A stretch of DNA of 64,000 nucleotides from Azospira sp. I13 (lineage in GTDB: Bacteria > Pseudomonadota > Gammaproteobacteria > Burkholderiales > Rhodocyclaceae), in the NCBI RefSeq assembly GCF_003112695.1, contig NZ_BFBP01000002.1:35473-99472 (forward strand), written 5' to 3'. How positions within the stretch are numbered: the stretch's first letter is position 1; each line of letters starts with the position of its first letter. Positions 1 through 64,000 of the stretch are shown here, piece after piece. The notes under the pieces were generated by a model. The model made no database searches, was not told the DNA's origin, and was given only the letters and a program-made list of their open reading frames with translations. The position numbers and the translations under genes were made by a program.

Positions 1-676
1 GATCGGCCGCCGAATCGGAAATGGCCATGAAGGCGAGGGACTTGCACACCCGCTTGCCCGCCCGCACCCCTTCCGTGATGCGCTGGACCGCCTCGGCAAA
101 ACCTTCCCAGTCGCAAGCGTGGAGACGCTCGTAGCACAGCAGGCCCAGGCCATAGTCGTAATCGGGATTGAGCTTGAGCAGGCGCTCGAACATGCCGATG
201 GCTTCTTTGCTGCTCTTGAACTCGGTCAGCAGAATGCCGCAATTGACCAGGGCGCTTTGATCATCCGGATTGATGGACAGCACTTGGTTGAAACGCACCA
301 GGGCATCGTGGTGGCGGTGCATTTCCCGCAGCAACGCACCGCTGTTGTTGAGCACTTCGGTATAGTCCGGCTTCACCGCCAGGGCGTTGTCGTAAGCCGC
401 CAGCGCTTCATCCCGGCGCCCCAGCTCCTTGTAGGCCTCACCCAGGGCAAACCACACCGGGGCAAACTTTGGGGCAGCCCGGCTGCCGTGTTCCAGCAGG
501 CCGACGATATCGCCCGCCTGTCGGCGCTTGAGATAGATCACGCCGAGGGAATAGATGGCCGCCACATCGTTGGCATTGGCTTCCAGACACTTGAGAAACA
601 GCGCCGCCGCCTCATCTTCCCGCCCTTGGTTCTGTAGTGTGATGGCCTGTACGAGCAGCGAATTGGGTGCGTTCAT
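1..676 (-). CDS. TPR-repeat protein, 5' part (SPINDLY/OGT-like glycosyltransferase candidate)
   Basis: Reading the minus strand from an ATG at 676 gives an open frame of about 225 codons that runs off the window edge without a stop. The product is built of tetratricopeptide repeats of about 34 residues, with recurring pieces such as ALGEAYKELGRRDEALAAY and AIGMFERLLKLNPDY. After the repeats comes a YERLHACDWEGF segment. From memory, that segment resembles the one linking TPRs to the catalytic domain in SPINDLY-type O-GlcNAc transferase-like proteins. In many polar-flagellated bacteria such genes sit beside flagellar genes and are linked to flagellin glycosylation. The catalytic domain lies outside the window, so the enzyme assignment is inference, while the TPR call is solid. 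It lies downstream of the fliE terminator, so it probably has its own promoter. Confidence 0.7.
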   Translation of the reverse strand, partial: MNAPNSLLVQAITLQNQGREDEAAALFLKCLEANANDVAAIYSLGVIYLKRRQAGDIVGLLEHGSRAAPKFAPVWFALGEAYKELGRRDEALAAYDNALAVKPDYTEVLNNSGALLREMHRHHDALVRFNQVLSINPDDQSALVNCGILLTEFKSSKEAIGMFERLLKLNPDYDYGLGLLCYERLHACDWEGFAEAVQRITEGVRAGKRVCKSLAFMAISDSAAD

Positions 677-768
677 AAAGAGTCGAGGGATTCGTCATTG
701 TCGCCCCGCCGCGGACACCCCAAAAGCTTCGGGCTGCCCACCGTACGGAAAAATGGCGGATAAATTCT

Positions 769-796
769 AAAAAAAACGCACTCCGAAGAGTGCGTT
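769..796 (-). terminator. Rho-independent terminator after fliE
   Basis: On the minus strand a perfect 9-bp stem (AACGCACTC/GAGTGCGTT) closes a TTCG tetraloop and is followed by eight T residues. This is a textbook intrinsic terminator. It ends the fliE transcript and separates it from the TPR gene. Confidence 0.93.
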
Positions 797-826
797 GGTT
801 CACGTCGTTGCCAAGCGTCACCCAGG

Positions 827-1150
827 TCAAACCTGGATGTTCATCACGTCCTGATAAGCGGAGACCAGCTTGTTGCGCACCTGCACCATCTCCTGGAAGG
901 ACACGTTGGCCTTCTGCAGGGCGATCATCACCTCATGCAGGTTGGCGTTGGAATCGCCGGCGGAAAAATCCTGGGCCATGGACTGGGCCTGCTGCTGGGC
1001 GGCATTGACCTGGTCGATGGAATTTTTCAGCACCTGGGCGAAATCAGCCCCGCCGGCCGCGGGGGCAGCATTATCTACCGGTTTTCCGGCAGCGGCCGCC
1101 GCGGTTCCCCGCAACTGGCCCAACAGATTGTCGATACCTTTGGTGTCCAT
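827..1150 (-). CDS. fliE: Flagellar hook-basal body protein FliE
   Basis: FliE joins the MS ring to the proximal rod and is the first rod-type substrate exported. The 107-residue product has the family's usual length and C-terminal helix (SFQEMVQVRNKLVSAYQDVM). I chose the ATG at 1150 because GGAGAAG lies just upstream. An in-frame TTG at 1162 would overlap that ribosome binding site. fliE stands alone between its own sigma-54 promoter and a strong terminator, downstream of fleSR and divergent from fliF. In many genomes fliE instead opens the fliEFGHIJ operon, so this layout gives it independent control. Confidence 0.95.
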   Translation of the reverse strand: MDTKGIDNLLGQLRGTAAAAAGKPVDNAAPAAGGADFAQVLKNSIDQVNAAQQQAQSMAQDFSAGDSNANLHEVMIALQKANVSFQEMVQVRNKLVSAYQDVMNIQV

Positions 1151-1177
1151 GTACTTCTCCAACAGTCACCCTGTTAT

Positions 1178-1193
1178 AGCAAAAGACAGGCCA
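1178..1193 (-). promoter_or_regulatory. Sigma-54 promoter of fliE
   Basis: The minus strand reads TGGCCTGTCTTTTGCT. The GG (-24) and GC (-12) elements have the exact sigma-54 spacing, and TTGC is perfect. It lies in the 52-bp fleR-fliE gap, about 28 nt before the fliE ATG. FleR, encoded just upstream, is the natural activator. Confidence 0.8.
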
Positions 1194-1202
1194 GGCTGAA
1201 AG

Positions 1203-2648
1203 TCATTCGTTCAAATAACCGGCCAAACGGTACTGCCTGAGCTTATGACGCAAGGTACGCTCGGAAATTCCCAGTTTTTCGACGGCCAGTTTACGGGAGC
1301 CACCGACGGCCGCCAGGGTTTCCAAAATCAGTTCCCGCTCCCAGTCCTTAATACTATCGGCTTTTTTGCCACCAGACTGAAGCCCTTCTTCCTCTACCGC
1401 CATGAGCGGAGCGGCTGGCGCCGCCACCGCAGGCATTTCGATGAAACTCGGGGCAGGAGCCGGAGCTGCCATCGGGGCCGCCGGCATCGGTGCCAGCAGG
1501 GTTTGGGCAAGCGGTGCGGGACGGGCAACCAGATGCAGGTGCAGGGCATCCACCTGGTCGCCGGGAGCCAGAATCAGGGCCCGCTGGATGACATTGACCA
1601 GTTCCCGCACATTGCCGGGCCAACTGTGGCTCCTCAGGGCCTGTTCGGCCTCGGGGGTCAGCATCAGCCCGGGGCGGCCAGATTTGCCGCCCTGATCGGC
1701 AAGAAAATGCCGGGCCAGGGGCACCACATCGTCCGGTCGTTGCCGCAGGGAGGGAATGAGCAGGGGAAACACGTTGAGGCGGTAGTACAAGTCTTCCCGG
1801 AAAATACCTTTGGTCACCGCCTCCGCCATGTCCCGGTTGGAAGTGGCGACCACGCGGATATCCAGGCGTACCGGCTGTTTGCCGCCGACCCGCTCAACCT
1901 CGCGCTCTTGCAGTACGCGCAGTAGCTTGGCCTGGAGGGCCAGGGGCATTTCGGTCACTTCGTCGAGCAGCAGCGTGCCATTCTGGGCTTGCTCGAACTT
2001 GCCGGCCTGGGCCTGGTTGGCGCCGGTAAAGGCGCCTTTCTCATAACCAAAGAGGGTGGCTTCCAACAGACTTTCGGGAATGGCCGCGCAGTTGATGGCG
2101 ACGAAAGGCCCTTTGCGCCGGGCCGAATGGTTGTGGATGTAGCGCGCCACCACTTCCTTGCCGACGCCGGATTCACCGGTCAGCAACACCGTGGCATCGG
2201 TCTGAGCCACCCGTGCCGCCAGGGAAAAGAGATTGCGGGAAGCCGCATCCACGGCCACCACGTCGGAATCCTCACCCATGGCGGGCAGGCGGTAACGGGC
2301 CACATGCTCCAGCAGGGCCTTGGGCTCGAAGGGCTTGAGAAGAAAATCGCAGGCACCAGCCCGCATGGCCTCCACCGCCCGGTCTACGTCGGCAAAGGCC
2401 GTCATCAGCACGACCGGCAAATGGGGGTAATGGCCGCGGATTTCCTTCAGTAGGGTAATGCCGTCCATGGGCTCCATGCGCACGTCGCTGACGACGATAG
2501 CCACCGGCCGCTCGGCCAGCAGGCGCAGGGCATCGGGCCCGGAAGGGGCGGCCAGCACGGCTTCCCCGGCCAACTCAAGGGTGTCGACCACGGCCTCCCG
2601 CAGGTTGGGATCATCTTCCACGACCAGGATGGGCAGATTGTTCGCCAT
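1203..2648 (-). CDS. fleR: Sigma-54-dependent response regulator FleR/FlrC
   Basis: This 481-residue NtrC-family activator drives mid-class flagellar genes when phosphorylated by FleS. The receiver domain spans about residues 5-118, with phosphoacceptor Asp55 in SDVRM. The AAA+ domain spans about 140-370, with Walker A GESGVGKE around 158-165 and an intact GAFTGA loop at 205-210 that contacts sigma-54. An Ala/Pro-rich linker leads to a Fis-type DNA-binding helix-turn-helix near the C-terminus (VEKLGISERTLRHKLRQY). Start ATG 2648 is preceded by AGGAAA. It lies 9 nt after fleS, so the two-component pair is co-transcribed. The flagellar context favours FleR/FlrC over other NtrC proteins. Confidence 0.93.
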   Translation of the reverse strand: MANNLPILVVEDDPNLREAVVDTLELAGEAVLAAPSGPDALRLLAERPVAIVVSDVRMEPMDGITLLKEIRGHYPHLPVVLMTAFADVDRAVEAMRAGACDFLLKPFEPKALLEHVARYRLPAMGEDSDVVAVDAASRNLFSLAARVAQTDATVLLTGESGVGKEVVARYIHNHSARRKGPFVAINCAAIPESLLEATLFGYEKGAFTGANQAQAGKFEQAQNGTLLLDEVTEMPLALQAKLLRVLQEREVERVGGKQPVRLDIRVVATSNRDMAEAVTKGIFREDLYYRLNVFPLLIPSLRQRPDDVVPLARHFLADQGGKSGRPGLMLTPEAEQALRSHSWPGNVRELVNVIQRALILAPGDQVDALHLHLVARPAPLAQTLLAPMPAAPMAAPAPAPSFIEMPAVAAPAAPLMAVEEEGLQSGGKKADSIKDWERELILETLAAVGGSRKLAVEKLGISERTLRHKLRQYRLAGYLNE

Positions 2649-2657
2649 CGGTGTTTC

Positions 2658-3863
2658 CTAGCTTTCCGCAACAAATCGGCTGGCCGGACCGGCCGGCAGC
2701 TCAATAGTGAATTCAGAACCTTCGCCGAGCCGGGAGCGGACCGCAATGGTCCCGCCGTGGGCTCGTGCCACTCCCAGAGCAATTGCCAGGCCAAGTCCCG
2801 TCCCCTGGCCCCGGGTGGTGAAAAAAGGCTCGAAAATCCGGGACTGGGCTTCCGGGGCAATCCCCGGGCCCGTATCCCGTACTTGCAGGTAGGCGCGACC
2901 GGCTTCGATGCGGGCCTCCAGATCCACCCGGCGAGGCCGGTCGGCCTGACCTTCGCAGACCTGCAAGGCGTTTTCCAACAGATTGGTGAGGGCGCCGGCA
3001 ATGGCCTTGCGCCCGCCCATGATGATGAAATCCCCCACTTCGGCCCGGACCTGGAATTCCACGCCGTGGCGCTTCATCAGGGGCTCCACCGCGTGTTCAG
3101 CCTCCGCCACCAGGGCCGCTACGGGAATCGCCTCCCGGCCGATGCTCTCGCCCCGGGCGAACAGCAGCACATCCTGGATCAGTCGCTCCAGGCGCTTCAA
3201 CTGCTCGGTGGCCTTGTCGGCAAAGCGGGTGCGGGCCTCTTCCGCCAGATCCGGCTTCCCCAGGTTGCTGCTGTAGAGCAGGGCGGTGGCCAGGGGAGTG
3301 CGCAGCTGATGGGCCAGGGAAGCCGCCATCTCGCCCATGGCCGCCAGGCGCTGGTTGCGCTCCAGGTTGGCCTTCATTTCATGGGCATGGGTAATGTCGT
3401 GAACCAGCAAAATCCGGCCACCCGCGGAATCCAGGGGACTTTCTGCAATACTCACACGCCGCCCGCCCACCTGCCACTCTTCCGGCGCCGGGGTCGGCGC
3501 CAGGCTGCGCCCGGCCACGCCGGACCACTCCTCGCCCACCAGATTTTCACCAAACATGGCCTTGGCCGCCGGGTTGGACTCGGTCACCCGGGAAGCGCTG
3601 TCCAGCACCACCACACCGGCCGGCAGGGCATTGAGCAGCAGGGAAAGACGTTCGGAAAGCGCTTCCTTTTCCTGGTACTGGCGCAGCAGCTCGCCATTGG
3701 CCACTGCCAGTTCCGCCGTCAGGGAGGTGACACGCCCCTGGAGGGCCTCGTAGGCCTGGGTCAGTTCCTGGGAAACTTGGTTGAAAACGTCAAAGGCCTT
3801 TTGCAGCTCCTGGGCCTTGGCGTCCGGGCGCTCCTGCACCGGCTCCGGCAGCGATGGGGACAT
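2658..3863 (-). CDS. fleS: Sensor histidine kinase FleS/FlrB
   Basis: This soluble kinase partners FleR in the flagellar cascade. An N-terminal coiled coil (about residues 15-85) is followed by a PAS-like domain around the VVVLDSASRVTESNPAA segment. Next come the phosphoacceptor H-box SLAHQLRTPL, the N-box NLLENALQV and ATP-lid motifs DTGPGIAP and GTGLGLAIA. No membrane segment is visible, which fits the cytoplasmic FleS family. The ATG at 3863 gives 401 residues. A TTG at 3890 is also in frame, and neither has a good Shine-Dalgarno sequence, so the start is uncertain. It is divergent from fliF across a 177-bp AT-rich gap. Confidence 0.9.
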   Translation of the reverse strand: MSPSLPEPVQERPDAKAQELQKAFDVFNQVSQELTQAYEALQGRVTSLTAELAVANGELLRQYQEKEALSERLSLLLNALPAGVVVLDSASRVTESNPAAKAMFGENLVGEEWSGVAGRSLAPTPAPEEWQVGGRRVSIAESPLDSAGGRILLVHDITHAHEMKANLERNQRLAAMGEMAASLAHQLRTPLATALLYSSNLGKPDLAEEARTRFADKATEQLKRLERLIQDVLLFARGESIGREAIPVAALVAEAEHAVEPLMKRHGVEFQVRAEVGDFIIMGGRKAIAGALTNLLENALQVCEGQADRPRRVDLEARIEAGRAYLQVRDTGPGIAPEAQSRIFEPFFTTRGQGTGLGLAIALGVARAHGGTIAVRSRLGEGSEFTIELPAGPASRFVAES

Positions 3864-4040
3864 GGGAAAGAAGACGAGAGTTGATTGCAATAAGCGGATA
3901 CAATATAGAATATTTCTGAAAAAATTTCGCTTTTTGCTTGATTATTAGCTGATTATTGAAGAAGCGGAGGGATGACTCCCCTGATCTCCGCCTCCGGCCA
4001 GCGCTCCCCATTTCAGGCTCAGCACAACACATACTCATCA

Positions 4041-5763
4041 ATGGCGGCAACCCAGGATACTGTAGATAGCCCGGCCTCCCAGCCCTTCAACCGGCTCAGC
4101 GAAAAAGTTCGCGAAGCCCTGGGCCGGCTGAGCAACCAGCAGAAAATCGCCCTGATGGTGGCGGTCGCCGCCATCGCCGCCCTGCTCATCGGCACTTTCC
4201 TGTGGAGTCGGCAGCCCGATTACAAGGTGCTGTTCAGCAATCTGACGGAGAAGGATGGCGGCACCATCATCACCGCCCTCGAGCAGCTCAACGTCCCCTA
4301 CAAATTCACGGAAGGCGGCGGCGCCATTCTGGTGCCCGGGGAGCGGGTCCATGAAGTCCGCCTGCGCCTGGCCACCCAGGGCTTGCCCAAGGGCGGCGGC
4401 GTCGGTTTCGAACTGATGGAAAACCAGAAGTTCGGCATCAGCCAGTTCGCCGAACAGGTCAATTTTCAGCGCGCCCTGGAAGGCGAGCTGGGCCGCACCA
4501 TCCAGTCCGTCGCCGCCGTCGAGGCCGCCCGGGTACACCTGGCCATTCCCAAGCCCTCCGTCTTCGTGCGGGAAGAGCAGAAACCCACCGCCTCGGTAAT
4601 GGTGCATCTGCATCCCGGCCGCACCCTGGAACCGGCTCAGGTGGCAGGTATCGTGCATCTGGTCTCTTCCAGCGTGCCCCAGCTGCCCATGTCCAACGTG
4701 ACGGTGATCGACCAGAACGGCAACCTGATCTCCCAGCTGAAGAGCAAGCTCATCGAGGCAGGCCTGGACCCCACCCAGATCAAGTACGTGCAGGAAGTCG
4801 AAGCCAGCGTCATCAAGCGTATCGACGACATCCTGGCGCCGGTCGTCGGCACCGGCAACTCCCGTGTGCAGGTGGCCGCCGACGTTGATTTTTCCCAGAC
4901 CGAGCAGACGGCGGAAAGCTACCGGCCCAACACGACGCCGCCGGACATCAGCATCCGCAGCCAGCAGACCTCCGAAACAGCCAACGTCAACCCGCCCGCC
5001 CAGGGCGTTCCCGGGGCATTGACCAACCAGCCGCCGGTGCCCGCCACCGCCCCCATTACTTCACCGGCCGTGCCCGGCCAGCCTGCTACCGCCGCCACCG
5101 GGGCAGATCAACGCCGCCGGCGTGCAGGCGCCCATTTATTCCGCCGGCCAGCCCATCAATACGCGTAAGGATTCCACCATCAACTACGAGGTGGATAAGA
5201 CCATTCGCTACGTCAAGCAGTCGGTGGGGGTCATCAAACGCCTCTCCGTCGCGGTGGTGGTCAACAACAAGAAGGATGTGGCCAAAGACGGCAAGCCGAC
5301 CACCCGCCCCCTCAACGAGACCGAACTGAAGCAGATCAACGACCTGGTGCGTGAAGCCATGGGCTATGCGAAGGAGCGGGGCGATACCCTGTCCGTCGCC
5401 AATGCCGCCTTCACCCCGGTGGAGAAGGCCGAGGAGCCGCCGGTCTGGAAGCAGTTCGTGACGCCTGACGTGGGCAAGGAGTTGATCAAGTACCTGCTCA
5501 TCGGCGCCATCGTCCTGTACATTCTGCTGGCCGTGGTCCGCCCCATCCTGCGCACCATGTTCCCGCCCCCGGCCCCGCCGGAAGAGCTGGAAGAAGGCGA
5601 CGAGGACGAAGAGGGCGTGGAAGTGGATCTCACCGCCATGGGCGGCGATGCCATCCTTGCCACCTACGAGGGCAAGCTACACAAGGCCAGGGAAATCGCC
5701 AACGCCGATCCCAAGGCGGTGGCCAACATTATCAAGGATTGGATAGGCGCAAATGCCGGCTAG
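4041..5763 (+). pseudogene. fliF: fliF, flagellar MS-ring protein, broken by a one-base frameshift near 5100
   Basis: FliF forms the MS ring that anchors the export gate and rotor. The first frame (ATG 4041, MAATQD) carries the N-terminal membrane helix (about residues 35-58) and the ring-building domains. It leaves frame at a GGGG run at 5100-5103 and stops at 5168. The rest continues in the +1 frame, including the second membrane helix (YLLIGAIVLYILLAVV), an acidic region and the FliG-binding tail, to a stop at 5763. Removing one G restores a single 573-residue protein (ATGQINAAGVQAPIYSAG across the joint), the normal FliF length. The neighbouring genes are intact, so a sequencing error or a very recent mutation is likely; programmed frameshifting is a remote alternative. 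The fragment's end overlaps fliG by 11 nt. Confidence 0.9.
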
Positions 5764-6754
5764 CGAAGATGGCCTGGAAAAGGCCGCCATACTCCTGATC
5801 GCCCTCGGCGAGGAAAATGCCGCCTCCGTGCTGCAGCAGCTCGGCCCCCGGGAAGTGCAGAAGCTGGGCCACGCCATGGCCAGCCTGCGCACCGTGCCCC
5901 GGGCCCGGGTGGAATCGGTGCTGGAGGAATTTCACACCATCCACCACGAACACGCGGCCGTGCATGTGGATACGGACGCCTATATCCGCAATGTGCTGAC
6001 CAAGGCCCTGGGCGACGACAAGGCCTCCAATCTCATTTCCCGCATTCTTCAGGGCGGTGAGACCTCGGGTATTGAAGGCCTGAAGTGGATGGACGCCAGC
6101 ACCGTGGCGGACCTGATCCGCAACGAGCACCCCCAGATTATCGCCACCATTCTGGTGCACCTGGAACACGATCATTCCAGCGAAATCCTCAGCATGTTCC
6201 CGGAGCGCCTGCGCAACGACGTCATCCTGCGGGTCGCTACCCTGGAAGGCGTGCAGCCAGCCGCCCTGCGGGAACTCAACGATGTCATGCTGCGCCTGCT
6301 CTCCGGCTCCGCCAACATCAAGAAATCCGCCATGGGCGGGGTGCGTACCGTGGCCGAAATCCTCAACTTCATGGGATCGGCCAACGAAACCTCGGTCATC
6401 GACTCGGTGCGGGAATACGACCCGGACCTGGCTCAGAAAATCCTCGACGAAATGTTCGTCTTCGAAAATCTGCTGGACCTGGACGACCGCAGCATCCAGT
6501 TGCTGCTACGCGAAATCCAGTCCGACTCCCTCATCCTGGCCATGAAGGGCGCCTCGGAAAACCTGCGGGAGAAGATTTTCAAGAACATGTCCCAGCGGGC
6601 CGCCGAAATGCTTCGGGAAGACCTGGAAGCCAAGGGGCCAGTACGGATCTCGGAAGTGGAAGCCGAGCAGAAGGAAATCCTCAAGATCGTCCGCCGCCTG
6701 GCCGACGAAGGCCAGATCGTCCTGGGTGGCAAGGGCGGCGAGGAAATGATTTAA
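5753..6754 (+). CDS. fliG: Flagellar motor switch protein FliG
   Basis: FliG is the rotor protein that contacts FliF, FliM and the stators to make torque. The 333-residue product has the usual length, with N-terminal FliF-binding, middle EHPQ-motif (about 124-130) and C-terminal domains. The torque helix region contains the expected charged stretch (MFVFENLLDLDDRSIQ). The start overlaps the fliF end by 11 nt, which suggests translational coupling. If the fliF frameshift is real, that coupling would be disturbed. Confidence 0.97.
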   Translation: MPASEDGLEKAAILLIALGEENAASVLQQLGPREVQKLGHAMASLRTVPRARVESVLEEFHTIHHEHAAVHVDTDAYIRNVLTKALGDDKASNLISRILQGGETSGIEGLKWMDASTVADLIRNEHPQIIATILVHLEHDHSSEILSMFPERLRNDVILRVATLEGVQPAALRELNDVMLRLLSGSANIKKSAMGGVRTVAEILNFMGSANETSVIDSVREYDPDLAQKILDEMFVFENLLDLDDRSIQLLLREIQSDSLILAMKGASENLREKIFKNMSQRAAEMLREDLEAKGPVRISEVEAEQKEILKIVRRLADEGQIVLGGKGGEEMI

Positions 6755-6766
6755 GCGCCAGCCCCT

Positions 6767-7453
6767 ATGACCGGCTACATCCCCAAGGAAAAACTGACCG
6801 CCTACGAGCGCTGGGAACTGGCGGCCTTCGATGCGCCGCCCGAGCCCCCGCCTGCACCCGAACCAGAGGCGGCGTTCGCTCCAGAACCGGAGCCCGTGGC
6901 GCCCCCGGTGCACGAAGAGCCGGTGGAAGCCGTCCCCCTGCCGACAGCAGAGGACATTGAGCGCATCCACAATGAGGCCCATGAGGCCGGCTACCAGGCC
7001 GGCTACGAAGAAGGGGCGGCCCAAGCCAAGGCCGAAGCGGAGCGGCTGGACGGGCTCATGCACAGTCTGGCCCAGTCCCTGCAGACCTTCGACCAGCAGG
7101 TTGCCGACCAGCTGCTCGCCCTGGGCCTGGAAATCGCCCGCCAGCTTACTCGCAGCGCCCTCAAGGTCAAGCCGGAACTGATCCTGCCGGTGGTCCGGGA
7201 AGCCCTGGCTGCCCTACCGGTAAGCCACGGCCATCCCAGCCTGACCCTGAACCCGAAGGATGCCGCCCTGCTGCGGGAGCAACTGGGCGACCAGATCAGC
7301 CACGGTGGCTGGCGCCTGCTGGAAGACCCGGAAATGGCGGCCGGCGGTTGCCGTGTCCAGGCCGGTGCCAGCGACATCGACGCCAGCCTGGAAACCCGCT
7401 GGAAGCGTGTTCTCGAATCCATCGGCACCCAGCAGGACTGGCTCCAGGGCTAG
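6767..7453 (+). CDS. fliH: Flagellar assembly protein FliH
   Basis: FliH is the stator-like regulator of the FliI ATPase in the type III export apparatus. The 228-residue product has a Pro/Glu-rich N-terminus, then a helical segment with small-residue spacing typical of FliH (EAHEAGYQAGYEEGAAQAKAE, about residues 69-89), and a C-terminal domain related to V/F-ATPase E/delta subunits. It lies 12 nt after fliG and 21 nt before fliI, inside the fliF-fliJ run. Confidence 0.92.
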   Translation: MTGYIPKEKLTAYERWELAAFDAPPEPPPAPEPEAAFAPEPEPVAPPVHEEPVEAVPLPTAEDIERIHNEAHEAGYQAGYEEGAAQAKAEAERLDGLMHSLAQSLQTFDQQVADQLLALGLEIARQLTRSALKVKPELILPVVREALAALPVSHGHPSLTLNPKDAALLREQLGDQISHGGWRLLEDPEMAAGGCRVQAGASDIDASLETRWKRVLESIGTQQDWLQG

Positions 7454-7474
7454 TTCCCCAGACAAGCCCCCGTC

Positions 7475-8890
7475 GTGAATTCCGCCCCCCCGCCCTCCTC
7501 CCTCGCCCTCTGGCAGCAGTTCCTCGAAAACTGCACCGAGGCGGCCGCCAATGCCCATCCCCTGCTGCCTTCCGGGCACCTGACGCGGATCAACGGCCTG
7601 GTCATGGAAGCCGCCGGCCTCAAGCTGCCCCTGGGCAGTTCCTGCCGGGTCATTCCCCCCGGCGGATCCTCGGTGGAGGCCGAGGTGGTCGGCTTCAACG
7701 GCGAAAAGCTCTTCCTCATGCCGTCGGACGACGTTTACGGTCTTTCTCCCGGGGCCACCGTGGTGGCTCTGGAAACCCCTTCGCCCCCGCCCCTGATCGG
7801 CAAGACGGCACCTTACCGGCGCCGCTCGGCGGACAAAGGCAAGCTGGTGCCCGTCGGCATGAGCCTGCTCGGCCGCGTGGTGGATGGCGCCGGGCGTCCC
7901 CTAGATGGCCTCGGCCCCCTCAACGCCGAAGCCCTGCGCCCCCTGCACAGCCGGCCGGTGAACCCCATGTCCCGGGCCCCCATCAGCCGTACCCTGGATG
8001 TGGGGGTGCGCGCCATCAACGGCCTGCTCACCGTCGGCCAGGGCCAGCGCATGGGCCTCTTCGCCGGCTCCGGCGTCGGCAAATCGGTGCTGCTGGGCAT
8101 GATGGCCCGCTATACCGAGGCCGAAATCATCGTCGTCGGCCTGATCGGCGAACGGGGCCGGGAAGTGAAGGAGTTCATCGAACAGATTCTCGGCGACGAA
8201 GGCCGGCGCCGTTCTGCCGTCATCGCTGCCCCGGCCGACACCAGCCCGCTGATGCGCCTGCAGGGCGCCGCCTACGCCACCGCCGTGGCCGAGTACTTCC
8301 GCGACCAGGGCAAGCAAGTGCTGCTGATCATGGATTCCCTCACCCGCTACGCCATGGCCCAGCGGGAGATCGCCCTGGCCATCGGCGAGCCACCGGTGAC
8401 CCGGGGCTACCCGCCCTCCGTCTTCGCCCGCCTGCCCCAACTGGTGGAACGGGCCGGTAACGGCCCTGACGGCGGCGGTTCCATCACTGCCTTCTACACT
8501 GTGCTGGCCGAAGGCGACGACCAGCAGGACCCCATCGCCGACTCGGCGCGCGCCATCTTGGACGGCCACATTGTGCTCAATCGCCTGCTGGCCGATGCCG
8601 GCCATTACCCGGCCATCGACATCGAGCAATCCATCAGCCGGGCCATGGTCAGCCTCATTCCGCCCAGCCAGTTCGATCTGGTGCGCCGTTTCAAGCAGCT
8701 CTACTCCCGCTACCAGCGTTCCCGGGACCTGATCGCCGTGGGCGCCTACGTGCCTGGCTCGGACCCCATGGTGGATCAGGCCATTCAGCTCATGCCGGTG
8801 CTGGAACGCTTCCTGCAGCAGGATTTGTCCGACCGCTCCTCCTACGAACAGACCCTGGGCCTGTTGCAGCAGATTTTCCCCACCGTCTGA
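7475..8890 (+). CDS. fliI: Flagellum-specific ATPase FliI
   Basis: FliI is the hexameric ATPase that loads and unfolds export substrates at the cytoplasmic face of the secretion gate. The 471-residue protein has an F1-beta-like fold. Walker A (GSGVGKS) lies around residue 208, [10 protein letters not shown] follows it, and Walker B-like [11 protein letters not shown] lies further on. The start is GTG at 7475. An alternative internal start is unlikely because the N-terminal FliH-binding helix is retained. It sits between fliH and fliJ as expected. Confidence 0.97.
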
Positions 8891-8900
8891 TACCGGTCGG

Positions 8901-8920
8901 CCCCATGTTCTAGAATGGGG
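8901..8920 (+). other. Short hairpin between fliI and fliJ
   Basis: CCCCAT and ATGGGG form a 6-bp stem around an 8-nt loop. There is no T-run, so it is not an intrinsic terminator. It could be a pause or RNA-processing site. It is also compatible with chance in GC-rich DNA. Confidence 0.3.
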
Positions 8921-8940
8921 ACAAACCACCGGACGCTCCC

Positions 8941-9393
8941 ATGACCAAGCCCTTCACCCTGCAACCGCTGCTGGAACTGATGCAGACCCGGGCCGACGAC
9001 GCCACCAAGGAGCTGGGGCGACGCATTGCGGCGGAGCAGGACACCAAGGCCAAGCTCAACATGCTCGTCCAGTATCGGGACGAGTACGCCGAGCGCTTCC
9101 GCCAGGCTGCCGGCCAGGGCCTTTCCCCAGCCAGCTGGCGCAATTTCCAGGAATTCATCGGGCGCATCGACGAAGCCATCGCCCAGCAGCGGGTGGTGGT
9201 CCTGACGTCGGAGCAACACACTGCCGAAGGCCAGGCCCAATGGCTGACCCAGCACCACAAGCTGAAAGCCATCGACACCCTGGCCCACCGTCATCTGGCG
9301 GCGGAAGCGGCACGGGAACAAAAGCAGGAACAGAAACAGCAGGATGAATTCTCCGCCCGCAAGCGGCTGGATGAGCGCCCGGACGGCACCTGA
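8941..9393 (+). CDS. fliJ: Flagellar export protein FliJ
   Basis: FliJ is the coiled-coil stalk of the FliI hexamer and helps energise export. The 150-residue product is almost entirely charged helical sequence, with a Gln/Glu-rich stretch (REQKQEQKQQDE) near residues 123-134, as is typical. It is 50 nt after fliI. A sigma-54 promoter follows it, so fliJ is the last gene of the fliF-led unit before a new transcription start. Confidence 0.9.
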   Translation: MTKPFTLQPLLELMQTRADDATKELGRRIAAEQDTKAKLNMLVQYRDEYAERFRQAAGQGLSPASWRNFQEFIGRIDEAIAQQRVVVLTSEQHTAEGQAQWLTQHHKLKAIDTLAHRHLAAEAAREQKQEQKQQDEFSARKRLDERPDGT

Positions 9394-9413
9394 CTCCCCG
9401 CCCAGGTGGCCAC

Positions 9414-9429
9414 TGGCACGCTGCTTGCT
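9414..9429 (+). promoter_or_regulatory. Sigma-54 promoter of fliK-led operon
   Basis: TGGCACGCTGCTTGCT matches the sigma-54 consensus (TGGCACG-N4-TTGCT) at every conserved position. It lies in the 74-bp gap between fliJ and fliK, with a predicted start about 28 nt before the fliK ATG. It should drive fliK-fliL-fliM-fliN under FleR control. Confidence 0.88.
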
Positions 9430-9467
9430 CAAGTCCAGCAACTTCCGATTGCGGATGAGAGAAAACC

Positions 9468-10523
9468 ATGCCCAGCCCTGTCATTAGCGCCCCCCCCACC
9501 TCCGTCGCCCCCATGGCCGCACCGGCCAGTTCCGGGGCCGGTGCCGCCGACGCCCTTGCTTCATTGCAGGGCAATGGCACTATCGGCGCGGATTTTGCAG
9601 CCTTGCTGCTGGCCCAGATCGGCGCCGGTGCCGACGGCCCCGGGCTCCCGATCACCCCGGTTGCAGAATCCTCGGAAGAGAGCGAAACACCTTCCGGCGA
9701 CCTCTCGGCATTGTTTGCCGCCCTCTCCCTGGCCCCCCCGCCCGGCCAGAACACGGCCATCAAAACGGAAGCCAGCGGCGATGCTCTATCCGGCGCCGGC
9801 AAAGGCGCAGCGGCCATCGGCGGTGATGCCCTGGGCAGCGCAGTCGGCGACAACCTGCGCCTCAACGCCCAGGGCGGCAACGGTGCCAATGCCGGCGGCA
9901 ATGATGCCCAGGACGGCAAATCGGCAAAATTTGCCGCTTTTGATGCCACCCTGAAGCAGGCCGAAGCCAAGGCCGACATTTCCGCCCCGGTCATGCCCGA
10001 AGCGCCGGCCGCCGTGCATAGCGCCCACCAGGCCCACGGCAGCCCCAACACCAACAACACCGCAGCCATTCAGGCCCGAGTGGATACGCCAGTGCGTGAT
10101 CCCGCCTTCGGTCAGGAATTCAGCCAGAAGATCGTCTGGATGGCCGGCCAGGACAAGCAGACTGCCCAGCTGAGCCTCAACCCGCCCCAGCTCGGCCCGG
10201 TGGAAATCAGCCTGAAGATCACGGGCGACCAAGCCACTGCTGTCTTCGCCTCACCCCACGCAGAGGTGCGGGAAGCCATCGAAGCCGCCCTGCCCCGCCT
10301 GCGGGAAATGATGAGTTCCGCCGGACTGGAACTGGGCCAGGCGAATGTCAGTAGCCAATCTTTCCAGCAGCAGCAACAGCAGCAGGCCCAACAGAGCCAG
10401 GGCGGCAACGCCCGGGCAGGCAGCCCAGGCGGTATACTTGACGACTCGCCCAACGGCGCTGCATCCACCTCCGGGACCCAGGCCATCCGCCAGGGCAACG
10501 GATTGGTCGACACCTTCGTCTGA
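9468..10523 (+). CDS. fliK: Flagellar hook-length control protein FliK
   Basis: FliK measures hook length and switches export specificity through FlhB. The 351-residue protein has a low-complexity Ala/Gly/Pro-rich N-terminal ruler and the conserved C-terminal switch domain (LSLNPPQLGPVEISLKI, about residues 225-240, followed by LREMMSSAGLEL). Just after that domain lies a run of seven Gln residues near residue 303, coded by CAG/CAA triplets. That run is a likely site of slippage variation. It is the first gene after the sigma-54 promoter at 9414. Confidence 0.92.
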   Translation: MPSPVISAPPTSVAPMAAPASSGAGAADALASLQGNGTIGADFAALLLAQIGAGADGPGLPITPVAESSEESETPSGDLSALFAALSLAPPPGQNTAIKTEASGDALSGAGKGAAAIGGDALGSAVGDNLRLNAQGGNGANAGGNDAQDGKSAKFAAFDATLKQAEAKADISAPVMPEAPAAVHSAHQAHGSPNTNNTAAIQARVDTPVRDPAFGQEFSQKIVWMAGQDKQTAQLSLNPPQLGPVEISLKITGDQATAVFASPHAEVREAIEAALPRLREMMSSAGLELGQANVSSQSFQQQQQQQAQQSQGGNARAGSPGGILDDSPNGAASTSGTQAIRQGNGLVDTFV

Positions 10524-10581
10524 ACCTGCACCGAACATAATCACGACCGCTCAAGCGGCATAACGAACAGAGGAGTCCACT

Positions 10582-11115
10582 ATGGCGAAAGCCGAGGCAA
10601 AACCGGCCGCTGACGGCGAACAGGCCCCGAAAAAGAAGGGCAAGCTGCTCATCATCATCATTGCCGCGGTGGTCCTGCTCGGTGCCATCGGCGGTGGCGC
10701 CCTGTTCATGCTCAAGTCCTCCAGCCACGACGACGAGGAAGAAGTGGCCAGCGAAACCGCCGCCAAGCCAAAGAAAAAGAGCGGCAAGGAAGCCCAGCCG
10801 GTTTACGTGGCCCTGGAAACTTTTACCGTGAACCTGATGCCCGACCAGGGAGAGCAGTACCTGCAGGTCGCCATTTCCATTGAACTGGACGATGCTGCGG
10901 CTGGCGAGAAGATCAAGGTATACATGCCCAAACTGCGCAATACCGTGATGCTGCTGCTGTCCAGCAAGAAGGGCTCCGATCTCGTCACGACGGAAGGCAA
11001 GGAGGCGCTGGCCCTGGAAATTCGCCAGCAGATGAATACGGTGCTGGAGCCCAACTCCAAAGCCAAGGACACTCCGGTCAAGGAAGTGTTGTTCACTTCC
11101 TTCATCATTCAGTAG
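10582..11115 (+). CDS. fliL: Flagellar basal body-associated protein FliL
   Basis: FliL is a single-pass inner-membrane protein around the stators that supports motor torque. The 177-residue product has a short basic cytoplasmic N-terminus, one membrane helix (about residues 22-44, LLIIIIAAVVLLGAIGGGAL) and a charged linker. The periplasmic stomatin/SPFH-like domain follows. AGAGGAG precedes the ATG at 10582. It lies 58 nt after fliK and 25 nt before fliM. Confidence 0.95.
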   Translation: MAKAEAKPAADGEQAPKKKGKLLIIIIAAVVLLGAIGGGALFMLKSSSHDDEEEVASETAAKPKKKSGKEAQPVYVALETFTVNLMPDQGEQYLQVAISIELDDAAAGEKIKVYMPKLRNTVMLLLSSKKGSDLVTTEGKEALALEIRQQMNTVLEPNSKAKDTPVKEVLFTSFIIQ

Positions 11116-11140
11116 GCAAACTGAGAGCGATCGAAAAGCG

Positions 11141-12145
11141 ATGTCCCAGGATTTCCTGTCCCAGGAAGAGGTCGACGCCCTGCTCAAGGGCGTGACCGGC
11201 GAGAGCGACGAACCCGAACATTCGGACGATGCTCAGGCCGGCGTGCGTGCCTACAACCTGGGTACCCAGGAGCGCATCGTGCGTGGGCGCATGCCCACCA
11301 TGGAGCTGATCAACGAGCGTTTCGCCCGTTACCTGCGCATCGGCCTTTTCAACTACATGCACCGCAACGCCGAAATCTCGGTGGGGCCGATCAAGGTGCA
11401 GAAGTACAGCGAATTCATCCGCAACCTGGTGGTGCCCACCAACCTCAACCTGATTTCGGTGAAGCCCCTGCGGGGTACGGCCCTGGTCATCTTCGATCCG
11501 AACCTGGTCTTCCTGGTAGTGGACAACATGTTCGGCGGCGACGGCCGCTTTCATACCCGGGTCGAAGGCCGCGATTTCACGGCCACCGAGCAGCGCATCA
11601 TCCAGGGTATGCTGAATGTGGTCTTCGCCGAATACGAACGTTCCTGGAAGCCGGTGCACGAACTGAAGTTCGAGTACATCCGCTCGGAAATGAACTCCCA
11701 GTTCGCCAACATCGCCACACCATCGGAAATCGTCGTCTCCACCTCGTTTACCCTGGAATTCGGCGGCGCCACCGCCGACATGCACATCTGCATGCCCTAC
11801 TCCATGGTGGAGCCGATCCGCGACCTGCTCTACAGCACCATGCAGAGCGACCAGCTATCCACGGACAAACGCTGGGTCGGCACCCTGCGGCGGCAGTTGC
11901 AGACCGCCGAGGTAGAGCTGGTGGCCAACCTGGCCCATGCCACCGTTTCCCTGCGCCAGGTACTGAAAATGAAACCTGGCGACGTCATTCCCGTAATCAT
12001 TCCCGAAACCCTGATGGTGGAAGTCGATAGCGTCGCCATCATGGAATGCAAATACGGCCAGCAAAGTAACCAGTACGCCCTCAAGGTGGAACGATTTATC
12101 GCGGCGGATAATCCCGATGCGCCGCAGGGAGAAGCCAATGGCTGA
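11141..12145 (+). CDS. fliM: Flagellar motor switch protein FliM
   Basis: FliM is the C-ring protein that receives CheY-P. The N-terminal CheY-binding peptide LSQEEVDALLKG is present at about residues 6-17. It is followed by the CheC-like middle domain (GGDGRFHTRVEG region) and a C-terminal SpoA domain. Its 334 residues are the normal length. The stop overlaps the fliN start by 8 nt. The N-terminal peptide is a useful comparison for similar motifs in CheZ of this window. Confidence 0.97.
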   Translation: MSQDFLSQEEVDALLKGVTGESDEPEHSDDAQAGVRAYNLGTQERIVRGRMPTMELINERFARYLRIGLFNYMHRNAEISVGPIKVQKYSEFIRNLVVPTNLNLISVKPLRGTALVIFDPNLVFLVVDNMFGGDGRFHTRVEGRDFTATEQRIIQGMLNVVFAEYERSWKPVHELKFEYIRSEMNSQFANIATPSEIVVSTSFTLEFGGATADMHICMPYSMVEPIRDLLYSTMQSDQLSTDKRWVGTLRRQLQTAEVELVANLAHATVSLRQVLKMKPGDVIPVIIPETLMVEVDSVAIMECKYGQQSNQYALKVERFIAADNPDAPQGEANG

Positions 12146-12584
12146 CGAAAATACCGAGAATTCCCAGGATATCGCCGACGCCATCGGCGAAGACGACTGG
12201 GCGGCAGCCATGGCCGAGCAGGCCATCGCCGAAAGCGAAACTGCCGCCGCCCCTGCCCCGGCCGCCCAGCCGGCCGACATTTTCCAGTCTTTCGGTGGTG
12301 CCGAGCAGCAGAACGGCATGATGCGGGAACTGGACATGATCCTGGACATCCCGGTGCAGCTCACCGTGGAACTGGGACGGACCAAGATCACCATCAAGAA
12401 CCTGCTGCAACTGGCCCACGGTTCCGTGGTGGAACTGGATGCCCTGGCGGGTGAGCCGATGGATGTGCTGGTGAACGGCACCCTCATCGCCCAGGGGGAA
12501 GTGGTGGTGGTGAACGACAAGTTCGGTATCCGCCTCACCGACATCATCACCCCCTCGGAGCGCATGCGTAAGCTGGGACGCTGA
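12138..12584 (+). CDS. fliN: Flagellar motor switch protein FliN
   Basis: FliN forms the base of the C-ring and binds FliH. The 148-residue protein has an acidic, Ala-rich N-terminal extension and a C-terminal SpoA domain (LGRTKITIKNLLQLAHGSVV, GEVVVVNDKFGIRLTDI). The ATG at 12138 is preceded by AGGGAGAAG and overlaps the fliM stop. An in-frame upstream ATG at 12117 lies deep inside fliM and is less likely. A terminator-like hairpin follows it. Confidence 0.95.
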   Translation: MADENTENSQDIADAIGEDDWAAAMAEQAIAESETAAAPAPAAQPADIFQSFGGAEQQNGMMRELDMILDIPVQLTVELGRTKITIKNLLQLAHGSVVELDALAGEPMDVLVNGTLIAQGEVVVVNDKFGIRLTDIITPSERMRKLGR

Positions 12585-12617
12585 GCTGCCCCTGGCCGGC
12601 TCCGGCCCGCGCCACCG

Positions 12618-12650
12618 CCGCCGCCCTGCAGTGCGGCGGTTTTTTATTTT
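12618..12650 (+). terminator. Terminator-like hairpin between fliN and fliO
   Basis: CCGCCGC at 12618-12624 pairs with GCGGCGG at 12633-12639. A TTTTTTATTTTT tract follows directly. This looks like an intrinsic terminator on the plus strand, inside what is usually one operon. It may act partially and lower fliOPQR expression relative to fliMN. Confidence 0.75.
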
Positions 12651-12758
12651 TGGGGCATGGATTACCATAGAGGCCGTTTTCCCAGGTCGGCCCAACCGGG
12701 CCGCTTCTCCCGCTCAGCCGGGCACTTACCCAGCCTTTTCCCGTTGCCGGACACCTTT

Positions 12759-13226
12759 GTGCCAGCCCATTTGCTCCGCCTCGCCCGCCTTTCCCCACGA
12801 ATCCTCGGTGCCCTAACCGGCGTCCTGCCGCTTCTCGCCTGGGGACAGCAGCAGGCAGCCGCCAGCGCGCCACCTCCCGGCATCTCCGGCAGCAGCGTGC
12901 TGCAGGCCCTGTTCGGCCTGCTAGTGGTGCTTGGCTTGCTGGTCGCTGCCACCTTTTTCATGCGCCGTATCTACGGCGGCCGCCCCTTTGGCCAGGGCCC
13001 CCTGAAACTGCTTGGCGGCATCGCCGTGGGCAACCGGGAGCGCATCCTGCTGGTGGAAGTGGAAGACACCTGGCTGGTGATCGGCATGGCCCCAGGCCAG
13101 TTCCGCACCCTGCATACCCTGCCCAAGGGCCAGCTGCCCCAGGGCCTGCCGGGTTCGCCGGGCCAGCCCTCCTTCGCCCACTGGCTGAACCAGGTCATGG
13201 CCCGCAAGAACAACCCGCCCGAATGA
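12759..13226 (+). CDS. fliO: Flagellar biosynthesis protein FliO
   Basis: FliO is a membrane chaperone for assembly of the FliP/FliQ/FliR export gate. From the GTG at 12759 the product has 155 residues. It has a signal-like N-terminal segment (about 4-28), a strong membrane helix (VLQALFGLLVVLGLLVAATF) and the cytoplasmic FliO domain (GNRERILLVEVEDTWLVIG). The frame is open back to an ATG at 12657, but that codon abuts the upstream terminator T-tract. No candidate start has a clear ribosome binding site, so the start is uncertain. It overlaps fliP by 4 nt (ATGA). Confidence 0.85.
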   Translation: MPAHLLRLARLSPRILGALTGVLPLLAWGQQQAAASAPPPGISGSSVLQALFGLLVVLGLLVAATFFMRRIYGGRPFGQGPLKLLGGIAVGNRERILLVEVEDTWLVIGMAPGQFRTLHTLPKGQLPQGLPGSPGQPSFAHWLNQVMARKNNPPE

Positions 13227-13984
13227 CCATGAAACGCTGCTCCATTCCCTCCCTGATCGTATTCCTCAGCCTGCTTCTGGCGCCTCTGGCGGCCATGGCC
13301 CAGGCCGGCGGCCTACCGGCCTTCACCAGCAGCCCGGCCCCTGGCGGCGGACAGAACTACACCCTGTCCATCCAGACCCTGCTAACCCTGACGGCCCTCA
13401 CCTTCATTCCCGCCGTGCTGCTGATGATGACTGCCTTCACCCGCATCATCATCGTTCTCTCCATGCTGCGCCACGCCATGGGCCTGCAGACCACGCCCCC
13501 CAACCAGGTCTTGCTGGGACTGGCGCTGTTCCTTACTTTTTTCATCATGTCGCCGGTGGCTGACCGGGTCTATACCGAAGCCTACGTTCCCCTGGCGGAA
13601 AACAAGATCACCTTCATGCAGGCCCTGGAACGGGCCGAGCAGCCGGTGCGGGGCTTCATGCTGAAGCAGACCCGGGAGGCCGATATCGCCCTCTTTGCCG
13701 GCTTTGCCAACATCAAGAACATCGAGAGCCCGGATAAAGTCCCTCTGCGCATCCTGGTGCCCGCCTTCGTCACCTCCGAGCTGAAAACGGCGTTCCAGAT
13801 CGGTTTCATCATCTTCATCCCCTTCCTCATCATCGACATGGTGGTGGGCAGCGTGCTCATGTCCATGGGCATGATGATGATGTCGCCGGTGATGGTGGCC
13901 ATGCCCTTCAAGATGATGCTATTCGTGCTGGTGGATGGCTGGCATCTGATCCTTGGTTCCCTGGTCCAGAGTTTCGCCACATGA
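13223..13984 (+). CDS. fliP: Flagellar export gate protein FliP
   Basis: FliP is the main pore-forming subunit of the type III export gate. The 253-residue protein has a cleavable signal peptide (about residues 1-25, ending AAMAQA) and four membrane helices. Signature stretches include FTRIIIVLSMLRHAMG and the Met-rich gasket region SMGMMMMSPV. The start overlaps fliO by 4 nt; an ATG at 13229 is an alternative. The stop overlaps fliQ by 4 nt, so fliOPQR appear translationally coupled. Confidence 0.97.
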   Translation: MTMKRCSIPSLIVFLSLLLAPLAAMAQAGGLPAFTSSPAPGGGQNYTLSIQTLLTLTALTFIPAVLLMMTAFTRIIIVLSMLRHAMGLQTTPPNQVLLGLALFLTFFIMSPVADRVYTEAYVPLAENKITFMQALERAEQPVRGFMLKQTREADIALFAGFANIKNIESPDKVPLRILVPAFVTSELKTAFQIGFIIFIPFLIIDMVVGSVLMSMGMMMMSPVMVAMPFKMMLFVLVDGWHLILGSLVQSFAT

Positions 13985-14250
13985 CCCCCGAAACCGTCAT
14001 GAATATCGGCCGCCAGGCCGTGGAAATCACCATCCTGGTCTCCTCTCCGGTGCTCATCGTGGCCCTGGTGGTAGGTCTCCTGATCAGCGTTTTCCAGGCA
14101 GCCACCTCTCTCAACGAGACCACCCTCTCCTTTGTGCCCAAGATCATCGCCATGTTCCTCACCCTGGTGTTCGCCGGGCCGTGGATGCTGCAGATGATGA
14201 CCGACTACATCCAGCGCCTCTTTTCCAGCATTCCGAGTCTCATCGGATGA
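13981..14250 (+). CDS. fliQ: Flagellar export gate protein FliQ
   Basis: FliQ is a small two-helix subunit of the export gate. The 89-residue product has two hydrophobic hairpin helices (about 17-38 and 52-76) and the family pattern SVFQAATSLNETTLSFVPK. It overlaps both fliP and fliR by 4 nt. Confidence 0.97.
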   Translation: MTPETVMNIGRQAVEITILVSSPVLIVALVVGLLISVFQAATSLNETTLSFVPKIIAMFLTLVFAGPWMLQMMTDYIQRLFSSIPSLIG

Positions 14251-15032
14251 TCAGCTTCACCTCGGCCCAGCTCAACGCCTGGATCGCGGCCTTCATCTTC
14301 CCCCTGATCCGCATCCTGGCATTCGTTGCCGCGGCTCCGGTCTTCAACAATGCGGCCGTGCCGCGGCGGGTCAGGCTGATACTGGGCCTGGCTCTGGCCG
14401 CCGCCATCGTTCCCACCGTCCCTCCCCTGCCCCCCATGGAGCCGGCCTCGGGCATCGGCCTGGCCATTCTGGCCCAGCAGATCCTGATCGGCCTGTCCCT
14501 GGCTTTTGTCATGCGCCTGATTTTTGCCGGCATCACCATGGCCGGCGAACTGATGAGCTTTCAGATGGGCTTGGGCTTCGCGACACTCTACGATCCCCAG
14601 AATACGGCCCAGACCGGGGTGGTGGCAGAGGTGGTCACCCTGTGTGCCACCCTGGTATTTCTGGCCTTGAATGGCCATCTGTTGATGATTGCCGGCCTGG
14701 CGGACAGCTTCCGCACCATTCCCATCGCCACCCCTTCGGTGACTGCCGGGCTCTGGCTCAACCTGGCGGAAGCCGGTACCCAGATTTTCCGCATCGGGTT
14801 GCTGCTGTCCCTACCCGTGGTCATTGCCCTGATAATCACCAACCTGGCCTTGTCCATCCTCTCCCGGGCCGCCCCCCAGCTCAACCTGATGGCGGTGGGA
14901 TTTCCCGTCACCCTGACCATCGGCCTGGGCATCCTGGCCCTCAGCCTGCCTTATATGGTGGAGCCCTTGACTCGCCTGTTCGATGAAGGATTCCGCCTTA
15001 CCCTGACGGTGCTGGCGCCCATCAAGCGCTGA
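14247..15032 (+). CDS. fliR: Flagellar export gate protein FliR
   Basis: FliR closes the FliP5Q4R1 export gate in the inner membrane. From the ATG at 14247, overlapping the fliQ stop, it has 261 residues and about six hydrophobic helices. Conserved pieces include RILAFVAAAPVFNN and GELMSFQMGLGFATLYDPQ. The frame is open further upstream through fliQ, but that region is overlapping coding sequence. It ends the plus-strand fli block and faces the convergent lipoprotein gene across 38 bp. Confidence 0.97.
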   Translation: MISFTSAQLNAWIAAFIFPLIRILAFVAAAPVFNNAAVPRRVRLILGLALAAAIVPTVPPLPPMEPASGIGLAILAQQILIGLSLAFVMRLIFAGITMAGELMSFQMGLGFATLYDPQNTAQTGVVAEVVTLCATLVFLALNGHLLMIAGLADSFRTIPIATPSVTAGLWLNLAEAGTQIFRIGLLLSLPVVIALIITNLALSILSRAAPQLNLMAVGFPVTLTIGLGILALSLPYMVEPLTRLFDEGFRLTLTVLAPIKR

Positions 15033-15070
15033 TGGCAGACGGAGCCATGGCCCCAATGGGCTGATATGTC

Positions 15071-15547
15071 TCAGCGGGCCGGCGCGGTGTTCTTGCCGGC
15101 CATCTGGATCAGGCCCTGGGCATAGCGCTGGGCCACCGGTGTCGAAGACTCGATGCCTTCGTAGTAATCCACCACCCGATAGCTGGCAAACCCCTGCTCC
15201 CGGCGCAATTGCTCGGCCCGGCGCTTGATGACCAGCATGGCTTCCCCGGAACCGCCGGTATGGAAGCGTTTCATTTTCAGATCGAAGACGTAGACGTCGT
15301 CCGCCACCTTGGCTTCCACCAGCTCCCAGTTGGGCGCCAGGGGATCATAGACGTTGTACAGCACCCAGGCACCAGCCCCTGCCAGCAGCAGCTTTTCCAG
15401 GGAGTAGGAAATGGTCTCGGTGAGCCGGAATTCGGCCGCCGGCACCAGGGTGGATTTATGCGGATAAGGCCCGCCCAGGCTGTCCCACTTGGCACAGCCG
15501 GCCAGGCCCAGGACCAGCGCCGCCGCCAGTACGCTCGCGCTGCGCAT
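15071..15547 (-). CDS. Small lipoprotein of unknown function, coupled to flgL
   Basis: The 158-residue product begins with a lipoprotein signal: a basic start, a hydrophobic core and a LGLAGC lipobox, with Cys18 as the likely lipidated residue. The position after Cys is Ala, so outer-membrane sorting is expected. A second short hydrophobic stretch (KLLLAGAGAWVLYNVYDPLAP) lies around residue 52. I do not recognise a family. The ATG overlaps the flgL stop (ATGA), so it is probably translated with flgL from the flgK promoter and expressed late in flagellar assembly. Its link to the flagellum is inference from position. Confidence 0.75.
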   Translation of the reverse strand: MRSASVLAAALVLGLAGCAKWDSLGGPYPHKSTLVPAAEFRLTETISYSLEKLLLAGAGAWVLYNVYDPLAPNWELVEAKVADDVYVFDLKMKRFHTGGSGEAMLVIKRRAEQLRREQGFASYRVVDYYEGIESSTPVAQRYAQGLIQMAGKNTAPAR

Positions 15548-16542
15548 CAGAGCATGCTGAACAGGTTGAGGCTGGAAACCGTGGTGAAGGCCTTCTGAGC
15601 AGCCTGCAATTGCACCTGCTGCTTGCTCAGATCCGACAGGGCGGAGGCGTAGTCCAGGTCCCGCAGGTTGGAAATGATCGAGGAATACTGGACGTCGATA
15701 TCGGAACTGGCTTCGCCCAGGGAATCGAGCTCGCTGAGGCGGGCGCCGACGGAGGAACGAACGCGCACGGCGTTGTCCTTGGAGGCATAGAGATTGTCCA
15801 GGGCCTTGCTGATTTCCCCCGGCAGGGCCGCGGCGGCCACCGGATCATTGGCCACCGGCTTCTTCAGGGTATCCACCAGATTCTGCACGGTATCGAAGAT
15901 GCTCTGGTTGGAGACGTTGCCGTTACGGTCCCGCACCCGCATGAAAATATCGGCACCGGATTCGCTGATGGGCATCTGGCGCGAGGCATCCACCTGCAGT
16001 TCCCGGGTTCCCTGGTCGCCGTTGAAGGAGACGTAGTTGTTGGCCGGCAGGGTCAGGTCCGTTGGATCAAAGCTGTAATAGGGCCCCGAGGTGCCGCTGA
16101 CATTGAATGGGCGTACCGTGGATTGATAGCCAGAGAACAGGTAATGGCCGTTGCCGTCCTGGCTGTTGGCCACCGACACCAACTCCTTCAGGCGCTCCTC
16201 CAGTTCCGTGGCGATAGCTGAGCGGTTAGCATCGTTAAGGGTGGTATTGCCGGCCTGGATCGTCTTGTCCAGGATTTCCTGCATGGTATTGACCGTCGTG
16301 TTCAGCTGGGTTTCCACCAGCTTGAGGCTGTCCTTGGCCTGGCCCTGGTTCTCCATGTAGCGCTTGTTTACTTCCTGGGCCTGGATATTGACTAGAACCT
16401 GGGAGGCGGCGACAGGGTCGTCCTCGGGCGTGACGACGCGGCGGCCGGTGGCGATCTGGTTGTAGGTCTTGAGCTGGGCGGCCTGGTTGTTCAGGATCCC
16501 GGAGGTTCCCGAATTGAAGATCATGTTGGTGCTGATGCGCAT
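15547..16542 (-). CDS. flgL: Flagellar hook-filament junction protein FlgL (HAP3)
   Basis: FlgL joins the hook, through FlgK, to the flagellin filament. The 331-residue product has flagellin-like N- and C-terminal coiled-coil ends (MRISTNMIFNSGTSGILNNQ and a C-terminal Gln/Ala-rich helix) around a variable middle. That is the usual FlgL layout. It lies 29 nt after flgK, and its stop overlaps the start of the lipoprotein gene. It is probably co-transcribed with flgK from a sigma-28-like promoter. Confidence 0.94.
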   Translation of the reverse strand: MRISTNMIFNSGTSGILNNQAAQLKTYNQIATGRRVVTPEDDPVAASQVLVNIQAQEVNKRYMENQGQAKDSLKLVETQLNTTVNTMQEILDKTIQAGNTTLNDANRSAIATELEERLKELVSVANSQDGNGHYLFSGYQSTVRPFNVSGTSGPYYSFDPTDLTLPANNYVSFNGDQGTRELQVDASRQMPISESGADIFMRVRDRNGNVSNQSIFDTVQNLVDTLKKPVANDPVAAAALPGEISKALDNLYASKDNAVRVRSSVGARLSELDSLGEASSDIDVQYSSIISNLRDLDYASALSDLSKQQVQLQAAQKAFTTVSSLNLFSML

Positions 16543-16571
16543 GGTGGCAGCTCCCTAAAACACACCGGTCA

Positions 16572-18794
16572 TTAACGGCCGATGGAAAGCACGGTGCTGA
16601 AAAGCTCCGAAGCGATGGTCATCATCTTGGCGGAGGCTTGGTAAGCCTGCTGGAATTTCAGCAGATTGGCAGCTTCTTCATCCAGGTTGACCCCGGACTG
16701 GGCTTCCCGGGCGGAGATGCCCTGGTCCGCCAGGGCCTGCTGGGCATCCCGGGTGACCTGGACTTCCCGGGTCTTGTTACCAATGTTGCTGACCAGGCGG
16801 GCATAGGCTGCCTGGTAGGAAGAGGCACCGCCATCCACCGTTCCCTGGGTCTGCAACTGGCCCAGGAGGTTGGCATTGCGGCCATCCGAAGTACCGCCGG
16901 TATTGCGGTCCAGGGTAAAAGTGTCGCTGTCCTTCGGATTGCCGCTGATTTCAAAGCTGATGCCGTTGATCGTGTATTTGGTGGAGGGATTGGTATAGGG
17001 GATCGACGAGGCACCATTGACCGTATGGGTACCGGTGGCGTCGGTGTAGGTCACGTCGAAGGTAGCACCAGCGCCGTTCACAGAGAAGTCCAGGTTGCCG
17101 CCGTTGAAGGTCATCTTCACGGTGCCGGTGCTGCCGGCCGTCGGCGCCGTATAACCAGCCACCACGTTGCCGGCGGAAATGACGCCACTCCCCGTATTGG
17201 CATTGGCGGAACCGGTGCGTACCGGCTGGCCAGCGGCAAACAGGCGGGTATCGGCCGCCAAGGCCTTGTTCACCGAGATGTTGCGGGCAATTTCCCGGGT
17301 CGGCTGAATCAAAAAAGAATCGCCCGGCTGGGGGGAGGCTGAAGCAGGAACACTCAATTCTGGGAAGCGGATATTAATTCCTTCACTGTCCGCAATTTTT
17401 GCGGCCAATGGACCTACACCACCCAAAGTAGCCGAATCCCACTTCGCCCCATCCGTGAGACGCGTAACAGTATAGTCGGTACCGTCGTAGCTCACCCGGT
17501 AGTCGCTGGCCGTGATGTTGGTGGCGTAATGGCCGCTGCTCATGTCCAGGGTGGTACCGGTATCGTCGTACACCTGCTGCATGAGGTTGTTCAGGTTGGT
17601 ATCGGACCAGGGCGACGGTGCCGCACCGGAGGCACTGCTCACCGTATAGGTCCCGGAAACCGAGTCGTAGGCCATCTTGAAGGCCCCGCCATTGAGTACC
17701 AGGGGCGGCGGCTGAACATAGCTGGCAGTCATTTCGACCGTCTTGTCCTTGTTCAGCGCATTGGGCCAGACCCGGGGATCGGAAATATTGAAAAAATTGG
17801 CGTTGAAGTCCGCGTCGGCCGGCACGTTGATGTTGCCGAGCATGTCCTGGCCCAGGGCGTGCTGGGCATTGAAGGTCAGGGCCACGGAGACAGCCACCTG
17901 GCCCAGGGCATTGGCGGCCTTGTCCAGGGATTCGGAACGGAAGCTCAGCAGGCCGCCCAGGTTGCCGCCGGTGAACAGGTACTCAGGCATTTCCTGGGAG
18001 CTGGTGGCAGTGGTCAGGCCGATAGCCATGCGCTGGGGGTCGGCGGCCGAGGGGCGAACCTGCAGGGAGTTGGCGCGGGTGCCCACCACCAGTTGCTGGC
18101 CGGTGCCGATGAAGACGCTGAAGGCACCGTTGGATTCCTCCACCGTGGTCACTGCCACTTCCTTGTTCAGTTCGGCGACGAGCTGATCCCGCTGATCCAG
18201 CAGGGAGTTGGCCGGCTGGTTCACCGCCGCCTGGGCGACGATGATGCGCTCGTTCAGCTCGGCAATCTGCTGGGCGTAGGAATTGATGGCCGATACAGTG
18301 CTTTCCAGCTGCCCGTTAACCCCGGCGTACATGCTGCTGAGGCGGGATTCCAGATTCTGCAGGCGGGAGGAAAAGGTCTGGGCCGAAGAGATCAGCGAAT
18401 CCCGGGAGGTGGTCAGGGCCGGGTTGGAAGCCACGGTCTGCACGCCCTTGAAGAGATCCTGCAGGGTGGGCGACAGGCCGGCCTTGTCGTCGGCCAGCAT
18501 GTTGTCGATCTGCTTGATCTGGTCGTAGTACTTGGAAAGTTCGCTGGCCTTGGTCTGGGACTGGTTGATCTGGTCCGTGATAACCTGATTGTAGATACGG
18601 GTGACGGTATCCACTCGGGTGCCCATGCCGATATAGCCGGACCCGGTGGCAATCGAAATATTGTTGGATTGGCCGATGCGCTGGCGGTTGTAGCCCGGGG
18701 TATCGACGTTGGCGATGTTGTTGCCGGTGACCAGCAGCCCGACCTGGGCGGCGCTGATGCCGGTGATACCGATACCGAATAATCCATTGGACAT
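16572..18794 (-). CDS. flgK: Flagellar hook-filament junction protein FlgK (HAP1)
   Basis: FlgK is the first junction protein on the hook. The ends are typical (GITGISAAQVGLLVTGNNIAN at the N-terminus; LLKFQQAYQASAKMMTIASE at the C-terminus). At 740 residues it is longer than the roughly 550 of enteric FlgK. The extra length is in the surface-exposed middle, about residues 330-620, rich in Gly, Ser, Thr and Asn with repeated beta-like stretches. A sigma-28-like promoter lies in the 57-bp gap after flgJ, which fits late expression. Confidence 0.95.
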   Translation of the reverse strand: MSNGLFGIGITGISAAQVGLLVTGNNIANVDTPGYNRQRIGQSNNISIATGSGYIGMGTRVDTVTRIYNQVITDQINQSQTKASELSKYYDQIKQIDNMLADDKAGLSPTLQDLFKGVQTVASNPALTTSRDSLISSAQTFSSRLQNLESRLSSMYAGVNGQLESTVSAINSYAQQIAELNERIIVAQAAVNQPANSLLDQRDQLVAELNKEVAVTTVEESNGAFSVFIGTGQQLVVGTRANSLQVRPSAADPQRMAIGLTTATSSQEMPEYLFTGGNLGGLLSFRSESLDKAANALGQVAVSVALTFNAQHALGQDMLGNINVPADADFNANFFNISDPRVWPNALNKDKTVEMTASYVQPPPLVLNGGAFKMAYDSVSGTYTVSSASGAAPSPWSDTNLNNLMQQVYDDTGTTLDMSSGHYATNITASDYRVSYDGTDYTVTRLTDGAKWDSATLGGVGPLAAKIADSEGINIRFPELSVPASASPQPGDSFLIQPTREIARNISVNKALAADTRLFAAGQPVRTGSANANTGSGVISAGNVVAGYTAPTAGSTGTVKMTFNGGNLDFSVNGAGATFDVTYTDATGTHTVNGASSIPYTNPSTKYTINGISFEISGNPKDSDTFTLDRNTGGTSDGRNANLLGQLQTQGTVDGGASSYQAAYARLVSNIGNKTREVQVTRDAQQALADQGISAREAQSGVNLDEEAANLLKFQQAYQASAKMMTIASELFSTVLSIGR

Positions 18795-18818
18795 GACGCA
18801 CCTCGATTCCTGCCGTAT

Positions 18819-18845
18819 TCAACGGCAAACTGCAGCGAAAATTTA
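18819..18845 (-). promoter_or_regulatory. Sigma-28 (FliA) promoter of flgKL
   Basis: The minus strand reads TAAATTTT, then 11 nt, then GCCGTTGA. The sigma-28 consensus is TAAAGTTT-N11-GCCGATAA, so 7 of 8 and 5 of 8 positions match with exact spacing. It lies in the flgJ-flgK gap, 24 nt before the flgK ATG. Confidence 0.68.
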
Positions 18846-18851
18846 GGCAGG

Positions 18852-19895
18852 TCAGCCCTGAAGGGCTTGGCGCAGGGTGGGACCGTTGATGATGCGCCCC
18901 AGCTTCTCGGCGTACATCGGGTCCGTCGCGTAACCTGCCTGTTGCAGGGATCGAGCAAACTCCATGCCATCCTGTTGCCCCAGGGCACCGGCAAAGCGGG
19001 GCCGCTGCAACAGGCTGGCGTAATCACGGAAGGCTTCGGCATAGGAGCCGTAAGCCCGGAATTTTTCCTTGGTGGTCTGGGCCACGCCGCCCACATATTC
19101 GGTGGTGGTGGCGTCCACAGTGGCGCCTTGCCAGCCCTTGCCGGCCTTGACGCCGAACAGGTTGTAGCTGGGGCTGCCGTCAGCCCGGCGAATCTCGGAC
19201 TTGCCCCAGCCGGTTTCCAGGGCGGCATGTGCCACCATGAAATGGGCCGGCACCCCGGTGGCCTGGGAGGCCGATACGGCGTGGGGCCACAGGCGATTGA
19301 CGAAGTCCTTGCCGCCGGCACCGGCAGCACCGGCCGAAGCGGCAGATTCGTCGGTTGCCGCGGCAGGATTTGCCGTCACGGCAGCCGCCGCCCCCGCATT
19401 GGCCGCCTGGGCAGCATTTCTCGCAGCAGTCTTCTGGGCAATGCGCTCCCGGGCCAACAGCAGGGCCTGCTGCATCCGCTCCGGCGACATGCCGGCGGCC
19501 GCGGCGCTTTCGGAGAGGCCATTGCCAACGCTTCCCTGGCCGCCAACGCCAATTGCTGCGCCATCCGCAGCCCCTTCGGGGTCCGGCGGCAGGAACCGCC
19601 CCATCTGCTGCTCGATCAGCCGGGCAAAACCCAACTGGCCGGAGGAAGAGAGCTTCTGGGCCAGCTGCTGGTCGAGCATGGAGGTGTAAAAGCGGGTCTG
19701 ATCGCTGCTGAACATCCCGTCCTGGGGCAGCGTATCCCGCATGCTCTTCAACATCATGTTGAGGAACAGGGACTCGAACTCCTGGGCCACCTTCTTCAGG
19801 CCCTCCCGGGGACTCTGCTTCAGCTTCAGGCGCAGGTCCTCCGTCTGCCGCACATCGGCGGCCAGGCGGTTGGTGGAGAAGTCGTCGGCTTTCAT
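18852..19895 (-). CDS. flgJ: Rod-scaffold protein and peptidoglycan hydrolase FlgJ
   Basis: FlgJ caps the growing rod and digests peptidoglycan to let it through. The N-terminal rod-cap domain (FESLFLNMMLKSMRDTLP, about residues 39-56) is joined to a C-terminal glucosaminidase domain (about 200-340). The latter includes HAALETGWGKSEIR with the catalytic Glu, then NLFGVKAG. An Ala-rich linker lies between them. Its 347 residues match the two-domain form found in beta- and gammaproteobacteria. It is 41 nt after flgI. Confidence 0.95.
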   Translation of the reverse strand: MKADDFSTNRLAADVRQTEDLRLKLKQSPREGLKKVAQEFESLFLNMMLKSMRDTLPQDGMFSSDQTRFYTSMLDQQLAQKLSSSGQLGFARLIEQQMGRFLPPDPEGAADGAAIGVGGQGSVGNGLSESAAAAGMSPERMQQALLLARERIAQKTAARNAAQAANAGAAAAVTANPAAATDESAASAGAAGAGGKDFVNRLWPHAVSASQATGVPAHFMVAHAALETGWGKSEIRRADGSPSYNLFGVKAGKGWQGATVDATTTEYVGGVAQTTKEKFRAYGSYAEAFRDYASLLQRPRFAGALGQQDGMEFARSLQQAGYATDPMYAEKLGRIINGPTLRQALQG

Positions 19896-19936
19896 GGCAG
19901 GCGAATTTTAGGCGTGTCCGGGCGCCGGGTCACGCC

Positions 19937-21070
19937 TTAGATCACTTCCAGCTCGGCCCGCAGGGCGCCGGCCGCCTTCATGGCCTGGAGGATCGCCAGC
20001 AGATCCTGGGGATTGGCCCCCAGGGCATTCAGGGCCTTCACCACGTCGGCCAGGTTGGCACTGGCCTTGACGTTCTGCAGGGCACCGTTGTCCTGCTTGA
20101 TCTGGATATCCGCGTTGTTGGTCACGGCCGTCTGGCCACCGGACAGGGCATTGGGCTGGCTAACGTTGGCCTGGTTGCCCACCACCACATTGAGGTTGCC
20201 GTGGGCTACGGCGCAGTTATCCACCGTCACCGCCTGGTTCATCACCACCGAACCGGTACGGGCATTGACGATGACCTTGGCCGGCTGCTTCATGGGCTGA
20301 ACATCGAGGTTTTCGACCCGGCCGAGGAAAGCGACCCGGGCATTGGTGTCTTCCGGCGCCCGCACCTGGATCACCCGGCCATCCAGGGCCTGGGCTACAG
20401 CGCCAAAGTCGCGGCCCATTTCCTTGTTGATGGCATCGACGATGCGGCGGGCGGTACCGAAGTCCGTGGTATTCAGTTCGTAATGCACATAGGGCCCCTG
20501 ACCCACCGGGGTAGGCACGCTGCGTTCCACCGTCGCCCCGCCTGCAATGCGGCCGGCCGACAGGTGATTGATCTGGGCGGAGGAGCCACCGGCGGAAGCT
20601 CCAGCACCGCCCACCAGCACGTTGCCTTGAGCCATGGCGTAGACATTGCCATCGGCGCCCTTCAGGGGCGTCATGACCAGGGTGCCGCCCCGCAGGCTCT
20701 TGGCATTACCCATGGAGGAGACCGTGATGTCGATCTGCTGGCCGGGCTTGGCAAAGGCTGGCAGGGTTGCGGTGACCATGACGGCGGCCACATTACGCAA
20801 TTGCAGGGACTGGCCCGGCGGCATGGTGATGCCGAGCTGGGAGAGCATGTTGATGATGCTCTGGACGGTAAAGGGGGTCTGGGTCGTCTGGTCGCCGCTG
20901 CCATCCAGGCCCACCACCAGGCCGTAACCGACCAGTTGGTTGGAGCGGACCCCCTGAACGCTGGCCAGGTCCTTGATCCGCTCGGCCTGGGCCGGCAGGG
21001 GCAACAGCGGCAAAAGGGCGGCGGCAAGAATTGCCACCCCCCGCATGGTTTTGCCGAATTTTCCGTCCAT
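19937..21070 (-). CDS. flgI: Flagellar P-ring protein FlgI
   Basis: FlgI forms the periplasmic P ring bushing around the rod. The 377-residue product from the ATG at 21070 has AGGAGAAGG just upstream and a signal peptide (hydrophobic residues about 10-27, ending AQA). The mature start [20 protein letters not shown] is very conserved. The frame is open further upstream into flgH, but the ribosome binding site and signal peptide fix the start here. It is 22 nt after flgH. Confidence 0.97.
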
Positions 21071-21092
21071 GATCCTTCTCCTGCGTTTTCTC

Positions 21093-21761
21093 CTAGAACG
21101 GCAGGAAGGAAAGGAAGAATCGTGCCAACCACCCCATGACCTGGGCTTCGTTGATGAAACCGGAGGATTTGTACTCGATCCGGGCATCTGCCATCTGGGA
21201 GGAATTAACCGTATTGGCCGCCGTGACCTGGTAGGGATTGACCACCCCGGAAACCCGGATGAATTCCTGGCCCTGGCCAATCGCCACCTGCTTCTCGCCG
21301 GAAACCAGCAGGTTGCCGTTGGGCAGCACTTCGATCACCGTCGCCGTCATGGTGCCGGTAAACACGTTGCTGCTGCCGGATTCGCCCTTGCCGGAGAAGG
21401 TATTGGAACTGCTGGCCTGGGCATTCAGCCCCTGGAAGGTTTTGCCGGGCACGCCGGTCAGCCCGGTCACCGAGGCGTTGATGGCGCCGGTCTTCTCGGC
21501 ACTGGTATTGCCCTTGATGGAGGCCTGGGTGTTCTCGACGATGTTGACGATGATGGTATCGCCGACGAACCTCGCCCGGCGATCCTCGAACAGGGGCCGG
21601 CTGGCGCTCTGCTGGAAGATGCCGCCATTGTTGGAAGCCAGGTCGGCCCGGGGCTGGGGCCGGATGGTCATGGGCTGATGCACGTTGGTGGGCGGCACCG
21701 AGGCGCAACCTCCCAGCAGGGCCAGGAGGGTGGCAAATGCGGCAAGAAGGGGCTTGGTCAT
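21093..21761 (-). CDS. flgH: Flagellar L-ring lipoprotein FlgH
   Basis: FlgH forms the outer-membrane L ring. The 222-residue product carries a lipobox (LALLGGC, lipidated Cys near residue 20) and the conserved [20 protein letters not shown] region. The [19 protein letters not shown] segment also fits the family. It is 17 nt after flgG and 22 nt before flgI. Confidence 0.97.
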
Positions 21762-21778
21762 GGTCGTTCTCCCCGGTC

Positions 21779-22561
21779 TTACATCTGGGTCAGGCGGGCC
21801 AGCATCTGGTCCGAGGTGGAGACCACCTTGGAATTGAGCTCATAGGCCCGCTGGGTTTGAATCATGGTCACCAGTTCCTCGGCAACGTTCACGTTGGAGG
21901 TTTCCACATAGTTCTGGTTAAGCACCCCCAGGCCGTTGGTGCCCGGGGTGTTGGGCGTGGGCGTGCCGCTGGCGGAGGTTTCGAGGAAGAGGTTTTCGCC
22001 AACGCTCTGCAGGCCCGACGGGTTGATGAAGCTGACCAGCTGGATGGCGCCGATCTGCACCGATGCCGTATTGCCGGGCTGGGTGATGCTCACCGTGCCG
22101 TCCTTGCCGATGGTCAGGGACAGGGCATTTTGGGGAATGGTGATGCTGGGCTGCAGCGGATAGCCGCTGGCGGTCACCATCTGGCCCTGGTTATCCTTGT
22201 GGAAGGAGCCATCCCGGGTATAGGCGGTGGAGCCGTCCGGCATCAGGATCTGGAAGAAGCCGGCGCCGTTGATGGCCACATCGAGGCCGTTACCGGTCTG
22301 TTGCAGGTTGCCCTGGGTGTGAATGCGCTCGGTGGAGACGGGCTTCACACCGGTACCCAGCTGCAGGCCGGCGGGAATCTGGGTCTGCTGGGAAGACTGG
22401 GCACCGGGCTGGCGCAGGGTCTGGTAGAGCAGGTCCTCGAAGACGGCGCGGGACTTCTTGAAGCCATTGGTGGAGGTGTTCGCCAGGTTGTTGGCGATCA
22501 CATCCATCTGCATCTGCTGGGCATCAAGGCCGGTGCGGGAAATCCAGAGGGAGCGAATCAT
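21779..22561 (-). CDS. flgG: Flagellar distal rod protein FlgG
   Basis: FlgG forms the distal rod. The 260-residue protein has the rod/hook family N-terminal signature ([20 protein letters not shown]) and the C-terminal heptad helix ([20 protein letters not shown]). The FlgG-specific stretch [16 protein letters not shown] is also present. It lies 15 nt after flgF. Confidence 0.97.
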
Positions 22562-22576
22562 GGTCGTATCCTAGGC

Positions 22577-23320
22577 TTAACGCGTCACGGTCAGGAGCTG
22601 GCTGGCAGCCCGGGCGTTGGTATCGGCGTTCTGCAACATCTTCATTTGCATCTCGAACTGGCGGGCGATGGAGATCATGTTCACCATGGCATCCACCACG
22701 TTCACATTGCTGCCTTCCAGGGTTTCGGGGGCCAGGCGCACATTGGCGTCCAGATTGGCCGGCTGGCCATTCTTCTGGCGGAACAGGCCATCGGCACCGC
22801 GTTCCAGCTGGTCTTCCGGGGGATTGACCAGCTTGACGCGCCCCACCACGTTGGTGGTGTTGGGCACGCCGAAGGTGGGCACCACGGAAATGGTGCCGTC
22901 CGGGGCCACGGAAATCGAGGAATCCGGCGGAATGGTGATGGGGCCGCCTTCGCCCAACACGTTCTGGCCTTCCTTGGTCTGCAGCTGGCCGTTGGCATTG
23001 ACATCGAAGCTGCCGGCCCGGGTATAGGCTTCCTTGCCGTCGGCCCCCTGCACGGCGATCCAGCCCTTGCCCTGGACGGCCACGTCCAGGGAGCGGCCGG
23101 TGTAACTCATGGGACCCTGGTCCATCACATCCTTGACCGAGGCATCCACGGTGAAGGCCCGGGTCGGGAAACCCTCGCCCTGCACCTGCACCGCCCGGAA
23201 ATGATGCTCCTGGGAACGGTAGCCGGTGGTCGCCGCGTTCGCCAGGTTGTGCGCCACGCCGGCCTGCCGCAGGAAGGCATGCTTGGCGCCAGTCATGGCG
23301 GTATAGATTAGGCGGTCCAT
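22577..23320 (-). CDS. flgF: Flagellar proximal rod protein FlgF
   Basis: FlgF is a rod subunit. The 247-residue product begins MDRLIYTAMTGAKHAFLRQ, typical of FlgF. It has the rod signature AGVAHNLANAATTGYR and the C-terminal MVNMISIARQFEMQMKMLQ helix. It is shorter than FlgG and lacks hook-type insertions. A 57-bp spacer with a direct repeat separates it from flgE. Confidence 0.96.
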   Translation of the reverse strand: MDRLIYTAMTGAKHAFLRQAGVAHNLANAATTGYRSQEHHFRAVQVQGEGFPTRAFTVDASVKDVMDQGPMSYTGRSLDVAVQGKGWIAVQGADGKEAYTRAGSFDVNANGQLQTKEGQNVLGEGGPITIPPDSSISVAPDGTISVVPTFGVPNTTNVVGRVKLVNPPEDQLERGADGLFRQKNGQPANLDANVRLAPETLEGSNVNVVDAMVNMISIARQFEMQMKMLQNADTNARAASQLLTVTR

Positions 23321-23340
23321 GGAGGGCTCGGTAGTCGGTT

Positions 23341-23380
23341 AGTTCAGGGTCAGTACGGTATTCAATCAGTTCAGGGATCA
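23341..23380. repeat. Direct repeat in the flgE-flgF spacer
   Basis: AGTTCAGGGTCA at 23341-23352 recurs as AGTTCAGGGATCA at 23368-23380, differing by one inserted base. The second copy overlaps the flgE stop codon. It may reflect a local duplication; no function can be assigned. Confidence 0.5.
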
Positions 23381-24772
23381 GCGCAGATTGACGATGGTCT
23401 GCATGATCTGATCCTGAGTCTTGATGGTCTGGGAATTTGCCTGATAGTTACGCTGCTGCGTAATCATCTTCACCAATTCCGAAGTCAGATCCACGTTCGA
23501 CTCCTCCACGGCGTTGGATTGCACCTGGCCCAGACGGCCGGAGCCCGGCGCATCCACTGTCGGCTGACCGGAGATGGAGGTTTCGATCCACTGATTACCG
23601 CCGATGGATTGCAGGCCGTTGGGGTTCTCAAAGTTCGCTAACACCATCTGACCGATGTTGCGGGTTTGGCCGTTGCTGTAGCGGCCCTGCACCACGCCGT
23701 CATTGCCGATGTTCAAGCCGGACAGGTTGCCGGAGGTGTAACCGTCCTGCACCAGGCGACCGGTGGAGAAAGCAGCACCGTATTGGGAGGTACCGGCCAG
23801 GTTCAAGGTAAATGGGGCAATCGGAGAAGCCCCGGCGGTGCCCCAGCTACTGGCCCCCCAGGACGGGCGATTCAGATTGGTGGCAACATTTTCCAGGTCG
23901 ATGCTGACCTGGATGCCGGTGGTCAGACCCGGCGTGGCGGCCGCATCGGTGAGGGGTTCCATCTGGCCCAGGGAATTGAAAGTCACCTTGATCGGCGTTT
24001 CCAGGTTGGGCACATCGCCGCCAGCGGCGGACATTTCGGTGCCATCCACATTGCCGTACATGTTCCAGGTACCGACGGGGTCGGCCGGGTCATCGCTCTT
24101 GGCGAAGTACAAGGTCATGGTGTGGGGATTCCCCAGGGTGTCGTAGATCGACATGGCCGTGGAGTAGTTGTACATGCTGGGGCTGATGGTCGGCACCTTG
24201 GAGCCGGACATCGAGGTGAAGTCCCAAGGCACGGTCGGCGGGGAAACCCGGGAGTCCAGGTTCACGCTGACTTCGGCGCCGAGGATACTACCGCCCTTGC
24301 TTTGCCCGGTTGCCACCGGAGAGAGCTTCAGCAGGTCGGGGGTCAGCTGCAGTTCCTTGGGATTCTGGGGGCGGATGGTGCCATCGCCGGCGGCCGGATA
24401 GCCGGTCAGACGCAGATTCTGGTCATTGACGATATAGCCGTTCTTATCCAGGTGGAACTGGCCGTTGCGGCTGTAGCTGATGGTGCCGTTGTTGCTCAGG
24501 CGGAAAAAGCCGTTGCCATTGATGGCTACATCCAGGGTGTTGTTGGTGGTGGAAACGTTGCCCTGGGTGAATTGCTGCATGATCCCGGCCAGGTTGGTAC
24601 CGATACCGACCTGGCTGGCGCCGCCGGCGCCGAGGGAGGCAGCATAGACGTCGGCAAAGTGGGCATCGGACATCTTGAAGCCGACAGTGCTGGAGTTGGC
24701 CACGTTGTTGCCGATCACATCCAGTGCTTTGGCCGAGGTATTCAGGCCGCTCAAGCCTTGTTGGAATGCCAT
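23378..24772 (-). CDS. flgE: Flagellar hook protein FlgE
   Basis: FlgE polymerises into the hook. The 464-residue product begins MAFQQGLSGLNTSAKALDV. It has the rod/hook signature IGNNVANSSTVGFKMSDAHF and ends with ELVKMITQQRNYQANSQTIK. It is somewhat longer than the roughly 400 residues of enteric FlgE because of extra sequence in the variable middle domain, common in betaproteobacteria. It lies 15 nt after flgD. Confidence 0.97.
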   Translation of the reverse strand: MAFQQGLSGLNTSAKALDVIGNNVANSSTVGFKMSDAHFADVYAASLGAGGASQVGIGTNLAGIMQQFTQGNVSTTNNTLDVAINGNGFFRLSNNGTISYSRNGQFHLDKNGYIVNDQNLRLTGYPAAGDGTIRPQNPKELQLTPDLLKLSPVATGQSKGGSILGAEVSVNLDSRVSPPTVPWDFTSMSGSKVPTISPSMYNYSTAMSIYDTLGNPHTMTLYFAKSDDPADPVGTWNMYGNVDGTEMSAAGGDVPNLETPIKVTFNSLGQMEPLTDAAATPGLTTGIQVSIDLENVATNLNRPSWGASSWGTAGASPIAPFTLNLAGTSQYGAAFSTGRLVQDGYTSGNLSGLNIGNDGVVQGRYSNGQTRNIGQMVLANFENPNGLQSIGGNQWIETSISGQPTVDAPGSGRLGQVQSNAVEESNVDLTSELVKMITQQRNYQANSQTIKTQDQIMQTIVNLR

Positions 24773-24787
24773 GTCGTTCTCCTGCCT

Positions 24788-25474
24788 TTACAGAATCTGC
24801 CGCACGTCGTCGAAATTCATCAGGCTTCCGGTGCCTACATCCAGCTGGAAGCCACTGCTCCCCCGAACTACAGCATTTACCGTGCCAACCTGCAGGGGCT
24901 GGGAGGTGACCTTGTTGGTGCCCTTGAGCGCCGCCACCGACACCGTGTAGGAGCCGTTGGCCAGCACGGTACCGGCATCGTTCTTACCGTCCCAGGCGTA
25001 GAGGTGGCTGCCGGCAGTGGCCTTGCCCATTTCGACAGTTCGCACCACCAGGCCGTTGGCATCCTTGACGGTCAACGTGACCTTGTCTGCATCCCCTTCC
25101 AGCTCGAAACCGCCGACGGCAACACCGTCGGTGAGGCCAATATTGCCGCCCGGCACCAGGACATTCTTGCCGAGCATGGAGGCAGCCTGCATGGATTGGC
25201 CGTCGTCGTAGATGTTCAGCACCTTTTCCATGGTGGAATTGAGCTTCTCAATGCCACTCACCGTGTTGATCTGGGCCAGTTGGCTGGTCATCTCGGCGCT
25301 CTGCATGGGATTGAGCGGGTCCTGATTCTGCAGCTGGGTCACCAGCATGGTCATGAACTGGCTCTGAATGTCGTCCGAGGTCGACTTGGTCTTTCCCGTG
25401 GTTTTGTTGGTGGAAACCCCGTTCAGATAGGCATAGGGATCCGTGGTCGTGGAATTGGCAGCATTGGTGGCCAT
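24788..25474 (-). CDS. flgD: Hook capping and assembly protein FlgD
   Basis: FlgD is the cap on which FlgE assembles and is not kept in the finished flagellum. The 228-residue product has the conserved N-terminal FLMLLVTQLQNQDPLNPMQ-type stretch (here SQFMTMLVTQLQNQDPLNPM) around residue 38. A FlgD Ig-like/TUDOR domain follows in the C-terminal half. It lies 21 nt after flgC. Confidence 0.96.
   Translation of the reverse strand: MATNAANSTTTDPYAYLNGVSTNKTTGKTKSTSDDIQSQFMTMLVTQLQNQDPLNPMQSAEMTSQLAQINTVSGIEKLNSTMEKVLNIYDDGQSMQAASMLGKNVLVPGGNIGLTDGVAVGGFELEGDADKVTLTVKDANGLVVRTVEMGKATAGSHLYAWDGKNDAGTVLANGSYTVSVAALKGTNKVTSQPLQVGTVNAVVRGSSGFQLDVGTGSLMNFDDVRQIL
24872..24887 (-). promoter_or_regulatory. 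Possible internal sigma-54 site inside flgD, upstream of flgE
   Basis: The minus strand reads TGGCACGGTAAATGCT, with the GG and GC elements at the correct 12-nt offset. It is about 100 nt upstream of the flgE ATG and inside the flgD coding region. Its position could boost hook protein output, but a chance match in coding sequence is equally possible. Confidence 0.35.
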
Positions 25475-25495
25475 GGCAATCTCCTAGTTATTTAG

Positions 25496-25903
25496 TTACT
25501 GGCCCATAGCCAGGGTGCGCATGAGCAGGGTCTTGGCCGTGTTCATGACGTCAGCGTTGCTTTGATAGGAACGGGAGGCGGAAATCATGTTCACCATTTC
25601 CTCCACCGCATCCACATTGGGCATGGAGACATACCCTTCATTGTTGGCAGCCGGGTTTTTCGGGTCGTAAACCATGCGGGGCGGGGCGGCGCTTTCCACC
25701 ACCTGCTTGACTCGCACGCCCTGAGCCGCGTCGCTGCTGCCCATGGGGGTGGCTTCAAATACCACCTGTTTGGCACGGTAGGGCTGACCGTCGGCACTAG
25801 TGATGCTGTCGGCGTTGGCCAGGTTGGAGGCCACGGCATTGAGGCGTACGGACTGGGCAGTGAGGGCGCTGCCAGCCACATGGAACATGTTGAAGATACT
25901 CAT
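25496..25903 (-). CDS. flgC: Flagellar proximal rod protein FlgC
   Basis: FlgC is a proximal rod subunit. The 135-residue protein has the family start [20 protein letters not shown] and the SNLANADS signature. It ends with [20 protein letters not shown]. It is 11 nt after flgB and has normal length. Confidence 0.97.
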
Positions 25904-25914
25904 GGCTTATCTCC

Positions 25915-26328
25915 TTACTGGCCGCTCTGGCCCTGGATGGCCGTCAGCATGGTCTTGAATTGGCCACCGATGAATTGCAGACTGGCTTCGTACTGCATGG
26001 CGTTCTCGGCGAACTTTGCCCGCTCCACGTCCATATCCACGGTGTTACCGTCAGCGCTGGGCTGATGCACTGTCCGGTACTGCAATGAGGCCGGGCCGGA
26101 ATTGCCGGTGCCGGGCAGATGCCGGGCTGCGGTGGTGGACAGCTGCAGGTCGCTGGCATTCTTGCCGGCCAGGGCGTTTTGCAAGGCGGAAGTGAAATCG
26201 ATGTCCCGAGCCTTGTAGTTCGGGGTATCGGAGTTGGCGATGTTGGTAGCGAGGACCTGCTGCCGATAGGCACGCAGACCGAGAGCCTGGCGATGGAAGT
26301 TGATGGTTTGATCGAGCTTGCTGACCAT
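25915..26328 (-). CDS. flgB: Flagellar proximal rod protein FlgB
   Basis: FlgB is a proximal rod subunit and the first gene of the flgBCDEFGHIJ operon. The ATG at 26328 gives 137 residues beginning MVSKLDQTINFHRQALGLRA, with the rod signature VLATNIANSDTPNYKARDID. CCAGGTGG precedes it. The frame is open upstream to 26727, but that region overlaps the promoter and flgA on the other strand. A sigma-54 promoter lies 40 nt upstream. Confidence 0.96.
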   Translation of the reverse strand: MVSKLDQTINFHRQALGLRAYRQQVLATNIANSDTPNYKARDIDFTSALQNALAGKNASDLQLSTTAARHLPGTGNSGPASLQYRTVHQPSADGNTVDMDVERAKFAENAMQYEASLQFIGGQFKTMLTAIQGQSGQ

Positions 26329-26367
26329 GGCGGCCACCTGGAAATAAGTATTGAGCTGCCAGTTCAA

Positions 26368-26383
26368 TGCACATTCCGTGCCA
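26368..26383 (-). promoter_or_regulatory. Sigma-54 promoter of the flgB operon
   Basis: The minus strand reads TGGCACGGAATGTGCA. TGGCACG is perfect and GC sits at the right distance. It lies 40 nt upstream of flgB in the divergent flgB-flgA gap. A palindrome about 100 bp further upstream is a candidate enhancer. Confidence 0.85.
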
Positions 26384-26473
26384 TATTTTAGAAATACAGG
26401 AAGAAGCGGAGCAGCCCTGCCACCACAGGTGGTTCGACCCGAAACGGCCCGCCACGCCACCGCCGCGGAACCT

Positions 26474-26488
26474 CGGCAACTTTTGCCG
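26474..26488. promoter_or_regulatory. Palindrome CGGCAA-N3-TTGCCG in the flgB-flgA gap
   Basis: A perfect 6-3-6 inverted repeat, CGGCAACTTTTGCCG, lies about 90-105 bp upstream of the flgB sigma-54 promoter and 54 bp before the flgA start. Distance and symmetry suit an enhancer-binding protein such as FleR. The same arms recur upstream of flhB (36197-36211). The regulator is inferred. Confidence 0.55.
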
Positions 26489-26541
26489 CACCGGGGCCTT
26501 CCGGATATCTTCCAGGCGCCAGCTGGTGCACAATAAGGGCC

Positions 26542-27237
26542 ATGAATCGCTACCTGCCCCGCCTTCTGCGCGCCCTGGCGCTGTTCCTCGTCCTGGCACC
26601 GGCCCTGGCACCGGCCCAGACCGCCGATGTCATCTCCAATGCGGTGGACCAATTTCTGCGCACCCAGACCCGAGGCCTTCCCGGCCGGGTTCAATTCACC
26701 ATTTCCCCCCTGGATAGCCGCACCCAACTGGCCCCCTGCCCTGCCGTCGAAGCCTTCCTGCCGCCCGGGGCGCGGCTCTGGGGCCGGGTATCCGTTGGCG
26801 TACGCTGCCTGGGCCCGGCCGGTTGGACCATTTACGTGCCCACCCAGATCAGCGTCACGACCAATTACCTGGTCACCGCCCGCCCCCTCTCTCCCGGGCA
26901 GGTCCTCACCATGAACGACTTCATGACCCAGAGCGGCGATCTGGCCGGGCTACCCAACGGCGTCGTCACCGATGTACAGCAGGCCCTGGGCAAGACGGTT
27001 CGCAACGGCATTGCCGCCGGCCAGCCCCTGCGTGGCGATCTACTGATGGCACCGCTGCTCATCCAGCAAGGCCAGACCGTCAAGGTAGTCTCCCAAGGCA
27101 CCGGCTTTTCCGTCACCAGCGAAGGGCGGGCCATGAATAACGCTTCCGAGGGGCAAATTGCCCAGGTTCGCCTCAATAGCGGACAAACGGTGAGCGGTAT
27201 CGCCCGCGGCGTCGGCATCATTGAAATCAGCCAGTAG
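26542..27237 (+). CDS. flgA: P-ring assembly chaperone FlgA
   Basis: FlgA is a periplasmic chaperone for P-ring (FlgI) assembly. The 231-residue product has a signal peptide (about residues 1-25, ending APAQ) and a SAF-type C-terminal domain (ARPLSPGQVLTMNDF, GQPLRGDLL, GQTVKVVSQGTGFSV). Two Cys residues near 66 and 96 of the precursor may form a disulfide. It is divergent from flgB and followed by flgM after 138 bp. Confidence 0.95.
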   Translation: MNRYLPRLLRALALFLVLAPALAPAQTADVISNAVDQFLRTQTRGLPGRVQFTISPLDSRTQLAPCPAVEAFLPPGARLWGRVSVGVRCLGPAGWTIYVPTQISVTTNYLVTARPLSPGQVLTMNDFMTQSGDLAGLPNGVVTDVQQALGKTVRNGIAAGQPLRGDLLMAPLLIQQGQTVKVVSQGTGFSVTSEGRAMNNASEGQIAQVRLNSGQTVSGIARGVGIIEISQ

Positions 27238-27313
27238 TCCAGGATCGGCCAACCCATCGCAGGTCTGGCATGGAGTACAATTCGGACTAAGCGCTATATG
27301 TGTCGGCATGGCC

Positions 27314-27340
27314 TCAAGTTTTCCGCCCCGGTGCCGTTTA
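27314..27340 (+). promoter_or_regulatory. Sigma-28 (FliA) promoter of flgM
   Basis: TCAAGTTT, 11 nt, GCCGTTTA. This matches TAAAGTTT-N11-GCCGATAA at 7 of 8 and 6 of 8 positions with exact spacing. It is 35 nt before the flgM GTG. FliA-dependent flgM expression is the usual negative feedback. Confidence 0.72.
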
Positions 27341-27375
27341 TTTCAGCAAGATGAAGACATTGAAAGGGTTCTGCC

Positions 27376-27669
27376 GTGAAAATCGACGCTTCCCTCGCCC
27401 CAACCGGCCTGACCGGAGCCGATACCGCAAAGCGTTCGCCCAAGGCCCAGGCTCCTGCCAACCAGTCCAGCGACGTCCAGTTGAGTCTGTCCGGCCGCAT
27501 GCAATCCCTGGAAACCCGGGAGTCCTCCGGTAGTCCGGTGGATAGTGCCAAAGTAGCCGCCATCAAGCAGGCGATTGCCGAAGGGCGCTTTACCATCAAC
27601 GCTGGCGCCATCGCTGATAGCCTCATCAGTTCCGCCCAGGAACTGCTGGGCAAGCAAAGCCGGGCCTGA
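27376..27669 (+). CDS. flgM: Anti-sigma-28 factor FlgM
   Basis: FlgM holds FliA inactive until it is exported through the finished hook. The 97-residue product begins MKIDAS from a GTG, has a disordered Ala/Ser/Pro-rich N-terminal half and a C-terminal FliA-binding helical region (SAKVAAIKQAIAEGRFTINA, then IADSLISSAQELL). The length is typical. A sigma-28-like promoter precedes it, and flgN follows after 31 nt. HsbA (43456-43761) is a possible second partner, by analogy with Pseudomonas. Confidence 0.94.
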   Translation: MKIDASLAPTGLTGADTAKRSPKAQAPANQSSDVQLSLSGRMQSLETRESSGSPVDSAKVAAIKQAIAEGRFTINAGAIADSLISSAQELLGKQSRA

Positions 27670-27700
27670 ACGCCCCAGGCGTTGACCCCATCCATTTGCC

Positions 27701-28177
27701 ATGAATGCACCGATGCCGACCTTACTGGGCACGCTTACGGATGAAGTGGCGGCCATGGTCGCGTTCATCAAGTTGCTGACCCGGGAGCAGCAGGCCCTAA
27801 CTGACGGGGATACCGAGGCACTGGGCCCCATCGGCGAAGAAAAGGCCGCCTTGGTGGATCGCCTGAACCTGTATGGCGAGCAGCGCAACAAGCAGCTCGC
27901 AGCGACCGGCCTGGGGGCCGATCGCCTGGGTATGGAAGCTTGGCTGGCAGCCAATCCCAAGGATGCCGCAGTACGGCAGCAGTGGGCCCGCCTCAAGGCC
28001 TGCGTCAATGAAGCGCGGGAACTCAACCTGCTGAACGGGAAACTGATTGCCTTGCGTCTTCAGGCCAATCAGCAGGTGCTGGGCGCACTCCTCTCCACCC
28101 AGAACCAGAACAATCTCTACGGCCGCGACGGCCAACCTACCCAGCTCTCCGGCCGCCGCATCATCGACGCCGTCTAA
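27701..28177 (+). CDS. flgN: Flagellar export chaperone FlgN
   Basis: FlgN is the cytoplasmic chaperone of FlgK and FlgL. The 158-residue helical product has the family layout, with long amphipathic helices and a C-terminal region (LLNGKLIALRLQANQQVLGA, then NLYGRDGQ). It follows flgM as in many proteobacteria. Confidence 0.9.
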   Translation: MNAPMPTLLGTLTDEVAAMVAFIKLLTREQQALTDGDTEALGPIGEEKAALVDRLNLYGEQRNKQLAATGLGADRLGMEAWLAANPKDAAVRQQWARLKACVNEARELNLLNGKLIALRLQANQQVLGALLSTQNQNNLYGRDGQPTQLSGRRIIDAV

Positions 28178-28225
28178 GGGCCGCACTCAGGCGTCACCGA
28201 CGCTCACCATCCCCCGCTTGGTTTT

Positions 28226-28254
28226 CAACAAGGCCCTAAAAAGGCAGCTTGTTG
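28226..28254. terminator. Hairpin in the flgN-motD convergent gap
   Basis: CAACAAG at 28226-28232 pairs with CTTGTTG at 28248-28254 around a partly paired interior. The stem would form on both strands between two convergent operons, so it may stop transcription from either side. No T-run follows, so the call is weak. Confidence 0.35.
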
Positions 28255-28273
28255 GCTCGTACCTGCCCAGACC

Positions 28274-29101
28274 TTAACGGACAGGCACCGCGGGGGGAAC
28301 TGGGGATGCCGCCGGCGTTTGTGGCGGCGGGCTAATGGGCATGGCCTTTTCCGGCTGCATCGAATCAATGAGGATGCTCACCCGGCGATTGCGGGCACGC
28401 CCTTCGATGCTTTCATTGCCTTCTACGGGCCTGGTTTCGCCATAGCCAATGGCCGTCAGGTGCTCCGGTATGACGCCAGCCTCGACGAACAGCCGCAACA
28501 CCGTCGTGGCCCGGACCGCCGACAGCTCCCAGTTGGAGGGGAACTGGGCGGTACGAATAGGCACGTTGTCGGTGTGGCCTTCGATGGTAATTGGGAAATC
28601 CGTATTTGCCAGCACTTCGCCCACCGCCCGCATCGCACGGACAGAAGCTTGCTCCAGTTGGGCCTGCCCCGGGGAGAAAAGAATGCTGTCGTTGATCTCG
28701 ATCGTGACACCTCGGGAGGTTTCGAGGACCCGAACCTTGCCTTGCTGCACCAGCGGCGCCAATACGGCAAAGATATCCTTGGCCACGTTGCGCATCTTGT
28801 CCCGCTGCTGCTGCTTGGCCTCGGTGAGCTTGGGGTCTTCTTTCACCACCACCTGTTTGACGGTACTACCCGGTGAGCGGGTAGGCACTACCATCACTGC
28901 ACCGCCATCGACGATGGGAGCACTGCGAAAGGCTGAAACCAGAGAGTCGGAGAGCACCCGGTACTTGCCCTCATTGACCGAGGAGATGGCGTACATGACG
29001 ACGAAAAACGCAAAGAGCAGGGTGATGAAGTCGGCGTAGGAAACGAGCCAACGCTCCAGATTCTCGTGCTCTTCCGCGTGTTTTCTATTGCGGCGCCCCA
29101 T
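28274..29101 (-). CDS. motD: Stator protein MotD (MotB/PomB family)
   Basis: This is the peptidoglycan-binding partner of the second stator. The 275-residue protein has one membrane helix with the ion-binding Asp24 (VSYADFITLLFAFF). The C-terminal OmpA domain carries GHTDNVPI and NWELSAVRAT. A Pro-rich tail follows. It lies 4 nt after motC. Placement downstream of fliA matches the MotC/MotD set of Pseudomonas and distinguishes it from the MotA/MotB pair at 54170-55999. Which ion is used cannot be read with certainty. Confidence 0.92.
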   Translation of the reverse strand: MGRRNRKHAEEHENLERWLVSYADFITLLFAFFVVMYAISSVNEGKYRVLSDSLVSAFRSAPIVDGGAVMVVPTRSPGSTVKQVVVKEDPKLTEAKQQQRDKMRNVAKDIFAVLAPLVQQGKVRVLETSRGVTIEINDSILFSPGQAQLEQASVRAMRAVGEVLANTDFPITIEGHTDNVPIRTAQFPSNWELSAVRATTVLRLFVEAGVIPEHLTAIGYGETRPVEGNESIEGRARNRRVSILIDSMQPEKAMPISPPPQTPAASPVPPAVPVR

Positions 29102-29105
29102 GGGT

Positions 29106-29846
29106 TCAGCTCACATAGCCCTGCAGGCGACTTTCGATAATGCGGGGATTATCGCCGTTGGCGATACCCACCAGGCCATCCACCAGCATTTCGCGAATAA
29201 CCACCAGACGGCCGATATGGGCCTTGAGTTTGCCCGCCATGGGGATGTACACCAGGTTGGCCAGACCCACACCGTAGATGGTGGCAACGAAGGCAACGGC
29301 AATGCCGGCACCAAGCTTGGACGGATCAGAGAGATTTTCCATCACGTGGATGAGGCCCATCACCGCCCCAAGAATGCCGATGGTGGGTGAAAAACCGCCG
29401 GCAGATTCCCAGAATTTCGCACCGGCCTTGAGTTCCTCCTCATAGGTGCCGATTTCCACTTCCAGCACCTCCCGCAGACGCTCCGGCTCAGCCCCGTCCA
29501 CCAGCAACTGCAAGCCTTTCTGGATAAACGGGTCGCGGATCTGGGCAATGAAGCCTTCCAGGGCCAGGAGGCCTTCCCGGCGGGAAACATGGCTCCATTC
29601 AGAAATGTTGTTGATCATTCGGGCGTGATTCACCACCGGGGGAATCCACACCCACTTGAGCATCTTGAAGGCCCGCACAAAGGTGGGGGCGGGACTTTGC
29701 AGCATGACCGCCCCCAAGGTGCCCCCCACAACGATCATGGCGGCAGTGGGCTGGACCAGGGAGCCAATATGACCACCTTCCAGCACCTGGCCGCCGATGA
29801 TGGCGCCAAGCCCCAGGATCAAACCAATAATGCTGATGCTATCCAT
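29106..29846 (-). CDS. motC: Stator protein MotC (MotA/PomA family)
   Basis: This is the ion-channel subunit of the second stator. From the ATG at 29846, overlapping the fliA stop by 8 nt, it has 246 residues beginning MDSISIIGLILGLGAIIGG. It has four membrane helices and the cytoplasmic loop between helices 2 and 3 that touches FliG. The conserved GFSPTIGILGAVMGLIHVM segment is helix 3. The frame extends upstream to 29903, but that part overlaps fliA. Confidence 0.94.
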   Translation of the reverse strand: MDSISIIGLILGLGAIIGGQVLEGGHIGSLVQPTAAMIVVGGTLGAVMLQSPAPTFVRAFKMLKWVWIPPVVNHARMINNISEWSHVSRREGLLALEGFIAQIRDPFIQKGLQLLVDGAEPERLREVLEVEIGTYEEELKAGAKFWESAGGFSPTIGILGAVMGLIHVMENLSDPSKLGAGIAVAFVATIYGVGLANLVYIPMAGKLKAHIGRLVVIREMLVDGLVGIANGDNPRIIESRLQGYVS

Positions 29847-30579
29847 GGTGTTTTTTCTTCTTTCCTGAAGTCTCGCCCAGCACCTTGGCTCGCAACCTGG
29901 CAACGGCCTGGCTATGCAACTGGCAGACGCGGGATTCGGTGACGCCCATAACTTCGCCGATTTCCCGAAGGTTCAAATCCTGCTCATAGTACAACGCCAT
30001 CATCAACTTTTCCCGTTCCGGCAAGTCATTGATGCCGGCAACGAGGACTTCTCGGAGATTCTGGGCTTCCAGGTGATGCAGTGGGTCGGCTTCGTGATCA
30101 GTGAGATGGCGCTCGAGAAAGCCCTCCTCACCATCCTCAGTGAAATCCTCGAAATACAGCAGCTGGTGGCCGCGGGCTTCTCCGAGCATTTTCTGGTAAT
30201 CGGCCAGGGACATTCCCAGGGCATCGGCCAGCTCGCGCTCCGATGGAACCCGACCATGCTCTTGCTCCAGTTGGGTAATCGTCTGCTCAATGCGACGCAG
30301 GTCGCGACGCAAGCCCCGGGGCAGCCAGTCGTTTTCCCGCAGGCCATCCAGCATGGCACCGCGTATACGTTGGGCGGCATAAGTCTCGAACTGAGCGCCG
30401 TGCCCCATCTCGAAACGATCCATGGCATCAAGCAGGCCAATCATGCCGTTCTGGACCAGATCCTCCACCTGGACACTGGCGGGGAGCCGGGCCATGAGGT
30501 GGTAGGCGATACGCTTGACGAGCGGGGTAAAACGCTGGACGAGCTGTCCCTTGTCTAGCTGACCAGCGGCGTTGTACAT
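29839..30579 (-). CDS. fliA: Flagellar sigma factor FliA (sigma-28)
   Basis: FliA directs RNA polymerase to late flagellar promoters. The 246-residue protein has sigma region 2 (VEDLVQNGMIGLLDAMDRF), region 3 (LRRDLRRIEQTITQLEQEHG) and region 4 (LREIGEVMGVTESRVCQLHS). Its antagonist FlgM is encoded at 27376-27669, and two promoters of its type are seen at 18819 and 27314. It is 13 nt after flhG. Confidence 0.97.
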   Translation of the reverse strand: MYNAAGQLDKGQLVQRFTPLVKRIAYHLMARLPASVQVEDLVQNGMIGLLDAMDRFEMGHGAQFETYAAQRIRGAMLDGLRENDWLPRGLRRDLRRIEQTITQLEQEHGRVPSERELADALGMSLADYQKMLGEARGHQLLYFEDFTEDGEEGFLERHLTDHEADPLHHLEAQNLREVLVAGINDLPEREKLMMALYYEQDLNLREIGEVMGVTESRVCQLHSQAVARLRAKVLGETSGKKKKHHG

Positions 30580-30592
30580 ATGGGCGATAAAG

Positions 30593-31483
30593 CTATCCAG
30601 CGTGGATAGGACTCGGCGTAATGCGTTGGCTCAAGTGTAGCAGCTGTTGCACGAATTGTTCGAGTCCGCCCCCTTCCGTACCGGACTGAGGCCAATGCAG
30701 CATGTCGGATGCCAACCCCCGCAGGGCCCTCGCCGAAGGGGCGTCGGGGAAGGCACTGACTACCGGCTGGGAAAGCCGGGCCGCCTGCTTCAGCGCTTCG
30801 TCCTGGGGAATGCAGCCAACGTAATCCAGCTGCACATGGAGACGTTGGGCCGCCACCTGGGCAATATTGTCGAAAATCGCTTCAGCGTCCGCCGGGTGCT
30901 TTACCTTGTTAACCAGGATACGGAAATCCCGCCGGGCATATCCGAGGCTCATTTTCTTGATCAGGGCATAGGCTTCGGTGATGGCCGATCCTGTGGCAGA
31001 AAGCACCACCACGGTCTCCTGAGCCGCCAGACCGAGGGGAGAAAACCCGAGCTGGTGATCCACTGCCGTATCTACCAGGATCACATCGGCCGGCTGCTCC
31101 ATCTCACCCAGGCCTTCAATGAGCGCCTGTTGCTGGGACAGGTTGAGGCGGGAAAGTTTCTTCACGGCCCGGGCAGCCGGCAGCAGGCGCACACCAGGCA
31201 TGGCGGAAACCAGAACCTGGTCGAGATGCTTTTCCCGATTCACCACATGAGCCAGATCGTGGCGGGCCGGCACCCCGAACAGGCTGGCCTGGTCATCGTC
31301 CCCAACATTTTCGTCAAGAATCAGGACTTCCTTGCCCTGGCGTGCCAATGCCGCCGCCAGATTGGCGACCGCACCACTCTTGCCAACCCCTTCACAGCCG
31401 GCAGCGAAGGTCACCACCCGCAACTGGGCGCGCCCGAACAGGCGCCGCAGGCCGGCCGCCTGGTCACCCCGGAATTCAGCCAC
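30593..31483 (-). CDS. flhG: Flagellar number regulator FlhG (FleN), MinD-like ATPase
   Basis: FlhG limits flagellar number and stimulates the FlhF GTPase. The GTG at 31483 is chosen because GGAGG lies 5 nt before it. It gives 296 residues beginning VAEFRGDQAAGLRRLF. This keeps the N-terminal DQAxxLR motif known to activate FlhF. The deviant Walker A is GCEGVGKSGAVANLA, and VDTAVD lies in the Walker B region. It overlaps flhF by 8 nt. With FlhF it points to a controlled, probably single polar flagellum. Confidence 0.93.
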   Translation of the reverse strand: MAEFRGDQAAGLRRLFGRAQLRVVTFAAGCEGVGKSGAVANLAAALARQGKEVLILDENVGDDDQASLFGVPARHDLAHVVNREKHLDQVLVSAMPGVRLLPAARAVKKLSRLNLSQQQALIEGLGEMEQPADVILVDTAVDHQLGFSPLGLAAQETVVVLSATGSAITEAYALIKKMSLGYARRDFRILVNKVKHPADAEAIFDNIAQVAAQRLHVQLDYVGCIPQDEALKQAARLSQPVVSAFPDAPSARALRGLASDMLHWPQSGTEGGGLEQFVQQLLHLSQRITPSPIHAG

Positions 31484-32870
31484 GGCGGCCTCCGTAGGTT
31501 CCGGTCGCCAGACCGGCACTCGCCATCATCAGGGCCGGTTCGACGCCGTCGTAGCGATGAGGAGAGCTTTCAGGCAAATCCTTGAAGGCCCGGTGCAGCA
31601 GGTAGGCCCGGTTGGGTAGATGCAGGTCCTCCGGCACTCGCTGGCCGTTGGAAACGTAGTGCAGTTTCAGACCGTGGCGCATGATGGCGTCCAGGGGCGT
31701 AGCCAGGCTGGCAGCCTCATCCACCTTGGTGAGGATGCAACCATCCAGGTCTTCGCCCTGATAGGCTTCGATCACATCATCCAGGGTGTCGCCACGACTG
31801 GTGGCGGCCAGGCAGAGCAGGCGGCGAACGTGGCCGTTGGCCCCCATCAGCATGGAAATCTGCTCGGCTACCAGACGGTCTTTCTGGCTCATACCCATGG
31901 TATCGATGAGTACCATGTGCTTGTGGGAAAGCTCATCCAGGGTGCTGCGCAGGTCGGCCACATCCCGCACCAGATGGACGGAAACACCGAGAATCCGGCC
32001 GTAGATACGGAGTTGCTCATGGGCGCCGATCCGGTAGCCATCGGTGGTCACCAGGGCCAGTTTGTCGGCACCATGCCGCACCACGCAACGGGCAGCCAGT
32101 TTGGCGGTAGTGGTGGTCTTGCCGACACCGGTAGGGCCGACCAAGGCGTAGACGCCCCCCCGGTCGATGATGTCGTTATCGTTGCCAATGGTCAGCAAGG
32201 AACGATCTGCCGCCCCCTTGATCCAGGCCTGGGCCTGGGAGGCATCCAGTTCCGGGGGCAGTTCGGCCAACAGCTCGCGGGAAAACCGAGGTGAGAAGCC
32301 GGCATCCAGCATGGAACGCAGCATCTCGGTCTTCACCGGTGCCATGCGGGCGGTCTCGCCCCAGGCAAAGCCCGCCATGTGCTGCTCGACGATTTTACGC
32401 AAGGCCCGGATTTCTTCCATCATCACGGCGGCGGGAATTTCTTCCTCTTCCCTTGAGGCCCTGCCAGTGGCTTGGCGGGCAGGGGCTTCAGCCCGGGGGG
32501 CCGGACGGGGAGTGGGACGGGTCACGGCAGGAGCAGGCTGGACGGACGGCGCTGCCGCATGGTTACGGGGAGCGGAGGCCGGTGAGACGGCAGGCATCTC
32601 CGCAGCCCTGGGGGCCGGGGCGGGTCGAGAGACCGTAGCCGGCTCACGGCGCGGCATGCCGGACAGGCTAACCTTATAGTCTTCCACCGCCACTTCGTCG
32701 CGGGACGGGCCGGGTACGATCATGGCCATGTCCCGGGATGCGACCGCCATGATTTCCACACCACCAGGCACACCGCGGTTGGATAGGATGATGGCGTCGG
32801 GACCCAGGGTTTCCTTGACTTTGCGCAGGGCGTCCCGGGCGTTGGCGGCAATGAATTTTTTGACGTTCAT
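31476..32870 (-). CDS. flhF: Polar flagellar GTPase FlhF
   Basis: FlhF is an SRP-type GTPase that marks the pole for flagellar assembly. The 464-residue protein has a basic N-terminal domain, a long Ala/Pro-rich linker (about 75-150) and an NG domain. That domain has G1 GPTGVGKTTTTAKLA, G3 DTMGMSQKD and G4 TKVDEAASLATPLD. The ATG overlaps the flhA stop (ATGA). The C-terminus overlaps the flhG start. Confidence 0.96.
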   Translation of the reverse strand: MNVKKFIAANARDALRKVKETLGPDAIILSNRGVPGGVEIMAVASRDMAMIVPGPSRDEVAVEDYKVSLSGMPRREPATVSRPAPAPRAAEMPAVSPASAPRNHAAAPSVQPAPAVTRPTPRPAPRAEAPARQATGRASREEEEIPAAVMMEEIRALRKIVEQHMAGFAWGETARMAPVKTEMLRSMLDAGFSPRFSRELLAELPPELDASQAQAWIKGAADRSLLTIGNDNDIIDRGGVYALVGPTGVGKTTTTAKLAARCVVRHGADKLALVTTDGYRIGAHEQLRIYGRILGVSVHLVRDVADLRSTLDELSHKHMVLIDTMGMSQKDRLVAEQISMLMGANGHVRRLLCLAATSRGDTLDDVIEAYQGEDLDGCILTKVDEAASLATPLDAIMRHGLKLHYVSNGQRVPEDLHLPNRAYLLHRAFKDLPESSPHRYDGVEPALMMASAGLATGTYGGRRG

Positions 32871-34951
32871 GATCTGCCCCCGATGAGCGAGGTGACTTTA
32901 ATTATTTTGGATTCAGGAACTTCGCTGTGGGCGATGACCTTGAGCTGGCTCACGGTACGCCGCAGGAAGCGGGAAAGAAGACTGCGAATACTGGCAGGCA
33001 CAAGCAGGACAGCCGGCAGGCCCAACTCTTCCTGGCGCTGGGCGGCAGCAGCCGTTTCACGCATCAGAGTGTCGGCCAGACCAGGCTCCATGCTGCCCTC
33101 TCCAGCACCGGCCACGGCCTGGACGAGGATGCGTTCGAGCTGTGGATCGAGGGACATGACCTGCATTTCGGCCGTTCCCGGGTAAAGCTGCTGGATGATG
33201 CCCCGACCCAGGGCAACACGAACGGCGGAGGTCAGCACCTCCGGATCCTGCCCACGGGGGGCGTGCTCGGCCAACGATTCGATGATGGTGCGCATGTCGC
33301 GGATATGCACCCCTTCCTCCAGCAGGTTCTGCAGCACCTTCTGCAGCGTTCCCAGCGGAATGACCTTCGGCACCAGATCTTCCGCCAGCTTCGGCATTTC
33401 CTTGGCCAGATGGTCCAGCAACTGCTGCACTTCCTGACGGCCAAGCAGCTCGGCGGCGTGGGAAAGGATGAGGTGATTGAGGTGGGTAGCCACCACAGTG
33501 GATGCATCCACCACGGTATAGCCGTAGGATTGGGCCTGCTCCCGCAGGGCCGACTCGATCCACACGGCCGGCAGTCCAAAGGCGGGATCCGTCGTCGGAG
33601 TACCAGCCACCGTGCCGGCCACTCGCCCTGGGTTGATCGCCAGGAATTGGCCAGGAAAGGCTTCGCCACCGCCCACTTCCACCCCCTTCAGCAAGATGCG
33701 GTAGGCATTGGGACGTAGTTCCAGGTTGTCGCGAATGTGCACCGGCGGGACCAGGAAACCAACATCCTGGGCGAATTTCTTGCGGATGCCACGAATGCGG
33801 CGGAGCAATTCGCCGTCCTGGGTCTTGTCCACCAGGGGGATCAGGCGATAGCCCACTTCCAGACCCAGTACATCCAGCGGAGCCACGTCGTTCCAGCTGG
33901 CTTCCATGTTTTCTGGCGCGGGCGGTGCCTGCACCGGCACCGGCGCTGCCTGCGCCCGTTCTGCCCGCTGGGAGATAAGGTAGCCCAGACCACCGAGGAG
34001 CAGGGCGAGGAAGATGAAGACAAAGTTGGGCATCCCCGGAATGAGGCCCATGATGCCGAGGATGGAGGCGGTAATCCACATCACCCGGGGGTTAGCGAAC
34101 ATCTGGGAAAGAAACTGGGTGCTGATGTCCTGATCGTCACCAACCCGGGTCACCACCATGCCGGCAGCGATGGAAATGATCAGGGCGGGAATCTGGGCAA
34201 CCAAGCCGTCACCGATAGTCAGCAGGGTGTAGTTTTTGGCCGCAGCACCCACATCCATATTGTGTTGCAGGACACCGACAATGAGGCCGCCGATGACGTT
34301 GATGAGCATGATGACGATGCCGGCCATGGCATCGCCCCGCACGAATTTCGACGCACCATCCATGGAACCGTAGAAATCGGCCTCGGATGACACCTCGCCC
34401 CGACGGCGACGAGCCTCGTCTTCACCAATCAGACCGGCATTGAGATCGGCATCGATGGCCATCTGTTTGCCGGGCATGGCATCCAGGGTGAAACGGGCCG
34501 CCACTTCTGCCACGCGACCGGCGCCCTTGGTAATCACCATGAAGTTGATGATCACCAGGATCAGGAAGACCACGATACCGACGGCGGTGTTGCCGCCTAC
34601 CAGAAAGTGACCAAACGCTTCAATTACTTTGCCCGCCGCATCAGGGCCGGTATGGCCGTGCAGCAGCACCACCCGGGTGGACGCCACGTTGAGGGAAAGG
34701 CGCAGCAGGGTCGTGACCAGCAGGATGGTGGGAAAGACCGAGAAATCCAGGGGTTTCAGGGTATAGATCGCCACCAGCAGAACGATAATGGAAAGGGCGA
34801 TATTGAAGGTGAAGAAGACGTCGAGGACGAATGCTGGCAACGGCAGGACCATCATCGCCAGGATCATCAGGATCAGGACGGGACCGGCCAGCTGGCGCGG
34901 GTTCAGACGCCCAAGGAGACCGTTCAAGGTAGCTGCCGTATTACTAGCCAT
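32867..34951 (-). CDS. flhA: Flagellar export protein FlhA
   Basis: FlhA is the nonameric export gate and proton-coupling component. The 694-residue protein has about eight N-terminal membrane helices (to about residue 330). The FHIPEP signature region is readable as GRVAEVAARFTLDAMPGKQM. A large cytoplasmic C-terminal ring domain follows. The ATG at 34951 overlaps the flhB stop by 8 nt. Confidence 0.97.
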   Translation of the reverse strand: MASNTAATLNGLLGRLNPRQLAGPVLILMILAMMVLPLPAFVLDVFFTFNIALSIIVLLVAIYTLKPLDFSVFPTILLVTTLLRLSLNVASTRVVLLHGHTGPDAAGKVIEAFGHFLVGGNTAVGIVVFLILVIINFMVITKGAGRVAEVAARFTLDAMPGKQMAIDADLNAGLIGEDEARRRRGEVSSEADFYGSMDGASKFVRGDAMAGIVIMLINVIGGLIVGVLQHNMDVGAAAKNYTLLTIGDGLVAQIPALIISIAAGMVVTRVGDDQDISTQFLSQMFANPRVMWITASILGIMGLIPGMPNFVFIFLALLLGGLGYLISQRAERAQAAPVPVQAPPAPENMEASWNDVAPLDVLGLEVGYRLIPLVDKTQDGELLRRIRGIRKKFAQDVGFLVPPVHIRDNLELRPNAYRILLKGVEVGGGEAFPGQFLAINPGRVAGTVAGTPTTDPAFGLPAVWIESALREQAQSYGYTVVDASTVVATHLNHLILSHAAELLGRQEVQQLLDHLAKEMPKLAEDLVPKVIPLGTLQKVLQNLLEEGVHIRDMRTIIESLAEHAPRGQDPEVLTSAVRVALGRGIIQQLYPGTAEMQVMSLDPQLERILVQAVAGAGEGSMEPGLADTLMRETAAAAQRQEELGLPAVLLVPASIRSLLSRFLRRTVSQLKVIAHSEVPESKIIKVTSLIGGRS

Positions 34952-36083
34952 TGGCCGCCTCCACCATCATGTCGTCGGGAATGGGCAAATCCCGGGGCGG
35001 CACCGGATAGCTACCTCCGGCTTCCCGGTAGCGGTTGAGCTGATAAACGTAAGCCAGGACCTCAGCCACCGCGTTATACAGCGCACCGGGAATTTCATCC
35101 TCCAGCTCGGCAAAACGATATAGGGCGCGGGCCAGGGGAGGCGCTTCCAGCAGCGGCACACCATGTTCGGCGCCAATCTCACGAATACGCAGGGCCACCA
35201 CATCGACGCCCTTGGCGACGACTTTCGGTGCCCGCATGCCGGCGCTGTAGGCCAGCGCCACGGCAAAGTGGGTCGGGTTGGTCACGATCACATCGGCCTT
35301 GGGCACGGCGCTCATCATGCGGCGCTGGGCAGCCTCCCGCTGCAGGCGGCGAATCCGTCCCTTGACCTCGGGACTCCCTTCCATTTCCTTGTGTTCCTGT
35401 TTGACCTCTTCCTTGGTCATTTTCAACTTGTCGTAGTACTGCCAGAGCTGGAAGGGCACATCAGCCGCCACAATCAGGAACATGGCACCAACGATGAGCA
35501 AGAAGCTCCAGGAAATCATGTCCCCGGCCATGGCCAGGCCGGATTCCAGCGGCAGGGACAGCAATTGAAATAGCTGATCCTGCTCGCGCCAGATCACCCA
35601 GAAGGCCACACCACCGATGAGACCGGCCTTGGCGACGGCCTTCAGCATTTCGGCCAGGCCATTCCAGGAGACGATACGCTTGATGCCATTCAGGGGATTG
35701 AGGCGATTCAGATCGGGGGTGAATGCCTTGGGAGCAAAATTCCAGGCATTCAGCAGAAAGGGCGAGGCCAGGGCAGCCAGCACCAAAGCCAGAATCAGGG
35801 GCCAGAAGGCCACCACAGCATCCCAGGACAGACTGGAGAAGCGGGTCAGGGCCGCCTCAGGCTCATCCACTAGACGCCGATCCCACACCAGACCTTTCCG
35901 GAAGACTTCAGCCAGACGCAGGCTGAACCAGCCACCGAGGAACCAAACGGTTGCAGCAGAGACGATCAAAACGAGAAAAGTCCCCAATTCGCGGGAATGG
36001 GGGACCTGACCCTCTTCACGGGCCTGTTCAATGCGCCTACCAGTTGGCGCTTCTGTTTTCTCGAGATCGCTTTCTTCCGCCAT
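34944..36083 (-). CDS. flhB: Flagellar export switch protein FlhB
   Basis: FlhB switches export from rod/hook to filament substrates after self-cleavage. The 379-residue product from the ATG at 36083 (MAEESDLEKTEAPTGRRIEQ) has four membrane helices and the cytoplasmic autocleavage motif VTNPTHFAVALAY, where the N-P bond is cut. An ATG at 36092 is three codons upstream and cannot be excluded. It opens the flhB-flhA-flhF-flhG-fliA-motC-motD unit, whose genes overlap or lie within 13 nt. Confidence 0.96.
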   Translation of the reverse strand: MAEESDLEKTEAPTGRRIEQAREEGQVPHSRELGTFLVLIVSAATVWFLGGWFSLRLAEVFRKGLVWDRRLVDEPEAALTRFSSLSWDAVVAFWPLILALVLAALASPFLLNAWNFAPKAFTPDLNRLNPLNGIKRIVSWNGLAEMLKAVAKAGLIGGVAFWVIWREQDQLFQLLSLPLESGLAMAGDMISWSFLLIVGAMFLIVAADVPFQLWQYYDKLKMTKEEVKQEHKEMEGSPEVKGRIRRLQREAAQRRMMSAVPKADVIVTNPTHFAVALAYSAGMRAPKVVAKGVDVVALRIREIGAEHGVPLLEAPPLARALYRFAELEDEIPGALYNAVAEVLAYVYQLNRYREAGGSYPVPPRDLPIPDDMMVEAANG

Positions 36084-36109
36084 GACCGGCATCCAGATGG
36101 ATTACGGCC

Positions 36110-36115
36110 ATTATA
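36110..36115 (-). promoter_or_regulatory. Perfect TATAAT -10 element upstream of flhB
   Basis: The minus strand has an exact TATAAT, 26 nt before the flhB ATG, at the end of an AT-rich tract (36111-36180). I see no good -35 hexamer at 16-18 nt. A sigma-70 promoter, possibly activator-assisted, is the best reading. Confidence 0.5.
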
Positions 36116-36196
36116 GGAAAAAATCAAAATAATTAAAGAGGTAAGCGATTTTTTTTGTGAACAGTCTCAGATTTTTGCCGCCTATTTTTGGCGATT

Positions 36197-36211
36197 CGGC
36201 AAGTTTTGCCG
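36197..36211. promoter_or_regulatory. Palindrome CGGCAA-N3-TTGCCG upstream of flhB
   Basis: CGGCAAGTTTTGCCG has the same 6-3-6 arms as the palindrome at 26474-26488. An extra TTGCCG half-site lies at about 36174-36179. It is about 85-100 bp upstream of the TATAAT of flhB. It probably binds a flagellar regulator, but which one is not shown by the sequence. Confidence 0.55.
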
Positions 36212-36225
36212 CCCAGTAAACGAGC

Positions 36226-36249
36226 AAGAGGGGACCAAAGCCCCCTCTT
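36226..36249 (-). terminator. Hairpin after cheA
   Basis: AAGAGGGG and CCCCTCTT form an 8-bp stem with an 8-nt loop, 33 nt past the cheA stop. The T-run of an intrinsic terminator is missing, so it may be a partial terminator or mRNA 3' end stabiliser between the che and flh units. Confidence 0.45.
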
Positions 36250-36281
36250 AGTCCGTTGACTGCTAAGGACTTTTACACGAT

Positions 36282-38171
36282 TTAGGCAAACTCCAGCGCC
36301 CGGGCGCCGCCACCCATGTCCAAATGCTGACCAAGGTCGGAAAGCAACTCCTTCATGTCCAGAATCAGCACAATCTGACCATTGGACAGGGTAGTGACAC
36401 CCGCCACACCCCGGGGACGGAAGTCATCCAGAGACTTGATCACCGCATCATCCCTTCCAGCGAAGCTATCCACTGAGAGAATGAAGCTGCGCTCAGCGGT
36501 TTGCATCAACACCCCGTACTCGGGGTCCCGCTCCTGAGGCCAGCCCAGCAAACGAGCCAGGGAGATGACAGGGAGAATCTCGCCGCGAACCACCAGGGTT
36601 TCCTTACCCCCGACTTCCTGCAGCTTGTCCTTCTCGATCGGCAGAATTTCCCTGACCATGGAAAGGGGGAGCGCAAAGGGTTGATCGCCCAGCAGCACCA
36701 GCAACACCGGCAGAATAGCCAGTGTCAGGGGTAGGGAAATGATGAAGACGGAGCCCTTACCCGGTTCGGAACGAATCTCGATGGCACCGTTAAGCTTCTG
36801 GATATTGGTCTTGACCACATCCATGCCCACGCCACGCCCGGAAACGTCGGAAATCTGGGCCTTGGTGGAGAAACCGGGGAGGAAGATGAGGTTCAGACTC
36901 TGGCGCTCATCCAGGGTATTGGCCTCTTCCTCGGAGATCAGCCCCTTCTCGATGGCCTTGGCACGAATGCGCTCGGCACTCATGCCTCGACCATCGTCGG
37001 CGACGATCAACACGATGTGATCGCCTTCCTGGCGGGCCTCCAGGCGGACCATGGACTTGATCGGCTTGCCCACGGCAGCACGATCGGCAGATGGCTCGAC
37101 ACCGTGGTCAACGGCATTGCGAATAAGGTGAATGAGGGGGTCGGCCAGATCTTCGATCATGGTCTTGTCCACCTCAGTTTCCTCACCGGCCAGCACCAGT
37201 TCCACATCCTTGCCGAGCTGGCGAGCCAGGTCCCGGGCAATCCGGGGGTATTTCTGGAACAGGCGGCCAATAGGCTGCATACGGGTCTTCATGACCGAGT
37301 TCTGCAGGTCGGACACCAGCAAGTCGAGCTGGCTCACGGCCTGATCCAGGGCATGAAGGGTATCGGCGTCGTTTTTGCCGGCCAGGATATCGGCCCGCAG
37401 GCTGGTCAGCCGGTTTTTGGTCAGGCCGATTTCGCCGGAAAGGTTCAATACTTGGTCGAGTCGGGCCGTATCGACCCGAATGGTGTTTTCACGCACCGCT
37501 GCCCGCTCCTCCACCCGGCGACCAGCCGGCGCGCTACTGGTACCGGGCTTGTCGGCGACGCGACGGCCGGACGGCGGGAAATGGGCCGGCGCAGGGACCA
37601 CAGCCTCAGCTACCGCAACAACCTCCGCTGCAACAGCCTGAGCCGGCGGCACCTCGGCGCCCGTCACTGCGGCATGCAGGGCCACCCAGTCGGGCTCACC
37701 CGGAGCCCCTGCAACAGGCGCCTGAGCTGCGACAACCTCCGCCACCAGGGGAGCAGCAGCCGGCACGTGAGCAACGGCCTCGCCATCCAATACATGACGC
37801 AGGGAAGCAAGAATCTCGTCGGGAGCCGGACGGGGCTGCACCCCTCCGGACAACTCACCGAACATGTCGCGCACACCCTTGGTGGCGGCCATGATGATGT
37901 CCATCAGCTCCGGCGTCAGCTGCATCTCGGCATTACGCAGGCGGTCAAAGAGATTTTCCGTGAGATGGCAGAGAGTCACCAGCTCCGTCGCGTTAAGGAA
38001 GCCGGCGCCCCCCTTGATGGTATGGAAGCCGCGGAAAATGTCATTCAACAGTCCCCGGTCATCCGGGGCCTTTTCCAGGTCCACCAACTTGTTATCCACA
38101 TCGGACAGGAGGTCACTGGCCTCCTGCAGAAAATCCTGTAGCAGGTCTTCCATTCCGGCGAAGTCGCTCAT
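36282..38171 (-). CDS. cheA: Chemotaxis histidine kinase CheA (cluster 1)
   Basis: This is the kinase of the first chemotaxis cluster. The 629-residue protein has an N-terminal HPt domain (FHTIKGGAGFLN, phospho-His near residue 50). A long Ala/Val/Pro-rich linker follows, with two GRRV repeats near residues 203 and 219. The dimerisation, ATP-binding (LIRNAVDHGVEPSADR, DDGRGMS) and CheW-like domains follow. No clear CheY-binding P2 domain is visible, only the linker. It is the last gene of cheV-cheV-cheY-cheZ-cheA and is upstream of flhB, as in polar-flagellate core clusters. A second, P2-containing CheA lies at 49936. Confidence 0.96.
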   Translation of the reverse strand: MSDFAGMEDLLQDFLQEASDLLSDVDNKLVDLEKAPDDRGLLNDIFRGFHTIKGGAGFLNATELVTLCHLTENLFDRLRNAEMQLTPELMDIIMAATKGVRDMFGELSGGVQPRPAPDEILASLRHVLDGEAVAHVPAAAPLVAEVVAAQAPVAGAPGEPDWVALHAAVTGAEVPPAQAVAAEVVAVAEAVVPAPAHFPPSGRRVADKPGTSSAPAGRRVEERAAVRENTIRVDTARLDQVLNLSGEIGLTKNRLTSLRADILAGKNDADTLHALDQAVSQLDLLVSDLQNSVMKTRMQPIGRLFQKYPRIARDLARQLGKDVELVLAGEETEVDKTMIEDLADPLIHLIRNAVDHGVEPSADRAAVGKPIKSMVRLEARQEGDHIVLIVADDGRGMSAERIRAKAIEKGLISEEEANTLDERQSLNLIFLPGFSTKAQISDVSGRGVGMDVVKTNIQKLNGAIEIRSEPGKGSVFIISLPLTLAILPVLLVLLGDQPFALPLSMVREILPIEKDKLQEVGGKETLVVRGEILPVISLARLLGWPQERDPEYGVLMQTAERSFILSVDSFAGRDDAVIKSLDDFRPRGVAGVTTLSNGQIVLILDMKELLSDLGQHLDMGGGARALEFA

Positions 38172-38182
38172 GGCGTTGCTCC

Positions 38183-39049
38183 TTAGAAGCCGAGGCTGTC
38201 CAGCAGGTCATCGACCTGCTGCTGATTCACCACCACATCGGTGCGGCCTTCACTGCTGATGACCGGGCCATTGAGGAGGCTGTTGACGTTGTCGTTGCGG
38301 CGGGCATCGGGAATGACATCCACCAGAACCTGAACCAATTGGTTTTCCAGATCCTGCGCCAGAGTAACGACTTTCTTAATGACCTGCCCGGTCAGGTCCT
38401 GGAAATCCTGGGCCATCATGATTTCGAGCAACTGGTCATTGGTGGCGACGGACTTCTGGGGCACCGTATCCTTCAGGAAAGCCCGCGTCTCCCCGGCCAA
38501 CACCTTGAAATCTGCCACGGACATCTGGTTGGCATAGAGCCGATCCCAGCGTTCGCCCAGGGCACGGGAACTGGTTTCAAGCTCATCCTGCAGCGGCTTG
38601 GCGATATCGGTGGCATTGAGCACCCGGCAAGCCGCCTGCTCGGTCAGGTTGGCCACATAGGCCAGACGATCCGTCGCATCAGGAATGGCATGAACCGTCT
38701 TTTCTAACAGCTTGTCGTAGCCCAGCTGGTGCAGGGTATCGTGGAGCTGTCGGGCCATATGGCCGATCCGCTTGAAAACACGCTCTTGCTCGGTAGCACC
38801 ATCTTCCTCGACCTCCAGCACCTCCACGGCACTCGCCTGAGGAGATGGGGCAGCGGCGGCAGTAGACGCAACACTGTCGAAGAGGGCCTGCAAATCATCG
38901 CTGTCTCCGGTGACGGAGGCCGCTGGAGCCGACTCAGCTACCGGCGTGGATGCCGGGGCAGGAGCGGCGGGAGCCGTCTGGCTAGAGGCAATGCTGTCAA
39001 ATAGGGCCTCCAGGTCGGCATTGTCGCCGGTCAGATTGGCATCGCTCAT
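38183..39049 (-). CDS. cheZ: CheY-P phosphatase CheZ with duplicated N-terminal motif
   Basis: CheZ dephosphorylates CheY-P. The core is a long four-helix bundle with the catalytic region MMAQDFQDLTGQVIKKV (Asp and Gln for hydrolysis). The C-terminal CheY-binding helix is VDDLLDSLGF. The 288 residues are longer than the roughly 214 of E. coli CheZ. The N-terminal extension of about 90 residues holds two 16-residue repeats, TGDNADLEALFDSIAS (7-22) and TGDSDDLQALFDSVAS (47-62), separated by Ala/Pro-rich sequence. They resemble both the CheZ tail and the FliM N-peptide, so they may bind CheY. It lies 3 nt after cheY. Confidence 0.94.
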   Translation of the reverse strand: MSDANLTGDNADLEALFDSIASSQTAPAAPAPASTPVAESAPAASVTGDSDDLQALFDSVASTAAAAPSPQASAVEVLEVEEDGATEQERVFKRIGHMARQLHDTLHQLGYDKLLEKTVHAIPDATDRLAYVANLTEQAACRVLNATDIAKPLQDELETSSRALGERWDRLYANQMSVADFKVLAGETRAFLKDTVPQKSVATNDQLLEIMMAQDFQDLTGQVIKKVVTLAQDLENQLVQVLVDVIPDARRNDNVNSLLNGPVISSEGRTDVVVNQQQVDDLLDSLGF

Positions 39050-39052
39050 GGC

Positions 39053-39442
39053 TCAGCCCCCCATCTTCTCGAAAATCTTCTGGAGCTTTTCGGCCAGGAC
39101 AGCGGCGGTAAACGGCTTGACGATATAGCCGCTGGCGCCCGCCTGGGCTGCGGCAATGATGTTTTCCTTTTTTGCTTCTGCGGTAATCATCAGGACCGGC
39201 AAATGCTTGAGATTCGGGGTGGCACGGATAGTCTGCAGCAGAGTCAGGCCATCCATGTTAGGCATGTTCCAGTCGGACACCACGAAGTCGAAGCCGCCCC
39301 CTTGCAGCTTCTGCAGGGCGATGGCACCGTCTTCGGCCTCGTCCACGTTGGTAAACCCCAGTTCCTTGAGCAGGTTGCGGACGATGCGCCGCATGGTGGA
39401 GAAATCGTCCACCACCAGGAATTTCATTTTGGGATCAGGCAT
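39053..39442 (-). CDS. cheY: Chemotaxis response regulator CheY (cluster 1)
   Basis: CheY-P binds FliM and reverses the motor. The 129-residue single receiver domain has the acidic pair (VVDD), phosphoacceptor Asp in [12 protein letters not shown], Thr in LMITAEA and Lys in GYIVKPFT. The WNMP context is the classical CheY form that pairs with CheZ. It lies 18 nt after cheV and 3 nt before cheZ. Confidence 0.96.
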
Positions 39443-39460
39443 GCTTCACTCCGTTGATTC

Positions 39461-40399
39461 TTATCGTTCGACCAGGGGGCGCAAGGTGTCGGCCAAGACT
39501 TCGGCATCGAACTTGGCCACATAGGAATCCACCCCAACTGCCTTGCCCATGGCACGGTTTGCTTCGGAAGACAGGGAAGAGTGCATGACGACGGGCACGC
39601 CATCGAAACGGGGATCTCCCTTGACATTCTTGGTCAGGACATAGCCGTCCATTTCCGGCATTTCAGCATCCACCAGGATCAGGCGGATTTCATCGCGCAG
39701 GCTCTTGCCCATCTGCTGGGCGTGCGCTGCAATGGCCTGCAGCCGGGTCCAGGCCTCCATGCCATTGGTGGCATGCTTGTGCTTGACCCCCAACTTGTCC
39801 AGGACCTCGGAAATCTTCTTGCGGGCGACGATGGAATCATCAACGAAGAAGATGCTGACCTCCTCCTCCACCCGGGCCGGGGCGATATCGATGATCACGG
39901 CCTCGCCAAAGGCATTGGCCAGGATTTGCTCGACGTCGAGAATGGAAACCAGATGGCCACCCTCCAACTCGATCACCGCAGTAATCAGCCCTTGATTCGC
40001 CGCCAGTACAGTTTCCGGTGCCTTTACCCGCTCCCAGTCTACCCGGATGATGCGATCCACCTCATGCACCAGGAATCCCAGGGTGCGCTTGGAGTACTCG
40101 GCCACCATCATGGTCTTGCCGAGCCCCGAGGGCGGATTGTCCAGCTCCAGGAAGGAAGCTAGGGAAAGGACGGGAATGACGTTGCCTCGCAGGGAAATCA
40201 ATCCTTCCACACCGCGCGGCATGTTGGGGGTCTTGGTGATATGGGGAGTACGCCCGACTTCCCGCACCTTAAAGACGTTTATCCCGAAGGTCTCCCGGGT
40301 CCCCAGGGAAAACAGCAGGATTTCCATCTTGTTCGAGCCTGCCAGGCGAGTGCGCGCATCCACGCTTTCCAGGAGGTTTTTCTTTTCCGACATATCCAT
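39461..40399 (-). CDS. cheV: Chemotaxis coupling protein CheV, copy 2
   Basis: CheV fuses a CheW-like adaptor with a receiver domain and can adapt receptor arrays. The 312-residue protein has the CheW domain (about 22-160) and a receiver with the phosphoacceptor in LVDAEMPEMDGYVLTKNVK. An ATG at 40393 is an alternative start two codons in. It is 20 nt downstream of a second cheV, from which it clearly arose by tandem duplication (both share SIFF/TVFFxDDS and VxHSSLS patterns), though the copies have diverged widely. Confidence 0.93.
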   Translation of the reverse strand: MDMSEKKNLLESVDARTRLAGSNKMEILLFSLGTRETFGINVFKVREVGRTPHITKTPNMPRGVEGLISLRGNVIPVLSLASFLELDNPPSGLGKTMMVAEYSKRTLGFLVHEVDRIIRVDWERVKAPETVLAANQGLITAVIELEGGHLVSILDVEQILANAFGEAVIIDIAPARVEEEVSIFFVDDSIVARKKISEVLDKLGVKHKHATNGMEAWTRLQAIAAHAQQMGKSLRDEIRLILVDAEMPEMDGYVLTKNVKGDPRFDGVPVVMHSSLSSEANRAMGKAVGVDSYVAKFDAEVLADTLRPLVER

Positions 40400-40419
40400 G
40401 ATGGTCGCTCCGTGGAGAA

Positions 40420-41388
40420 TCAGGCTTCAGCGGCCGCAGGCAGGGTGGCACCCATGCGCCGAGCCAGGGTTTCGGACAGCTTTTGCGGCTCGAACTTCGG
40501 CACGTACTCGTCGACGCCGACGGAAAGGCCGAGCTTCTGATTGGACATCCCCGACAGGGAGGAATGCATGATGACGGGAATGCCGGCGAAACGGGGATCG
40601 CTCTTGACCTTCTTGGTCAGGATATAGCCATCCATTTCCGGCATTTCAATATCGGTCAGCACCAGGCTGACAAAACTGGAAACAGGCTTGCCCAAGGAGG
40701 AGGCGTAGGCAGCCACTTTTTCAAGCTCGTCCCAGGCCTGGCGGCCATTGATGGAGGCCACGTACTTGACGTTCATGGCCTGGAGTGTACGTTCGATCTG
40801 CTTGCGGGCCACCACGGAATCATCGGCAAAGAAGACCGTACATTCCGGCTTGTCGATGGGAACGATGCTCCGGTACATGAACTCGTCATCGTACTTGGTG
40901 GTTTCCGACAGTACCTTTTCCACATCCATCATCATGACCAGACGGCCATCGCCCAGTTCGGTCACCGCGGTAACCAGCCCCCCCATCTGGGCCACCAGCA
41001 TTTCGGGCGGAACCCGCATCATGCCCCAGTCCAGGCGCAGGATGGTATCCACAGCCTCGACCAGGAAGCCCTGAGTATGGCCGTTGTACTCCGTGACGAT
41101 CATGATGTCCCGGGGGGTTTCGGTCTGCACGCCGGCATACTTGGCCAGATCCACCACCGGAACCAGAGCGCCGCGCAGGCTCACCATGCCTTCAACAGCG
41201 GCAGGCATCTCGGGGGCCGCCGTAATGGGCGGCGTACGCATGACCTCCCGCACCTTGAAGACATTGATGCCGAAAGTCTCCCGCCGGCCGTTGCGCGCAT
41301 CGGTTCCCAGCGTAAACATTAAAATTTCCAGCTTGTTGGTACCAGCAAGCTTGGTGCGGGCATCAATACTTTTGAGCAGTTCAGACAT
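40420..41388 (-). CDS. cheV: Chemotaxis coupling protein CheV, copy 1
   Basis: This is the first gene of chemotaxis cluster 1. From the ATG at 41388 (AGGGG upstream) it has 322 residues: a CheW-like domain (about 20-165) and a receiver domain with LTDIEMPEMDGYILTKKVK. A GTG at 41394 is also in frame. It has a short insertion (GTDARNGRRETFGIN) that the second CheV lacks (GTRETFGIN). The pair suggests two adaptors with different receptor preferences. Confidence 0.93.
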   Translation of the reverse strand: MSELLKSIDARTKLAGTNKLEILMFTLGTDARNGRRETFGINVFKVREVMRTPPITAAPEMPAAVEGMVSLRGALVPVVDLAKYAGVQTETPRDIMIVTEYNGHTQGFLVEAVDTILRLDWGMMRVPPEMLVAQMGGLVTAVTELGDGRLVMMMDVEKVLSETTKYDDEFMYRSIVPIDKPECTVFFADDSVVARKQIERTLQAMNVKYVASINGRQAWDELEKVAAYASSLGKPVSSFVSLVLTDIEMPEMDGYILTKKVKSDPRFAGIPVIMHSSLSGMSNQKLGLSVGVDEYVPKFEPQKLSETLARRMGATLPAAAEA

Positions 41389-41687
41389 GACCACTACCCC
41401 TCGAAATGCGGGAACGATTGTTTTTTAAGGGCATATTTCACGGAAATCCCGAGTTGCGATGGGTCATTCCGGGGCTAAAGCCGTTATTTTTAACGTCAAG
41501 ACAGCGCTAAACCTAAGAATACATCGAAAACCTTACGGGCGGAACGGCGGGCAGGGCACGGGCACACCCGCGCGAACCCCGTCCCGCCTTGCGGAAAGGG
41601 CGTATACGTCAGCTTAAACGGGATTTGTCGTGAAGCACGATTTTTGTCTCCGTCCCAGGGTTTTCCCTAGTGTCTTGTTCAGACAGC
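41389..41687. other. Intergenic region upstream of cheV
   Basis: These 299 bp contain no credible gene. They should hold the cheV-operon promoter. A TTGACG hexamer is readable on the minus strand near 41490-41500, but no matching -10 box follows. I found no convincing sigma-28 or sigma-54 site. A large GC-rich inverted repeat lies at about 41537-41590, and small hairpins lie near 41655-41690 after hsbR. They may end the hsbR transcript. Confidence 0.5.
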
Positions 41688-43448
41688 TTATTGGCCATCG
41701 CCGGCCAAACCGGATTCGATGGCGTCATAATACGCGATCACCTCATTACCCGCGCCGCAGAAGCGCAAATCGCTGCACAGGGAAGAAACCAGTTGAATTC
41801 CCCTGCCGTGCGGTGCCCCAGAGGAACAATCGCTTACGCGACTGCCTGCGCGGGTAGCGACAAGGTAATCCAGCAACTCCTGAAAGGGGAAGCCGGGACC
41901 GGAATCCTTGACCCGGATGCGCAGGCGAACATTACCGCCCTCACTCAGCTGCTCTACCCCCACCTCCAGGCACCCCTCCTGCAATTGGGCAAGACGGCGC
42001 TGGCGCTCCTCCAGGTAGCGCTCGAAACCATCACTCATGCACTTCAGACTCGAATCCAGCCGCAGGATTCCATGGTCCAGCGCATTGTTGAACAGCTCCG
42101 AGAGAATCAGGAATACTTGGCTGCTATGCACCCGGCCGTAATTGAACTGGTTAATGACTCCCATGAGCATGGGCACAGGGTCCATGGCTCGCAGCTCTTC
42201 AGCGGACAAGGTCATGGCCACCTGCCAATTGCCGGTGTTGCGCAGGGCCCGGGAAACATTCTGGGCAATTCTCGGCGCCCGGGGTGTCTGGTGATAGCAA
42301 TGCACCAGAAGGAGTGACAGGTCATCCCTAGCCGGCTGGTCGCCCAGGTGCTGGTCGAGCTGGCTGACAACGCTGGATAGTCGGCTTTCCCGCTCGTGGC
42401 CGAGCAGGCTGCTACGCAGGCGCTCCTGACCAAAGGCGACCCCGTCAGCATTCTCGGCCTCCACCACGCCATCCGAATAGATCACAAGCTGGTGCGGCCC
42501 CTGGATGAAATGGGTTTCCGGCGCCGCATCAAAGGCTTCATCCTCCAGAATCCCCAACGGCAGGTGGGTGGCACCAAACACCTGATCCACCAACTGGTCG
42601 CGGCTCGAGATCAGCAGGGGCGGCGGATTGCCGCCATTCCATACCTGGATGGAGCCGGTACTGGAATCGATGGAAGCCAGGGTGGCGGCAACGAAACGCC
42701 CGGTCGGCAACAATTCCCGTACCTTGCGATTCATTTCCCGTGCAATGGTATCCAGGCCGAAACCTTTTTCCGTCATCCGGTAAAAAGGCTGGGTCACCGG
42801 CATGACGGCCAGGGAAGCGGCCAGCCCGTGACCGGTGGCATCGGCCAGCAGTACATGGAGAACGCCCCCCGGGGTACGGGCAGCAGCGATCAGGTCGCCA
42901 CTGTAGGTTTCTGCCGGCCGCATCCAGTGGCTGACCGCCAGATCGCCGAGCAATTCCGCATTCACCAAGCGGTGCATCAGATGCTGGGCGACGCCCTTTT
43001 CTTCTTCAGCCTGGTCCCGGTAGCGCTGCAGGAGCTTCTCCCGTGCCAGGGCCTGGCGTTGCAGGAGAATGCGGCGCTGGAAGGACTGCAGCTTAGCCCC
43101 CAGCACCGGGCGACTCACCGGCTTGGCGATGAAGTCGTCAGCGCCGGCCTGGTAGGCCTCCACCAGGGGTTTTTCGGCTTGCAGCCCGCTGAGGAACAGC
43201 ACGGGGAGCCAATGAGGGTGGCACTGGGCCTTAAGCGCCCGGGTCAATTCGCAGCCATCCATGCCAGGAAGGCGCAGGTCGGTCACTACCAAGTCCGGCA
43301 GCACCTCGGGATACAACTCCAAGGCCATTTCACCGCTGGGCACCAGGGTGACGCGGTGGCCAAAATGCTCCAGCTCGATGCGCGACAGGTCGCCATCGAG
43401 TGGATCATCCTCCACCAGGAGTATGGTCAGCCCCCCTCGCTCCATCAT
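41688..43448 (-). CDS. hsbR: Response regulator with PP2C phosphatase and serine-kinase domains (HsbR-like)
   Basis: In Pseudomonas aeruginosa HsbR controls phosphorylation of the anti-anti-sigma protein HsbA. The 586-residue product here has the same three parts: a receiver domain (Asp57 in VVTDLRLPGMDG), a SpoIIE/PP2C phosphatase (DATGHGLAAS, then PARDDLSLLLV) and a C-terminal GHKL kinase (LFNNALDHG, KDSGPGF, GRGIQLVSSL). The ATG at 43448 or 43445 is chosen because the frame further upstream is hsbA coding sequence. It lies 7 nt after the STAS gene. The symbol is by architecture and context. Confidence 0.85.
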   Translation of the reverse strand: MMERGGLTILLVEDDPLDGDLSRIELEHFGHRVTLVPSGEMALELYPEVLPDLVVTDLRLPGMDGCELTRALKAQCHPHWLPVLFLSGLQAEKPLVEAYQAGADDFIAKPVSRPVLGAKLQSFQRRILLQRQALAREKLLQRYRDQAEEEKGVAQHLMHRLVNAELLGDLAVSHWMRPAETYSGDLIAAARTPGGVLHVLLADATGHGLAASLAVMPVTQPFYRMTEKGFGLDTIAREMNRKVRELLPTGRFVAATLASIDSSTGSIQVWNGGNPPPLLISSRDQLVDQVFGATHLPLGILEDEAFDAAPETHFIQGPHQLVIYSDGVVEAENADGVAFGQERLRSSLLGHERESRLSSVVSQLDQHLGDQPARDDLSLLLVHCYHQTPRAPRIAQNVSRALRNTGNWQVAMTLSAEELRAMDPVPMLMGVINQFNYGRVHSSQVFLILSELFNNALDHGILRLDSSLKCMSDGFERYLEERQRRLAQLQEGCLEVGVEQLSEGGNVRLRIRVKDSGPGFPFQELLDYLVATRAGSRVSDCSSGAPHGRGIQLVSSLCSDLRFCGAGNEVIAYYDAIESGLAGDGQ

Positions 43449-43455
43449 GGGTCGG

Positions 43456-43761
43456 TCAGGAAATTTTGAACAACTTACCGAAGTTGGCGATATCCAGCAC
43501 CTGGCGCACATTGCCTTTACAGTTGGCCAGGGAAACGCTCTTGTTCTCGGCTCCGACCTTATCCCGCAGCAACAACAGCATGCCCAAGGCGGAACTGTCC
43601 AGGTAATCGACCCCCCCCAGATCCACCACGAATTCCCGGGTATCAGCCCGGCCCAACAACTCCTCGTAGGCGGCCCGGAATTCACGGTGCGAATTGAAAT
43701 CGAAGCGGCCGGAGAGCTTGACCACTACCTTGCCATTTTCCTGCTCAACCTTGGTTTGCAT
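43456..43761 (-). CDS. hsbA: STAS anti-sigma factor antagonist (HsbA-like)
   Basis: This 101-residue STAS protein has the phosphorylatable Ser in YLDSSALGMLLLLRDK. In Pseudomonas HsbA binds FlgM when unphosphorylated and thereby frees FliA; when phosphorylated it acts on a diguanylate cyclase. The adjoining kinase/phosphatase and the presence of flgM and fliA in the window support that identity. GGGAG precedes the ATG. It follows cheB by 80 bp, so it may be co-transcribed with the chemotaxis genes. Confidence 0.85.
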   Translation of the reverse strand: MQTKVEQENGKVVVKLSGRFDFNSHREFRAAYEELLGRADTREFVVDLGGVDYLDSSALGMLLLLRDKVGAENKSVSLANCKGNVRQVLDIANFGKLFKIS

Positions 43762-43810
43762 AACACTCCCGTTTTTTTATTGCCAACCAGCAATCATGTT
43801 TCATCAGGCC

Positions 43811-43826
43811 GGAGGTAGTACCCTCC
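43811..43826. other. Small hairpin between cheB and hsbA
   Basis: GGAGG and CCTCC flank the 6-nt palindrome-like loop TAGTAC, with further G/C pairing possible outside. There is no T-run. It may attenuate or stabilise transcript between cheB and hsbA. Confidence 0.3.
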
Positions 43827-43841
43827 CCCCGGCGGCCGCTA

Positions 43842-44876
43842 CTAACGGCCCAATCCGGCAAGCACCCGGCGCGACATATCGTCCAGAGGCACCACCTCCT
43901 CCACCGCACCGATGATGGCCGCCTCCCGGGGCATACCATACACCACGCAGCTGGCCTCATCCTGACCGTAGGTATGGGCGCCGGCCTGACGCATGGCCAG
44001 CAAGCCCACGGCACCATCCTTGCCCATACCGGTGAGGATAACGCCGACGGCATTACGCCCCACCAGTTGCGCAGCCGAGTGGAACAGCACATCCACCGCC
44101 GGACGGTGACGGTTCACAGGGGGAGTCTGCAGCAGTTCCGTGACAAAGCCACTGGCAGTCTTGCGAATCTGCATGTGGGAATGCCCGGGGGCCACGTAGA
44201 CCGTCCCCGGCTCCACCTTTTCATTGCCCCGGGATTCGATCACCCGGGGAGCGCACAGACTATCCAGGCGCTTGGCGAAGGAGGCGGTAAACGTCTCCGG
44301 CATGTGCTGGACGATGAGGATCGGCGGGCAATCCGCAGGCATGCCCAGCAGGAAGTGCTTGAGCGCCTCGGTACCACCGGTGGACGCCCCCACAAACATG
44401 ATCTTGTTGGAGGCGCTACCGCGCAGGGCTGGCGGAGCCGGCAGGGCGCTCCCAGAGGCAGCCGGCGGCCGCCGCAGGCGGGCGGCCTTGGCGGCGCGAA
44501 TCTTGTCCGCCAGCTCGTGGGCGTAATCCTCCAAGGAGTGGCCGGGCTCCATGCGGGGCTTGCCGATGAAATCCACTGCCCCCAGTTCCAGGGCCTTGAG
44601 GGTCGTCTCGGAACCGGCCTCGGTAAAGGAAGAAACCATGACCACCGGCATGGGCCGCAAGCGCATTAGCCGCTCGAGGAATTCCAGGCCATCCATCTTC
44701 GGCATGGCCACATCCAGGGTCAGCACATCCGGATTGAGGGTCTTGATCATTTCCCGGGCCATCGGGGCATCCGGGGCTGCCCCCACCACTTCCAGGTCGG
44801 GCTGGGAATTGATGAACTCGGTGAGGAGTTTCCTCATCACCGCCGAATCGTCGATTACAAGAACGCGGATAGTCAT
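43842..44876 (-). CDS. cheB: Chemotaxis methylesterase/deamidase CheB
   Basis: CheB removes methyl groups from receptors when phosphorylated by CheA. The 344-residue protein has a receiver domain (Asp in [11 protein letters not shown]), a linker and the catalytic domain with its Ser ([15 protein letters not shown]), His ([14 protein letters not shown]) and Asp ([11 protein letters not shown]). It lies 14 nt after cheD. Its likely partner receptor is the 950-residue MCP, which has a C-terminal tether. Confidence 0.96.
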
Positions 44877-44890
44877 GGTTGGGCCGAAAA

Positions 44891-45538
44891 TCAGGTAAAG
44901 AGCTCGATATCGCCTTCCACCTTCGCTTGTCCCAGACGGGACTGGTATTCCTTTTCGCGGGTGAACAGGGTGTCGTTATGGACCCGGTGGAGCTTCTTCA
45001 CCAGGACCTTGCCGGTATGGGGAAAGTAGTAAACCTTGCGGGGATAGGAATCGAGCAGGTCCTTGGCCACCACGGGAATCTTTTCCGTCTTCAGAAAATT
45101 GAGGACGAATTCGGCATTGCGCGCGCCCACCTGGGTGGAAGAAAGACTGGCCAGGACTGCGCCGCCGCCAAAAACCTTGGCCTCCAGACGGCCACGGCGG
45201 GCACCGAGCTTGAGCAGGTGGTTGATCAGCACTTCCATGGCGTAGGTACCGTAGCGCGCGGAACTGCTGATCATCCCGTCCCCCCCCATGTCCGGCAGCA
45301 TGAAATGGTTCATACCGCCGATACCGGAGTCCCCGTCCCGGATGCAGGCGGCAACGCAGGAGCCGAGCACGGTGACGAGCAGCATGTCTTCCCGGGAGAC
45401 GTAATATTCCCCGGGCAGTATCTTGGCCGCCGCCCGCTCGAAATTGCGGTCGAAATAGCGGTTGACCGCCAGATGCTCGACGTAGTCGGCACCATCAGCC
45501 GCCGCAGCCAGACTATCCCGGTTTTCTCGCCAGTTCAT
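44891..45538 (-). CDS. cheD: Chemoreceptor deamidase CheD
   Basis: CheD deamidates receptor glutamines. The 215-residue product from the ATG at 45538 keeps the catalytic Cys ([12 protein letters not shown]) and His ([10 protein letters not shown]). The start overlaps the cheR end by 26 nt. The C-terminus is EGDIELFT, nearly identical to the TGEIELF tail of the receptor at 52898-54118. This shared tail is probably a short docking motif. Confidence 0.94.
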
Positions 45539-46391
45539 AGACGGTCTTCCCGAGGGAGCGGAACAGGTCGGCTGCGTGCAGGAAACTTTCCGAATGGCCG
45601 GCAAACATCAAGCCCTCCGGATGCAGCATGGGTGCAAATCGGGAAAGAATCTTGTACTGGGTCGGCTTATCGAAATAGATCATCACGTTACGGCAGAAGA
45701 TCACATCCACCGGCCCCCGCACCGGCCAGGTGGGGTCGAGCAGATTGACCCGCTGGAAGGTAATCATCCGGCGCAGCTCGGGCCGCACGCAGACGTAACC
45801 CTCCTGGGAACCAGTGCCCCGCAGGAAGAAGCGCTTGACCTGATCCGGCGCCATCTTTTCCACCCGATCCAGGCCGTAGACACCCTTGTCAGCCGTGGAC
45901 AACACGTTGGTGTCCAGATCCGAGGCGATGATGGAAACATTGCTGGCGGCATTACCCAGGGCTTCCTGCACCGTGATGGCGATGGAGTAAGGCTCCTCGC
46001 CGGTGGAAGCGGCACAACACCAGATTTTCAGGGGGCGCTTGGCCGCGTGCTTCTTCAGGAAATCCGCCAGGATGGGGAAATGATGAGGCTCCCGGAAAAA
46101 GGAGGTGAGATTGGTGGTCAGGGAATTGACGAAGCGTTCCCACTCCTGGGCATCCCGGTTTTTTTCCAGCCGGTCCAAGTACTCACTGAAGGTCTTGATG
46201 CCGGTAGCCCGTAGGCGCCGGGCCAGGCGGGAATAGACCATATCCTGCTTGACCGGGGAGAGGGAGATGCCGGCATGCTGGTAAATGAGCTTGCGCACCC
46301 GCTCGAAATCGGCGCTGGTGAAGGTGAACTCCCGCATCGTCGGCGAGGCGACGGCGGGAGACTTGAACAGGGAGGACTTGAGTTCGGTCAT
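45513..46391 (-). CDS. cheR: Chemoreceptor methyltransferase CheR
   Basis: CheR methylates receptor glutamates using S-adenosylmethionine. The 292-residue protein has an N-terminal helical domain and the methyltransferase domain with SAM-binding CAASTGEEPYSIAI. Further motifs are IIASDLDTNVL and CRNVMIYFDKPTQ. The pentapeptide-binding beta subdomain is present, matching the EWEEF end of the upstream MCP. It is 73 nt after that MCP. Confidence 0.96.
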   Translation of the reverse strand: MTELKSSLFKSPAVASPTMREFTFTSADFERVRKLIYQHAGISLSPVKQDMVYSRLARRLRATGIKTFSEYLDRLEKNRDAQEWERFVNSLTTNLTSFFREPHHFPILADFLKKHAAKRPLKIWCCAASTGEEPYSIAITVQEALGNAASNVSIIASDLDTNVLSTADKGVYGLDRVEKMAPDQVKRFFLRGTGSQEGYVCVRPELRRMITFQRVNLLDPTWPVRGPVDVIFCRNVMIYFDKPTQYKILSRFAPMLHPEGLMFAGHSESFLHAADLFRSLGKTVYELARKPG

Positions 46392-46464
46392 GGGGAACGC
46401 TTTCCCGGATTAGAACGCTCCCCGGCAAGCTTGCCGGGGAAGGCGGTAAATGGAAAGGAAGGCC

Positions 46465-49317
46465 TTAGAACTCTTCCCACTCGTCATCCAGGGAAGCCGG
46501 CAGTTTGGTCGCCGGCTTGCCGCCGAAACGGGGAGTGGGAACCCGGACTTCTTCCTGAACATGGGGCAGTGCCTGGGGGGCGGCAACGGTACGGAAATGA
46601 CCGCCACCCTCGTCACCAAGACGGAAAACGGATACCGCCTCCTTGAGGCCCCGGGCCTGTTCTTCCAGGCTTTCGGCTGCGGCAGCGGCCTCTTCCACCA
46701 GGGCGGCGTTCTGCTGGGTGACCTCGTCCATCTGGCTCACGGCCAGGCCCACCTGTTCGATACCGGCAGACTGTTCGCGGCTGGCCTCGGCGATGTCGGC
46801 CATGATCTTGGCCACCCGCTTGATGGAGGTCACCACTTCTTCCATGGTGCGGCCGGCGGAATCCACCAGCTTGGAGCCGTTCTCCACCTTCTCCACGGAG
46901 TCGGAGATGAGGGCCTTGATTTCCTTGGCGGCCGCAGCACTGCGTTGGGCCAGGTTGCGCACTTCGGTGGCCACCACGGCAAAACCGCGGCCCTGTTCAC
47001 CGGCCCGGGCGGCTTCCACAGCGGCATTGAGGGCCAGGATATTGGTCTGGAAGGCGATGCCGTCAATGACACCAATGATGTCGGCAATCTTGCTGGAGGA
47101 GTGATGGATGGCACCCATGGTCTGCACCACCTGCTCCACCACTTCACCGCCCTTAACGGCCACCTGCTGGGCGCCGCTGGCCAGCTCGTTGGCGGTACGG
47201 GCGTTGTCGGCGTTCTGCTTCACGGTGCTGGTCAACTGCTCCATGGAGGAAGCGGTTTCCTCCAGGCTGGAAGCCTGCTCTTCGGTGCGGGAGGAGAGGT
47301 CCGTGTTGCCGGAGGCGATTTCCTGGGAAGCCGTACTGATGGCGTCCGTGGCGCCCTTGATGCGTTCAACGATCTCCTTCAGCTGTTCAGCGGTGCTGTT
47401 GGCATCATTCTTCAACTGGCCGAAGGTACCGGCATAGTCGGCTTCGATACGGGAGGTCAGGTCGCCCTGGGACATCGCATTGAGCATGCGGGCCACGTCG
47501 TCCAGCCCGTGCTGGCTGGTTTCCAGCAAACGGTTGATGCCTTCGGAAAGCTGGCGGAAGAAACCGTCCTTGCCTTCTATCACCAGCCGGCGGGTGAAGT
47601 CGCCATTGGCGGCGCCATTGACGATGTCCGCCACTTCGGCCTCCACCGCCACCTCGGCGGTACGATCCAGCCACTCCACGGCAGAACCCAGGCGGATACC
47701 CCGCTCGTTCACCACCGGGGTCACGGTGAGGGAGAAGGTACGCCCCCCCAGGTGCACCGTCGCCCGGTGGGTACCGGTCAAGCGGGACAGCATGTTCCGC
47801 TGGTGGGCCGGATTCTTGTGGAAGACGTCGATATTGGCACCCAGCAACTGGTCGGCCCGGAAGTCGGGCAGGTCACGGCGGATATCGTCTTCCACCCGGC
47901 GGAACATATCCTGTACCGCCTTGTTCAGGTAGATGATGTTGAGCTGGTCGTCCGCCACCATGACATTAGTGGCCACGTTGTCGAGACCGATCTTGATGCG
48001 CAGGTTTTCATTGGCAACACGCTGGGCCTCGGCCACATCGAAGCCCAGCTTGATCTGCATGGACTGGATGCCTTGCAGCAGGCGCCCCATCTCGTCGTCA
48101 CGGGTGATATCCACCTGATGGTCGTAACGCCCCTGGCTGACGGCGTTAAAGGCGCTCTGGGCATCGGCCAGGGAGCGCAGAATGCCGCCTACCAGCTTCC
48201 AGGCGATAACCAGCAGCAGGACGATGACGAGAACGATGGCGCCAATGATGGTGGCAGTCGTCGAGTTCTTCAGTTCGTCGGCGGCCTGGGCATCCTTGCG
48301 GGCGGCGTCGGCGTGGAACTGGTACAGGGCGTCGGTCTTGGCTGAAACCTCGTCGTAAAGCGGGTTGATCTTTTCCGTGAGGATGCGCTGAGCCTCGGAA
48401 AAATTGCCGTCCACCAGGGCCTGGCGGGCCGGATTGATGCCTTCATCCACGTAGCGCTTGCGGGCACTGAAATAAGCATCGGAGAGACGGATGTGGTCAT
48501 CACCCCGGATGCCGGCCTGATAACGCTGCCAGATGGCGGTCAGTTCTTCCCGGTTCTTCGCGATGATGTCCGTGTGCACGGTGACCGGGTGCTCGTGGGT
48601 GGCGGCATGGGCCGTACCGGGTTCGTGCTGCAGGCCAAGGAGAATCTGGGCCCGGTTATCCGCTACCAGCTTCCCGATACGAGCCAGGCCCTGAACGGGC
48701 TGCAGCCGCTCAGTGAAAGCCTGCTCCAGGCTCTGGTTGGTGGTTTCCAGGGCCCGCAGGCCCAGCACACCGACCACCACGGCAAACAGCACGGCCAGGC
48801 CGAAGCCCAGGCCCAGGCGGGTAGCCAGGGATTGATTGGCGAAACGGGCGCCCAGGCTGGGGCCGCCGCGCACGACCTTGCCGCAGAGGATGCGCAGGCT
48901 GCCGGCGCGGTTCTCGCGGAACAGGCGATACGCCGATTCGGCGGCCTCCACCTGCTCCCGGGTAGGCTTGCGGCGCACCGACATGTAGCCGACCACGGTA
49001 TCGCCTTCCCGGATAGGGGTGGCGTTGGCCTCGACCCAATAATGGTCACCATTCTTGCAGCGGTTCTTGACCAGGCCGGTCCATGGCCGCCCGGCCTTGA
49101 GGTGGGACCACATGTCGCTGTAGGCCTGGGGCGGCATGTCCGGATGGCGAACGATGTTATGGGGCTCACCGATCAACTCCGCTTCGGAGAAGCCGCTGAT
49201 CTCGATGAAGTCCCGGTTGATGTAGGTGATCTGGCCCTTGAGATCGGTCTTGGAGACGATCAGGGTGTCGTCCCGCAGGGGCACTTCCACGTTGGTGACC
49301 GGCAGATTGGTGCGCAT
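46465..49317 (-). CDS. Methyl-accepting chemotaxis protein with two PAS domains and CheR tether
   Basis: This 950-residue receptor has an unusual order: an N-terminal cytoplasmic PAS domain (about 18-118) and a membrane helix (168-189). A helical periplasmic domain and a second membrane helix (355-375) follow, then HAMP, a second PAS (about 445-555), further HAMP-like helices and the MA signalling domain. The hairpin tip is [20 protein letters not shown]. The C-terminus DEWEEF is a CheR/CheB-binding pentapeptide of the NWETF type. The Aer-like first PAS ([18 protein letters not shown]) suggests energy or redox sensing, but no ligand can be read. It lies between cheW and cheR. Confidence 0.93.
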
Positions 49318-49415
49318 GTTGCTCTCTCCGTCAGATCCGGCACCCTGTGGGGCCGGCTATTCGCTATCTTTATTCGCTGTCGTTTTGCTGTGTCGGGTAC
49401 CGCCCGGGCGGCTGA

Positions 49416-49919
49416 TCAGCCCTGGGATGCCACGTCGTCCATCAGTTCCATGTCCCGGGTGCTCATCAGTTGCTCGATGTCGGTGACGATCAACATGCGC
49501 CCCTCCACCGAAGCCAGGCCGAGAATGAAACGGGTATCGAAGCTGGCGGAAAAATCCGGTGCCGGGCGAATCTGTGGCGGCGTCAGGGCGATGACATCGG
49601 AGACACTATCCACCACGATGCCGACGACCCGGCTCATCACGTTGAGGATGATGACCACAGTGAAAGGGGTGTATTCCACCTTGGGCTGCTTGAACTTGAT
49701 GCGCAGGTCCACGATGGGCACGATGAGGCCCCGCAGGTTGATGACGCCCTTGATGAACTCCGGCGCATTGGCGATCCGCGTCACCATGTCGTAACCACGG
49801 ATCTCCTGCACCTTGAGGATATCGATGGCGTACTCTTCCTGACCCAGGGTGAAGGTCAGGAATTCACTGGGCACCTGGTCTTCGTCAGCGACCACGGCGT
49901 TGCTGCTGTAATTTTCCAA
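49416..49919 (-). CDS. cheW: Chemotaxis coupling protein CheW
   Basis: CheW links receptors to CheA. The 167-residue product has the typical two-barrel CheW fold ([49 protein letters not shown]). It is 16 nt after cheA and 98 nt before the MCP. It is the only dedicated CheW in the window; cluster 1 has two CheV proteins instead. Confidence 0.96.
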
Positions 49920-49935
49920 TGTCTCGCTCCTTCGC

Positions 49936-52452
49936 TCAGACCGGCTCGTCGGCCACCTGGCCCTTGGCCATGGAAACCAGGGCCGAAGTATCCAGGATCA
50001 GGGCGACCCGTCCGTCCCCCATGATGGTGGCGCCGGAAACGCCGCGCACCTTGCGGTAATTCTGTTCCAGACTCTTGATCACCACCTGGTGCTGGCCCAC
50101 CAGGGCATCGACAAACAGGGCGGCCTTGGCCCCGTCGGAGTTGAGCACCACCATGATGCCTTCGTGGAACTCACGAACCTTCGGCTCTGCGTCAAAAACC
50201 TCATGCAGCACCACCACCGGGAGGTATTCACCCCGCACCTGGATGACCCGCCCCTGGTGGGAAACGGTCTTGATGTCGCTGGGTTTGGGCTGCAGGGATT
50301 CCACCACATAAGAAAGGGGAATGATGTAAATCTCTTCCCCCACCGAAACGCTCATGCCATCGAGAATGGCCAGGGTCAGGGGCAGCCGCACGGTCATGCG
50401 GGTGCCGATGCCGGTCATGGATTCGATTTCGATGCGGCCACCCAGGGCCTGGATGTTGCGGCGGACCACGTCCATGCCGACGCCACGGCCGGAAACGTCC
50501 GTCACCTGGTCGGCGGTGGAAAAGCCGGGCTCGAAGATCAGCGCCCAGACATCCTGGTCGCTCATCTGGTCAGAGGCGGCCAAGCCGCGCTCCCGCGCCT
50601 TGGAGAGGATTTTCTGTCGATTCAGGCCCGCGCCGTCATCCCCCACTTCAATGACGATGTTGCCGCCCTGGTGGGCGGCCTTGAGGGTGATGGTGCCACC
50701 CGGCGGCTTGCCCGCAGCGATGCGCTTCTCCGGCGATTCGATGCCGTGGTCCAGGCTGTTACGGATGAGGTGGGTCAGGGGGTCGGTGATCTTTTCGATC
50801 AGCCCCTTGTCCAGCTCCGTGGTTTCGCCGCTCATTTTCAGCTCCACCTGCTTTCCCAGCTTGCCGGAAAGGTCCCGGACCACCCGGGGGAAGCGGGAGA
50901 AGACGAAGGAAATGGGCAACATGCGGATGGACATGACCGCTTCCTGCAGGTCACGGCTGTTGCGTTCCAGCTGGGTCAGGCCGTTGAGCAGGCGCTCCGG
51001 TGCCGCTTCCTGCATCTGCTGGGCAGTCGCCAGCAGCATGGCCTGGGTGATGACCAGTTCGCCCACCAGGTTGATGAGTTGGTCCACTTTCTCCACACCG
51101 ACCCGGATCGAGCTATCCCCGGCGGCCACCGCTGCCGGCTTGGCCTTGGGCTCACTGCGCCGCTCGGCGGCGGGGGCAACGGCAGGAGGCGATGCTTCAT
51201 TGACGGGTGCCGGAGCAAGCGCAGGAGCGGAGACCGGGATGGCGGCCAGGGAGACGGGGGCGGCATCGGCAGGGGCTGCGACAACGTCGGGCAGGGGCGC
51301 AAAGAAGCCATAACCATCGCCCTCCTCGGCAACCATCGGCGTTTCGGGGGAGCTGACCGGCGCTGCCTCGGCGACATCGGCGGCATCCGCAGCCAGAGGC
51401 AATGGTACGAAGAAACCGTATCCCTCCCCTTCTTCCCCTACCTCCCGAGCAACGACGGGAGCGGGAGCGACATCGGACAAGGGGGCGAAGAATCCATAGC
51501 CGTCACCTTCCTCGGCGATATCCGCAGATGGGGCAGATACTGCCTCGCCTGCAGCCGTGGTACCGGGCAGTGGTTCAAAAAAGCCATAGCCCTCCCCTTC
51601 TTCTGCCACGGCAGCCGCAGGGGGAACTTCCGGCAAATCTTCGAAGAAACCGTAGCCCCGCACATCGTCGGGGGTGCCCGGCGCATCATCAAACAGGCCA
51701 AAAGCCTCATTACCGGCAGCTGCTGCAACGGGGCTGTCGCTGATGCGGCAGGCGTCGCTATCGGCGATGAAATCCAGGGAATCCACCAGAGCCTGGCGCT
51801 CCACCGTGCCGCTTAGGCGCAGGTGCCACAGGCCGGGCTGACCGGCAACGGGGCGGGCCAGGATTTCAAGTGCCCCCAGGCGGCCCAGATCTTCCAGACA
51901 GTTTTCCAGGGTTTCGGGCGCGGCCAGGGCGGCGTCCGTGGGCAGGAATTCAATATCCCAGCAATGGCTACCGGGCTCGGCAGGCACTCCGACCGGGGTC
52001 GATGCCGCCGCTACAGTAGTCGCCGAAGCCGTTGGCAATGCTGCCGGCGATGCGGCACCGCTGTCATCCTGAGTCAACTGCCGCAGGCGCTGGCAAACGG
52101 CCTCGGAAGCTTCCGGGGCCACTGGCTCGCCTCCCTGATGGGCTGCCAGGAGGGACTTCAGCAGGTCTCCCGCCTCAAGGAAGGCATCCACCATTTCAGC
52201 CTGCAGGGGAATCTCATGCTTGCGCAGGCGGTCCAGTAGGGTTTCCAGGACGTGGGTGACTTCCGTCAGGTCGGTAAAACCAAAGGTACCGGAAGACCCC
52301 TTGATGGAGTGGGCCGCCCGGAAAATGGCATTGAGGTCTTCATCCTCCGGGGCAGCCACATCCAGCGCGAGCAGCAGGGATTCCATTTCTGCCAGGTGTT
52401 CCGCCGATTCCTCGAAGAACACCTGGTAGAACTGGCTCATGTCGATTGCCAT
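49936..52452 (-). CDS. cheA: Chemotaxis histidine kinase CheA (cluster 2) with GYGFF linker repeats
   Basis: The 838-residue kinase has an HPt domain (phospho-His48 in [13 protein letters not shown]), a P2-like CheY-binding domain (about 164-240), a repeat-rich linker (250-390), then dimerisation, ATP-binding ([23 protein letters not shown]) and CheW-like domains. The linker has five copies of an acidic EEGxGYGFFxPLP-type unit, with GYGFF at 266, 288, 318, 344 and 380, plus a degenerate first copy (AFGLFDD). Such periodic aromatic/acidic units may be docking sites. It lies between cheY and cheW and is about 200 residues longer than the cluster-1 CheA. Confidence 0.96.
51283..51705 (-). repeat. 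Coding repeats (GYGFF units) in the cheA linker
   Basis: Five imperfect repeats encode EEG[ED]GYGFFxPL[PS]-type units spaced 22-36 codons apart, after one degenerate copy. Identity is mainly at the protein level; codons differ (for example both TAT and TAC for Tyr), so they are not recent DNA duplications. Confidence 0.85.
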
Positions 52453-52501
52453 GTTCGCCTCATAGACAAGGGCTGCACAGGGGCCGTGAGAGGCCGGGCA
52501 A

Positions 52502-52867
52502 TCAGCCGATCACCTTTTTCACGACTTCCACGAGTTTCTGCGGGTCAAAGGGCTTGACCAGCCAGCCAGTGGCCCCGGCGGCGCGGCCCTGGGACTTCAT
52601 GGCATCAGAAGATTCAGTGGTGAGCATGAGAATGGGAGTGGTGCGATACTGGGGCAGGGCACGCAGGGAACGGATCAGGGTCAGGCCATCCATGCGGGGC
52701 ATGTTCTGGTCGGTGAGGATCAGATTGACGCTGCGGCTCTTGGCCTTTTCCAGGCCATCCATGCCATCCACGGCTTCAATGACTTCATAGCCGGCGCTTT
52801 TCAGGGTAAAGCTCACCATCTGACGGATGGAAGCGGAGTCATCAACAGCAAGTACGGTTTTGGGCAT
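52502..52867 (-). CDS. cheY: Chemotaxis response regulator CheY (cluster 2)
   Basis: The 121-residue single receiver domain has VDDSASIRQMV at the N-terminus and the phosphoacceptor Asp in LTDQNMPRMDGL. The Thr and Lys switch residues are in LMLTTES and GWLVKPFD. It differs from the cluster-1 CheY (LTDQNMP against VSDWNMP) and resembles CheY forms paired with adaptation clusters. It is 49 nt before cheA. Confidence 0.95.
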   Translation of the reverse strand: MPKTVLAVDDSASIRQMVSFTLKSAGYEVIEAVDGMDGLEKAKSRSVNLILTDQNMPRMDGLTLIRSLRALPQYRTTPILMLTTESSDAMKSQGRAAGATGWLVKPFDPQKLVEVVKKVIG

Positions 52868-52897
52868 AAGTTCGCCTCCGGAATTCAGAAGGGTTCG

Positions 52898-54118
52898 TCA
52901 GAAGAGTTCGATTTCGCCGGTATTGAAGCTTTCCTGGCTTACCGGGTTGTTTTGGGTGCGCTGCTTGAGCCCATCCAGGCGTTCGCGGGCCTGGAACAGC
53001 AGTTGTTGCAGCTGCTGGGCCTGGCCCGGGGAAAGGCCATCGGCACCATCCCGGGCCACGGCGGCGACAGCCCCCATGTCCTCGAAGACGGATTGCAGGG
53101 CTTCGATGCGTAAGCTCACGTGTGCCAGCAGCTGGGTCACCATATCCTGGAACTGCAGGGAAACCACCGCCTGGCTGACGCTCTGCTCCATGCGCTCGGA
53201 AATGTGGTTGAGTTCATCAATGGTCAGGCTGGTCTGCTGGTTCAGTGCTTCGATGTTGCCCATGGCCACCTCGACGCTCTGCTTGGACTTCAGGGCGAAG
53301 GTCATGTCCTGGGCCGCCATCTTGTTGATGGCAGCCTCGGTGGCTTCGATGGATTGCTGCATGGTCCCCAGTTGACCGCGAATCTGCTGGCTGAAATGGC
53401 TGGTGCGCCCGGACAGGTCACGCACTTCGTCGGCCACCACGGCAAAGCCGCGCCCTGCCTCACCGGCCCGGGCCGCCTCAATGGCGGCATTGAGCGCTAG
53501 GAGATTGGTCTGCTTGGAGATGCCTTCGATTTCGCCGAGCATGCCGGTGATGCGCTTCATCTGCTCCGACATCTTGTCGGTCATTTCCACCAGCTCCATG
53601 GCCAGCTTGGAATTGGCCACCACGCTGTCCACGAAGGCATGGAGGGTTTCGGAAGTCTGATGGGCAAAGGCCGCGAAATCCGTGGCACCGGAATCACTGG
53701 ATTGGTTACTGATGATGCCCGTGCCGAGTTCCTGCTGGCGCTTGGCCTGCAAGCTCATTTCGGTAAAGCTCTGGATCAGGGTGCCGATGGCATCGGAGAA
53801 AATCTGCTGAGTCCGCACCACATCCGCCCGGGTCTGCTCGAACTGGATGCGGAATTCCTCGTTGGCCTGCAGCACCATGCTGCCAGTATCGGCCAGCAGG
53901 CGTCCGCCCTCCCCTTCCAGCGAGGTCTGGCGAAAGGCGCCATCGGTGGCAGCCGGTGCCTTGATGAGCAAGGAGAGAACAATCCAGCCGGCGGCAATCA
54001 GCGCCACACCGACGGAAAACACCGTGCCTCGCAAGCTCCCGTCAATGGCCGCCATGCAGGCAGCAACAAGCAGCACCCAGACTAATCCGAAGCCGCCCAG
54101 TTTGGCCCATCCGTTCAT
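52898..54118 (-). CDS. Minimal membrane-bound methyl-accepting chemotaxis-like protein
   Basis: The 406-residue product has two adjacent N-terminal membrane helices (about 9-25 and 34-52) with hardly any periplasmic loop, so it lacks a conventional external sensor domain. The rest is coiled coil with a receptor tip ([20 protein letters not shown]) and shortened flanks. It ends TGEIELF, the same tail as CheD. It lies between motB and cheY in the motA-cheB unit. Signals may arise from the membrane or through partner proteins. A role in transducing stator or membrane state is inference from position only. Confidence 0.88.
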
Positions 54119-54169
54119 CGCACCCGTTCCCCTTGTCGTAGTTGTTTGTCAGGCTGAAGCTGCAGAATC

Positions 54170-55117
54170 TTACTGGCCGGGTCGGCCTGGCGGCGCCTTG
54201 GCCGGCGTCAGGGTATCGGAGGCAGGCAGGGCATCCTGACTCACCTCGACATCGGGCCCGGCCTCCTGCAGGAAGGACTCTTCCGTATCCTTGTTGAGCA
54301 CCACGATACTGATGCGACGGTTGACCGGATTGAGCGGGTCGTTACGGTCGAACAGCACCGTGGAAGACATGCCGACGACCCGCAACACCTTGTGCTCGTC
54401 CATGCCGGCTGCGATCAGTTCACGCCGCGAAGAATTGGCCCGGTTGGCAGACAGCTCCCAGTTGGAAAAACCCCGGGAGCCGGAGGCGAACTGGGCGGCA
54501 TCGGTATGCCCGGAGAGAGTTAGCCGGTTGGGCACCTCGTTCAGCACCTTGCCGATTTCCCGCAGGATTTCCTTGGTATAGGGCTTGAGCTGGTCACCGG
54601 CCAAATCGAACATGGGACGATTCTGCTCATCGACGATCTGGATGCGCAACCCTTCGCTGGTGATATCGAGCAGCAACTGATTTTTGAACTGTTTGATGGC
54701 CGGATTGCTGTCGATCACATCCTCGATGCGCTTCTTCAGCTCCTTGAGCATCACCCGTTCCCGCTCGCGGGCTTCTTCCTTCTTGGCTTTGGCCACACTG
54801 TTCTTTGCCGCATCCTCGCCCTTGCGTACCTGGCCGTTCTGCCGCGCCAGGTCGAGGCCGCCCCCCTGGATGACGCTGGTGGCATCACCGGAGCCGGAGC
54901 CCCCCTGCATGGAAACCTTGAGGGGGTTCTGGAAATACTCGGCGATCCCCTCCAGATCACCCTTGGCCGTGGAGCCAAGCAGCCACATCAGGAGGAAGAA
55001 GGCCATCATGGCCGTCACGAAGTCCGCATAAGCCAATTTCCAGGCGCCGCCATGGTGGCCGCCGACCACCTTCTTGACGCGCTTGATGACTATGGGGCGG
55101 GAGGAATCGTCGCTCAT
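54170..55117 (-). CDS. motB: Stator protein MotB
   Basis: MotB anchors the stator to peptidoglycan and carries the proton-binding Asp. The 315-residue product has one membrane helix with Asp32 (LAYADFVTAMMAFFLLMWLL), a plug/linker region and a C-terminal OmpA domain (LSGHTDAAQF, NWELSANRANSS). It lies 24 nt after motA. The longer C-terminal tail is Pro-rich. Confidence 0.97.
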   Translation of the reverse strand: MSDDSSRPIVIKRVKKVVGGHHGGAWKLAYADFVTAMMAFFLLMWLLGSTAKGDLEGIAEYFQNPLKVSMQGGSGSGDATSVIQGGGLDLARQNGQVRKGEDAAKNSVAKAKKEEARERERVMLKELKKRIEDVIDSNPAIKQFKNQLLLDITSEGLRIQIVDEQNRPMFDLAGDQLKPYTKEILREIGKVLNEVPNRLTLSGHTDAAQFASGSRGFSNWELSANRANSSRRELIAAGMDEHKVLRVVGMSSTVLFDRNDPLNPVNRRISIVVLNKDTEESFLQEAGPDVEVSQDALPASDTLTPAKAPPGRPGQ

Positions 55118-55141
55118 CGCCGCTTACCGCACATTCATGGC

Positions 55142-55999
55142 TTACTTACCCTTACGTGCCTTGAGCTCTTCTTCGAGCTCGAGGAAGCCGGGGCGGACAT
55201 CGGAGAACAGCACCTTGCGACCGAATTCAATGGCCACCTGGGGCGCATAGCCGGACATCGCAGCCAGCAGCACCACCTTGATGCACTGATAAATCTTGGA
55301 GCCCTCGTGGGCCTTCTGCTCCAGCAGGTTGGCAATGGGAGAAACGAAGCCGTAGGACAGCAAAATCCCCAGGAAGGTACCCACCAGGGCGCCGCCGATC
55401 ATCTTACCGAGCACGGCGGGAGGCTGGCCCACGGAGCCCATCACGTTCACCACCCCCATCACGGCCACCACGATACCGAAGGCGGGAGCGCCGTCAGCGA
55501 TCTTCGCCATGGCATGGCCGGGCACCTCCACCTCATGGTGGTGGGTCTCGATTTCCATGTCCATCAGGGCTTCGATTTCGAGGGTATTGAGGTTACCGCC
55601 CACCATCATGCGCAGGTAGTCGGTGATGAAATCCAGGACATGGTGGTCGCTGACGATGTCGGGATACTTGGAGAAGATCGGGCTGCCATCGGGGTTTTCC
55701 ACATCCGCTTCAATGGCCATCAGGCCTTCCTTGCGGACCTTGGCCAGGATCTCGAAGAGCATGGCCAGGAGATCGATGTAGAGCGTCTTGGTGTACTTGG
55801 AGCCCTTGAGCAGGGAAGGCAGCGAACCGACGGTCTTTTTAATGACCTTCATGCTGTTGCCAGCCACGAAGGAACCCACCACCAGACCGATGATGGCGAT
55901 GTACTCCGCCGGCACCCACAGCGCCGCCAGGCTGCCGTGAATGGCGTAGGTGCCAACCGAAGCCAGCAGGATGACTACATAACCAATGATGAGAAACAT
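55142..55999 (-). CDS. motA: Stator protein MotA
   Basis: MotA forms the proton channel with MotB and touches FliG through its cytoplasmic loop. The ATG at 55999 gives 285 residues beginning MFLIIGYVVILLASVGTYA, with four membrane helices and a GIVVAVMGVVNVMGS helix. GGGGGGGAG lies just upstream. The open frame reaches 56071, but the ribosome binding site and family start favour 55999. It opens the long motA-to-hsbR run. Confidence 0.97.
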   Translation of the reverse strand: MFLIIGYVVILLASVGTYAIHGSLAALWVPAEYIAIIGLVVGSFVAGNSMKVIKKTVGSLPSLLKGSKYTKTLYIDLLAMLFEILAKVRKEGLMAIEADVENPDGSPIFSKYPDIVSDHHVLDFITDYLRMMVGGNLNTLEIEALMDMEIETHHHEVEVPGHAMAKIADGAPAFGIVVAVMGVVNVMGSVGQPPAVLGKMIGGALVGTFLGILLSYGFVSPIANLLEQKAHEGSKIYQCIKVVLLAAMSGYAPQVAIEFGRKVLFSDVRPGFLELEEELKARKGK

Positions 56000-56058
56000 G
56001 CTCCCCCCCACTGCCTTTCTCGGCAGGGCCTGCTGTATTGAATCGTTACGTACGCGCC

Positions 56059-56086
56059 ATTCTAGCAACAACCCCGGTCAGGCCAA
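56059..56086 (-). promoter_or_regulatory. Possible sigma-70 promoter of motA
   Basis: The minus strand has TTGGCC, a 16-nt spacer and TAGAAT (5 of 6 to TATAAT), about 60 nt before the motA ATG. A GCCGAGAA sequence nearer the gene resembles a sigma-28 -10 box but has no proper -35 partner. Confidence 0.4.
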
Positions 56087-56280
56087 AGGCGTCTTTATTG
56101 CCGCAACCGCCGATTATTCCCAAGTATCATAGTATGGGTTGGAAACAGGCAAAATCTTCCGAAAGGAATAGTATCTTTGCTCCACCGCCGTGGGCGAGGA
56201 CAAAAGTCGCTAAAATCGGCGCCATTCCTGGAATGCAGCTTTCCTGAGCCACTTCCGCCAAACGACATCCGGATTCCAGC

Positions 56281-56829
56281 ATGAATTTCTGCAGCCAATG
56301 TGGCGCCTCCGTGCGCCTGCGCGTTCCCCCGGGGGACAGCCTGCCGCGCCACGTCTGCGACAGCTGCGGCACCATTCATTACCTCAACCCCAAGCTGGTG
56401 GTGGGGTGTATTGCCGAATGGGAAGGCCGGCTGCTGTTCTGCCGCCGGGCCATCGAGCCCCGCCACGGTTTCTGGACCCTGCCCGCCGGCTTCATGGAAA
56501 ACGAAGAAACCACCAGCCAGGCCGCCGCCCGAGAAACCCTGGAAGAAGCCTGTGCCAAGGTGGAGATCGGCCCCCTCTTCGCCCTCGTCAATGTGCCCCA
56601 CATCAACCAGGTCCACCTGTTCTACCGGGGCCATCTGGTGGATGGCCGGCATGAACCGGGAGAGGAAAGCCTGGAAACAGCACTCCTCACCGAAGCGGAA
56701 ATCCCCTGGTCAGCCCTGGCCTTCCGCAGCGTCCGCTTCGCTCTGGAGCGTTATCTGGAAGACCGCCGCCAGGGCATTTTCCGACTGCATCAGCTGGATC
56801 TGCCTCCGCCGCCGGCCGACTATCTTTAA
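56281..56829 (+). CDS. Nudix hydrolase with N-terminal zinc ribbon
   Basis: Nudix enzymes cleave nucleoside diphosphates linked to another group. The 182-residue protein starts with a zinc-ribbon (CSQCGA, then CDSCGT). The Nudix box is GFMENEETTSQAAARETLEE followed by AC; the usual Gly after EE-x is Cys. The catalytic Glu cluster is intact. The substrate cannot be told; the zinc ribbon recalls NudC-type NADH/RNA-cap enzymes, but the protein is shorter. It is divergent from motA and unrelated to the flagellum. Confidence 0.9.
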   Translation: MNFCSQCGASVRLRVPPGDSLPRHVCDSCGTIHYLNPKLVVGCIAEWEGRLLFCRRAIEPRHGFWTLPAGFMENEETTSQAAARETLEEACAKVEIGPLFALVNVPHINQVHLFYRGHLVDGRHEPGEESLETALLTEAEIPWSALAFRSVRFALERYLEDRRQGIFRLHQLDLPPPPADYL

Positions 56830-56943
56830 GGAACAGCGGCACCGACCCGGGTGCCCGCTTGCAGCCACCACCCCACACGCTCCCCCTCCAGCCCCTGGCT
56901 CGCCACCTGCTACCGGGATGGCCTGGGATAGCGCCGGATGGCC

Positions 56944-57720
56944 TTATTCCTCGAGACTGAACTGGATGGGGAAGACCAGACGCCACTCCCGCCCCCGCAG
57001 GGCTTCCGGGACCGGCGTCACCGCCAGGGCCTGTCGCACCATTTCCAGCCCCTGGTCATCCAGCAGACCGTAGCCGCTGGAATGCTCCAGGCTGGCCAAC
57101 GCTGGGCCGCTGCCCAGGCGCACCGCCACTTCCACCGTGCCCTCCCAGGCCCGCTCCCGGGCCAGGCGGGGATAGCGCTTGAAACGACGCGCCTCCAGCG
57201 CCAGGGCCAGACGGTATTGGCGCAGGGCATCGCCGCTGGCCCCCTCTCTTGCCGGTAGCGCCGCCGGCACGGCTGAGGCTTCTCCCCCCCCGCCTGCCGC
57301 CGTGGCCGCCGCCGGTGCGGTACCGGCGGAAGCGCCCCCATTGGCCATCACCACCCGCCCTCCAGTCATCCGGGGCGCCGGCATTGCTTCATGGGAAGCC
57401 CCGGACACCGCCAAGACAGGGGGCGAATCCCTTGTCACCACCGGACCTTGCTGCTCCGGCACAGCAGGGGAGGAAGGCTCCAGCCCCCGCTGCAGCACCG
57501 CCCCCGGCCCAGCGCGCAGCGCACGGCCGGGGGCTTCCCCCTTATTGATGCCGACACCCGGGGCCTGCAGTCTCGCCTGCAGGGACCGATTACCCCCAGG
57601 GAGCGATGAAAGAACCGCCAACTGCCGCACATCCCCCCACAGCAGCAGCACGCCGTGGCAAGCCAGAGAAGCCAGCAAGGCCCGACGCAGGGTTAAGGGG
57701 AAGGCAGGAGAAAGGTCCAT
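56944..57720 (-). CDS. TonB-family energy transducer (orphan)
   Basis: The 258-residue product has one N-terminal hydrophobic helix (about 13-30) and a long Pro/Ala/Gly-rich periplasmic spacer. The C-terminal TonB-like domain (about 165-258) contains YPRLARERAWEGTVEVAVRL and YGLLDDQGLEMVRQAL. TonB couples the inner-membrane proton gradient to outer-membrane transporters, but no exbB, exbD or receptor gene is beside it. It may serve a receptor elsewhere. Confidence 0.85.
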   Translation of the reverse strand: MDLSPAFPLTLRRALLASLACHGVLLLWGDVRQLAVLSSLPGGNRSLQARLQAPGVGINKGEAPGRALRAGPGAVLQRGLEPSSPAVPEQQGPVVTRDSPPVLAVSGASHEAMPAPRMTGGRVVMANGGASAGTAPAAATAAGGGGEASAVPAALPAREGASGDALRQYRLALALEARRFKRYPRLARERAWEGTVEVAVRLGSGPALASLEHSSGYGLLDDQGLEMVRQALAVTPVPEALRGREWRLVFPIQFSLEE

Positions 57721-57915
57721 GACTGTTGCGGTCGGCCGCCGGGGAGCCCAGGCGCCGTATTCCGGTCAAACGACAAAGGAAGGGGAAGAAAATTGGCAAC
57801 GGGAAAAGGGCGAGGATACCCGAAAGCCACTCCCCCCCGAGGGACAAGGCCGCGCTTCGAAAGCCAGGCCGGCTTTGTTACCCTGCCTCAAACCGATGAT
57901 TTTTATGGACTCCCC

Positions 57916-58554
57916 ATGAACGATCCGGTACCGGTACCGCTCCCCCTCGCCGCCTTGTCCGATGTGCCCTGCTTCCTGGCGGATCTGGCAGAGACCCCGC
58001 TGATCCTGGTGCTCGACCAGTATGGCCTGCCGCAACGCTGGATTTCCTGGCAGCAGGCCTGCTTCTACTACGCCCGGGAAATGGTGGCCTGGGATGCGGG
58101 TGACAATGCCTTCACCCTGCGCGGCGGCCTCTCCCGCCGCAGCGGCCAGCGCTCCCTCATCACCACCAACAGCATCATCGCCCTGCGCGGCCACAGCCCG
58201 GGCCACGGCTTCAACCCTCATGTGCCGCCCCTCTCCAACCGGGAACTGTTTCATCGGGATCGCCACCTCTGTGCCTACTGCGGCCGGGAATTCCCGGCCA
58301 GCCGCCTGACCCGGGACCACGTCCAGCCCGTCTCCAAGGGGGGCCTGGATGTCTGGACCAACGTCGTCACCGCCTGCCTGCCCTGCAACCAGAAGAAGGG
58401 TGCCCGCCTGCCGGAACGGGCCGGCATGGCGCTCCATTACCTGCCTTATGCCCCCAACCGGGCGGAGTTCCTCATTCTCTCCAACCGACGCATTCTGGCC
58501 GATCAGATGAGATTTCTCGCCCGCCACCTGCCGGCCCGCAGCCGCCAAGCTTGA
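57916..58554 (+). CDS. HNH endonuclease-fold protein
   Basis: From the ATG at 57916 the product has 212 residues. The C-terminal half holds an HNH domain: CAYCGREFPASRLTRDHVQP, then GGLDVWTNVVTACLPCNQKK. It has both CxxC zinc pairs, the DH general base and the central Asn. The N-terminal half (about 1-115) has no recognised fold, though WISWQQACFYYAREMVAW is characteristic of this family. No methylase or partner is adjacent. The frame is open to 57793, but that part lies in the gap divergent from tonB. Confidence 0.88.
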   Translation: MNDPVPVPLPLAALSDVPCFLADLAETPLILVLDQYGLPQRWISWQQACFYYAREMVAWDAGDNAFTLRGGLSRRSGQRSLITTNSIIALRGHSPGHGFNPHVPPLSNRELFHRDRHLCAYCGREFPASRLTRDHVQPVSKGGLDVWTNVVTACLPCNQKKGARLPERAGMALHYLPYAPNRAEFLILSNRRILADQMRFLARHLPARSRQA

Positions 58555-58654
58555 GTTTCCGCCTCTTACGGCCCATTGCGACCCTTTGCCGCCTGGGGCC
58601 GGCCCAGGCTCTGTGGCAAAATCGCCCCATCGGTAACCTTCTGGCGGATTCCCC

Positions 58655-59350
58655 ATGCCCCACGGCCCCCTGGCCCATCTCACCCTGCTCGACTGGAGTG
58701 CCCTTTCCTGGTTCATCTTGTGCTGGGTCGGTTACGTCTTCTTCGCCGAGCGCGGCCCCCACGCCCAGGAAAACCTGGTCGGACAAGGCCATGCCTACCG
58801 CCTGCTGTGGGCTCGTCGACTGCTGGAGCGGGAGGTACGCATCACCGACGCCTCCCTCATCGGCAACCTGATGAACAGCGTCTCCTTCTACGCCAACACC
58901 ACCATCTACATCATCGCCGGCCTTTTCGCCGTGCTCGGCACCCTGGATAAGGTCGTCTCGGTGGCCGCTGACTTTCCCTTCGCCCGGGAAGTCTCCCGGG
59001 ACCTGCTGGAACTCAAGCTGTTGCTGCTTTTCGGCGTTTTCGTCGTCGCCTATTTCAAATTCACCTGGTCCCTGCGCCAATTCAACCTGCTCTCCATCAT
59101 GGTGGGCGCCGCACCCACCGGCCGTTGCGACAGCGATAGCGAGATCGAGGCCTACGCCCGCCGCATGGCGGCGGTGAACAGTTTTGCCGGGGACGATTTC
59201 AACCGGGGCATCCGGGCCTATTACTTCGGCCTGGCCGCCCTCACCTGGCTGGTCAGCCCTGGGCTCTTCCTGATGGTGACCACAGTGGTGGTGGCCGTGC
59301 TCTATCGACGGGACTACAGCTCGGAAACCCTGCTGGCCATGCGCCACTAG
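58655..59350 (+). CDS. DUF599 family membrane protein
   Basis: The 231-residue product has about four hydrophobic helices (near 10-29, 77-98, 118-137 and 200-222). The conserved core LIGNLMNSVSFYANTTIYII and the later FNRGIRAYYFGLAALTWL are recalled as DUF599 features. The function is unknown. It is 43 nt upstream of the reductase gene and may be co-transcribed with it. Confidence 0.8.
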   Translation: MPHGPLAHLTLLDWSALSWFILCWVGYVFFAERGPHAQENLVGQGHAYRLLWARRLLEREVRITDASLIGNLMNSVSFYANTTIYIIAGLFAVLGTLDKVVSVAADFPFAREVSRDLLELKLLLLFGVFVVAYFKFTWSLRQFNLLSIMVGAAPTGRCDSDSEIEAYARRMAAVNSFAGDDFNRGIRAYYFGLAALTWLVSPGLFLMVTTVVVAVLYRRDYSSETLLAMRH

Positions 59351-59393
59351 CCGACACCGGCGGCATCCGCACCGCCGGCCGGGGAGGACAACC

Positions 59394-60722
59394 ATGAAAA
59401 ACATTCGCCTGGCCTACGTCGGCCTCTTTGCCGCCCTGACTGCCCTGTGGTGGCTGACCGATCCCCTGGCCCTGAATGGCCGGGGCTTCTTTCCCCTGCG
59501 CGGCAGCATGGTGCAGTTCAGCGGCATTCTCGCCATGGGCGCCATGAGCATCGGCATGATCCTGGCGCTGCGCCCGGTGTTTCTCGAGCCCTGGCTGGGC
59601 GGTATGGACAAAGCCTACCGCCTGCACAAGTGGCTGGGCATCAGCGCCCTGGTGCTGGCCACTATCCACTGGCTATGGGCCAAGGGGCCAAAATGGGCGG
59701 TGGGCTGGGGCTGGCTGGAACGCCCGCCCCGGGGGCCGAGGCTCGAGGAAAGTATCGAGCTCTTCCGTTTTTTCCAGTCCCAGCGCGGTCTGGCCGAAGA
59801 CATCGGCGAATGGGCCTTTTACGGCGCCGTAGTGCTCATCCTGCTGGCCCTGGCCAAGCGCTTTCCCTATCGTCACTTCCACCTGGCCCATCGCCTGCTG
59901 GCGCCAATTTATCTGCTGCTGGCCTTCCATTCGGTGGTACTGCTACGCTTCCGCGACTGGAACGAGGCCCTCGGCCTGGCCCTGGCGCTGCTGGTGGCCG
60001 GCGGCTGCATCAGCGCCGGTGTTTCCCTGGCCGGCCGGGTCGGCATTCGGCGGCAGGTGGTGGGGGAAATCGAGGATCTGGCGCTACACCAGGACAACCG
60101 GGTGCTGAAGGTGGGCCTGCGCCTGCGGGACCGCTGGCCCGGCCACGGTGCCGGCCAGTTCGCCTTTGTCACCTTCGACCCGCAGGAGGGCGCCCACCCC
60201 TTCACCATTTCCTCCGCCTGGCGGGGCGACGGACGCCTGCTGTTCCTCATCAAGGGCCTCGGCGATTACACCTCCCGCCTGCCAGCGCTGCTGCACAAGG
60301 GTGACCTGGTGACCATCGAAGGCCCCTACGGCCGCTTCGATTTCGACAGCGGCAAGCCGCGCCAGACCTGGGTTGCCGGCGGTATCGGCATCACCCCCTT
60401 CATGGCCCGGATGCAGGCCCTGGCCTTGGCGCCGGACGGCAAGGAGGTGGATCTTTTCTACAGCACCAGCGCGCCGGACGCGGATTTCATCGCCCGGGTC
60501 GGCAGCCTGGCGGTAGCCGCCGGGGTGCGCCTGCACGTCGTCGTGGCCAGCCGGGATGGCCGGCTCGATGCAGCCACCCTGTGCGAACGGGTGCCGGATT
60601 GGCAGCAAGGGGATTTCTGGTTCTGCGGCCCCAGCGCCTTCGGCCAAACCCTGCGCGACGATCTAGTGGCCCGGGGGCTGTCGCCCCAGGATTTCCACCA
60701 GGAACTGTTCGACATGCGCTAG
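59394..60722 (+). CDS. Ferric reductase-like flavocytochrome
   Basis: The 442-residue protein has about six N-terminal membrane helices with His pairs (RLHKWLGIS and HLAHRLLAP regions) that fit haem ligation. A C-terminal FAD/NAD(P)H domain follows: FAD-binding HPFTISSAWRG, nucleotide-binding GGIGITPFMARMQ and a FWFCGPSAFG end. This is the FRE/NOX-type arrangement. Direction of electron flow and the acceptor (ferric iron, oxygen or other) are not determinable. It ends this plus-strand group. Confidence 0.88.
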   Translation: MKNIRLAYVGLFAALTALWWLTDPLALNGRGFFPLRGSMVQFSGILAMGAMSIGMILALRPVFLEPWLGGMDKAYRLHKWLGISALVLATIHWLWAKGPKWAVGWGWLERPPRGPRLEESIELFRFFQSQRGLAEDIGEWAFYGAVVLILLALAKRFPYRHFHLAHRLLAPIYLLLAFHSVVLLRFRDWNEALGLALALLVAGGCISAGVSLAGRVGIRRQVVGEIEDLALHQDNRVLKVGLRLRDRWPGHGAGQFAFVTFDPQEGAHPFTISSAWRGDGRLLFLIKGLGDYTSRLPALLHKGDLVTIEGPYGRFDFDSGKPRQTWVAGGIGITPFMARMQALALAPDGKEVDLFYSTSAPDADFIARVGSLAVAAGVRLHVVVASRDGRLDAATLCERVPDWQQGDFWFCGPSAFGQTLRDDLVARGLSPQDFHQELFDMR

Positions 60723-61070
60723 GCCCAGGGGGAGGCGGCCGACGCAAGCTGCTGCCGACCCTGGCGTAGCGCAAGGGCAGCCAGGCTCACCAACCCCTGG
60801 CCGCTCAAACACGCCACCCCGGAGCGGCAAGCAGGACGCCATTCTTTGGCATCACCCCCTGGCAATACAGCAGGCAAGCGCCTCTCCAGAGCGGCTACCG
60901 CAAGACCCCCGTCCCTATTGCCTTCCAGGCCATTCCAGGTTAGCACCTGAGCCGGTAACCCGCCCGCTCAGTCCGCTCCCCATTGCGCTCATTTCTCCCA
61001 TTCATTCCCAGCACTGCCCCGGTACAACCAACCGACGATGCGCCGATCAAGGTGCACCACAAAAATCCCC
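60723..61070. other. Intergenic region, no gene seen
   Basis: This stretch between the convergent reductase and hppA genes has only short open frames without convincing codon bias, ribosome binding sites or homologous motifs. I see no repeat or RNA gene. It is bounded by the hppA terminator. Confidence 0.6.
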
Positions 61071-61099
61071 AAAAAAAAAGAGGCGGCCGTAGCCGCCTC
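61071..61099 (-). terminator. Rho-independent terminator after hppA
   Basis: On the minus strand a perfect 8-bp stem (GAGGCGGC/GCCGCCTC) with a 4-nt loop is followed by nine T residues, 21 nt past the hppA stop. Confidence 0.93.
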
Positions 61100-61119
61100 C
61101 TTCGCCAGAACGAAAAGCC

Positions 61120-63189
<2,070 letters not shown>

Positions 63190-63308
63190 GAACTCCCTCC
63201 CGTAATAGTGGTAAAGCTCAGGCCGTTTGGGCGATTAGCTGTCCTTACGGTCCGGTTTGCTGCATGAAACAAACCTGTCCTGCCGTGCGGGTCGCAGTGT
63301 TGGGTCAC

Positions 63309-64000
63309 TTACACCTTGAAATCCCCCAACTGCCGGGGCACGGCCACGTTCTTCAGCTGCACGTAATCGGGCAAGCCGTTCTTATAGGGAGGATAGTCCT
63401 CTCCTTCGATCAACGGCGCCAGATAGGCACGGCATTTTTCCGTGATGTGGAAACCGTCGGGGCTGATGAAGTCCGCCGGCATCTTGCGTTCCACGTTGGC
63501 CACATCCTTCAGCTCGGCCACGCCCACTTCCCAGCGATAGGGCGCATCGGCCAGACGCTGCACGGTAGGCATGACGGCGTTGCGGCCGGAGACCGCCAGT
63601 TCCACCGCCGCCTTGCCCAGGGCATAGGCCTGCTCCGCATCGGTGCGGGAGGCGATGTGGCGGGCGGCCCGCTGCAGGTAATCCGCCAGGGCCCAATGGT
63701 ACTTGTGGCCCAGCTTGTCCTTGATCAGCTCGGCGATCCACTGTCCGGCCCCCCCTAGCTGGGAATGGCCGAAGGCATCCTTGCCGCCCTGCTCGGAGAC
63801 GAACTTGCCGTCGGCCGTTTTCAGGCCTTCGGAAACGGCGATGGTGCAATAGTCGTAGCGATCCACGCACTGCTGCACCCGGGCCAGGAAGGCAGCCTCG
63901 TCAAAGGGCACTTCGGGAAAGAGCAGGATGTGGGGCGGCTGGCCGGAATCGACCCCGCTGCCGGAAGCCAGGCCGCAGGCGGCGGTGATCCAGCCGGCAT
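63309..64000 (-). CDS. pfp: Pyrophosphate-dependent 6-phosphofructokinase, C-terminal part
   Basis: The frame is open from the window edge to a TAA at 63309 and encodes about 230 residues, so the 5' end is missing. The start of the visible part, AGWITAACGLASGSG, fits the HAGW-region of PfkA/Pfp family enzymes. LLFPEVPFDEAAFLARVQ and LGHKYHWALADYLQRAARH follow. A GTG at 63911 is internal and not a start. The Pfp rather than ATP-PFK assignment rests on overall similarity and on the pyrophosphatase neighbour, because the residues that decide PPi use lie outside. Confidence 0.82.
   Translation of the reverse strand, partial: AGWITAACGLASGSGVDSGQPPHILLFPEVPFDEAAFLARVQQCVDRYDYCTIAVSEGLKTADGKFVSEQGGKDAFGHSQLGGAGQWIAELIKDKLGHKYHWALADYLQRAARHIASRTDAEQAYALGKAAVELAVSGRNAVMPTVQRLADAPYRWEVGVAELKDVANVERKMPADFISPDGFHITEKCRAYLAPLIEGEDYPPYKNGLPDYVQLKNVAVPRQLGDFKV

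Follow-up and report, generated by a model that had tools for sequence, protein, structure and literature searches.

GYGFF repeats in a disordered CheA linker as probable docking sites for the response regulator CheY1

Described docking elements of CheA and CheY

In E. coli CheA, the P2 domain (1eay, 1a0o and 1fwp) lies between P1 and P3 and holds CheY near the phosphodonor. The repeats analysed here have a similar position, but P2 is a folded domain, whereas the repeats are five-residue peptides present in 1 to 7 copies in a disordered stretch; they stand beside P2 or without it, and they are tied to one CheY, CheY1. The target peptides of FliM and CheZ, that of CheZ being helical, bind the alpha4-beta5-alpha5 face of CheY. 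The repeats are likewise short, whereas they are predicted to form a strand and their carrier is the kinase. The pentapeptide xWxxF, found at the C-terminus of receptors and serving CheR/CheB, also has aromatics three residues apart in an acidic stretch. The LID of Vibrio CheA (ParP/ParC system) mediates docking without belonging to the catalytic core of the kinase, and the repeats would be comparable in this respect. However, the LID binds ParP for polar placement, whereas no obvious ParP was found among the ten CheW-domain places of the present genome, judged by size and place, and we know of no likeness between the LID and GYGFF-motif sequences.

The closest functional parallel may be CheS of Sinorhizobium meliloti, which according to a review (PMC8429497) accelerates signal decay by binding to CheA and to a sink CheY1. 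Unlike CheS, which is a protein of its own, the enhancer here would be built into CheA. A report on Comamonas testosteroni CNB-1 (PMC6391922) describes a CheY1, encoded next to cheA, that receives phosphate from CheA and loses it much faster than CheY2. The same report proposes this CheY1 as a phosphate sink, for that one species, and states that deletion of cheY1 reduced chemotaxis partly while deletion of cheY2 abolished it. Moreover, more than half of the CheAs in a large survey are reported to have no recognised CheY-docking domain (PMC10782961). A motif tracking one CheY paralogue would offer a concrete and easily tested answer to how such kinases choose their CheY.

The repeat-bearing linker and its spread

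The gene is the second cheA of the 64-kb stretch of DNA that was analysed (the window), at 49936..52452 on the minus strand. From its open reading frame and Pfam, the 838-residue product comprises P1, P2, the repeat-bearing linker and P3-P5, with Hpt (residues 7-102), H-kinase_dim (447-509), HATPase_c (557-693) and CheW (699-828), all over cut-off and in the right order for a CheA histidine kinase. The domain preceding the repeats (residues 163-239; 51736..51966, minus), called P2-like in an earlier note on this DNA, can now be named P2: it is modelled at high pLDDT with a beta-alpha-beta-beta-alpha-beta fold, and a profile of 16 such segments matches E. coli CheA P2 in the PDB (1eay, E=1e-6). 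It is followed by a linker of about 200 residues (244-446; 51115..51723, minus). In the AlphaFold model of CheA almost all of residues 244-449 fall below pLDDT 50, so the disorder assumed for the linker in that note holds, as a prediction.

The chemotaxis operon has the order motA-motB-(MCP-like soluble protein)-cheY1-cheA-cheW-mcp-cheR-cheD-cheB, with gene names taken in part from Pfam and otherwise from reading the translations. The cheY1 gene (52502..52867, minus), directly upstream of cheA, encodes a Response_reg protein of 121 residues with M at position 90 that co-occurs with the motif and is the proposed docking partner of the repeats. A receptor encoded at 46465-49317 (minus) ends in the pentapeptide EWEEF and contains PAS domains, a domain of TarH type and two HAMP regions.

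Between P2 and P3, the linker carries five GYGFF copies and one degenerate AFGLF. YGFF starts at residues 267, 289, 319, 345 and 381 and is preceded by G every time; the degenerate copy has FGLF at 251, within EAFGLF. Taken as twelve codons each, the degenerate copy lies at 51679..51714 and copies 1 to 5 at 51631..51666, 51565..51600, 51475..51510, 51397..51432 and 51289..51324, all on the minus strand. This confirms five copies plus a degenerate one, variably spaced between P2 and the dimerisation domain, and the range first given for them, 51283-51705, takes in all six repeat cores. Acidic residues mostly stand in front of the copies and x-P-L-P mostly behind; the unit originally written as EEGxGYGFFxPLP describes four of the five (one ending in PLS), while copy 1 deviates. 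The codons have diverged as claimed, the invariant G-Y-G-F-F being encoded by 3, 2, 3, 2 and 2 different codons across the five copies, which indicates that the peptide is kept and not the DNA. In 20,000 shuffles of this linker the motif occurred on average 0.010 times and at most once, against a real count of 6. A G[YF]GFF DNA pattern had 11 matches in the genome, five of them these repeats, and a reversed control pattern had 8. The repeats do not behave as a folded P2 domain, since the blocks that bear them have pLDDT 32-44 in the AlphaFold model of CheA alone.

The motif was then followed in 230 CheA loci including the window: 30 from 61 genomes searched, 80 from named contigs, and 120 stretches from matches in 250 genomes of the window's order, a sample that leaves out G243 (truncated), G279 and the second matches of G161 and G187. 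Of these loci 220 could be parsed (P1 or P3 was missing or not found in the other 10) and 208 remained distinct once identical cores were merged. A motif of the form acidic-x-[GAS]-[YF]-G-[FL]-F is present 1 to 7 times in 132 of the 208 distinct CheAs: 35 carry one copy, 13 two, 35 three, 29 four, 13 five, six carry six and one carries seven. The consensus of 327 copies in 161 distinct linkers is [ED]-[ED]-[DEG]-x-[GAS]-[YF]-G-[FL]-F-[EDATV]-[PD]-[LAIV]-P (17 of 188 loci unparsed in this count). A shuffle test on 161 linkers (27 of 188 loci unparsed) gave a mean of 0.97 motifs and a maximum of 4, against 348 observed. Judged from these sequences, conservation of the motif greatly exceeds what chance would give. 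Named carriers include Dechloromonas, Zoogloea, Herbaspirillum, Janthinobacterium, Massilia, Mitsuaria, Chromobacterium, Hydrogenophaga and Comamonas and, outside the window's order, Rheinheimera and Alteromonas; a Dechloromonas locus (L042) has five copies and a Comamonas relative (L068) one. The motif is absent from the CheAs examined of Burkholderia, Pandoraea, Variovorax, Enterobacterales, Xanthomonas, Halomonas, Vibrio and alphaproteobacteria. The earlier note had named poor conservation in close relatives as the outcome that would speak against it; the opposite was observed, and the wide retention of the motif across the order supports both the selection and the docking role proposed there. 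Among 1,211 other Che and flagellar open reading frames of the first 190 loci only three match the motif, two of which (L176 and L189) are CheA itself under another label and the third (L142) an MCP-like frame. A literature text search, with most subscription journals outside its scope, returned no report of a GYGFF-type CheA motif, and no such motif is reported among the matches listed for CheA linkers, CheY binding and linear motifs.

With its repeated aromatic FG units, which vary in number and spacing, the acidic, Ala/Pro-rich linker would also suit a sticker model, in which linkers cohere and concentrate arrays with no single partner. Such a model does not predict the 35 of 132 carriers with a single copy and leaves the link to CheY1 described below unexplained, and we regard it as highly improbable.

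Some individual loci deserve mention. Alteromonas marina (L091) has two tandem cheA-cheW-mcp-cheR-cheD-cheB clusters, and both CheAs bear the motif, in four and three copies. The second CheA of genome G209 (L205) has five EDMGLF and one EEVGLF, mostly in near-identical tandem; its paralogue L204 has FGFF and YGFF instead, the change being common to all copies of L205. In addition, the CheA linker of a member of Nevskiales (L059) has a different motif, SISEDEFEALLDELHG, twice, and no GYGFF.

Association of the motif with CheY1

For the comparisons that follow, the strict motif is [YFW]G[FLIM]F within the CheA linker, and the relaxed motif, [YFWM][GE][FLIMV]F, was widened only after the variants MGLF, YEFF and FELF had been seen in held-out loci. 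A CheY is called CheY1-type by its identity to the CheY1 of the window, with a cut at 62% set on the first locus set; outside the order, this definition partly measures kinship. An upstream CheY1 at 64-100% identity accompanies 129 of the 132 motif-bearing CheAs. Of the remaining three, L133 has its CheY1 (71%) about 4.4 kb upstream, and L126 and L145 are cut by contig ends. The first set, from the same order, had given 98 carriers with an upstream CheY1 at 64-90%, and three loci (L018, L126 and L145) that showed no CheY1, with short or truncated flanks; in that set the identities of CheW, CheR, CheD and CheB did not separate carriers from non-carriers.

The converse was observed in 152 loci of the window's order, which were assigned to it by kinship or, for 18 named loci, by name (L046 being named to phylum level only). 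In 21 of these the motif is missing in every form, and 20 of the 21 have either a CheY under 62% upstream or no CheY1 there; with the strict motif the figure is 20 of 24. The exception in the order is L131, which lacks the motif altogether and has a CheY1 at 72%; outside the order, L085 (CheY 67%) and L094 (63%) also lack it.

A rule fixed beforehand, with one clause on CheY1 identity and one on M or I at CheY1 position 90, was applied to held-out loci: 40 stretches minus three without P1 and two from genomes already seen (L237 and L239), leaving 35. The identity clause fitted 32 of the 35 (Fisher p = 1.6e-6, relatedness ignored). All 22 strict-motif carriers had CheY1, at 64-81%; among the 13 motif-less loci, ten had no CheY1 or a CheY at 43-55%, and three had CheY1 together with a variant motif. 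These three, L205, L221 and L226 (MGLF, YEFF and FELF), are the misses of the identity clause alone. With the position-90 clause, which failed once, at a V in L232, the misses are L205, L226 and L232. The motif thus co-evolves with one CheY, as a CheY-docking short linear motif would.

The presence of P2 was considered as a determinant of the motif and rejected, since the two vary independently. Within the order, all 20 loci without CheY1 retain P2 and lack the motif, while all 15 CheAs without a detected P2 have both motif and CheY1 (one in relaxed form). Outside the order, four of 11 P2-less CheAs have motif and CheY1 and seven have neither, so P2 loss need not bring the motif. By eye, three of the 19 motif-bearing CheAs scored as P2-less (L164, L187 and L205) look like diverged P2. 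Together these counts indicate that the motif follows CheY1 and does not require P2. Its presence in P2-less CheAs of the order would make it relevant to a large group of bacteria.

Relatedness was taken into account by comparing joint and independent models of evolution on a tree of CheA cores. Correlated evolution of motif and CheY1 was favoured over 150 tips (likelihood ratio, LR, 39.6 for the strict and 50.6 for the relaxed motif); parsimony places about 6 CheY1 changes and 7-9 motif changes behind this result, and Pagel-type tests can overstate few events. Over the 112 tips with full flanks, with the relaxed motif, CheY1 reached LR 43.7 (p = 7.5e-9), against 10.9 for the MCP-like soluble protein, 6.1 for CheY2, 5.8 for CheW, 3.1 for CheD, 2.9 for MCP, 1.0 for CheR and 0.8 for CheB. 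The CheY2 of the window is encoded at 39053-39442. On this comparative evidence, retention and loss of the motif parallel those of CheY1, and no other tested neighbour comes close.

Events within single genera are the clearest. In one genus, G245 and G216 retain motif and CheY1, while in G187 and G273 the motif is gone and CheY1 has no match genome-wide, and in G113 the best CheY1 match is only 52% and the motif is absent. In another, G173, G233 and G051 retain both, G098 and G140 have neither, and G205 has kept CheY1 and lost the motif, its locus being the L131 mentioned above and the sole such case of the order. Whole-genome searches at E 1e-25 found no CheY1 in the motif-less genomes G098, G140, G187, G273, G227 and G282.

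These results bear on three other explanations. The first is that motif and CheY1 both mark one operon type and that the true partner is another gene, for example the MCP-like soluble protein or CheD. The LR of the soluble protein (p = 0.028) is in its favour, and at one threshold the columns of CheD separate the groups about as often as those of CheY1. However, the LR of CheY1 is four times that of the soluble protein, and among 92 carriers with full flanks a nearby soluble protein is missing in 51 and CheD in 12, which makes this reading very unlikely. Docking onto a CheW-like domain (CheW, CheV, CheA P5 or a ParP-like protein), placing or stabilising arrays, has a precedent in the Vibrio LID, described as a CheA element binding the AIF domain of ParP (PMC5706961). 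It is in our view unlikely, since the LR of CheW corresponds to p = 0.21 and the ten CheW-domain places of the genome fit CheW, CheV, CheA and a pilus-type pair by size and position. Docking on CheA's own domains was also considered and rejected: in the AlphaFold model of CheA the linker has low confidence, so nothing there suggests that it docks on the P5 of the same protein. Of the targets first suggested, CheY is supported, and specifically the CheY1 next to cheA; CheW gains no support, and the data speak neither for nor against a condensate-like array. The third explanation is that the motif tethers an adaptation enzyme, CheR or CheB, in the manner of the receptor pentapeptide. Receptors here end in EWEEF-type tails and the aromatic spacing of Y-G-F-F matches xWxxF, but the motif is internal to CheA whereas the pentapeptide is C-terminal on receptors, the 22 receptors listed end in a pentapeptide with the CheA motif present or not, and on the tree the motif shows no co-evolution with either enzyme. 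The probability of such a tether is very low, and the motif was rejected as a CheR/CheB-binding pentapeptide on its position.

Structural model and proposed function

Docking by the repeats is well supported by the comparative data, and CheY1 is the probable partner that they would recruit. Within CheY1, the most distinctive residue is M90, present in 98 of 101 motif-linked proteins, while 22 of 34 other cheA-linked CheYs have K. Q54 and D88 also separate the groups, and columns 110, 111 and 115 are high as well. In six motif-less CheYs of the order, Q54 is found in five, D or E at 88 in five, and M90 in one, which leaves M90 as the single good separator in this group. Columns with a divergence of at least 0.6 make up 4.1% of CheY1, 2.5% of P1, 2.4% of CheD, 1.0% of CheR and 0 of the others; at 0.5, CheD (8.7%) is level with CheY1 (8.3%), so that the column evidence is weak on its own. 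F86 of CheW also separates the groups somewhat. By alignment to the L219 model, residues 88-90 belong to the helix that precedes beta5 and 110-115 to the one that follows it; in E. coli CheY, this is the side bound by FliM, CheZ and P2.

At L219, cheY1 and cheA are in one frame, and the read-through chain CheY1-P1-linker was folded by AlphaFold (pLDDT 86.6, pTM 0.79); joined chains are seven of the 30 rows in the tethered-model set. Residues 292-294 of the second FGFF (292-295) form a strand; their block has pLDDT 81, against 42-65 for the other linker blocks. Apart from this strand the model contains only the five of CheY1, one of which must therefore be its partner, and we infer that one copy of the motif becomes a strand pairing with the CheY1 sheet. 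The first FGFF remains disordered, as expected with one CheY1 in the chain, so that one of two copies docks in the model. In the window CheA modelled without CheY1, a different CheA from that of L219, the motif blocks stay at pLDDT 32-44.

We propose that CheY1 is a dedicated response regulator recruited by the repeats, which would act as short linear docking sites within the disordered linker of CheA. The motif would add as a short beta strand to the edge of the CheY1 sheet, most likely at beta5 between alpha4 and alpha5. P2 would serve general CheY clients, while the linker motifs would hold one or several CheY1 beside P1, with faster phosphotransfer to, and possibly back-transfer through, CheY1. 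The copy number would set the amount of CheY1 held per kinase. By analogy with Comamonas, CheY1 may act as a phosphate sink draining the signal, and a multivalent tuning of this sink is plausible; it may offer a natural example of signal decay adjusted through multivalency. More tentatively, and with less than even probability, the linker could be a CheY1 magazine: a CheA dimer would hold up to about ten CheY1 beside P1 as its own adjustable signal drain, able to replace P2 altogether, and evolution would tune the copy number and thereby how fast the signal ends.

Other short sequence elements were also observed. The MCP-like soluble protein (52898-54118, minus, upstream of cheY1) and CheD (44891-45604, minus) end in a common C-terminal tail, G[DE][IV]ELF. 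With one loose pattern, a tail of this type is found in 49 of 55 soluble-protein and 79 of 103 CheD open reading frames, and in none of 115 CheB, 121 CheR and 21 CheZ frames; it may be another docking tail, shared by two proteins of this operon. Finally, the CheZ of the window (38183-39049, minus) has two N-terminal copies of GDxxDLxALFDSxAS that resemble its own C-terminal VDDLLDSLGF, which we take to be the CheY-binding end of CheZ, and these copies are possibly extra CheY-binding helices.
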